30,832 nt of DNA from the IMG/VR virus record IMGVR_UViG_3300028653_000300, positions 1 to 30,832 of that record. One strand, written 5' to 3'. Under the pieces are notes generated by a model. The model was given only the letters and a program-made list of their open reading frames with translations, did not search any database and was not told the origin of the DNA. Position 1 is the stretch's first letter; the number at the start of each line of letters is the position of its first letter. Below, piece after piece: positions 1 to 30,832 of the stretch. The translations under genes were made by a program, and so were the position numbers. The DNA comes from a virus.

Positions 1-144
1 GCACCTCAAGTTCCTGGAACGTCAGCAGGGACACCTTTGCCACCTGCGACAGCACAGCAACCTTCAGCAGGACCGGTGTTAACAATTCCACAACCAGGAC
101 CTCAAGCAGCACCACCGTTCGGGTTCGGACAACCAGCAAAGTAA
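1..144 (+). CDS. C-terminal end of an unknown Pro/Gln/Ala-rich protein (partial)
   Basis: An open frame runs in from the left edge and stops with TAA at 142-144, giving 47 visible residues. The tail is made almost only of Pro, Ala, Gln, Gly and Thr and ends FGFGQPAK. Such low-complexity tails are disordered linkers or partner-binding tails, and several replication and single-strand-binding proteins carry them, but no domain is visible here and no function can be given. The next gene begins three bases after the stop, so both probably share a transcript. Confidence 0.6.
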   Translation, partial: APQVPGTSAGTPLPPATAQQPSAGPVLTIPQPGPQAAPPFGFGQPAK

Positions 145-147
145 CCT

Positions 148-798
148 ATGAAACTTGGACAAGGATACGCAAAGGGATCAGCAGCCGAAGTTGAGGTTGC
201 TGGTCTCTGCGACAAGTGGTACAACTTACCAAAGAAGACTTTCTGGCGAACTCACGCAAGTGGCGCGATGCCTGACGAACCAGGTGACATCTACTCACGT
301 CAAACCCATCTGACGGGTCCGTTACCGTGGATGATAGAGGTCAAGCATATCAGAAGTTACGACCTTCTGATGGACGTTGTCAACCATCGATTTCCTCACC
401 CACAACTTTACGGATGGTTGGCTGAGATGACTTGGCAACAGCAAGACTATATTAAGCGATACGAAAAGGTACCAGGAATACCACCTCGTCGCTGCATTCG
501 GTTACTAGTCTTCAAACGAAACTTCGGACCAGGTTTCTGGGTTGGATTCTATCGTGATGAACTGCTACCGCCCCGGATAGCTAATGGGGCGTCGGGTACG
601 TATGGGTGGGATCAATATCTCCTCGTACGACAGTATATTACTATTCCAATTCCTGCGATCGATGTTGAAGTGCCTGGTCAGTTGAATGACAAGAAGAGTC
701 CGAAGCGAAGAGTAAATCTCGACGCAGGATCGTTTGTTGTAACTGAGTGGAAGACGTTCATACAGATTTTCACTGATCCAAAGAACCAAATCCTCTGA
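148..798 (+). CDS. Putative PD-(D/E)XK-type nuclease (resolvase/RecB-like)
   Basis: The 216-residue protein has the layout of a PD-(D/E)XK nuclease core: an N-terminal helix with acidic residues (E14, E16), a PGD motif (D47), then a beta strand with E64-V-K66 in the sequence MIEVKH. In that superfamily the Asp, Glu and Lys bind metal and cleave the phosphodiester bond. Phage members act as Holliday junction resolvases, exonucleases or restriction-like enzymes, and which applies cannot be told from motifs. It starts three bases after the preceding gene, and its TGA overlaps the ATG of the Rad50-like gene by one base, which places it in the recombination operon. The C-terminal third has no recognised domain. 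The fold call is moderately sure and the exact activity is inference. Confidence 0.55.
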   Translation: MKLGQGYAKGSAAEVEVAGLCDKWYNLPKKTFWRTHASGAMPDEPGDIYSRQTHLTGPLPWMIEVKHIRSYDLLMDVVNHRFPHPQLYGWLAEMTWQQQDYIKRYEKVPGIPPRRCIRLLVFKRNFGPGFWVGFYRDELLPPRIANGASGTYGWDQYLLVRQYITIPIPAIDVEVPGQLNDKKSPKRRVNLDAGSFVVTEWKTFIQIFTDPKNQIL

Positions 799-2000
799 TG
801 CTCAAGAAACTCCACATACAGAACTTTCAATCCCATCGTGACTCCACAATTGAGTTCTCTCCGTACCTTACTATTATTGTCGGTCAGAACGATAACGGGA
901 AGAGTGCGATATTCAGGGCACTGATGAAAGTCATTCGAAACGTTCCTGACGGCACGGGTTTTGTTTCGTGGTGGAAAGACGTAACTGAAACGAACATCAC
1001 ACTTGAAACTGATGCTGGCACGGTTCTCAGGTCAGTGAATCCGAAGAAGGGAACTCCAGGAAACCGATACGTTGTAAACAGTATCGAGTATGCGGGTTTC
1101 GGAAAGAACATTCCGCCAGACGTCGGACCAATTGCTGAGACAGCCAATCCGATTGTATTCGGAGACGTATCACTGGACTTGAACTTTGGTGGACAGCACG
1201 GTGGCTTGTTTCTGATCGATGATACCGGATCAGCTCGAGGAAAGGTTCTCGGAAAGATTGTTGGAGTCGACGTTGTTGGACGAAAGCGACAAATTGTAGA
1301 GTCTGAACGACAGTCGAACGAACGTGAAATCAAACGTGTGACTCTCCAGGTTGAAACTCTCGAGAAGGAACTAGCAACTTATCCAGACGTCGAAGCATGG
1401 GTCGGTTGGGTTAGCGATATGCAACGATTCGTTCCTGAACACCGTGCAAAGGAGAAGCGAGTCCAACGAATGGGCGAGATCAATATCAACCGGCTTGTAT
1501 TGCAGGATTCTCAAGAGGCTGTGACTTATTTGATTGCTCAAGCCGGATCGGTATCTCAACTGTCTACCTCTCAACTTCAAATGAAGGTTGGACAACTTAA
1601 AACTCGGCAAAACGTTAGAGAACGTATAGTTCAAGCTCAGACAAGAAAAAATTCCATTGTTATCCCTTCTCTCCAGTTAGTTCCGACCGACCGTGTTATG
1701 ATGTTACAGGCACAGTTGATCGTTGCTCGGTCACTGAGCACAAGATATAAGACTTTACAAGCAAAACGTGTTGAAGTTCCTGAAGTTGCCGTTCCAACTG
1801 TGGAAGCAGCACGAAATGTCGGAAGTCAGTTGCAGCAACTAGCAACTTTACGGGACAAGCACAAACGGTTGTTTGGAATGAGAGTAGAAGGTGTCAGAGC
1901 ACTATCCACTGCAAATATCGATTGCAGTGTAGCGGTACTCGAACTAGAAGCAAGACGAACAGAACTTGGAGTATGTCCAACATGTGGAAAACCATTCTAA
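798..2000 (+). CDS. sbcC: Rad50/SbcC-like ATPase, N-terminal half ending at the zinc hook
   Basis: The first 30 residues match the Rad50/SbcC/gp46 N-lobe, with a Walker A loop GQNDNGKS at residues 29-36 and a plausible Q-loop glutamine near residue 133 (NFGGQHGG). From about residue 165 to 390 the sequence is mostly helical and charged, like the ascending coiled coil. The protein ends ...GVCPTCGKPF, a CPxC zinc-hook motif at residues 393-396, and stops four residues later. No Walker B or signature motif is present. Those occur in the gene at 3463-4110, after the Mre11-like gene. In known Rad50 proteins both lobes sit in one chain of many hundreds of residues, with the hook in the middle. Here the chain stops at the hook apex, so the ATPase would have to assemble from separate polypeptides (inference). 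The ATG overlaps the stop of the nuclease gene (TGATG). Confidence 0.85.
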   Translation: MLKKLHIQNFQSHRDSTIEFSPYLTIIVGQNDNGKSAIFRALMKVIRNVPDGTGFVSWWKDVTETNITLETDAGTVLRSVNPKKGTPGNRYVVNSIEYAGFGKNIPPDVGPIAETANPIVFGDVSLDLNFGGQHGGLFLIDDTGSARGKVLGKIVGVDVVGRKRQIVESERQSNEREIKRVTLQVETLEKELATYPDVEAWVGWVSDMQRFVPEHRAKEKRVQRMGEININRLVLQDSQEAVTYLIAQAGSVSQLSTSQLQMKVGQLKTRQNVRERIVQAQTRKNSIVIPSLQLVPTDRVMMLQAQLIVARSLSTRYKTLQAKRVEVPEVAVPTVEAARNVGSQLQQLATLRDKHKRLFGMRVEGVRALSTANIDCSVAVLELEARRTELGVCPTCGKPF

Positions 2001-2197
2001 AGTTTTTTGGTAGAGAAGAGGAAGTTCATTATCCACCATCGCAATTTGTACTACAACACTTTCCCAGTGCCGAGTGTATTCACTATCCAAGCGATGGCAA
2101 ACCGTATAGTATTGTAGCTGAACATGTTGCTATTTGTTCTGGAGTATCAGAAGCGGATGCATGGCTTCGAACGGAAGCGTTTCTTAAAAGTAGGTAG
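1973..2197 (+). CDS. Small unknown protein overlapping the Rad50 N-half
   Basis: A 74-residue open frame begins inside the last codons of the Rad50-like N-half and ends three bases before the Mre11-like start. ATG 1973 and ATG 1982 are both possible. GGAG at 1967-1970 is better spaced for 1982, which would give 71 residues. The sequence (FFGREEEVHYPPSQ..., later ISEADAWL-like helical stretch) has no motif I recognise. Its position between the two parts of the repair complex suggests it could be an accessory subunit, but that is guilt by association only. It fills the gap between genes and keeps the tight spacing of the operon, which favours a real gene. Confidence 0.5.
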   Translation: MSNMWKTILKFFGREEEVHYPPSQFVLQHFPSAECIHYPSDGKPYSIVAEHVAICSGVSEADAWLRTEAFLKSR

Positions 2198-2200
2198 AAG

Positions 2201-3151
2201 GTGAAACTAGGCTTTTTTACAGACGTTCACGCAAGACTTGACAATCCGAGTTCAAGGTCGGATTGGTTTCCGAAGACTATCATCGAGAAACTCGAACGAG
2301 TCGGTGAGATATTCAAGAACGAGGGTGTGCAGTTCGCTTTGAACGGTGGTGACACCACTCACATTCCTTCTCCGTCTCTGTCACTAGTGAACAGACTGAC
2401 GAGAGTATTCAAGGACTGGCAGATACCGATCATTGCAATTACCGGTAGTCACGACGTTCACGGTTATCAGCAGTTGACGCTTGAACGAACAGCAGTAGGT
2501 GAACTTGTTGCTGCAGGTCTCTTTCATATGGTTGGTTGCACTAACTATCCAAAGTACATCGACCTTGACAACAAAGTCAGAGTCTATGGAACAGGGTACA
2601 TGCACGCATTCGACGCTCGAGAGTTTTCTGTTCTCGATCCTGAACACAACAGCAAACTTATCATTCAGATGATTCATGCGGATCTACTCGACAAACCAGT
2701 TCCGTGGCAGTACGTTTTGGTGAACCAAGTCTATACTAACGCACAACTCGTTCTCAGTGGACATTATCATCCAGGCTGGAAGGAAGGCATCGTTTCTGGA
2801 ACCTCGACGTTCTTTAATCCAGGAAGTATCGGTCGCATTGAACGTGGTCCGTACCGAATACCTCGTGTGATGATTATTGATACCAAACCTTCCAGACCTG
2901 GAGTTCTTTACGACTACAAGTTTGTAGACGTACCTTGCGATCCGCATCCGTTCACTGAGAAACCATTGGACAAGGTTGAAGAGATGACGATGGACATCAA
3001 TCAGTTCGTCTCACTCCTGGATCTTGCTCAAGTTGAAATTGTCGACGTGAAAGGAAAGATTCCGATACTCGGAAGAGAGCTTGAGTTGTCTGAAGAAGTA
3101 ATCGACAGAACTATTCAGTTGCTCGAACGACCAGAAAAGAAGGAGAAGTAG
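2201..3151 (+). CDS. sbcD: Mre11/SbcD-like calcineurin-type nuclease subunit
   Basis: The 316-residue protein carries the metallophosphoesterase motifs in order: D8-x-H10 (FFTDVH), GGD at 49-51, GSHD at 82-85 (usual GNHD with Asn replaced by Ser), H159 in MIHADL, and GHYH at 187-190. These residues bind two metal ions in Mre11, SbcD and phage gp47, which cut DNA ends with the Rad50/SbcC ATPase. Residues after about 230 are a short tail rather than a long capping domain. The start is GTG with an AGGTAG/AGAAGG purine stretch just upstream. It lies between the N-half and the C-half of the Rad50-like protein, so the three parts are made from one mRNA. The Asn-to-Ser change in motif III is unusual, because that Asn normally helps bind metal. 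Confidence 0.88.
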   Translation: MKLGFFTDVHARLDNPSSRSDWFPKTIIEKLERVGEIFKNEGVQFALNGGDTTHIPSPSLSLVNRLTRVFKDWQIPIIAITGSHDVHGYQQLTLERTAVGELVAAGLFHMVGCTNYPKYIDLDNKVRVYGTGYMHAFDAREFSVLDPEHNSKLIIQMIHADLLDKPVPWQYVLVNQVYTNAQLVLSGHYHPGWKEGIVSGTSTFFNPGSIGRIERGPYRIPRVMIIDTKPSRPGVLYDYKFVDVPCDPHPFTEKPLDKVEEMTMDINQFVSLLDLAQVEIVDVKGKIPILGRELELSEEVIDRTIQLLERPEKKEK

Positions 3152-3152
3152 T

Positions 3153-3479
3153 ATGAACCAGGTACCTGCACCACCACCAAATCATTCGTTTCCTCAAACG
3201 TTTCCGTCACCACCTACTGTTGATCCTGCAACTGAACTCAATCAGTTGCAGAAACGAATCGATACGGTCAAGACCGAAGTAACTCGTCGAGAGACTGAAC
3301 TGAAGTCAATCGACCAGCAGTTGACCGATCTGAGAGCAGAAGTCAAGACTATCGGAGTGAACGACTTCGATGAGTTGGATGCGTCGATTATCAGACTCGA
3401 GTCAGAAATTGCTACAGAGAAAATCTCAATCGAGTCGTCACTTGTTGCAGCGGAGAGAGCACTTGGACTTGCTCAATAA
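3153..3479 (+). CDS. Coiled-coil protein, probable detached arm of the Rad50-like ATPase
   Basis: This 108-residue protein has a Pro-rich start (about residues 5-24) followed by an almost uninterrupted amphipathic, charged helix to the end (LQKRIDTVKTEVTRRETELK...). It is preceded by a good AAGGAG site and lies directly between the Mre11-like gene and the Rad50 C-half. In a normal Rad50 the zinc hook is followed by a descending coiled coil and then the C-lobe; this piece has the composition and position of that descending arm. Its last codons overlap the next gene in a different frame, so a programmed or sequencing frameshift could join the two. It contains no Cys, so it does not carry a second half-hook. 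That it is a coiled coil is clear; its role is inferred. Confidence 0.65.
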   Translation: MNQVPAPPPNHSFPQTFPSPPTVDPATELNQLQKRIDTVKTEVTRRETELKSIDQQLTDLRAEVKTIGVNDFDELDASIIRLESEIATEKISIESSLVAAERALGLAQ

Positions 3480-4110
3480 CGTGTTCGAAACGCGACTGAA
3501 CGCTGTATCCGGAAAGGTGCAGTATATCAAAGGACTTCGTGACAAAGTTCTGGCGGATCGACAACTAGCGACTGAAGCATTGAACAGTCACAAGCACGAA
3601 GCCGACGTGTTAGCTGGAATGAAGCGACTGTTGGAAGCACTGTCTAAGGTGTCGCAGCAACATATCAAAAACTTCGTTGAACCGTTGATTACCGAAGCAT
3701 TGGAGTTCGTGTTCAATAAAGGTTACAAGTTCGGAATCGAGTTCGAAGAACGAAGAGGTCAGACGGAAGTCGACTTCGTATTCAAGACTAAAGACGGTAA
3801 CGTAACGATTGGCGAGTTAACAGAAACAAATGGTGGTGGCGTTGTCGATGTTGCAGCACTTATCCTTCGTATTGGTATCGCACACGTTCTCAAGGTTCAA
3901 GGACCAATCTGTGCAGACGAGCCAGGATCGTTTGTGGACGAGGTTCACAGTTCTCGGTTTGGTTTGCTCGTTCACGAAATCTGTCACAAGTTCAACAGAC
4001 AAATCGTTGTCATTACGCACAGTCAGTCGTTCGCGGGTTACGGTGATAGGATCTACTCAGTGTCACAAAGTTCTGACGGTATTTCTCACGTTACAGAGGG
4101 AATAGTATAA
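3463..4110 (+). CDS. sbcC: Rad50/SbcC-like ATPase, C-terminal half
   Basis: The frame opens well upstream, but the best start is TTG 3463, preceded by GGAGAG at 3452-3457; TTG 3469 and GTG 3481 are alternatives. The resulting 215 residues begin with about 65 residues of coiled coil. A signature-like loop follows (TNGGGVVD, N123), then Walker B with ICADEP (D152, E153), a D-loop (SFVDE) and an H-loop His (VVITHSQ, H186). These are the features of the Rad50/SbcC/gp46 C-lobe, which is inactive without a Walker A lobe; that lobe is encoded at 798-2000. The signature reads NGGG rather than the usual SGGE/SGGQ, as I recall in some phage homologues. The gene overlaps the coiled-coil gene before it by 17 bases, and its stop overlaps the start of the exonuclease gene. 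Confidence 0.82.
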   Translation: MDLLNNVFETRLNAVSGKVQYIKGLRDKVLADRQLATEALNSHKHEADVLAGMKRLLEALSKVSQQHIKNFVEPLITEALEFVFNKGYKFGIEFEERRGQTEVDFVFKTKDGNVTIGELTETNGGGVVDVAALILRIGIAHVLKVQGPICADEPGSFVDEVHSSRFGLLVHEICHKFNRQIVVITHSQSFAGYGDRIYSVSQSSDGISHVTEGIV

Positions 4111-4766
4111 TGAACAGACTCAGGATAACATTCGACATCGAAACAATTCCGAATTCAGAATGTAACACTAACGAAGTACTAAGCGAGGAACTGACACGAC
4201 TTCGTGCACTAACTGAGAAGACACCAGGTCGAGAGTTTCTACCTGCAGTTCATCCTGCATTCTGTCAGGTTGTCTGTATCTGTGCAAAGATAACAAACGA
4301 GACAACAGGACATGTAACTTTGAAAAACTTTGCTGATGCAGACGAGAAGAAAGTTCTCGAGGGTTTCTCTGAAATGCTGCGGAATATCCAATCGAAGGAC
4401 TACTTTACAGTATTCGTCGGTTGGAACTCACTCGACTTCGACGCACCGATTATTCGACTCAGAAGTCTGAAGCACGGTGTTCAAGTGACGGGTGGAGCTT
4501 GGCAATACTTTGTGAATCTGAAACGATTCGCAAAGGAACCACACTTTGACGTTATGCAGTGGTTAGCAAACTGGCAGAGCAACGCAAAACTAAGTCTTCG
4601 GACTGCAGCAGCAATGTTCAACTTACCAGACCCAAAGGCAGGACTACTTCCGGATCAGATTCCTCAAGCAATTGCAGACGGTCACATGCAAGACGTGATC
4701 GACTACTGTTGGGGCGACGTGACGACAACTGATGCATTATACTTAAGGGTAAAGGACGGGTTATAG
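4110..4766 (+). CDS. DnaQ-like (DEDDy) 3'-5' exonuclease
   Basis: The 218-residue protein has the three exonuclease motifs of the RNase H-fold DEDD superfamily. Exo I is FDIET (D9, E11), Exo II is WNSLDFDAPII (D111), and Exo III is Y199-x3-D203 (YCWGD), which makes it the DEDDy type. The overall spacing resembles the predicted PolB-like exonuclease family rather than the short epsilon subunit. It would degrade single-stranded 3' ends using two metal ions, either for proofreading with a separate polymerase or for end processing together with the Mre11/Rad50 module it is coupled to (its ATG overlaps the preceding TAA). There is no polymerase domain in this gene or in the window. The family call is strong and the partner is inferred. 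Confidence 0.85.
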   Translation: MNRLRITFDIETIPNSECNTNEVLSEELTRLRALTEKTPGREFLPAVHPAFCQVVCICAKITNETTGHVTLKNFADADEKKVLEGFSEMLRNIQSKDYFTVFVGWNSLDFDAPIIRLRSLKHGVQVTGGAWQYFVNLKRFAKEPHFDVMQWLANWQSNAKLSLRTAAAMFNLPDPKAGLLPDQIPQAIADGHMQDVIDYCWGDVTTTDALYLRVKDGL

Positions 4767-4767
4767 C

Positions 4768-5409
4768 ATGGACATAACAAAGTTGACAGGTGCGTTGATT
4801 GTCAGTGCGTATCGAACCAAAGGCTATATCCTTCGCACTGATCCTGACTTCCTGAATCTGTTCGGTATCCGAGCAAACAAACCTGATACGAACACGTTCC
4901 AGGACGGTGTTGGTTGGATGACGTTCGACGGAACGAACTGGATCTGGAAGATCTATCCAGCGACAACAGAACCAGGGTTCTACTATCTCGAGAATCCAAT
5001 GAACGTTGAGGGCACTCACATTCTCGTTCCGGGACAGTACCTGGATTCACACATGCTCGGACTTCACAAACAGGAGTACGAAGCATTCGTTCAGTGTGGA
5101 AAAATGTCGTTCTACACTGACAACAACAAGAACGACGTCGTTGACATGAATCCGGACACGATCGTTGCGTTGCAGTCTGCGGGAGTAGATATTCACAGAG
5201 CCAATCCTGATCAAACGTCAACCGTGGTGGGAAAATGGTCTGCAGCATGTCAGGTGGTCGCAGATCCGGTTAACTTCGCCGAAATGATCAGTATGGCACA
5301 CAAGCATACAGCCATTTATCCGAATCTGTTCAGTTATACGTTGTTTGACGAACTAGACGTATTTCCAGAGGTAATCAGTGCCGTTCCCACTCTCGGTCCG
5401 ATCTCGTAA
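4768..5409 (+). CDS. L,D-transpeptidase-like phage protein (probable cell-wall active)
   Basis: The 213-residue protein resembles a group of phage proteins with an L,D-transpeptidase/YkuD-like catalytic core. Supporting stretches are PGFYYLENPMNVEGTHIL near residues 69-86, a GLHKQEY turn near 98-104, GVDIHRA with H143, and W157-S-A-A-C161-QV. In YkuD enzymes the pattern is His...S-x-GC, the Cys being the nucleophile. Here the residue before the Cys is Ala rather than Gly. There is no signal peptide or membrane segment, so it would act inside the cell until lysis, or reach the wall as a virion part. It could be an endolysin-like hydrolase or a virion peptidoglycan enzyme. The motif match is by memory and by eye, hence medium confidence. 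Confidence 0.5.
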   Translation: MDITKLTGALIVSAYRTKGYILRTDPDFLNLFGIRANKPDTNTFQDGVGWMTFDGTNWIWKIYPATTEPGFYYLENPMNVEGTHILVPGQYLDSHMLGLHKQEYEAFVQCGKMSFYTDNNKNDVVDMNPDTIVALQSAGVDIHRANPDQTSTVVGKWSAACQVVADPVNFAEMISMAHKHTAIYPNLFSYTLFDELDVFPEVISAVPTLGPIS

Positions 5410-5527
5410 ATACAAGACGAAGCAGGATGCTGTAAAGGCTGAACATCAGAATCAGTTGAAGTCTCGAAGGAAACGAAAGCTGAAACGTAAGAAACGAAGC
5501 AAAGAATTACCCTTTTGGCTGAGATAA
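5378..5527 (+). CDS. Small, extremely basic protein (49 aa)
   Basis: A GTG at 5378 is preceded by AGAGGT (5367-5372) five bases upstream and opens a frame that stops at TAA 5525-5527. The 49 residues are dominated by Lys and Arg, especially the stretch around residues 29-41, with a Trp-containing end (LPFWLR). It overlaps the end of the transpeptidase-like gene by 32 bases and fills what would otherwise be a 121-base gap. Such composition suits nucleic-acid or ribosome binding, or an inhibitor of a host factor, but nothing more specific is visible. The good ribosome site and the gap-filling fit make it likely to be translated; its function is unknown. Confidence 0.5.
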   Translation: MPFPLSVRSRKYKTKQDAVKAEHQNQLKSRRKRKLKRKKRSKELPFWLR

Positions 5528-5530
5528 ATA

Positions 5531-5812
5531 ATGATACAGATAACGAAATCGTTCGAACTTAACGTCACTGGGGCGTACCACAGATATAACTTTCAAGCAG
5601 CACTCTCTACTACTTGTCCAGATGATCTGTCTTCAGAGGAGCATCGAACGTTGTCTGATGAATTGTTCGAAAAGTGCAAGAACGACGTGTATCGAGATTT
5701 GAGGCGTATGTACGATACCGACGAAGACTTCAAGGTGATCTGGATCAAGCGAGAAGAAAGTATTGCTAGAGAACGATTGCTGCTACAGAATACAGGAGTG
5801 CTACCAAAATGA
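5531..5812 (+). CDS. Hypothetical protein, 93 aa
   Basis: I do not recognise this protein. It is acidic to neutral and mostly helical, with a Glu/Asp-rich middle (residues 33-70) and a basic C-terminal helix (IKREESIARERLLL). No signal, membrane segment, zinc site or catalytic motif is visible. It begins three bases after the small basic gene, with only a weak ribosome site (GAGATAA), and its TGA overlaps the ATG of the dUTPase gene (ATGA), so it is translationally coupled to dUTPase. Confidence 0.65.
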   Translation: MIQITKSFELNVTGAYHRYNFQAALSTTCPDDLSSEEHRTLSDELFEKCKNDVYRDLRRMYDTDEDFKVIWIKREESIARERLLLQNTGVLPK

Positions 5813-6336
5813 TTGTGTATATTTGGCTTATTGTACTGACCACCGTAGTATTACGACTGTGGTATCGATCGTTTGACAGACCAATCGAGATTCAAGTAGT
5901 GAAAACTGGACAGTACTTTGTCAACGTGGAAGGTTTTCCAGATCCTAGGATGCCAACTCGAGGAACGAAAAGGTCAACGTGCTACGACTTATACGCTCAA
6001 CGCTCTGTTACGATCAATCCGGAAGAAACCACGTATATTCCGACAGGTGTCATTCTGAAACTGCCAAAAGGAATCGACTGTCACATTCACGCTCGAAGTT
6101 CACATCGGAAACTCGGATTGGACTGTCTCGGGACTGGTATAATAGATAGCGACTACCGAAACGAATTTGGGGTGCTATTACACAACCATTCTGATATGCC
6201 ACATACTATTGTTCAAGGAGATCGTTGTGGTCAAATGGAGTTTACTCGAGTCTTGAACGTGAGACTAGTGACTGGTCCGTTTGGAATTGATATGACAGAA
6301 CGAGGAAAAGGTGGTTGGGGTAGCACAGGGCGTTAG
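5809..6336 (+). CDS. dut: dUTPase with an N-terminal membrane anchor
   Basis: This enzyme hydrolyses dUTP to dUMP and pyrophosphate, which keeps uracil out of DNA and feeds dTMP synthesis. All five trimeric-dUTPase motifs are present: motif 1 CYDLYA (D60), motif 2 ARSSH (95-99), motif 3 GTGIIDSDYRNEFGV (108-122), motif 4 GDRCGQ (137-142) and motif 5 RGKGGWGSTGR (165-175). Trp replaces the usual Phe of motif 5. The odd part is the first 19 residues, a hydrophobic segment (IVYIWLIVLTTVVLRLWY) followed by Arg, which looks like a single membrane anchor. The ATG overlaps the preceding stop and has AGGAG 12 bases upstream. A later GTG near residue 31 would remove the anchor but lacks a better ribosome site. 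The enzyme call is very sure; the anchor is probable. Confidence 0.93.
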   Translation: MIVYIWLIVLTTVVLRLWYRSFDRPIEIQVVKTGQYFVNVEGFPDPRMPTRGTKRSTCYDLYAQRSVTINPEETTYIPTGVILKLPKGIDCHIHARSSHRKLGLDCLGTGIIDSDYRNEFGVLLHNHSDMPHTIVQGDRCGQMEFTRVLNVRLVTGPFGIDMTERGKGGWGSTGR

Positions 6337-6337
6337 T

Positions 6338-6400
6338 AGACTGCGCAGTCTTGGATTAGTTGTATGATATAACATCGTTATACACTAACCAAAAAGGAGG
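6338..6400 (+). promoter_or_regulatory. Palindrome, dyad and ribosome site upstream of the DUF932-like gene
   Basis: The gap between dUTPase and the next gene holds a perfect 14-base palindrome (6338-6351, centre GC|GC). It also holds an imperfect dyad of about 33 bases (6356-6388; TTAGT...ACTAA outside, GTAT...ATAC inside) that contains a second perfect repeat, TATAAC-atc-GTTATA (6368-6382). A strong AAGGAGG site follows about six bases before ATG 6406. The first palindrome lacks a T-run, so it is more likely an operator or RNA stem than a full terminator. The AT-rich dyad probably contains the promoter of this single-gene unit; exact -35/-10 boxes cannot be fixed by eye. AGTTGTAT (6358-6365) recurs at 8867-8874 upstream of another gene. 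Confidence 0.5.
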
Positions 6401-6405
6401 CTAAT

Positions 6406-7500
6406 ATGACGACAAGAGCACCAAAGGAACCAGAAGGCAGGCAGTACGCCGATCTGCGTCCAATTGTTACAACGACCGATATCAACGTCGCTGTTCAGAC
6501 AGCACTTGACTATCGGTTAACTCCGGAGTCACACAAGATGTCGGACCTGAAGTTCAAGGACGATCTGACAGTGTCAAACGGAGTTGTTTCAAAAATCACG
6601 CCTTGGGGATTCAAGGACTTCGCTTTCTCACTCGGGTTGTCGAACCAGTTGGTTCGCAAACTTCCGAATGACCTTTTGGTCCAGAACATGACGGAACTGA
6701 TGGGTCAGCGAGGATCAAAGGACATCGTTGTCCTTCGCCGAAGCAATGGAGACATTGCGACGATCGTTGAACCTCCGTTCAGAGCTCCGGACCCAAGCGA
6801 AGTTGTGACATTGTTCCAGGAGATGCACGCTCTCGACAAGTTCGAAATCGGCGAGGATCTGGTGCAGTATTCGATCCCTCTCAGTTCAGCTCCGATCATT
6901 GTTCCGAACCAGCATACGTTGGCATTGGACGATGAGACTCACGTTGCAGCGAAAGTTGTCTGGAGTCTCTATCGGAAAGCAGGACTTGAAGCAGCGTTGT
7001 ATCTTTTCAGGTTGATCTGCACCAACGGAGCGATGATGACCAGGATGTACAATAAGGTCGCAATTGACAGTCGGTTGACATCCGACCTCAGACTGACACG
7101 ATTCAGAGAAGATGTCGGGAAGATGATTGCGTCCTTCAGTGGCGGGATGCTTCAGTCGAACTTCGAGCAGATGATGAACAGTCATTTCACGAACGAGTTC
7201 ATCTCTCGGATTTGGAACAGGGTCGCTGCTCAAATCGGAACCGGTGGAACAGATACAATCTTCGGATTCGATACCGACTCACGTCAGATTCTTCTTCGAA
7301 CAGCAGACACGGAACGGTTGGCGAACAAGGAGAAGAAGCTTCGTGGAGACGCACCTGAGTGGTCGGAGTTCAATAGGTTATCGCAATGGGAAGTTTACAA
7401 TGCGGTGACGAACCTCGCGAATGATATTACTGGTCGGAAGAAGTTGTTTCTTCAGACGGTCGGCGGTGACATCGTTGCGAAGGTATTTTCGCTGAACTAA
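6406..7500 (+). CDS. DUF932-like protein
   Basis: The 364-residue protein resembles the DUF932/phage-plasmid-like family. It shows a central LFRLICTNGAMMTRMYN segment (about 205-220), which matches the family's R-x-x-C-x-N-G hallmark, and a C-terminal WEVYNAVTNLAND stretch, similar to the family's final helix region. No enzyme motif is visible. DUF932 members are common on phages and plasmids and their biochemical role is not established. The gene is set apart from its neighbours by a regulatory gap in front, a very strong AAGGAGG ribosome site and a textbook terminator behind, so it is probably made in large amounts, or at a different time from the surrounding operons. Its codons favour AAG and GTT like the phage genes around it. 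Confidence 0.6.
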   Translation: MTTRAPKEPEGRQYADLRPIVTTTDINVAVQTALDYRLTPESHKMSDLKFKDDLTVSNGVVSKITPWGFKDFAFSLGLSNQLVRKLPNDLLVQNMTELMGQRGSKDIVVLRRSNGDIATIVEPPFRAPDPSEVVTLFQEMHALDKFEIGEDLVQYSIPLSSAPIIVPNQHTLALDDETHVAAKVVWSLYRKAGLEAALYLFRLICTNGAMMTRMYNKVAIDSRLTSDLRLTRFREDVGKMIASFSGGMLQSNFEQMMNSHFTNEFISRIWNRVAAQIGTGGTDTIFGFDTDSRQILLRTADTERLANKEKKLRGDAPEWSEFNRLSQWEVYNAVTNLANDITGRKKLFLQTVGGDIVAKVFSLN

Positions 7501-7524
7501 GCAGCGAACGAATCAAAAGGAAAC

Positions 7525-7554
7525 AGTAGCGGTCACTGAAAAGTGACCGCTACT
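7525..7554 (+). terminator. Intrinsic terminator after the DUF932-like gene
   Basis: A perfect 13-base stem (7525-7537 with 7542-7554) closes a GAAA tetraloop (7538-7541). GNRA loops on GC-rich stems are typical of phage terminators. The following bases TTACTC are only weakly T-rich. It lies 24 bases after the stop of the DUF932-like gene and 26 before the next start, so it ends that one-gene unit; some read-through is likely given the poor T-run. Confidence 0.85.
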
Positions 7555-7580
7555 TTACTCTGTATATGAAGGAGTTTGAA

Positions 7581-7853
7581 ATGGCAGAGAATGCTGACAA
7601 TTTCGAGGTTCTGTGCGTGTGCGGTGCGAAGATGGAAAGAACAGGAGCAGAAGTTGTTGCAAAGTTTACATCGGAACAACTGAGAGAGTTAAATGTAACT
7701 CCTGATGACGTTCAGTTGAAGGGTCTGATCGAGTTGAACAGTGTGTTGCTCACAGGACCCTACGGAACTTGGAAGTGTAAAGTGTGCGGAAAAACCGAAG
7801 GTGGCTATTCAGTTCTTGGGAGATGCATGATTTCTGTTGAACCAATTACTTAA
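7581..7853 (+). CDS. Small zinc-ribbon protein
   Basis: The start is set at ATG 7581 because AAGGAG (7569-7574) sits six bases upstream; an in-frame ATG at 7566 lies before the ribosome site and is unlikely to be used. The 90 residues contain two Cys pairs, CVCG near residue 12 and CKVCG near residue 71, which would bind one zinc ion, with a helical and acidic section between. Zinc ribbons of this kind bind nucleic acid or partner proteins, and no enzyme motif is present. The ribosome site and the first codons (GGAGTTTGAAATGGCAGA) are repeated exactly at the start of the next gene, so the two genes are probably expressed at matched levels. Confidence 0.65.
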   Translation: MAENADNFEVLCVCGAKMERTGAEVVAKFTSEQLRELNVTPDDVQLKGLIELNSVLLTGPYGTWKCKVCGKTEGGYSVLGRCMISVEPIT

Positions 7854-7867
7854 CGAAGGAGTTTGAA

Positions 7868-8197
7868 ATGGCAGACGTAGTGAAACCTGGAACTCAAGTA
7901 GTCAGTGAACCACCGAAACCGAAGCAGCAACCTGCAAAGCAGTCTACACCGGAAAAGAAGGTTGTCTCAGTAGTTCAACCACCGAACGTTACTCAGTTGT
8001 CTCGATATGACAGGTTACTGACAAAGGCCGAGGACGATATCGTGACAATCGACGCAATGCTCGAGGAGGCAAAGGGGATCATCGATAGACTGAGTGTCAG
8101 TTCTCCTGATAACGTTCCAACTCCCTCTTTTGCACGTGTTCTCGAAATTATCGCAACAATCCGCAGTATTACCGCATTCTATCAGACGACACAATAG
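7868..8197 (+). CDS. Hypothetical protein with Pro-rich N-terminus, 109 aa
   Basis: The first 40 residues are rich in Pro, Lys, Gln and Val and are probably disordered (PPKPKQQPAKQ). The remainder forms two or three helices (AEDDIVTIDAMLEEAKGIID and later ARVLEIIATIRSITAF), suggesting a small helical bundle or oligomerisation domain. I recognise no family. It lies 14 bases after the zinc-ribbon gene with the same ribosome-site sequence, and 12 bases before the QueD-like gene. Confidence 0.65.
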   Translation: MADVVKPGTQVVSEPPKPKQQPAKQSTPEKKVVSVVQPPNVTQLSRYDRLLTKAEDDIVTIDAMLEEAKGIIDRLSVSSPDNVPTPSFARVLEIIATIRSITAFYQTTQ

Positions 8198-8209
8198 CAG
8201 GAGACAGTT

Positions 8210-8779
8210 ATGGGATACCAAATTCACAAGGACTTTACCTGGGATATGGGTCATCGTATCAGTCAACATGGTGGCAAATGTTTTTCGCCACATGGTCATT
8301 CCTACCGGGCAACTGTATATTTATCAAACAGTTCTCTGGATTCAAAGGGAATGATTTTAGACTTTTACGATCTGACTCAAACAGTTGCACCGATTGTCGA
8401 GGAACTTGATCATGCGTTCTTGCTATACGAGCATGATATCGTGATGTCGTGGTTCTTCTCGCAAATGTCGAATGCACGTGGTATTTTCGATAATGGTGGA
8501 ATCGGAGTTCAGATTGATGCTAGGTTTAGCGTTGCATCTAAAGATACGACTCCGGTATCTGTTGCACCTATTGGCGGTTCACTTGGGATCGCAAACGATG
8601 ATCTCCCGCGATTGTTCAAAATAAAGAAAGTTCCGTTTGAGTCCACAGCGGAGAACATTGCGAAATACATCTTTGATCGAGTCAAGGAAACGATACCAAA
8701 CGTTTGCAAAGTCGATGTTTGGGAGACTCCGAAGTGCTGTGCAACTTACGAACCCGTACCTGATCAACCACCAGTATAA
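8210..8779 (+). CDS. queD: QueD/6-pyruvoyltetrahydropterin synthase-like enzyme
   Basis: The fold is recognised from FTWDMGHRISQHGGKCFSPHGHSY (residues 9-32). H15, H28 and H30 are the zinc ligands and C24 is the catalytic Cys. GMILDFYDL and ELDHAFLL follow, then STAENIAKYIFDRVKE and a late Glu in DVWETP. QueD converts dihydroneopterin triphosphate to 6-carboxytetrahydropterin, the second step from GTP to preQ0 and queuosine; the related PTPS makes pyruvoyltetrahydropterin. Phages use this pathway to place 7-deazaguanines in DNA against restriction, or to supply queuosine for tRNA. QueC, QueE, FolE and DpdA are not in this window, so the product's fate cannot be seen. At 189 residues it is longer than bacterial QueD (about 120), because of an insertion around residues 90-135. 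A CAGGAGA site precedes the ATG. Confidence 0.85.
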   Translation: MGYQIHKDFTWDMGHRISQHGGKCFSPHGHSYRATVYLSNSSLDSKGMILDFYDLTQTVAPIVEELDHAFLLYEHDIVMSWFFSQMSNARGIFDNGGIGVQIDARFSVASKDTTPVSVAPIGGSLGIANDDLPRLFKIKKVPFESTAENIAKYIFDRVKETIPNVCKVDVWETPKCCATYEPVPDQPPV

Positions 8780-8781
8780 CT

Positions 8782-8852
8782 GGCACTGTGCTTTTTGGGT
8801 TGCGATCTGAATAGTTCAGTTATACTTCCTTTGGATCGCAACCAACAGTGCC
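8782..8852. promoter_or_regulatory. Large inverted repeat between the QueD-like gene and the regulatory island
   Basis: Two nested pairs of perfect inverted repeats face each other: an outer 8-base pair (8782-8789 with 8845-8852) and an inner 10-base pair (8798-8807 with 8834-8843). The left side has an 8-base internal loop including TTTTT, the right side a single A, and the apical loop is 26 bases. GTTTTG follows the right arm. It could end queD transcription, act as a bidirectional barrier, or be a structured leader. The spacing is too regular to be chance, but the function is open. Confidence 0.6.
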
Positions 8853-8854
8853 GT

Positions 8855-8908
8855 TTTGTGACTATCAGTTGTATATTTGTGACATAATAAAAGGAGAAAG
8901 TCACAAAT
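8855..8908 (+). promoter_or_regulatory. Three TTTGTGAC sites and a hairpin enclosing the ribosome site
   Basis: TTTGTGAC occurs at 8855-8862 and again at 8876-8883, 21 bases apart, which is two turns of the helix. Its inverse GTCACAAA is at 8900-8907. The second and third copies form a perfect 9-base inverted repeat (8875-8883 with 8900-8908) whose 16-base loop holds the AAGGAG ribosome site, and the A and T of the start codon sit in the stem. CATAAT (8883-8888), preceded by TG, resembles an extended -10 box. The layout suggests an operator for one of the two DNA-binding proteins encoded next, or an RNA switch that hides the start; both are inferences. Confidence 0.55.
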
Positions 8909-9242
8909 GGTATCAAAACCGGATTTCAAACGTATCAGAAAAAAAGCACTGGACCTGCTGAAAGAGGATCCAGGCACAGCATTGTTTCCTCAACAGATTG
9001 CAAGTCGTTGCAGGGAACAAGTGGAACTTGTTGAACCTACGTTGCAGTACGTAGTCGAGAAAGAACCAGCATTGGGAATCAAGGTTCATATCGATCCTGA
9101 AGGTCAGAAGTTCTATTTCGGTGAGTTGCTGATGGAGAAAGCACGAGCGTTTAGCAAGCAGGACGATCAGTTGACGAAAGACCTCAAAAGTTTGTACTAC
9201 GACGAAACGCACAAGCGTTCGGAAGTATTACCGGAGAATTAA
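8907..9242 (+). CDS. Small protein, possible winged-helix regulator
   Basis: The 111 residues read as three helices (KKALDLLKED, FPQQIASRCR, VEPTLQYVVEKEP), then a short beta hairpin (KVHIDPEGQKFYF), then a charged C-terminal helix. That order fits a small winged helix-turn-helix domain, but no close family is recognised. It is translated from the site enclosed by the TTTGTGAC hairpin, and the next gene, an Xre-type repressor-like protein, begins right at its stop. The pair looks like a two-gene regulatory island, set off from the QueD-like gene by the large inverted repeat. The fold assignment is tentative. Confidence 0.5.
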   Translation: MVSKPDFKRIRKKALDLLKEDPGTALFPQQIASRCREQVELVEPTLQYVVEKEPALGIKVHIDPEGQKFYFGELLMEKARAFSKQDDQLTKDLKSLYYDETHKRSEVLPEN

Positions 9243-9542
9243 GTGATCATCGATACAGCTAGCGGTTGGGGAGTTTTCAACGGACACTTTCTCAAACTCG
9301 TTCGAGAAGGTCGATATCTGTCACAAGAGCAGCTCGGCAAAGAGATTGGCGTCAGTGGTAGTACTATCTCAGTCTGGGAGAATGTTGACAGAACTCCTGG
9401 TCGTTCCTATCCGGACGCAAAGCAACTTCGTGAATTGTGTATGATTCTTCAAGTAAATCCGTTAGATTTCCTCTTTTTGGCTGACCAACCACTCATTACC
9501 ACTGTAGCTTCTAATACAACTGATATACCTCTCGAGTCGTAG
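9243..9542 (+). CDS. Xre/Cro-CI-type helix-turn-helix protein
   Basis: Residues 14-75 form a classic HTH_3 domain. An opening helix GHFLKLVREGRYL is followed by the turn SQEQLGKEIGVSGSTISVWEN, with recognition helix SGSTISVWEN, and by the two closing helices to NPLDFLFL. Such proteins bind short palindromes as dimers. The insertion DRTPGRSYPDAKQL after the recognition helix is slightly longer than usual. The remaining 20 residues have no dimerisation or peptidase domain, so it is Cro-sized rather than CI-sized. It starts with GTG directly after the preceding stop, with GGAG about seven bases upstream. It may act on the TTTGTGAC sites before its own operon, which has not been shown. Confidence 0.85.
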   Translation: MIIDTASGWGVFNGHFLKLVREGRYLSQEQLGKEIGVSGSTISVWENVDRTPGRSYPDAKQLRELCMILQVNPLDFLFLADQPLITTVASNTTDIPLES

Positions 9543-9552
9543 TCGAAAGACG

Positions 9553-9587
9553 TTTGGTTTCTTTCTGCACGGTATTATATTTCTGTC
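9553..9587 (+). promoter_or_regulatory. Possible promoter giving a leaderless message
   Basis: The 45 bases between the repressor-like gene and the next ATG contain TATATT (9576-9581) and TATTAT (9573-9578). TTTGGT lies 17 bases upstream of the former (9553-9558). A transcript from this -10 box would begin at or next to ATG 9588, and there is no ribosome site before that ATG. The -35 match is poor. Confidence 0.3.
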
Positions 9588-9788
9588 ATGATCCGAACGC
9601 ACTCGACCGAGCAAGAAACACTGATTACCGAACTTTGTCCATTCTGTAAGAATCCCTGTGAATATAACAAGATGTTAATAACGACTGAAGGTCGTATGTG
9701 CGTAAAGTGTGCAGGAGACAAAAAGTTGATGATTATCAGCAAAACTATTACTGTTGGAGATAACAATGTTCCCAGTCGTCCGAACTGA
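9588..9788 (+). CDS. Small zinc-finger protein, 66 aa
   Basis: Two Cys pairs, CPFC near residue 17 and CVKC near residue 38, with another Cys at about 24, make a treble-clef or ribbon type zinc site. The spacing resembles small phage zinc fingers of unknown role. There is no ribosome site before the ATG, so it may be translated from a leaderless message. Its end overlaps the start of the next gene by 23 bases. It is the second of several tiny Cys-pair proteins in the window. Confidence 0.6.
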   Translation: MIRTHSTEQETLITELCPFCKNPCEYNKMLITTEGRMCVKCAGDKKLMIISKTITVGDNNVPSRPN

Positions 9789-10677
9789 TGCTGTATCGAA
9801 ATGGGCACGGTTAGCTATTCAAAACGCTAACCGACCAGTTCAACGTCCAGTCAAACTTATTTTTGCCAAGGTTGTCGATAAGTTTGCTGACCTTGGTTGT
9901 GGTGTTTACGCTGAGATGGGTCCTGGCGGTCCTGACTACGGTCGAATTTGGGTCAGGAAGACTGAAACTGATCCACGAACGGGTCAGAAACGTGATGTTC
10001 TGGTTGTTCGGACCAACGATGACGACGAAATTGTCAGAGAGGTAACAGCCTCACTGAAATCCGAGTCACTACTGTTTGTTCAACGTGGCGATTGGCTGAA
10101 GAACGAAGGTACAGGTCAGATTGGTATCGTCCGAAGCGTTAATCCGGAAACAGAAGTCATTCGTATCGTTCTCAACGACGGCACAGGAAAGACTATTCAA
10201 CCACAGGATCACACACAGTGGCGAAAGACTGAATCGCCAAAGTACTCACGTTTTCAGGTTGTTGCGATTGACCCTGCAGATCAAGTGAAACCGATGTCGT
10301 GGACAACGAACGAGTCGAAACATGAGGATGATCAAACTGGTGGTGTTCCACACTTGAACCAGCAAGATCCAGGACGTCAGAATCCTGCTGGTCAGGAACC
10401 AAACGTTCTATACAATACTGAGGACGCTAACGCTGGTGGTCAAGATAACGGTGACTACTTGGTCCACGTCCAACCGAAGCAGAATCAAGTGGTAGTGAAG
10501 TTCAATCCGCAGGGCGGACCAGAAACGCCTCTGATGGAAAATCTTCTGAGTGGCGCGGATAATCCTGAGAATAGCTCAAGTGCAATGCCAAATGCACAGC
10601 AACCACAGCAGGGACAGCAACAGCAGCAACCAACACGAAAGAATTTCGAAGACTTGAAAATCCCAGTAGAGTATTGA
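9766..10677 (+). CDS. Unknown phage protein with Gln-rich tail (possible virion protein)
   Basis: ATG 9766 is chosen because GGAG (9756-9759) lies six bases upstream; the longer reading from TTG 9754 would start inside that site. The 303 residues fall into an N-terminal part (to about 95), a beta-rich section near 95-150 (GDWLKNEGTGQIGIVRSVNPETEVIRIVL, similar in style to small SH3/KOW-like barrels), and a long disordered C-terminal third rich in Gln, Asn and Pro, with a run of Gln near residue 283. It ends NFEDLKIPVEY. No family is recognised. It opens the packaging/structural region and stops six bases before tnpB. Its Lys codons are 7 AAA to 10 AAG, unlike tnpB. Confidence 0.65.
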   Translation: MFPVVRTDAVSKWARLAIQNANRPVQRPVKLIFAKVVDKFADLGCGVYAEMGPGGPDYGRIWVRKTETDPRTGQKRDVLVVRTNDDDEIVREVTASLKSESLLFVQRGDWLKNEGTGQIGIVRSVNPETEVIRIVLNDGTGKTIQPQDHTQWRKTESPKYSRFQVVAIDPADQVKPMSWTTNESKHEDDQTGGVPHLNQQDPGRQNPAGQEPNVLYNTEDANAGGQDNGDYLVHVQPKQNQVVVKFNPQGGPETPLMENLLSGADNPENSSSAMPNAQQPQQGQQQQQPTRKNFEDLKIPVEY

Positions 10678-10683
10678 TCGGAT

Positions 10684-11850
10684 ATGTGGCACTCCTTTAA
10701 ATATCGGGCAAAACTTTCTAAAGAAACTGAAGCCAACTGCAATCAATGGATTGAGCAATGCAGAATCTTATACAATCTTGCCCTTGAACAACGAATCTCT
10801 GTCTACGACCAGAGTAAAAAATCTGTGTCTTACTTTAGTCAATCGGGTGAGTTACCAGAACTCAGAAAAGCTTTCCCTGAGTTCAAACAGGTGGATGCAC
10901 AGTGTTTATCGGATGTTCTTGATAGACTCGATAAAGCAACTCAACTATTCTTCCGACGAGTCAAAAGTGGCAGAGGCGAAGCAGGTTATCCTCGATTTAA
11001 GTCACGAGGTCGGTATAGTTCTTTCACGTTACTACAAAATAGTTGGAAACTCCGAGGTCGTTATCTGTACCTGAGAAATATCGGCAGACTGAAACTTTAC
11101 TTATCTAGACCTATTGAGGGTCGAATCAAAACTATCGATGTCAAACGAACATCAACAGGTAAATGGTTTGTTTCGTTCAGTTGCGATGATGTTGAACCTA
11201 GACAGTTTCCTGCTACAGATAAGTCTGTTGGTATCGACGTCGGTATCAAATCTTTTGCTGTAGACAGTGACGGTATCATTACACCGAATCCATTGTTTCT
11301 GAAGCAGTCACTGAAACAGTTGCGGGTCAGAAACAGATCACTGTCTCGAAAAGTAAAAGGATCCAACCGTAGAAAAACCACTAAACTTCAAGTTGCTAAA
11401 CTACACGAAAAAGTTGTCAATCAACGCAAAGACTTCTTGCACAAGACTGCAAATTACTATATCAACAACTACAAGTATATCGCTGTTGAGGACTTGAATG
11501 TTGCAGGTATGATTCGTAATCCTGGATTTTCAAGAAGTATTTCAGACAGTTCCTGGGGACTGTTCTTTCAGTTACTATCAGATAAAGCGGCAGAAGCTGA
11601 TCGGATACTAGTGAAAGTAAATCCCTATAATACAAGTCAACTGTGCTCAAACTGTGGAAGACTTGTACCAAAACTGTTAAGTGAACGTACTCACTCTTGT
11701 CCTCATTGTGGATTAGTCCTAGACAGAGATGAGAATGCGGCAAGAAACATTAAGCAACAAATGCTTGGGCAAAGCATGCAGACGTCAACTTCTACGTTAG
11801 AAGCTGTCTGTGGATCTCAGCAACTGAGAATGTCAACCGTCGAATACTAA
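10684..11850 (+). CDS. tnpB: TnpB-like RNA-guided nuclease (IS200/IS605 type), intact
   Basis: The 388 residues carry a full TnpB: the N-terminal HSFKYRAKL start, the wedge/helical part, then RuvC residues D185 (SVGIDVGIKSF), E269 (IAVEDLNVAGM) and D349 (DRDENAA). The zinc ribbon C321-x2-C324...C339-x2-C342 sits between the last two. TnpB proteins cut DNA guided by a short RNA from the 3' end of their own gene and help the element persist. No tnpA transposase is nearby. The gene sits six bases after one phage gene and 12 before the next, with no strong ribosome site of its own. Lys codons are 26 AAA to 6 AAG, against 7 to 10 in the upstream gene, which supports a foreign origin. It may still be a mobile insertion, or have been adopted by the phage. 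Confidence 0.93.
   Translation: MWHSFKYRAKLSKETEANCNQWIEQCRILYNLALEQRISVYDQSKKSVSYFSQSGELPELRKAFPEFKQVDAQCLSDVLDRLDKATQLFFRRVKSGRGEAGYPRFKSRGRYSSFTLLQNSWKLRGRYLYLRNIGRLKLYLSRPIEGRIKTIDVKRTSTGKWFVSFSCDDVEPRQFPATDKSVGIDVGIKSFAVDSDGIITPNPLFLKQSLKQLRVRNRSLSRKVKGSNRRKTTKLQVAKLHEKVVNQRKDFLHKTANYYINNYKYIAVEDLNVAGMIRNPGFSRSISDSSWGLFFQLLSDKAAEADRILVKVNPYNTSQLCSNCGRLVPKLLSERTHSCPHCGLVLDRDENAARNIKQQMLGQSMQTSTSTLEAVCGSQQLRMSTVEY
11761..11829 (+). ncRNA. Three tandem hairpins at the tnpB 3' end (candidate guide-RNA scaffold)
   Basis: Three stems follow one another inside the last codons of tnpB. Stem 1 is ATGCTT/AAGCAT with a 5-base loop (11761-11777). Stem 2 is CTTCTA/TAGAAG with loop CGT (11789-11803), extendable by CA/TG after one mismatch. 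Stem 3 is TCTCAG/CTGAGA with loop CAA (11815-11829). TnpB guide RNAs (omega RNA) arise from this place, and the guide lies just past the element's right end. TCAA at 11833-11836, a cleavage sequence in some IS200/IS605 elements, could mark that end. The RNA itself is inferred. Confidence 0.4.
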
Positions 11851-11862
11851 GGAGAGGTTACA

Positions 11863-13494
11863 ATGCCACGCATCAATCAGTCCGTGTTCAATCACAAAAA
11901 AGAATTTGTGCCCAAATGGTTGGACACAGCGAAACTTGCTGACGCGGGTTCAGCTATCGTTGAACAGCAGAAGCAGGACCAAACAAAACAGGTCTTTGCG
12001 AAACTCAACAACAGTTCGCGAGTGCCTCTTCAACGTGCTGTCGGAACAAACGAACCTGCGTTTCCGCGTCCTATCCGACCATGTCATGTGTGCGGTCTAT
12101 TAACAAACGACGCTAACCACATTCACGTTCCGAAGCGATCGTCAAACATTGCGTACAGGATGACAGTCAAAGGTGCAACGACACCTTCGTATATGCCACA
12201 GTCTGTCATGGATCGATTGGTCGTTTTTCGAGCTGTGAATGCACTCGAAAAGCACGCAAAGAAGAACGGAATGGTCTCTGCTCGAGCCAGGTTCCTTCGT
12301 GCAATCAAAGCGAATACTGTAGGCAAGGACTTTCCGTATATGCGAGCGGGCGAGTTTCTGATTGAGTTCTCTGACCACAGAGGGTTCATGCACAGGGTGG
12401 GAGCTACGTTAGTCATCAACGAACGTGGCGAATTCGTTCCACCGACGCAGTTTACAACTCCTGATGGCGGAACGCATCCGTTTACGAAGGAAGTTGTTGC
12501 GGAGATGACTGATATAAAGTCAGACTTTCCAAAACCTCAGTATCAGCGATCGATGAAACCTGTGTATCGTCACAAAGAACCTACGTACAATCCGATTACA
12601 GGTGCACAGGGTGAAATGGCACAACATCTTCAACAGTTGGCTGCAGGGAACCAGGCGTTCGGTCTTGTGTCTGCGATGGCAAAGGCGCACAACTGGGATA
12701 TGGTGAACCATGGCAACGAAACAATCACAGTCAAGAGTGGCAACTCAGAGTTCACAATCTTCTCGACTGGTTACGGTTACGTTATTATGGATGACAATTC
12801 GGGATTCACTGAATCGTTCGAGCCGCAGGAACTCGGTGCGTTCAAAGGAACTCTCGGAAAGATTATGCAGGGTGAACCACTTCCTCAGACGGTCAGACCA
12901 GAGGAGACCAGACAGGATACCTTTGCGTCATTTTTGAAGACTCAAGCACGGACCACAACTAGTCCTGATGCAGAGATTCTTATCGAGTCCACAAAGAAAC
13001 CAACACTTGCTGCGATTGCAAATCTGAATCAGTGGAAACCTGGTTGGGGTGATGATTTGTACATTGCGTATGACTTCGGAAAACGATTAGCTGCTCCAAC
13101 TGATACACAACTCATGCCGAATCAGCAGATGTACGATCCAGCAACGAACAAACGATACCAGGTCGTCAATCATGTTCAGGGACAACCTGCACAGATGACT
13201 GATCTTGACACTCAGCAACCTGTCGCAATCGATCCGAACAAGCTCGCAACAATGCAACCGTTGCTTGCGTACCTGACACCCGACCAAGTCGGAACAGTAT
13301 CGAAGACGGCGTCGGAAGTGATGAAACAGTTCGGAATTCAAGAGATATCGACGAACGTGCTATTCGGCAAGACGAAACTGACACTGAATCCAGAAGGCGT
13401 TTTGCAGATTCAGGCAGCAACCACTCGGAAAGCAACTGAAGAAATGTGCAAAGGTTGTGACAAACCAATGAGCGAGTGTACGTGCAAACACTAA
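11863..13494 (+). CDS. Unknown large phage protein with Cys-rich ends (possible virion protein)
   Basis: The 543-residue protein begins with AAGGAGAGG a few bases before its ATG. A CHVCG pair with a nearby HIH lies around residues 74-88, and the extreme C-terminus is CKGCDKPMSECTCKH, four Cys in a row of short spacings that looks like a small zinc knuckle. Between them are mixed alpha/beta sections and a segment near 420-455 (YDPATNKRYQVVNHVQGQPAQMTDLD) reminiscent of small beta barrels in the genes at 9766 and 13476. No enzyme motif or known structural family is recognised. Its place between the 9766 gene and the terminase genes suggests a head or neck role, which is inference only. The next gene overlaps its last 19 bases. 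Confidence 0.65.
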   Translation: MPRINQSVFNHKKEFVPKWLDTAKLADAGSAIVEQQKQDQTKQVFAKLNNSSRVPLQRAVGTNEPAFPRPIRPCHVCGLLTNDANHIHVPKRSSNIAYRMTVKGATTPSYMPQSVMDRLVVFRAVNALEKHAKKNGMVSARARFLRAIKANTVGKDFPYMRAGEFLIEFSDHRGFMHRVGATLVINERGEFVPPTQFTTPDGGTHPFTKEVVAEMTDIKSDFPKPQYQRSMKPVYRHKEPTYNPITGAQGEMAQHLQQLAAGNQAFGLVSAMAKAHNWDMVNHGNETITVKSGNSEFTIFSTGYGYVIMDDNSGFTESFEPQELGAFKGTLGKIMQGEPLPQTVRPEETRQDTFASFLKTQARTTTSPDAEILIESTKKPTLAAIANLNQWKPGWGDDLYIAYDFGKRLAAPTDTQLMPNQQMYDPATNKRYQVVNHVQGQPAQMTDLDTQQPVAIDPNKLATMQPLLAYLTPDQVGTVSKTASEVMKQFGIQEISTNVLFGKTKLTLNPEGVLQIQAATTRKATEEMCKGCDKPMSECTCKH

Positions 13495-14294
13495 GTGGAC
13501 AGTTCGTTCCTGTTGACGATAACGGACGTGTAATTGCTCCGTTATCTAGAGTCCTTGTTCGAAGTTCTCAAGGCAACAAGTATGTTATGGACGTCGAGAA
13601 TGTCGTTCAGTTGTTTCCGGGACTTTGGAGTATTACTGGTGCGTCGACGTTCGATCAGATCCACTACACGTTCAAAGTTAGTGGAATGGGCATTGAAGTC
13701 GACGATCTTGCTACAATGACAGTTGTCGGTTCTCTGGAAGCAAGAGCATTTGTCGAGAAGACTGAAAAAGGTTACTGCGTCAAGAGTCCGAAGAACAAGA
13801 ACTGGAACGGCGGTTGCTACCCCACGAAGGGCGAAGCAGATAAGAGACTCGAACAGGTTGAGATGTTCAAAGCGATGGGTGCGAAGTCTGTGGAGAGTCT
13901 GAACGGGGAGATGACTGTCACGATTCCGGGAGCTGTCGATATTATCGATGATACTGAACTGCCAAGTAAAAGTATGGATCTAACAGTAGAAGCCGAAGAA
14001 CTCACGGTCGAACCAGCATCTGAAGTACCTGAAGAGGTCGGACCTGATTTTCCACCGAATACAGAACCTATTGGAAAAGCACCGACACACGGAAATGCAC
14101 GGATTGAACAGCTAAATGACATGTGGAATGCTGGCGTGAAACTGCCGTCAGGACTAGAGATGGTATCAGATAAAGGTATCGCAAAACTCTACGAAGTATG
14201 GCAGAGCGAGTATCAGAAAGTTGCCGAAGCCGATCTGCAAACTTGGTGGAGAGAACATGTCAATGAGTTAGCTAATTCTGGGACAATGGAGTAA
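13476..14294 (+). CDS. Unknown phage protein with a Cys/Gly/Tyr 'CVKS...GGCYPT' motif
   Basis: The 272-residue protein starts with GTG inside the end of the preceding gene. Residues 1-85 form a beta-rich piece. Residues about 88-130 contain KGYCVKSPKNKNWNGGCYPTKGEADKRLEQVEMFK in outline. I know this short conserved module, two Cys about 15 apart then a helix, from many phage proteins, sometimes at the end of head maturation proteases, and its function is not established. The middle (150-200) is acidic and rich in Glu and Pro, and the C-terminus is helical with several Trp. No protease residues are evident, so a protease call is not made. Confidence 0.6.
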   Translation: MYVQTLSGQFVPVDDNGRVIAPLSRVLVRSSQGNKYVMDVENVVQLFPGLWSITGASTFDQIHYTFKVSGMGIEVDDLATMTVVGSLEARAFVEKTEKGYCVKSPKNKNWNGGCYPTKGEADKRLEQVEMFKAMGAKSVESLNGEMTVTIPGAVDIIDDTELPSKSMDLTVEAEELTVEPASEVPEEVGPDFPPNTEPIGKAPTHGNARIEQLNDMWNAGVKLPSGLEMVSDKGIAKLYEVWQSEYQKVAEADLQTWWREHVNELANSGTME

Positions 14295-14298
14295 AACT

Positions 14299-15480
14299 AT
14301 GCAAACTGTAGCAGAACGCTCAAAGAAATCAATCGAAATCGAGACTGACGATCGTGACCAACAGACTGGTCTTCCTCTTCGTGGTAAGAAGCACAAGAAG
14401 ATCGAAGTCGGTCTGACCGAGTTTCCCGAAGGTCAGGAAAAGGGTAAAGGAAAGGGATACTCACTTCCATTTCGTGAAATGCAGGATAACGCTCTCCAGG
14501 ATCGTGTAATAGATCCGAACTATCAATTCATGAAGATCGAAGATGCGACAGTCGACATGATTAACCGAATGCTCGGCAAGGGCAACTTCGATCAGAAGGA
14601 CGTCCACAGCGATGAATCAGCAGTCGACAAAGTCGTCGATGAGAACGGTGGCAAAGTTAAGGAAAAGAAAGCCACACTCTCACCTGAAACACTTATTCAA
14701 ATCGCGTCGATCTATGTCGACGAAGCAACACGTCTCGGTACATCCAGTATCCGATTCATCACTGATGATGATGTGCTCGGTGTTCTCCGCAGAACAGCTG
14801 CGAGAGCTAATACTACGGTGAACGCGGTAAAACAGGCGATCAATCATGTTCGTCAGGCACAAAAGCCAACTATTCAGAAGTCTTGGCCAAGTACGTACGA
14901 AAAAGAGATGCCTGACCAAGCGGTTCCCGAAGCGCCAGCTGATATTCAACAAGCGTACAACGAAGTTCAAGTTCTTCAAGATAAACTTGCGAAGATCGAC
15001 GTGACTCTCGCAGAGATGAAAAAGAAATTCGATGCGGAAGTGAAAACGTACAAGACCGAACAACAGTACGATCAACTGGGCAAGGATATCACGACTAAGT
15101 GGGGAACGATCAAGACTCTCTTGAAGGGTGTCCAGGGCAAGATGGTTCAGATCTCTCAGATGGTTCTTGCGGTTATCGAGAAGAAAGAACGCAGTCAGTG
15201 GCCTAATCCTTCGAAGTTCAAAGATGCGTTAATCGAAGCGTTTCCTGAACTGGAGAAACGTATCGACGACGTATTTGAGAAAGCACGTTCGTACGAGGAT
15301 ATCAGCAAGTTCTACATGGTCACCGAACCACCGAAGAACATTATCGAGAAAAGCAACCTGAGATTCAGAGCAGACGACTTTAGTGGTGGTGGAATGGATC
15401 CACTTGACGATATCATTAACGATTTAATGGAAATCTCAGGAATTCTCGGAAAGTTGGAATACTTACAACCAACGGAGTAA
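14299..15480 (+). CDS. Unknown helical, coiled-coil phage protein
   Basis: Translation begins after a good TGGAGTA site. The first 60 residues are very charged and low in complexity (RGKKHKKIEV, EGQEKGKGKGYS), and the rest is almost all helix. A strong coiled coil runs around residues 220-260 (AYNEVQVLQDKLAKIDVTLAEMKKKFDAEV), and another helical block lies near 265-320. The C-terminal 40 residues contain FSGGGMDPLDD. Size, charge and coiled coil would suit a scaffold, tail-chaperone or portal-associated protein, but no family is recognised and I do not assign one. Confidence 0.65.
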   Translation: MQTVAERSKKSIEIETDDRDQQTGLPLRGKKHKKIEVGLTEFPEGQEKGKGKGYSLPFREMQDNALQDRVIDPNYQFMKIEDATVDMINRMLGKGNFDQKDVHSDESAVDKVVDENGGKVKEKKATLSPETLIQIASIYVDEATRLGTSSIRFITDDDVLGVLRRTAARANTTVNAVKQAINHVRQAQKPTIQKSWPSTYEKEMPDQAVPEAPADIQQAYNEVQVLQDKLAKIDVTLAEMKKKFDAEVKTYKTEQQYDQLGKDITTKWGTIKTLLKGVQGKMVQISQMVLAVIEKKERSQWPNPSKFKDALIEAFPELEKRIDDVFEKARSYEDISKFYMVTEPPKNIIEKSNLRFRADDFSGGGMDPLDDIINDLMEISGILGKLEYLQPTE

Positions 15481-15485
15481 CATTC

Positions 15486-15704
15486 ATGTCAGAACCACGA
15501 CCCTACATAACACCGGATAGCGTCGTAGGACTTGGACCACAGAATAGTGTGCGACGTAATCTGACGCTAATTGCCTGTCCTCTTTGCAAAAACGACTTCG
15601 AAGTTCGCGATGGACAATGGGTTTCTGTGACATTCCCATCGAGACGTCAAGTTCAGTTGAAGATCTGCGACAACTGCGCAAAGGACGAGAAATGTGAGGT
15701 GTAG
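15486..15704 (+). CDS. Small zinc-ribbon protein, 72 aa
   Basis: GGAG lies about ten bases before the ATG. After an extended N-terminus, two Cys pairs, CPLCKNDFE near residue 31 and ICDNCAKDE near residue 61, frame a beta hairpin (WVSVTFPSRRQVQLKI), which is the classic zinc-ribbon form; a last Cys is at residue 70. It probably binds nucleic acid or a partner protein. It ends one base inside the GTG that precedes the start of the likely small terminase, so the two are co-translated. Confidence 0.65.
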   Translation: MSEPRPYITPDSVVGLGPQNSVRRNLTLIACPLCKNDFEVRDGQWVSVTFPSRRQVQLKICDNCAKDEKCEV

Positions 15705-15706
15705 TG

Positions 15707-16480
15707 ATGCCCTCACTTATCGGACTCAAATCACGTCATAGCACCTGCAAGATCTGCTCCTCATTCTCCGACGAAGACCTTAATCTTATCACTCTCGATC
15801 TGTTAACCAGTCAAAGAACTTGGCAGCAGATCATGGAGTATTACAACCCCAAGATAAAACCTGGAACAAAACCGCTCAATGTTATCAATCTCAATTCGCA
15901 TAAGAAACACTGTGATATCGCAAGGATAACACAGGACGACTTACGCTCTCGTGGATTTCTTGCGACTACTTCAGCTGAAGCACTCTTCAAACTATATCAG
16001 CAGAAGAAGGAAGAGACGATTTCGTACAGTACGATCCTTCAGGAGACTACTCGACAGCGAATTGGAAATCTCGAGCATCTCCAAGCAATGTTCGAGACTG
16101 CTGTCCGTGAGTGGCAACAAGCAGTGATGGTCCGCAGTCCCGCGGATATAAAGAGAACTCAGGCGTCAGTTATCTCTCTACAGAAAGAGATTGACGAAAC
16201 ACTTGCTGATATGAGTCGAACTGTCGCGTCGCATATTCGAACGGAGAAGGGACTCGCAGATACACAGGTTGTCATCAATATGGTGAACGTGTTCACAAAC
16301 TCTGTCCGAACAGCAATGGCTGAGTTGATGAGTGTGTTGGTGCTACAAGAGTTTGCCAGAGAACCCGAGATTGCAAAAAGAGTGCATAAACGTGTGGCAG
16401 AAGTTCTTGACAGACATGTTTCTCCTGTGCTGACAGGAATGACTACACAGAAACAACTAACGGGACGGATTGCAGAGTGA
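15707..16480 (+). CDS. Possible small terminase subunit
   Basis: ATG 15707 is preferred over GTG 15704 because GAGGT ends six bases upstream of it. The 257 residues begin with a potential zinc-binding, DNA-binding region: CKIC at about 14-17, a helix-turn-helix-like stretch (ITLDLLTSQRTWQQIMEYY), then HKKHC near 65-69. A long helical section follows (100-240), suited to ring-forming oligomerisation. It lies directly before, and overlaps by four bases, the large terminase gene, the usual place for the small subunit that recognises phage DNA for packaging. There is no clear match to a small terminase family, so the call rests on position and architecture. Confidence 0.45.
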   Translation: MPSLIGLKSRHSTCKICSSFSDEDLNLITLDLLTSQRTWQQIMEYYNPKIKPGTKPLNVINLNSHKKHCDIARITQDDLRSRGFLATTSAEALFKLYQQKKEETISYSTILQETTRQRIGNLEHLQAMFETAVREWQQAVMVRSPADIKRTQASVISLQKEIDETLADMSRTVASHIRTEKGLADTQVVINMVNVFTNSVRTAMAELMSVLVLQEFAREPEIAKRVHKRVAEVLDRHVSPVLTGMTTQKQLTGRIAE

Positions 16481-18441
16481 TTCAATCGCAACTAGTAGTT
16501 CCAGTTCATAGTGGTATGTTCTCTGAGTATAGTTCCGAACTAACTCGAACGTACTCCGAAGAACCTCTATATGAGCCAGACGCAATAGAGTTTATTACAG
16601 GTGCTAGCTACTGCAATGAGGAACCGACTCCGTTCCATCGTATTGCACTGAAGACGTTGTACGGATTATGGGATAAGCGACCACCTGATAAAGAAGAACA
16701 GGCTATTATCGATATCATGAGGGAGAAGTGGCAGACTCCCATTAAGAACCTTCTCGATCCAAGTATCGGAAGAATTAACACGTTGATCCTTCCTGTTGGA
16801 CGTCGGGGACGAAAATCGGCACTGACTGTTTACATTGCTACGTTTGAAGCGTATAAACTTATCTGTAAGTTCAATCCTCAGAAGTTCTATAAGATACGAC
16901 CACGACACACCATTCATATCATTCACTCAGCAGTAAGTGGTGGGCAAGCACAGGAAGTATTCGCTCTCGCGAGAGACTTGATAAAACGTGCCGAATGCTT
17001 CAGAGGATATATTGACTTTGACAAAGATAACGAGTCTGAACTTCGGTTGTACACTCCGCATGATAAGCTAGAGAACGAGCAGATCAAGCAGAGAAACGAT
17101 CAGATTCCAAGAGGTCAAGGTCTGCAGAAGGAACCGCCTCTTCCTGGTACGATTTATGTAGAATCGATTACGACCAGTTCACGATCAAGTCGTGGTGGTT
17201 CGATTATTGCGCTACTGATGACTGAGTTCGCGCATCTAGAACGAGCGAAGCGAACTCCTCAGGGTGAAAGTCTGACAGACAATCCAGGTTCCGACTATGC
17301 TGTATACACAGCTCTGAGACCATCCACAAAAGACTTTCCTGGTCACTATGTTGAAGTTCTCGAATCATCTCCACAAGAGAAGGGTGGAGAAATGTACCAT
17401 CAGTATTGTTTAGCTGGTGGTATGGAACAAGATGCACAACCAGGACAGGGTCGTTTTGAGGGGTTGCCAGGACGTCAAGTGATTCAACTTGCTTCGTGGG
17501 AAGCATCTCCGGTAATGAACGAAGCGGATCTGCAAGACGATAAGATGTCTGATCCAATCGGATTCGAACGCGAGTTCGGAGGTCACTTTGGGAATCCAAG
17601 TGCTCAAGCCATACCAGAAGGTATGATGAACAAAGCTATCGTTCCCGATAAATGGTTGGTGCGATTCAATACTGGTCGATGGACATACCAGATAGGAATC
17701 GATCCTGGTGGCAAGTCGAAAGTGAAGATTGGCGATACTTATGCAATTGCGTGGGCTCATAAAGAAGACAAACCAGACGGTCGCAAGAAGTACGTTATTG
17801 ACGGTATGCACGGATTCAGAGAGACTATTCAAGCAACTCATGATGGCAACGTTGTAATTGTGCCTGTAGATCCCAATAATGTGATGCAGTTTGTATTGGA
17901 ACTCGTTCGTGATTTAGGTGGCAATAATTGGGTAAATGAGATCACTTTTGACCAGTTCGAAAGCTCCCAACCTATCCACTTTCTGCAATCTCTCGGGATT
18001 CCAGCTATTGAAACCACATTCACCAATCCGTACAAAGCTAAAATGTACGGAGCGTTTCTTGGAATGTTGAATACAGAACAGGTTGAGTTGTATGAATTCG
18101 ATGAAGACAACTGGATTGGCGTTTTGCGACAGGAGATGAAGTATCTTCAACGAAGACAAACCGGTGGTATTACATTCTATGCTCACCCAGATACCGGTCC
18201 AGTACAAACAGATGACTTCGCTGATGTTGTGGCAAATTGTGTCTATCGCATGCATATTACTGATAATCCGACGCAACAGAACTTACGAGAAGCAGTTCGT
18301 GCAGGACAAGGTCCAATCAGACTTGCTCAGTCCTTTACACCACAAAAAGGTCGACCGTTATGGAGTGGGCCAAATCAGCAAGGTGCTCAGTCGAGACCTG
18401 GCGGTCCAAATAACATAGAAGAGAGGTTCAGACGACGATGA
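16477..18441 (+). CDS. terL: Terminase large subunit (packaging ATPase and nuclease)
   Basis: The 654-residue protein has a terminase ATPase with a Walker A variant GRRGRKS (108-114) and a Walker B strand IIALLMTE (T249, E250) followed by FAH. An RNase H-fold nuclease follows, with acidic residues D409 (GIDPGG), D492 (FDQFES) and D579/D583 (DDFADVV). It drives DNA into the procapsid and cuts the concatemer. The Walker B Asp is replaced by Thr while the catalytic Glu remains, an unusual reading of the normal DE pair. The C-terminal 50 residues are a Pro/Gly/Arg-rich tail. The GTG start overlaps the preceding stop, and the stop overlaps the next ATG. Confidence 0.92.
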   Translation: MIQSQLVVPVHSGMFSEYSSELTRTYSEEPLYEPDAIEFITGASYCNEEPTPFHRIALKTLYGLWDKRPPDKEEQAIIDIMREKWQTPIKNLLDPSIGRINTLILPVGRRGRKSALTVYIATFEAYKLICKFNPQKFYKIRPRHTIHIIHSAVSGGQAQEVFALARDLIKRAECFRGYIDFDKDNESELRLYTPHDKLENEQIKQRNDQIPRGQGLQKEPPLPGTIYVESITTSSRSSRGGSIIALLMTEFAHLERAKRTPQGESLTDNPGSDYAVYTALRPSTKDFPGHYVEVLESSPQEKGGEMYHQYCLAGGMEQDAQPGQGRFEGLPGRQVIQLASWEASPVMNEADLQDDKMSDPIGFEREFGGHFGNPSAQAIPEGMMNKAIVPDKWLVRFNTGRWTYQIGIDPGGKSKVKIGDTYAIAWAHKEDKPDGRKKYVIDGMHGFRETIQATHDGNVVIVPVDPNNVMQFVLELVRDLGGNNWVNEITFDQFESSQPIHFLQSLGIPAIETTFTNPYKAKMYGAFLGMLNTEQVELYEFDEDNWIGVLRQEMKYLQRRQTGGITFYAHPDTGPVQTDDFADVVANCVYRMHITDNPTQQNLREAVRAGQGPIRLAQSFTPQKGRPLWSGPNQQGAQSRPGGPNNIEERFRRR

Positions 18442-18740
18442 TAAGCGAAGCCTCAATACCTGTACTAGTCGGAGCGATAGTGACTAGAAAACTTGTCCTT
18501 CTTACATACACAGATGCGAAGGATGAGACAACAACTAGAACGGTCGAACCGTATGAGTTGAACGACCAAGGCTACTTCTGGGGTTGGGACGTGGCTAAGG
18601 ACGAAATTCGAAAGTTCAGAGTCGACAGAATGGGCGACTTCTCAGTACTGGAAGATTCGTTTACACCACGATTTCCGGGAAAAGTAAACGGTATAGAATA
18701 CGATATCAATATAGTTTACGAAGCACCACAAGCAGAATAA
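18438..18740 (+). CDS. Single WYL-like domain protein, 100 aa
   Basis: Residues 10-85 follow the WYL pattern: a first strand VTRKLVLLTYTD, R-T-VEPYEL, an aromatic strand YFWGWDV in place of the usual W-Y-L, then EIRKFRVDRMGDFSVLEDSFTPRF, close to the family's R-x-F-x-x-D-R-I ending. WYL domains are small SH3-like folds that sense nucleic acid or nucleotides and sit in bacterial regulators and CRISPR or phage-defence proteins, normally joined to a winged helix. Here it stands alone and overlaps the terL stop (ATGA), so it is made with the packaging motor. It might equally be an unrelated head protein that converged on this pattern. Confidence 0.55.
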   Translation: MISEASIPVLVGAIVTRKLVLLTYTDAKDETTTRTVEPYELNDQGYFWGWDVAKDEIRKFRVDRMGDFSVLEDSFTPRFPGKVNGIEYDINIVYEAPQAE

Positions 18741-18755
18741 AAGGAGAGTAACATC

Positions 18756-19457
18756 ATGGACCAGTCAATTCCGGTAATGTTGACGATCAACGGCAGATCT
18801 GTATCGCCAACACTGATTAAATCGTTCTTCATTGGAATTCGTGGAGGACTTAAAACCGACGACCAGTTGGTAAAAGCTGGAACTATCGTTACTATTGACA
18901 TAGATCCGAGTTGGTTCGGACCTCCAAAATCAGAAGAAGAGAGTCTTCCAGAGGAATCTGTGGCACTCGAGAGTACACCGGAATTGCGAACTGTGCAAGC
19001 ACCACAAACAATACCGCCGATACCGTCATCGATACCTCCTCTACCAGACACTCAACCACTTCGAACTGCAAGTGTGATGCCACGGTCGTTTGTCGGGAAA
19101 GAAGAGTTACCTCTTGAAAACGATCACCTTGGCGTTCTGAAGGAGCTTCGAGTAATGCGAAAAGTTGAGGTCTTTGACACTGTTCCAGAGTATATTTCAA
19201 GTCCACGGGAAGGTGGACCGCAATTCACAAAACCCGAACTAGTCACTTTGGAAACAAAGGACTATCAGATCGAGACCTGGAAAGATATAGAAGTGCTGAT
19301 TGGACGACTAGTTCAGATGGAAGTCGCAGCTCAACGAAAGTATTCGATCTTAGTTGTACACAAAATGCCGTCGGCAATTAACGATTCGAAGACGAAGAAT
19401 ATCAGACTAACAGAGAAACTTTACGGGTACGGAACTTATACACCAGTAGCGGTTTAA
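18756..19457 (+). CDS. Unknown phage protein, 233 aa
   Basis: A strong AAAGGAGAG site precedes the ATG. Residues 1-55 are mixed beta strand (PVMLTINGRSVSP...GTIVTIDIDPSWF). A Pro/Ser/Glu-rich linker covers about 56-115, and a second alpha/beta domain fills the rest. No motif is recognised. Its place among the short genes after terL suggests a particle component (inference). Confidence 0.6.
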   Translation: MDQSIPVMLTINGRSVSPTLIKSFFIGIRGGLKTDDQLVKAGTIVTIDIDPSWFGPPKSEEESLPEESVALESTPELRTVQAPQTIPPIPSSIPPLPDTQPLRTASVMPRSFVGKEELPLENDHLGVLKELRVMRKVEVFDTVPEYISSPREGGPQFTKPELVTLETKDYQIETWKDIEVLIGRLVQMEVAAQRKYSILVVHKMPSAINDSKTKNIRLTEKLYGYGTYTPVAV

Positions 19458-19458
19458 C

Positions 19459-19758
19459 ATGTTCATTGCAACAGCATCGGATCAGTATTATGGCGACGGA
19501 GTATTTCCGTGGAACGACCTGATTGAGCCGAAGTTATATCAACGGACTCAGTGGTTGTTTCCTGTCAGCATCAAGTCGCAGAAACCTGTTACTGTTCCGA
19601 CTCTTCGTATGCGACCAAATCAGAATGTGCGAGTATCAGGACAAGAAGAAGATATACCGGTCACAACACTCACGTCCAACATTTCCGTCAGTCCAGGAAT
19701 GTGTGTTAACGTTGGCGTTGGCTCACCGTCGGTTCCAGTTATGGTTGAACCCAAATAG
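19459..19758 (+). CDS. Unknown small beta-rich phage protein, 99 aa
   Basis: The ATG is two bases after the previous stop, without a clear ribosome site, so it is probably reached by coupling. The sequence is mostly beta strand with several short hydrophobic stretches (VTVPTLRMRPNQNVRV, MCVNVGVGSPSVPVMV) and few charged residues, like a small jelly-roll or Ig-like virion protein. No family is recognised. Confidence 0.55.
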   Translation: MFIATASDQYYGDGVFPWNDLIEPKLYQRTQWLFPVSIKSQKPVTVPTLRMRPNQNVRVSGQEEDIPVTTLTSNISVSPGMCVNVGVGSPSVPVMVEPK

Positions 19759-19767
19759 GAGTAGCAC

Positions 19768-20142
19768 ATGGCTTCGAATGTTCGTTTTATGGTGAAACTC
19801 GGAGTTTCTGAGACGTTGCAAGCAACATTTGACACGTCGAATCTTCCTGGTCAAACATTGACAGGACTGACAATTACGTGGTTCGTGAAAAAGTTTCTCA
19901 GTCAGGGTGTTCTCATACAGAAGGTGAGTACAGACGTCAGTCAAATCGAAATCCAAACACCAGGAGATCCATCGAGTCCGATTGGAGTCGTTTGGGTATA
20001 TTTGACACCATCTGACACTTCGGGATTAACTTCTGGTGACTATTACTGGGCTTTCACACTCTCGAATGGTGCGGATATCTTTACGATCTCTCCACCGACA
20101 TCTCACGGTGAACTGATATTGTTAGATTCTGCTGTAGGATAA
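19768..20142 (+). CDS. Ig-like beta-sandwich virion protein (probable)
   Basis: The 124 residues consist of regular strands: FMVKLGVSETLQATF, LTGLTITWFVKK, a GVVWVYLTPSDTSGL turn and DYYWAFTLSNGADIF, ending with GELILLDS. This order, with an input-value part, a linear-ramp part and a final D/S-rich strand, resembles the N-terminal domain of phage baseplate upper proteins and other Ig-like particle proteins. AGGAGTAG precedes the ATG and overlaps the preceding stop. The fold class is fairly likely; the exact location in the particle is not known. Confidence 0.55.
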   Translation: MASNVRFMVKLGVSETLQATFDTSNLPGQTLTGLTITWFVKKFLSQGVLIQKVSTDVSQIEIQTPGDPSSPIGVVWVYLTPSDTSGLTSGDYYWAFTLSNGADIFTISPPTSHGELILLDSAVG

Positions 20143-20152
20143 CGGAGGCATT

Positions 20153-20494
20153 GTGGCACAGATAACCAATCAGAGATTAGCACCACCACAGCAACTTCCT
20201 GTTGGAACACCAGGAGTTCTTTATACGGTTCCTGGAGGAGGTACGTCAGCAGTTGTTGTAGCTGTTATCACTGTTGTGAATACAACACCGACGCCAATTG
20301 ACGTTACTTTGTACCTCTGTGTCGGAGGTGGGCCAGCTAACGATAGCAATACTTTAGTTCCTGGACCAACAATTGAAGGCAACCAACTCGTTAACTTCAA
20401 TTTTGGTCATGATATACATCCTGGAGATACAATCCAGGGTTTTTCTACTGCGTTAGGTATTACGGTGCATCTATCCGGCATCGTGTTTGCATGA
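20153..20494 (+). CDS. Small beta-sandwich virion protein (probable)
   Basis: It begins with GTG after a good CGGAGG site. The 113 residues show the pattern LYTVPGGGTSAVVVAVITVVNTTPTPIDVTLYL..., then NFGHDIHPGDTIQGFS and a final VTVHLSGIVFA. I know this pattern from short phage proteins of tail or head accessory type. It reads as an eight-stranded sandwich with few charges. The gene is the last of the small structural genes before the glycan cassette. Confidence 0.55.
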   Translation: MAQITNQRLAPPQQLPVGTPGVLYTVPGGGTSAVVVAVITVVNTTPTPIDVTLYLCVGGGPANDSNTLVPGPTIEGNQLVNFNFGHDIHPGDTIQGFSTALGITVHLSGIVFA

Positions 20495-20509
20495 TGTAAC
20501 TCTTTCCAA

Positions 20510-21091
20510 ATGTCACTATTCAATATCATTACTCCATGCAGCCGTCCTGAGAATCTTCAGCAATTATACCGTTCTATTGTTGAAGCAGAACCTGACTTCA
20601 CTCAACTGAAGTGGGTTATTGTACATGATCGATTCGAAGACTTCAAGGTTCCAGGTCTTAATCTTCCGTGGATTGAACAGTATCACCATCACGGCGGCAT
20701 AGTCGGACATGACCAGCGAAACTATGCACTTGACCATGTTATCAAGGAAGGCTACGTATACTCCCTAGACGACGATACAGTTCTGCATCGAAACTTCTTC
20801 AAGGTGTTGAATAGAGCGATACGTGAGACGAATAAAAAGGGCTACATATTCTGGCAAGAGTTGGAAGACGGGACTTATCGGAAGAACGATCATGATAACA
20901 CAACAATTTGGCACATCGATAACGGACAGTTTCTTCTACACAGAGATCTGATCGGAAGTCTTCGCTACTGTTACGCGTACTTTGCTGATGGAATCTTCAT
21001 CGAGATACTGCACAAAGCACAACCTGAAGATTTCGAATACATTCCTGAGTGTCTCTCCTACTACAATCGATTGAGGTGGAAAAGTGTTTAA
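20510..21091 (+). CDS. GT-A-type glycosyltransferase
   Basis: The 193 residues start with an NIITPCSRPENL strand-loop-helix, a nucleotide-binding start typical of GT-A folds. DDD at 87-89 (YSLDDDTV) would bind the metal and the sugar nucleotide. An RNYAL segment before it and a late WHIDNGQFLLHRDLIG stretch also fit. It is shorter than most GT2 enzymes. No ribosome site is visible before the ATG. It opens a cassette of five overlapping or closely spaced genes for glycan building. The sugar and the acceptor cannot be told. Confidence 0.75.
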   Translation: MSLFNIITPCSRPENLQQLYRSIVEAEPDFTQLKWVIVHDRFEDFKVPGLNLPWIEQYHHHGGIVGHDQRNYALDHVIKEGYVYSLDDDTVLHRNFFKVLNRAIRETNKKGYIFWQELEDGTYRKNDHDNTTIWHIDNGQFLLHRDLIGSLRYCYAYFADGIFIEILHKAQPEDFEYIPECLSYYNRLRWKSV

Positions 21092-21731
21092 GGATTGCCA
21101 TATTCTTAGTTATTCACTTGAGAACGTTCCACAAGAAGTAGCTGATGCTCAAGCGAAGGTGTTCGCAAAGTTCGGCATACCTTTAGAACAACGCAGATAC
21201 CCAGTTGATTCCGAAGGTTGGGCACCATGGAAGAAGTGTGTCGATCAGGTCGATCAATGGGTCCGAGAGCAGTCTGGTTGTATTATTCTGGTAGACGTTG
21301 ACTGTATTCCACTCAGCCAGAAATGCATCACCGATACTTATTTATCAGTGATTCGTCGAAACTGGCTAGTTGGGCCCGCTCAACGTTGTGTTACTCCTGA
21401 GGGCCATGAAACTCAAACTTTAGTGTACGCTGGACCAGCAATGCTTGGATTCTCTTCCGATTTGTACGAACAACTGGATAAACCGACTTTGTTCTCTACC
21501 TCTGATACGGATGTTGGCGGTCTGTTTACTGTTCGTGCGCACAAACTTGGTATACCAGTCAGACTGTTGATGCCGACTGCGTGCGACGTCCCGAAGTGGA
21601 AGTTATACGGAGACAAACTAGAATTTGGTCTGGGAACTACGTTTGGTAGTTGTCTCTATCACGGATTCGAAGCTCGGAACGATGCGAGTAGGTTCCTAGC
21701 GAAATGTAAGCAAATTCTAAGCAAACCATGA
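21084..21731 (+). CDS. Glycosyltransferase-like protein with DVD motif
   Basis: The GTG start lies inside the end of the previous gene, with GAGG about ten bases upstream. The 215 residues contain IILVDVDCIPL (D71-V-D73), a metal-binding DxD in a strand-to-loop setting typical of GT-A enzymes. AGPAMLGFSSDLYEQL follows, then a late CLYHGFEA. No family number can be given. The overlap with both neighbours (8 and 4 bases) argues for production in fixed ratio with the giant enzyme that follows. Confidence 0.6.
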   Translation: MFKDCHILSYSLENVPQEVADAQAKVFAKFGIPLEQRRYPVDSEGWAPWKKCVDQVDQWVREQSGCIILVDVDCIPLSQKCITDTYLSVIRRNWLVGPAQRCVTPEGHETQTLVYAGPAMLGFSSDLYEQLDKPTLFSTSDTDVGGLFTVRAHKLGIPVRLLMPTACDVPKWKLYGDKLEFGLGTTFGSCLYHGFEARNDASRFLAKCKQILSKP

Positions 21732-24700
21732 AAAAAGTTGCTATTGTTATTCCTACCTACAATCACTGTGAAGATCTCCTCAAACCGTGTATTGAAAGTG
21801 TTCTGAAGGAGACGACCTATCGATACCCAGATCTCAAAATAATTGTTGTAGCGAACGGTTGTGACGATAATACTATTGAGTATATCCAAAACCTCGCTCT
21901 CGAAACCGAAGAGACGATTCAACTAGTGATAGTTTCTGAAGCAATCGGTTATACCAAAGCGACTAATATGGGTGTTCAACGAGCGATGACACAAGGTTAT
22001 GACGTCATTGTACTGTTGAACAACGACAACATCATTCAGGGTTACTGGGGAAAGAATAAGTGGTTAGACGAACTGCTCAAACCGTTGGAAGATCCAACTA
22101 TTGGAATGACCGGACCGAAGCAACTCGTCTGTGACGTAACCGGGCGCGACTTTCTGATCTTCTTCTGTGTCGCAATCAAACGCAAGATGTTCGAGAAGTT
22201 CGGGTTACTCGACGAGGTATTCAGTCCGGGTTTCGGAGAAGATATCGATTTCTGTATTAAGATGCAAAACGGCGGATACAAACTCCAAGAAGTCGGAACG
22301 TGGCAAGATGAACATCACTACGCTGGCAACTTTCCGATCTATCACAAGGCTGAGGGAACTGTTCACGGACTCAGTAACTGGGACGAGATAAAGAAACGAA
22401 ACAAACAGACTCTACGAGATCGTTATACATTGCCCGAGGGTTTCTTCACTGATGCAGATATCAAAGCATATCGAAAACTATTCGAGCGACTTCCAGAGAA
22501 CGCAAAAGTTGCTGAGATCGGGTGCCTACTTGGTCGGTCTATCTGTTCTGTTGCAGATATCATTCGGCGAAAGAATATCTCCTTTGCACTGATTGATGCA
22601 TTTCAATACGACCATCTGATATTCGGAAAGTATACTAGTCAGGATGTCCAGGCGAATCTTAGAAAGAATCTTGACAAATTCGGTATTCGTGATCCGTCTG
22701 TTGTTATTACTGGCTTTAGCAACGAACAGTCTCGAACGTTCACGAACTACTCGTTCGACCTGGTCTTTCTCGACGGCGATCACTCACCTGAGGGTGTTAA
22801 ACTGGATATCGACTGTTGGATGTCGAAACTGAAACCTGGTGGTATTCTTGCAGGTCACGACTTCGAGTTTCTTCCGGAAGTAGCTACTGCTGTAGAAGAG
22901 AAACTCGGTCGACTCGTTCAGAACGATGGCGAAGTGTGGTTTGCGAATAATCCTACTACTCGAAAAGAGACAACGATTCAGAAAGAGACGAAACGCATGG
23001 TCTATGACTGTTTTCCGTTCTTCGACGAGCTCGATCTGCTCGAGATTCGGCTGCACGAAATAGGAGACTTAGTCGACAAGTTCGTTTTGGTCGAGTCTCG
23101 ATTTACTCACAGTGGCAAACCAAAACCGCTATACTTTGCTGAGAACAAGCACAGATTCGAAGAATACTTACCGAAGATTGTTCATATCGTTGTAGATCAG
23201 TTACCGCAGGGTTCAGAATACGGTGACCATTGGGCCAGAGAGCGATTTCAACGTGAACAGTGTCAATCAGCATTGAAAGACTGTCGTGATACAGATATCA
23301 TTATCATCTCCGACGTTGACGAAATTCCTCGAGGACCGAAACTGTGGGAAGTGCTGCAAAAACCTGTAATAGATATAGTTGCTTTTGATCTAGTGCAGTC
23401 GAATTACTACATGAACTACGTTACTGAAGAGTATCTTGAGTATCCGTGGGTAAAGATAACTTCCTATGGTCTATTCAGAGCACTAGGTGGAGCGTGCGCT
23501 GTTCGGTATTCTGGTTGGAACGAGGCAACTAAGCATATCGACAAGAACCAAGTAACCTTTGTTGAGAGTGCCGGCTGGCATTTCTCGTTCGTCGGCAGTC
23601 TGGATATGATCAAACTGAAGATCGAGTCGTGGGGCCATCAGGAATACAACACACCTGAGTTCAAAGCGAAACTGGAGCAACGAATCAAGGATCATCTTGG
23701 TATCTATAGTAGCAACTTGAAGTACAAGGTGATAAACGCAGATCGTGCAACGATGCCTTGGCATATGCTCGACCACTTAGACAGATTCGATCAGTATATC
23801 TACCACCCTGAAGTTGCCCCTCGAAAAGTGTTTGACTGTTTCACGTTCTTCAACGAACTCGATCTGCTCGAAATCAGGTTGAACGAACTCGACGATGTAG
23901 TCGATAAATTCGTGCTGGTTGAAGCACCAGTAACTCATAGTGGCAAACCGAAACCGTTGTACTTCGAGCAGAATAAGCAGAGATTCTCGGAGTTCCTACC
24001 GAAAATTATTCACGTTGTCGTGGACGATATGCCGACTGTTGCTGAACCAGGGAAGTCTCTGAATCTGACACGAGAAAACTTCCAACGGAACGCAATCGTT
24101 CGAGGGCTGACTGACTGTGGGTGGGACGACATCGTCATGATCTCTGACGCGGACGAGATTCCAAACAAGAAGGTTCTGTCGAACTACGACACCGCAATTG
24201 GCCCATGCAACCTCAGTATGTCACTTTACTACTACTTCTTCAACTGTTATACTGAAGCGCCGTGGTTGGCACCGAAGATTGTTCCTGGTCACATGATTCA
24301 TTCGACTCAGATCGAAACTATTCGTAACGGACTGAATCTGCAACGAACGTTGAAGAATGGTGGTTGGCACTTCAGTTACCTTGGCGGAGTCGACGAAGTT
24401 ATCAACAAGTTGCAGTCGTTCTACCATCAGGAGATGGTTACCGACCAAATGATGGACCGTAGGTATTTAGAGCGGAAGATACTTGCTGGAGAAGATATCT
24501 GGGGACGTCCAGAAGTTCCTTTGAAGTTTGTAGCGCTTGACAATACGTATCCTCGTTATATTCTCGACAATATCCGCAAATACTCGAAATATGTAAGAGG
24601 CAAACGGATCTCCATCGTGATTCCCACGTATAATCACTGTGAAGACTTATTGAAACCGTGTATTGAGAGTATTCTGAAGAATACTGATATGTCTAACGTG

Positions 24701-27700
24701 GAAGTGATTATCGTAGCGAATGGTTGCAAGGACGGTACAAGGGAGTACGTGACGAGTCTCGGCGAACCATTTAAGTTGCTGTGGTTTGATGATGCAATCG
24801 GTTATACTAAGGCAACAAATGCCGGTATCAAAGCAAGTATCGGCGAGTACGTACTGCTGATGAACAATGACTGTGTCGTGTTGGATTTCTGGGCGAAGAA
24901 CAAGTGGTTAGATGCTCTCAGTGATCCAATGGACGAATGGCCGTTGATTGGTGTAACAGGAACGATTAGGATTCATCATCAAGAAGTTGACGAAGACTTT
25001 CTCGTGTTCTGCTGTACGATGGTTCGTCGAAAAGTGTTTGACGAAGTCGGGTTGTTGGACGAAGTATTCAATCCTGGCGGTGGAGAAGATACTGACTTCT
25101 GTATCAAGACGAGAAGTGCTGGCTACAAGGTTCATCTTATTGACTGTTGCAAGAATGATACGGTAGAAGGGACAATGTGGAAGTCTCTATATCCTCTTTT
25201 CCACGCTGGTGAGAAGACGTTTCACGAACTGCCAAAGGATATCTTCGATTGGAATGTTGTGAAGAACAACAGAATACTGTTGGAACGTTACGGACGCAGA
25301 CCAAAAGTCTCTATCATCATTCCAACGTACAATCACTTTGACGACTGTCTTAATCCGTGCTTGCAGAGTATTCTGAACTTCACGGATCTCTCAGATATCG
25401 AGATAATTATCGTGGCGAATGGTTGCACAGACGATACGAAACTTCTCGTTGACTGGCCAGTCGTAATGGGCTGGGTCAGAGTGCTGTGGTTCAGAGTGCT
25501 GTGGTTCGACGAACAACTCGGATTTCCTAAAGCAGTTAACGCAGGTATCAGAGTTGCTCGAGGTGAACGTATTGTTATACTGAATAACGACGCAAAACTG
25601 CTCGACAAATCATGGCTTCCGAAACTGCTTGCACCAATCGAACAGGGTCTTGCTGAATTAACTGGGCCTCAGTTGATCCCGTACGAACGGTATAATGCTC
25701 AGGCACTGTTCTTCTTCTGTGTTGCGATCAAACGTGAAGTCTTCGAGAAGATCGGATTGCTCGATCCTGCGTTTGGAATCGGTCGAGGAGAGGATATCGA
25801 CTTCTGCATCAGGGCAGCAAAGGCTGGTTATAGAATGGTTCAGGTCGGTGATACAGTTGATAAACTGAAGCAACATGGAACGTTCCCGATTCAGCATAAC
25901 GCAGGCACTACTTTCACGGCACTCCCGAACTACAATGAGATAGCTGACTTGCACATGGATATTCTGGATCGGAAGTATCGGCCGAATCGAGCAGTCCACA
26001 TCATCACTCCAACGTATAACAGGCACACCCAACTCGAGCAACTGATGGCTGAGATATTACATCAGACCTACAGTAACGTTCATGCGTGGATATGTGCAGA
26101 CGGTCCTGATCCTGAAGTCGAAACTTTGGTGAATCACTTCAACGACGAATCACACGGTAACGTGAAGTTTCACTACTCGTGTATGGCGAAGAAGGAAGGT
26201 TTCTGGGGCGCGCCGATTCGTAGAAGTCTACTCGAGGGAATACCTGATGACGGTGCTGTTTGTTTCGTTGACGACGATAATCAGATCTACCCAGAGTACT
26301 GCGAGAAATTGGTAGCCGGAATTACAGATCTCATTGGTATTACGTATTGCAATATCCGGATGAATAGTCCGTTATTTCCTCCGAAGCATGTGGTACCGGG
26401 TCATGATTGTCTTGGACAATTCGAACGTGGCAATATCGATAGTCTTAACTTTATGGTTCGAACGGATGTTGCGAAGAAACACAAGGATGCCTGGTTAAAT
26501 GAGTACTATCACGACTACAACTTCCTTATCGAATGCGCGAAGGAAAATCTTGCTCTGAGCGTCTACATTCCTGACATTCTCGGTGAACATGGGCGAGACG
26601 ATGTCAGAACAACAGTGGTCGAACCATCGAAACCAGTAGCAGTCGAAGTGAAACAGAAACCGTGCGAGCATCTGAAAGGTCAACCCGAGTATCAGGAAAT
26701 AATCGAAGGTAATACTTATCATATCGAACCAAGTGACTTCAAGGACAAGTACGTTGTTGATATCGGAGCAAACATTGGGCTAGTGTCGCTACTTGCAGTG
26801 GAGTACGGAGCGAAGAAAGTCTTTGCTATCGAACCAGACAAGGGCAATTTTGCTAACTTACAGCGTAACACAGAACCATATTCACAGATTCAGCTATTCA
26901 ACATGGCTGTGAACGACGGTACGTCTCGATATGTCACTATGATAGACGCAGGTGTGACGGCCAGATCCATGAATTCCGATCAAGGAGTTCTTGCTATTAC
27001 GCTGTCTAATTTTGCAGGAATATATCTTCCAGAAGGTGTACAAGATGCTGTTCTGAAGATCGACTGTGAGGGTGCTGAACACGCAATTCTTCATTCCACC
27101 CCAAAAGAAGTAATCAGACGATTTAGCATCATATTTTTGGAGATCCACGGAAACAGACCTGGGCAGGTGCAACACAAGCAATTTCCGTACGACCATGATG
27201 AACTGCTAAGTTATGTACAAGGCATGGGGTATGCAGACGTAATGCAGACGTACTTCTTTGTGGACTATCCTCAAGCTGACGGTACAAAAGTAAGGGTAGA
27301 TAGTTTTGCAACGATACACAAACTTGTCCGTGTAGTAGAATCTATGAAACCTCTTGGACCTCCTATTCTATTCGTCGATGACGAGAAACAACCTGAGTGG
27401 TACGGACTACGTAAAGAAGACGTATTATTTGCTGATACGGTGTCCAAAGCTGAAAAGTTTGCAGAGGAGCACAAGTCCTTCGTCTTATACCTAGATCAGG
27501 ACATGGGGGCAAAGGATGGTAATCCGACGAAAGGCGTTTTGCTTCTGCAATGGTTTGTTGAACGACACTACGACATCAAGGAAGTTGTCTGCATCTCACG
27601 GAACTATTTCGGTGTACTCGAAATAGAAGCCGTATGCAAAGGGTGCAACATAAAGTATTCGCACAGATTTCCGAATCAACAGGAGATGCAGACGTTCAAT

Positions 27701-28861
27701 CCTCCTGAACCGTCAAAACCAATACCGGAACCACCACTTCCACACGGTCCGGGTGTCGACTTTGTCGATGACAGACCGATCGTTACGTCAATGCCCGTTC
27801 CAAGATTCGACGAACCACAAGAAGATCGCTCAGTTACTGCAATGATTTCGACGAAGGATCGATACTTCTCGACTCTTCCGTTAGCGATTGAAAGTATCGC
27901 TCTTCAGACGTTCAAACCAAAAGAACTTGTGATTTTCGACGACGGGGAGGGAAAAGATCTGCGACCGATTCCGTTGTACCAGAATCTGCTCGCTCTCCTT
28001 TCACGAAAAGGTATTGCGTGGCGAATCTTGTTCGGTGCTAAGAAGGGTCAAGTTTTGAATCATCAAGCAATACTAGAGATGGCAACGACACCGTTTGTCT
28101 GGCGACTGGATGATGATAACGTTGCTGAAGAACATACGCTAGAATACTTAATGTCTTCAATGAAACCTGGAGTTGGTGCTGTCGGCGGTTTAGTGTTAGA
28201 TCCTAAACTGCCTCCAACTCCTTCGAGTTTAGCATCCAGCAAGATCGAGGATATCTATCTTGGGCTGAACACGCAATGGTATCCTCATGAGAAAGAAGAC
28301 GTGGTTGAGGTTGACCATCTCTACAGCACCTTCGTCTACAGACGAGAGGCTGGGAAACACGGTTATCAGAAGGATCTGTCTCCTGCGGGTCACAGAGAGG
28401 AAACCATGTTCACCTACGAGATGAAACGTGCTGGATGGAAACTATTGGTCAATCCAAAAGCCATCACATGGCACGTCAGAGATCCTCAAGGTGGTATTCG
28501 AAGCAACGCACAGCAACAGTTCTGGCAGAAGGACGAGCAGATCTTTTCTGGTAAGATGAAAGAATGGGACGTGAAACCGACGAACTTCAAGTTCATCATC
28601 TTGGATAACGGTCTCGGTGACCACATAGCGTTCTCTACAATTCTGCCTGAACTTCGAACTCGATTTGCAGGGTCGACTATCGTTATTGCTGCTTGCTATC
28701 CAGAAGTGTTCGAGAAAGAAACCGACCTGAGGCTCATTTCGATCGCTGACGCAATCGGGATGTTCGGTAATCTTAGCGGATACGACATCTACCAATTCAT
28801 GGGCGACCAAAACTGGAAGGGGACGCTACGTGACGCGTTCCGTGCAATGTATCTGAGGTAA
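21728..28861 (+). CDS. Giant 2377-residue fusion of glycosyltransferases and methyltransferases
   Basis: One uninterrupted frame holds at least eleven domains. Approximate residues: GT2 (1-235, IPTYNH at 9-14); class I methyltransferase (236-420, AEIGC at 262, FLDGDH near 347); GT17-like (424-695, DVD at 529-531); GT17-like (699-955, DAD at 807-809); GT2 (959-1190); GT2 (1193-1420); GT2 (1422-1635, VDDDN near 1515); FkbM-type methyltransferase (1640-1865, VVDIGANIGL at 1675, KIDCEGAE at 1777); receiver-like domain (1880-1975, D1884/D1885, LDQDMG at 1922-1927) with a Pro-rich linker; GT2 (2035-2275, DDD at 2128); and the N-lobe of a GT9 enzyme (2287-2377, NGLGDH). GT2 enzymes transfer sugars from nucleotide sugars, GT17 resembles N-acetylglucosaminyl transfer, FkbM is a methyl transferase, and GT9 includes heptosyl transfer. 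No membrane segment or signal is seen, so it acts in the cytoplasm. Confidence 0.88.
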   Translation: MKKVAIVIPTYNHCEDLLKPCIESVLKETTYRYPDLKIIVVANGCDDNTIEYIQNLALETEETIQLVIVSEAIGYTKATNMGVQRAMTQGYDVIVLLNNDNIIQGYWGKNKWLDELLKPLEDPTIGMTGPKQLVCDVTGRDFLIFFCVAIKRKMFEKFGLLDEVFSPGFGEDIDFCIKMQNGGYKLQEVGTWQDEHHYAGNFPIYHKAEGTVHGLSNWDEIKKRNKQTLRDRYTLPEGFFTDADIKAYRKLFERLPENAKVAEIGCLLGRSICSVADIIRRKNISFALIDAFQYDHLIFGKYTSQDVQANLRKNLDKFGIRDPSVVITGFSNEQSRTFTNYSFDLVFLDGDHSPEGVKLDIDCWMSKLKPGGILAGHDFEFLPEVATAVEEKLGRLVQNDGEVWFANNPTTRKETTIQKETKRMVYDCFPFFDELDLLEIRLHEIGDLVDKFVLVESRFTHSGKPKPLYFAENKHRFEEYLPKIVHIVVDQLPQGSEYGDHWARERFQREQCQSALKDCRDTDIIIISDVDEIPRGPKLWEVLQKPVIDIVAFDLVQSNYYMNYVTEEYLEYPWVKITSYGLFRALGGACAVRYSGWNEATKHIDKNQVTFVESAGWHFSFVGSLDMIKLKIESWGHQEYNTPEFKAKLEQRIKDHLGIYSSNLKYKVINADRATMPWHMLDHLDRFDQYIYHPEVAPRKVFDCFTFFNELDLLEIRLNELDDVVDKFVLVEAPVTHSGKPKPLYFEQNKQRFSEFLPKIIHVVVDDMPTVAEPGKSLNLTRENFQRNAIVRGLTDCGWDDIVMISDADEIPNKKVLSNYDTAIGPCNLSMSLYYYFFNCYTEAPWLAPKIVPGHMIHSTQIETIRNGLNLQRTLKNGGWHFSYLGGVDEVINKLQSFYHQEMVTDQMMDRRYLERKILAGEDIWGRPEVPLKFVALDNTYPRYILDNIRKYSKYVRGKRISIVIPTYNHCEDLLKPCIESILKNTDMSNVEVIIVANGCKDGTREYVTSLGEPFKLLWFDDAIGYTKATNAGIKASIGEYVLLMNNDCVVLDFWAKNKWLDALSDPMDEWPLIGVTGTIRIHHQEVDEDFLVFCCTMVRRKVFDEVGLLDEVFNPGGGEDTDFCIKTRSAGYKVHLIDCCKNDTVEGTMWKSLYPLFHAGEKTFHELPKDIFDWNVVKNNRILLERYGRRPKVSIIIPTYNHFDDCLNPCLQSILNFTDLSDIEIIIVANGCTDDTKLLVDWPVVMGWVRVLWFRVLWFDEQLGFPKAVNAGIRVARGERIVILNNDAKLLDKSWLPKLLAPIEQGLAELTGPQLIPYERYNAQALFFFCVAIKREVFEKIGLLDPAFGIGRGEDIDFCIRAAKAGYRMVQVGDTVDKLKQHGTFPIQHNAGTTFTALPNYNEIADLHMDILDRKYRPNRAVHIITPTYNRHTQLEQLMAEILHQTYSNVHAWICADGPDPEVETLVNHFNDESHGNVKFHYSCMAKKEGFWGAPIRRSLLEGIPDDGAVCFVDDDNQIYPEYCEKLVAGITDLIGITYCNIRMNSPLFPPKHVVPGHDCLGQFERGNIDSLNFMVRTDVAKKHKDAWLNEYYHDYNFLIECAKENLALSVYIPDILGEHGRDDVRTTVVEPSKPVAVEVKQKPCEHLKGQPEYQEIIEGNTYHIEPSDFKDKYVVDIGANIGLVSLLAVEYGAKKVFAIEPDKGNFANLQRNTEPYSQIQLFNMAVNDGTSRYVTMIDAGVTARSMNSDQGVLAITLSNFAGIYLPEGVQDAVLKIDCEGAEHAILHSTPKEVIRRFSIIFLEIHGNRPGQVQHKQFPYDHDELLSYVQGMGYADVMQTYFFVDYPQADGTKVRVDSFATIHKLVRVVESMKPLGPPILFVDDEKQPEWYGLRKEDVLFADTVSKAEKFAEEHKSFVLYLDQDMGAKDGNPTKGVLLLQWFVERHYDIKEVVCISRNYFGVLEIEAVCKGCNIKYSHRFPNQQEMQTFNPPEPSKPIPEPPLPHGPGVDFVDDRPIVTSMPVPRFDEPQEDRSVTAMISTKDRYFSTLPLAIESIALQTFKPKELVIFDDGEGKDLRPIPLYQNLLALLSRKGIAWRILFGAKKGQVLNHQAILEMATTPFVWRLDDDNVAEEHTLEYLMSSMKPGVGAVGGLVLDPKLPPTPSSLASSKIEDIYLGLNTQWYPHEKEDVVEVDHLYSTFVYRREAGKHGYQKDLSPAGHREETMFTYEMKRAGWKLLVNPKAITWHVRDPQGGIRSNAQQQFWQKDEQIFSGKMKEWDVKPTNFKFIILDNGLGDHIAFSTILPELRTRFAGSTIVIAACYPEVFEKETDLRLISIADAIGMFGNLSGYDIYQFMGDQNWKGTLRDAFRAMYLR
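25478..25507 (+). repeat. Perfect 15-base tandem duplication inside the giant glycosyltransferase
   Basis: The 15 bases AGAGTGCTGTGGTTC occur twice head to tail (25478-25492, 25493-25507). The result is RVLWFRVLWF in the third GT2 domain, where the sister domains have a single LLWF/RVLWF-type strand. It keeps the frame and adds five residues. Identical copies suggest a recent slippage event or an assembly artefact. Confidence 0.85.
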
Positions 28862-28863
28862 CT

Positions 28864-29505
28864 ATGACGTTTTCTGAACGAGAGCGAGAAATCACTGATG
28901 CTTTTCATCGCATGTTCTACTACTCCGATCATACGTGGAATAACGGTAATACAAAGTGGATGGGTGTAGAGTGTCTTCAGAATCCTCTCGATATGTGGAT
29001 AATGCAGGAAATTATCCATGAAACTCAACCAGATATCATTATCGAGACTGGAACGTGGAGGGGCGGAAGTGCACTATTCTACGCAACGATAACTACGGAT
29101 ACTCGAATAATTACCGTTGATACGCAGGAGTGGATCAAACCTGAGATAACGCACCCTCGAATATCGTTTTTCAAGGGCATGTCAACTCATCCACTCATCG
29201 TCGAAGCAATCGGTAAGGAAGCGTTTGGAAAAGTGATGGTGATATTGGACTCTAATCATAGCACCGCCAACGTACTGGAAGAACTGAAACTGTATCACAA
29301 GTTCGTTACTCCAGGAATGTATCTGGTCGTTGGCGACTCAAACATTTGTGGTCATCCGATACCACAGATGAATACCGAAGACGACGGTGGACCGATGAAA
29401 GCTATTATCGAATTTATGAAAGAAAACCACGATTTTCAGATTATTCGGTCGTGCGAAAAGTATTACATGACATTTTCACCTAACGGATGGCTGAAGAAAA
29501 AGTAA
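28864..29505 (+). CDS. CmcI-like/rhamnosyl O-methyltransferase-type SAM enzyme
   Basis: The 213 residues follow the CmcI family closely: KWMGVECLQNPLDMW (31-45), then IIIETGTWRGGSALF (58-72), the SAM-binding loop with E61, a hydrophobic strand IITVDTQEW (D86), HPRISFFKGMS, VILDSNHS with a metal-binding Asp, and a late DDGGPMKAI and SPNGWLKK. Family members methylate sugars or polyketides, or act in glycolipid and glycan tailoring. GAGGTAA at the end of the giant gene serves as the ribosome site. It stands between the N-lobe and the C-lobe of a GT9 enzyme, and its end overlaps the GT9 C-lobe start by 19 bases. Confidence 0.85.
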   Translation: MTFSEREREITDAFHRMFYYSDHTWNNGNTKWMGVECLQNPLDMWIMQEIIHETQPDIIIETGTWRGGSALFYATITTDTRIITVDTQEWIKPEITHPRISFFKGMSTHPLIVEAIGKEAFGKVMVILDSNHSTANVLEELKLYHKFVTPGMYLVVGDSNICGHPIPQMNTEDDGGPMKAIIEFMKENHDFQIIRSCEKYYMTFSPNGWLKKK

Positions 29506-29984
29506 AACGAATCCTGATCAGTCCTTTTGCTCGAGGACTCAGAGGAGAGGCGAGCAAACGAGAGAATCCAAAGAACTATCCTTACTGGACTGAACTTCTC
29601 ACGATGTTGCGTGACGAGGGTTTCTACGTAATTCAAGTTGGCACACCGAATGAGAAGCAACTTCCGGCGGACGAATGGAAGTTCGGTCTACCGTTGAAGC
29701 AACTGGAAGAACTTCTCGAATCAGTCGATGTCTGGATCTCAGTCGATAACTTCTTCAATCACTTTGCGACAACAAAAGGAAGACGTGGTATCGTTCTGTG
29801 GGGACAATCAGATCCAAACATTTTCGGATATAAGAGCAACATCAATCTTCTTCAAGGTCGTAAGTATCTTCGTCACAATCAATACCAACCGTGGGAAAGC
29901 ACACACTACGACAAGCACGCGTTCGTCGCACCTGATCGTGTAGTCACCGCTGTTAAATCACTTCTTTCTTCTGAGGCACAATAA
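29487..29984 (+). CDS. GT9-like glycosyltransferase C-terminal lobe
   Basis: The 165 residues resemble the second Rossmann lobe of the GT9 (ADP-heptose:LPS heptosyltransferase) family: ILISPFARGLRGE at 9-21, YPYWTELLTMLRDEGFYVIQVG (31-52), LEELLESVDVWISVDNFFNHFATTKG (74-98), which is the D-x-x-x-x-H-x-A-x-x-x-G donor-site pattern, then IVLWGQSDP (102-110). The N-lobe is missing from this protein, but a GT9 N-lobe (NGLGDH) ends the giant protein at 28586-28861. A catalytic unit would need both. The start lies inside the methyltransferase gene without a clear ribosome site. It could instead be a free lobe with a new role. Confidence 0.72.
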   Translation: MAEEKVKRILISPFARGLRGEASKRENPKNYPYWTELLTMLRDEGFYVIQVGTPNEKQLPADEWKFGLPLKQLEELLESVDVWISVDNFFNHFATTKGRRGIVLWGQSDPNIFGYKSNINLLQGRKYLRHNQYQPWESTHYDKHAFVAPDRVVTAVKSLLSSEAQ

Positions 29985-30028
29985 GAAGTAGTTGATAAAC
30001 TTCTGCTAATGACGTACTTTTATCACGT
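29985..30028 (+). promoter_or_regulatory. Candidate promoter of the repeat protein
   Basis: TTGATA (29992-29997), 17 bases, then TACTTT (30015-30020) form a fair sigma-70-like pair. An inverted repeat AGAAGT/ACTTCT (29984-29989 with 29999-30004) overlaps the -35 box and could be an operator. Transcription would start about at ATG 30029, and no ribosome site is present, so the message would be leaderless or nearly so. Confidence 0.4.
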
Positions 30029-30832
30029 ATGTCACAGCAGAACTTCCAAGGCTACTCCAATATAGACGTCTTCCCGAATAAGGGGACTTCCGGTTACTCA
30101 GGTTACGGAGATTCAGGATTCTCTGGATATAGCAGTCCATCAGGCTTTTCTGGTTACTCCTCATTCAGCGGTTACTCCGGTTCTGGCTTCTCAGGATATT
30201 CTGGTAGCGGATTCAGTGGCTACTCTGGCGAATCAGGTTACGTTGGACAGTCCGGGACTAGTGGATATTCGGGTCAGAGTGGTTATATTGGACTATCAGG
30301 CTACAGTGGCTATTCAGGCACGTCTGGTTATTCTGGCGAAAGTGGATATATTGGCGTATCTGGCTTCAGTGGCTACTCAGGTTCTGGATTCTCTGGCTAC
30401 TCAGCATTCTCAGGCTACAGTAGTCCGTCTGGTTTCAGTGGTTACTCTGGGACTTCAGGCTATTCAGGCGAAAGCGGTTACAGTAGTCCGTCTGGTTTCA
30501 GTGGCTACTCCGGGACTTCTGGTTACAGTAGTCCGTCTGGTTTTAGTGGCTACTCAGCATTCTCAGGCTACTCTGGGACTTCAGGTTACAGTGGTCTGTC
30601 TGGATTCTCTGGCTACTCTGGAACTTCAGGCTATAGTAGTCCGTCTGGTTTCAGTGGTTACTCTGGGGCTTCAGGTTTCAGTGGCTACTCAGGATCTGGC
30701 TTCAGTGGGTATTCAGGCACTGGATTAAGTGGTCAAAGTGGTTATTCTGCATTCTCAGGATACAGTGGCATAAGTGGTTACAGTGCTGCAAGTCCGGGTG
30801 CTTCTGGATTCAGTGGATATAGCGGTTACAGT
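30029..30832 (+). CDS. Gly-Ser-Tyr/Phe repeat (collagen-like) protein, incomplete
   Basis: The frame from ATG 30029 stays open to the window's end (268 codons), so the stop lies outside. After about 20 non-repeated residues (MSQQNFQGYSNIDVFPNKG) the whole chain is built of S-G-x triplets, mainly SGY, SGF, SGT, SGE and SGS, interrupted by SSP, SAF and phase shifts such as SGSGFSG. A triplet with Gly every third position is collagen-like, but the other positions are aromatic and Ser rather than Pro, so a true triple helix is uncertain; a silk- or fibre-like rod is another option. Such proteins are common in phage tail and capsid fibres. The repeated Ser, Thr and Tyr are potential sugar acceptors for the cassette next door (inference). 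The gene has no obvious ribosome site. Confidence 0.75.
   Translation, partial: MSQQNFQGYSNIDVFPNKGTSGYSGYGDSGFSGYSSPSGFSGYSSFSGYSGSGFSGYSGSGFSGYSGESGYVGQSGTSGYSGQSGYIGLSGYSGYSGTSGYSGESGYIGVSGFSGYSGSGFSGYSAFSGYSSPSGFSGYSGTSGYSGESGYSSPSGFSGYSGTSGYSSPSGFSGYSAFSGYSGTSGYSGLSGFSGYSGTSGYSSPSGFSGYSGASGFSGYSGSGFSGYSGTGLSGQSGYSAFSGYSGISGYSAASPGASGFSGYSGYS
30083..30832 (+). repeat. Degenerate 9-base-periodic repeat array coding for SGx triplets
   Basis: The DNA repeats units such as GGCTACTCAGG and longer blocks; AGTAGTCCGTCTGGTTT appears four times (near 30419, 30480, 30525 and 30633), each followed by almost the same 20 or so bases. The copies differ by synonymous changes. Unequal recombination or slippage between copies could lengthen or shorten the fibre. 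The array continues to the window's end, so copy number cannot be stated, and short-read assembly may have collapsed it. Confidence 0.8.

Follow-up and report, generated by a model that had tools for sequence, protein, structure and literature searches.

A Probable Naturally Split Rad50/SbcC Encoded With an Mre11/SbcD Partner in Viruses and Bacteria

Introduction

A viral locus is described here in which the two ATPase lobes of a Rad50/SbcC are encoded by separate genes, on either side of a gene for an Mre11/SbcD-like nuclease. The locus lies in a stretch of 30,832 nucleotides (IMG/VR virus record IMGVR_UViG_3300028653_000300, positions 1 to 30,832), hereafter referred to as the window, and is best explained, with a probability of approximately 0.85, as a naturally split Rad50/SbcC that would assemble with its Mre11/SbcD partner as one complex. 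The N-terminal half (N-half) and the C-terminal half (C-half) carry complementary ATPase motifs, which are invariant or nearly so. Native Rad50, the long protein around which a DNA-break repair machine is normally assembled, is a single chain with a mid-chain hook; by contrast, the gene here ends shortly after the hook, and a third gene, referred to as K, probably encodes the distal coil. One continuous folded-back chain is believed to be essential to Rad50 and SMC proteins, and a large, divergent lineage in which the chain is interrupted at the hook and within the arm would be a natural test of what is transmitted by the arm. Furthermore, the split form is a likely SbcC for bacteria seemingly without one, and its short pieces, which can be expressed separately, are suited to structural work.

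Gene Organization of the Window Locus

All genes of the locus are on the plus strand. The N-half gene (798..2000, 400 aa), identified by open reading frame (ORF) calls and profile matches, encodes a Walker A motif (GQNDNGKS, residues 29–36) and a Q-loop (Q133), followed by a predicted helical arm (residues 157–390) and a CPTC hook (residues 393–396) four residues before the stop. The protein ends in GVCPTCGKPF, directly followed by TAA, so that the reading of the earlier note, a Walker A half stopping after CPTC-GKPF, is borne out. The Mre11/SbcD-like nuclease (M; 2201..3151, 316 aa, GTG start) was likewise assigned by profile matches. K (3153..3479, 108 aa) is a small coiled-coil protein with a helix–G[IV]-loop–helix arrangement and is the candidate distal descending arm. 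The C-half (3481..4110, 209 aa) has a helix of 77 residues as well as ATPase lobe II, with a signature-like TNGGG (residues 116–120), a Walker B motif (ICADE, with D146/E147), and an H-loop (ITHS, with T179/H180); the same note had placed the Walker B, signature, and H-loop motifs in a separate gene past a complete Mre11-like gene, as is the case. The C-half reading frame opens earlier, at an ATG at 3370 overlapping the K gene; the start is probably the GTG at 3481, one base after the K stop, because homologues are 200–220 aa long. The C-half gene is followed by a gene for a PolB-like 3′-5′ exonuclease and, further on, a dUTPase gene, and this is a replication/recombination neighborhood.

A 71-aa ORF (1982..2197) overlaps the 3′ end of the N-half gene and fills the gap up to Mre11. 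It has no family match in Pfam or PHROGs, and the nearest relative of the window (L010), in which the N-half gene ends at 9245 and the Mre11 gene starts at 9269, has no room for it; the ORF is outside the conserved system.

Homology and Structure of the Two Halves and Mre11

The N-half matches AAA_23 (1.7e-13) and AAA_15 (3.7e-12) in Pfam and PHROG 16465, annotated as "exonuclease" (2.8e-31), whereas the C-half matches PHROG 15167, annotated as "ATPase" (2.5e-33), and weakly the SbcC family phrog_77. The Mre11-like protein matches Metallophos in Pfam and the SbcD family phrog_100. In profile searches against the PDB, the N-half finds Rad50 (E 1.8e-22), the first match of the C-half is the C-terminal chain of Pyrococcus furiosus Rad50 (E 4.3e-18), and Mre11 finds P. 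furiosus Mre11 (E 1.3e-17).

The AlphaFold2 model of the window N-half has a mean pLDDT of 82 and a pTM of 0.46, and its top Foldseek matches are Rad50. The comparison of both halves with Rad50/SbcC proposed in the earlier note led to Rad50 by profile and by fold. VIA-align places SMC, RecF, and Rad50 heads alike at Z 10–12.6 over residues 1–195 of the model, which therefore supports an ABC head fold without singling out Rad50. Five helices connected by loops are predicted for the arm, and their arrangement is unreliable. The C-half model (mean pLDDT 95.4) consists of one 77-residue helix plus lobe II, and its best Foldseek matches are SMC and Rad50 C-terminal lobes.

Across 78 aligned N-half sequences, G29, K35, Q133, C393, and C396 are invariant; the two hook cysteines vary no more than the lysine of Walker A. 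In the C-half family, D146/E147 is invariant, T179/H180 is conserved in >90%, and the signature is GGG, the TNGGG of the window being degenerate in comparison with LSGGQ. In 46 Mre11 sequences, the metal positions D8, H10, D51, H84, H159, and H190 are invariant, and motifs I–V of a calcineurin-like phosphoesterase are recognizable; at position 83, 31 sequences have N, 13 have Q, and two, including the window, have S. Motif III of the window reads GSHD instead of GNHD. Briefly, the N-half supplies the N-terminal ABC lobe of a Rad50/SbcC with Walker A and Q-loop, the C-half supplies the C-terminal lobe with signature, Walker B, and H-loop, and a CxxC, the putative zinc hook, is located at the predicted arm end, as at the coil apex of Rad50. 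A single chain with a mid-chain hook is found neither in the window nor in its relatives, distant fused outgroups excepted. Since the two lobes are not in one chain, the system is classed as a split variant and not as an ordinary Rad50/SbcC.

Conservation of the Split in Viruses

A scan of viral contigs with the window N-half as a single query gave no match, and alignments were needed; three scans of IMG/VR then yielded approximately 165 loci, which were annotated with profiles of the family. The 158 complete N-half ORFs from these scans fall into 104 sequence clusters, and a CxxC is present within the last 30 residues in 102 of the 104, in comparison with 59 of 1020 other ORFs of at least 250 aa from the same loci. 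The two exceptions are the clusters of Microbacterium phage Magritte and of the fused Lumi outgroup. Among 123 non-redundant loci, N, K, C, and M are linked in the great majority, and the order of the window, N-M-K-C, is the commonest (50 loci), followed by N-K-C-M (25) and M-N-K-C (17). In six loci, Mre11 and the N-half are fused in a single ORF, with the hook still C-terminal, and followed by K-C; the remaining orders are partial or rarer. At one locus (L105), K and the C-half each have a gene of their own downstream, and at another (L008), a gene for a sliding clamp-like protein sits between those of the two halves. Fusions of N with K or of K with C were not seen among the loci surveyed. 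A rough tree built from both lobes, with three fused outgroups only, sets all split forms apart as a group from the outgroups and makes L010 the sister of the window. A split at the hook with Mre11 between the halves, as initially noted from the window, holds, and the gene order of the window recurs in related phage contigs; relatives are split at the same place, the opposite of the case that would have spoken for a lesion, namely relatives with one fused gene here.

Several reference phages carry the same components. In Bacillus phage vB_BboS-125, the N-half is gp32 (471 aa), whose C-terminal end is CPLCEQTHKGGGC, and it is followed by an AP2-domain gene, gp34 (coil), gp35 (C-half), gp36, and a gene for Mre11 that lacks annotation. 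Microcystis phage Mvi-JY20 has the order of the window, and its N-half, with a CSQC close to the end, is followed by Mre11, coil, and C-half. Tunturiibacter phage Tunturi_5 has an N-half (CGKC near its end), a coil, and Mre11, and no C-half was found near its N-half. The uncultured phage LR745208 has Mre11, a coil, a sliding clamp-like protein (named by eye), and a C-half. The Magritte N-half lacks a CxxC, and the C-half is far off in the genome. Bacillus phage BM15 (gp105) and Xylophilus phage Lumi (gp40) have ordinary fused genes.

Bacterial Chromosomes and Replacement of SbcC

In bacterial species genomes, a first scan with the N-half alignment gave no matches; the C-half alignment succeeded and identified 43 loci. 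A tight M-N-K-C cluster is found in Tissierella, Anaerosalibacter, Anaeromonas, Soehngenia, Peptoniphilus, Fervidicola, Thermovorax, and Thermosediminibacter, and the hook in these chromosomal clusters is 21–25 residues from the N-half end. In the three loci examined fully, with neighbors named by eye, the cluster is flanked by recA and rny in Tissierella and Fervidicola and follows recA in Peptoniphilus; these surroundings are ordinary housekeeping ones. Bacilli (Sutcliffiella, Paenibacillus, and Brevibacillus) have the order N-K-C-M, similar to Bacillus phages, and a canonical SbcC is also present.

The relation to canonical SbcC, defined as PF13558 above cut-off, was analyzed in 150 genomes from the order of Tissierella pigra. 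The N-half is present in 84 genomes and the C-half in the same 84 plus one more, while canonical SbcC is present in 49. The N-half and SbcC overlap in one genome of the 150 (Fisher p = 6e-23, a value that overstates independence owing to shared ancestry). In view of this near mutual exclusion, the split form seems to replace canonical SbcC in this order, and the replacement seems near-complete. In tested carriers from Tissierellales and Thermosediminibacterales, no full-length match to canonical SbcC was obtained with TIGR00618, an insensitive model whose weak matches land on other ABC proteins, and no fused Rad50 that would make the split genes redundant was found. The split system is likely the housekeeping SbcCD of Tissierellales and relatives. 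In the class sample, the C-half is present in 21 of 291 genomes.

Arm Length and the Small Coil

A K homologue accompanies the C-half in 147 of 152 loci, and two of the other five are fused outgroups. The gap between N and C was calculated for 23 genomes of one order, and in 21 of these K fits a gap of 239–312 nt. In 67 of 110 loci, the K gene precedes that of the C-half by no more than 60 nt. The shortest-armed members have an ascending arm (147–161 aa) that approximately equals K plus the C-half coil (150–174 aa), which would agree with completion of the descending arm by K. For the window, however, an ascending arm of 236 aa is set against 180 aa of K plus C-half coil, and in others an arm of up to 302 aa against 154–202 aa; a plain two-stranded, antiparallel coil of matched lengths therefore does not suit every member. 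Hence, the earlier reading of the coil as the descending arm agrees by length in the short-armed members only.

Arm lengths cluster near 156, 203, 240–260, 306, and 352 residues, a pattern to which shared ancestry contributes, and K and the C-half remain near constant. A 47-residue internal arm repeat gives a strong signal in four of five groups (z 13–15; approximately 5 in single members) and absent from two canonical SbcC proteins and from the BM15 and Lumi arms; in the window and Tunturi_5, the repeat is weak or different (43 and 38, respectively).

Proposed Mechanism and Alternative Explanations

On the basis of these features, the N-half would contribute ATPase lobe I, the arm, and the entire zinc hook as a C-terminal tail, and the C-half would contribute the 77-residue helix and lobe II, such that the two would form one complete ABC head, similar to the separate N and C crystal fragments of P. 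furiosus Rad50. As the distal part of the descending arm, K probably extends the C-half helix to the hook. ATP would pair two assemblies at their heads, zinc bound by two C-terminal CxxC tails would join them at the tip, and Mre11 at the base would process DNA ends, presumably in recombination and replication in the phage. That the three chains and Mre11 form one physical complex is favored by the Mre11–N-half fusions and by the co-occurrence of the halves. More tentatively, this may be an entire Rad50 lineage in three pieces, spread over diverse phages and serving Tissierellales and relatives as their housekeeping SbcC, with a free C-terminal hook, arms built of added 47-residue units, and a separate coil, in which the break is kept for a function such as arm opening, K exchange, or length change, unlike known Rad50 and SMC proteins; we regard this extension as somewhat doubtful.

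As a single, possibly incomplete metagenomic virus record, the window could owe its split gene to a lesion, a sequencing error, or an assembly rearrangement. Nevertheless, 102 of the 104 diverged clusters have the same break, with its own stop just past the hook, and so do reference phages and numerous bacterial genomes; conservation in independent genomes rules out an assembly lesion, and the chance of such an origin is negligible. Equally minute is the chance that a full-length chain is restored by split-intein trans-splicing or by frameshifting. Inteins or introns interrupt some phage genes, but the N-half stops right after CGKPF without an intein domain, K and the C-half have no intein match in Pfam, and frameshifting cannot join halves between which Mre11 is located; gene anatomy thus rules out both routes. 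Independent proteins with separate roles and no common head would agree with separate genes that sometimes have others between them, as with the clamp-like gene of L008, or lie far apart, as in Magritte. However, each half lacks half of the ATP-binding motifs and matches the corresponding Rad50 fragment, and the two occur together in 84 of 84 genomes, within one chromosomal gene cluster; separate roles are accordingly very improbable.

K, for its part, may be a separate subunit, such as a clamp, an adaptor, or a DNA-binding coil, on an N-half arm that is itself a self-contained repeat rod. The step-wise arm lengths beside a near-constant K and C-half, the 47-residue repeat in many arms and its absence from the fused controls, and the five helices plus loops predicted for the window arm point in this direction, whereas the agreement in length between K plus the C-half helix and the shortest arms, together with the position of K close before the C-half gene, argues for the distal descending arm. 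The separate-subunit explanation is a credible one, at rather less than even odds.

Relation to Known Systems

The split Rad50/SbcC resembles archaeal and thermophile Rad50 (P. furiosus and Methanocaldococcus jannaschii) in both lobes, by profile and fold, in its CPxC hook, and in its Mre11 partner. P. furiosus Rad50 was reportedly crystallized from separate halves, and PDB chain lists agree. In the Rad50 crystals 1f2t, 1ii8, and 3qkr, the N lobe and the C lobe are on different chains, similar to the split form. Canonical bacterial SbcCD (TIGR00618, PF13558) has the same place in the gene repertoire and the same inferred function, although canonical SbcC is one long chain, without the 47-residue arm repeat in two controls. 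T4 gp46/gp47 and the fused phage SbcC proteins represent a phage recombination ATPase adjoining an Mre11-like gene, as here; the fused forms (BM15 gp105 and Lumi gp40) differ in having both lobes in one chain of approximately 630–690 aa.

No published description of a split Rad50/SbcC was found in open-access full text, and jumbo-phage SbcC/SbcD is treated as near-universal, with no such split mentioned in the portion of the article available (PMC7824862). Bacillus phage 0305phi8-36 and Anaerostipes caccae have SbcDC fusions in which one P-loop segment went unobserved, according to the available portion of a 2011 article (PMC3175470). In these proteins Mre11 is joined to Rad50, and the missing P-loop fits Mre11 plus the N-half only; that portion reports no separate gene for the missing half, whereas here K and the C-half are genes of their own. 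The comparison suggests that the missing half is encoded separately in both organisms. The initial impression that such a Rad50 had not been described thus seems to hold for the architecture, and less so for its parts, for the missing segment was seen in 2011 and PHROGs holds the halves as separate families. The names of these families, PHROG 16465 ("exonuclease") for the N-halves and PHROG 15167 ("ATPase") for the C-halves, state neither a mutual link nor a split Rad50, and the split form would explain these unlinked phage annotations.

Split SbcC in bacterial chromosomes

In bacterial chromosomes, recA is adjoined by a split SbcC cluster in Tissierella pigra (L191), Fervidicola (L185), Peptoniphilus (L204), and others within the set L177-L219, and in Tissierella and Fervidicola the cluster is flanked by recA on one side and by rny on the other. 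The chromosomal cluster is probably a housekeeping one, and the canonical single-chain SbcC seems to have been replaced by split SbcC in one order of Clostridia. In the Peptoniphilus timonensis record, the Mre11 gene is found in two overlapping ORFs of 89 and 242 aa (L204:3309-4287), and this break is either a frameshift or a sequencing error.

Variation in the N-half and Mre11

Many arms of the N-half, which carries Walker A and the CxxC zinc hook, contain a 47-residue internal repeat (e.g., L083:1425-2987, L191:4213-5667, and L030:7989-9056). Arm lengths in residues group near 156, 203, 240-260, 306, and 352, a pattern that the addition of complete units would give. In seven loci (L029, L031, L046, L054, L090, L093, and L105), Mre11 is fused to the N-half in a single ORF of 707-798 aa with the hook at the C-terminal end. 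Motif III of Mre11 is GSHD in the window (2444-2455), and family members have N, Q, or S at the Asn position of this motif. Bacillus phage vB_BboS-125 encodes a complete Mre11-like gene, unannotated in that genome (NC_048735.1 22426-23394; L002:9232-10212), and its N-half is separated from the small coiled-coil gene by an AP2-domain gene, a type common in homing endonucleases. The N-half of Microbacterium phage Magritte (L004 and L005) has no CxxC, possibly through loss of the hook, and the C-half is located elsewhere in the genome.

Other genes of the window

A QueD-like 6-pyruvoyl-tetrahydropterin synthase (PHROG 2389; 8210-8779) is possibly a DNA base modification gene. A TnpB/IS605-like transposase gene (PHROG 506; 10684-11850) is flanked by uncharacterised phage genes. 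Judged from its sequence by eye only, a single 2377-aa ORF (21728-28861) looks like a tandem series of several modules that resemble glycosyltransferases and methyltransferases.
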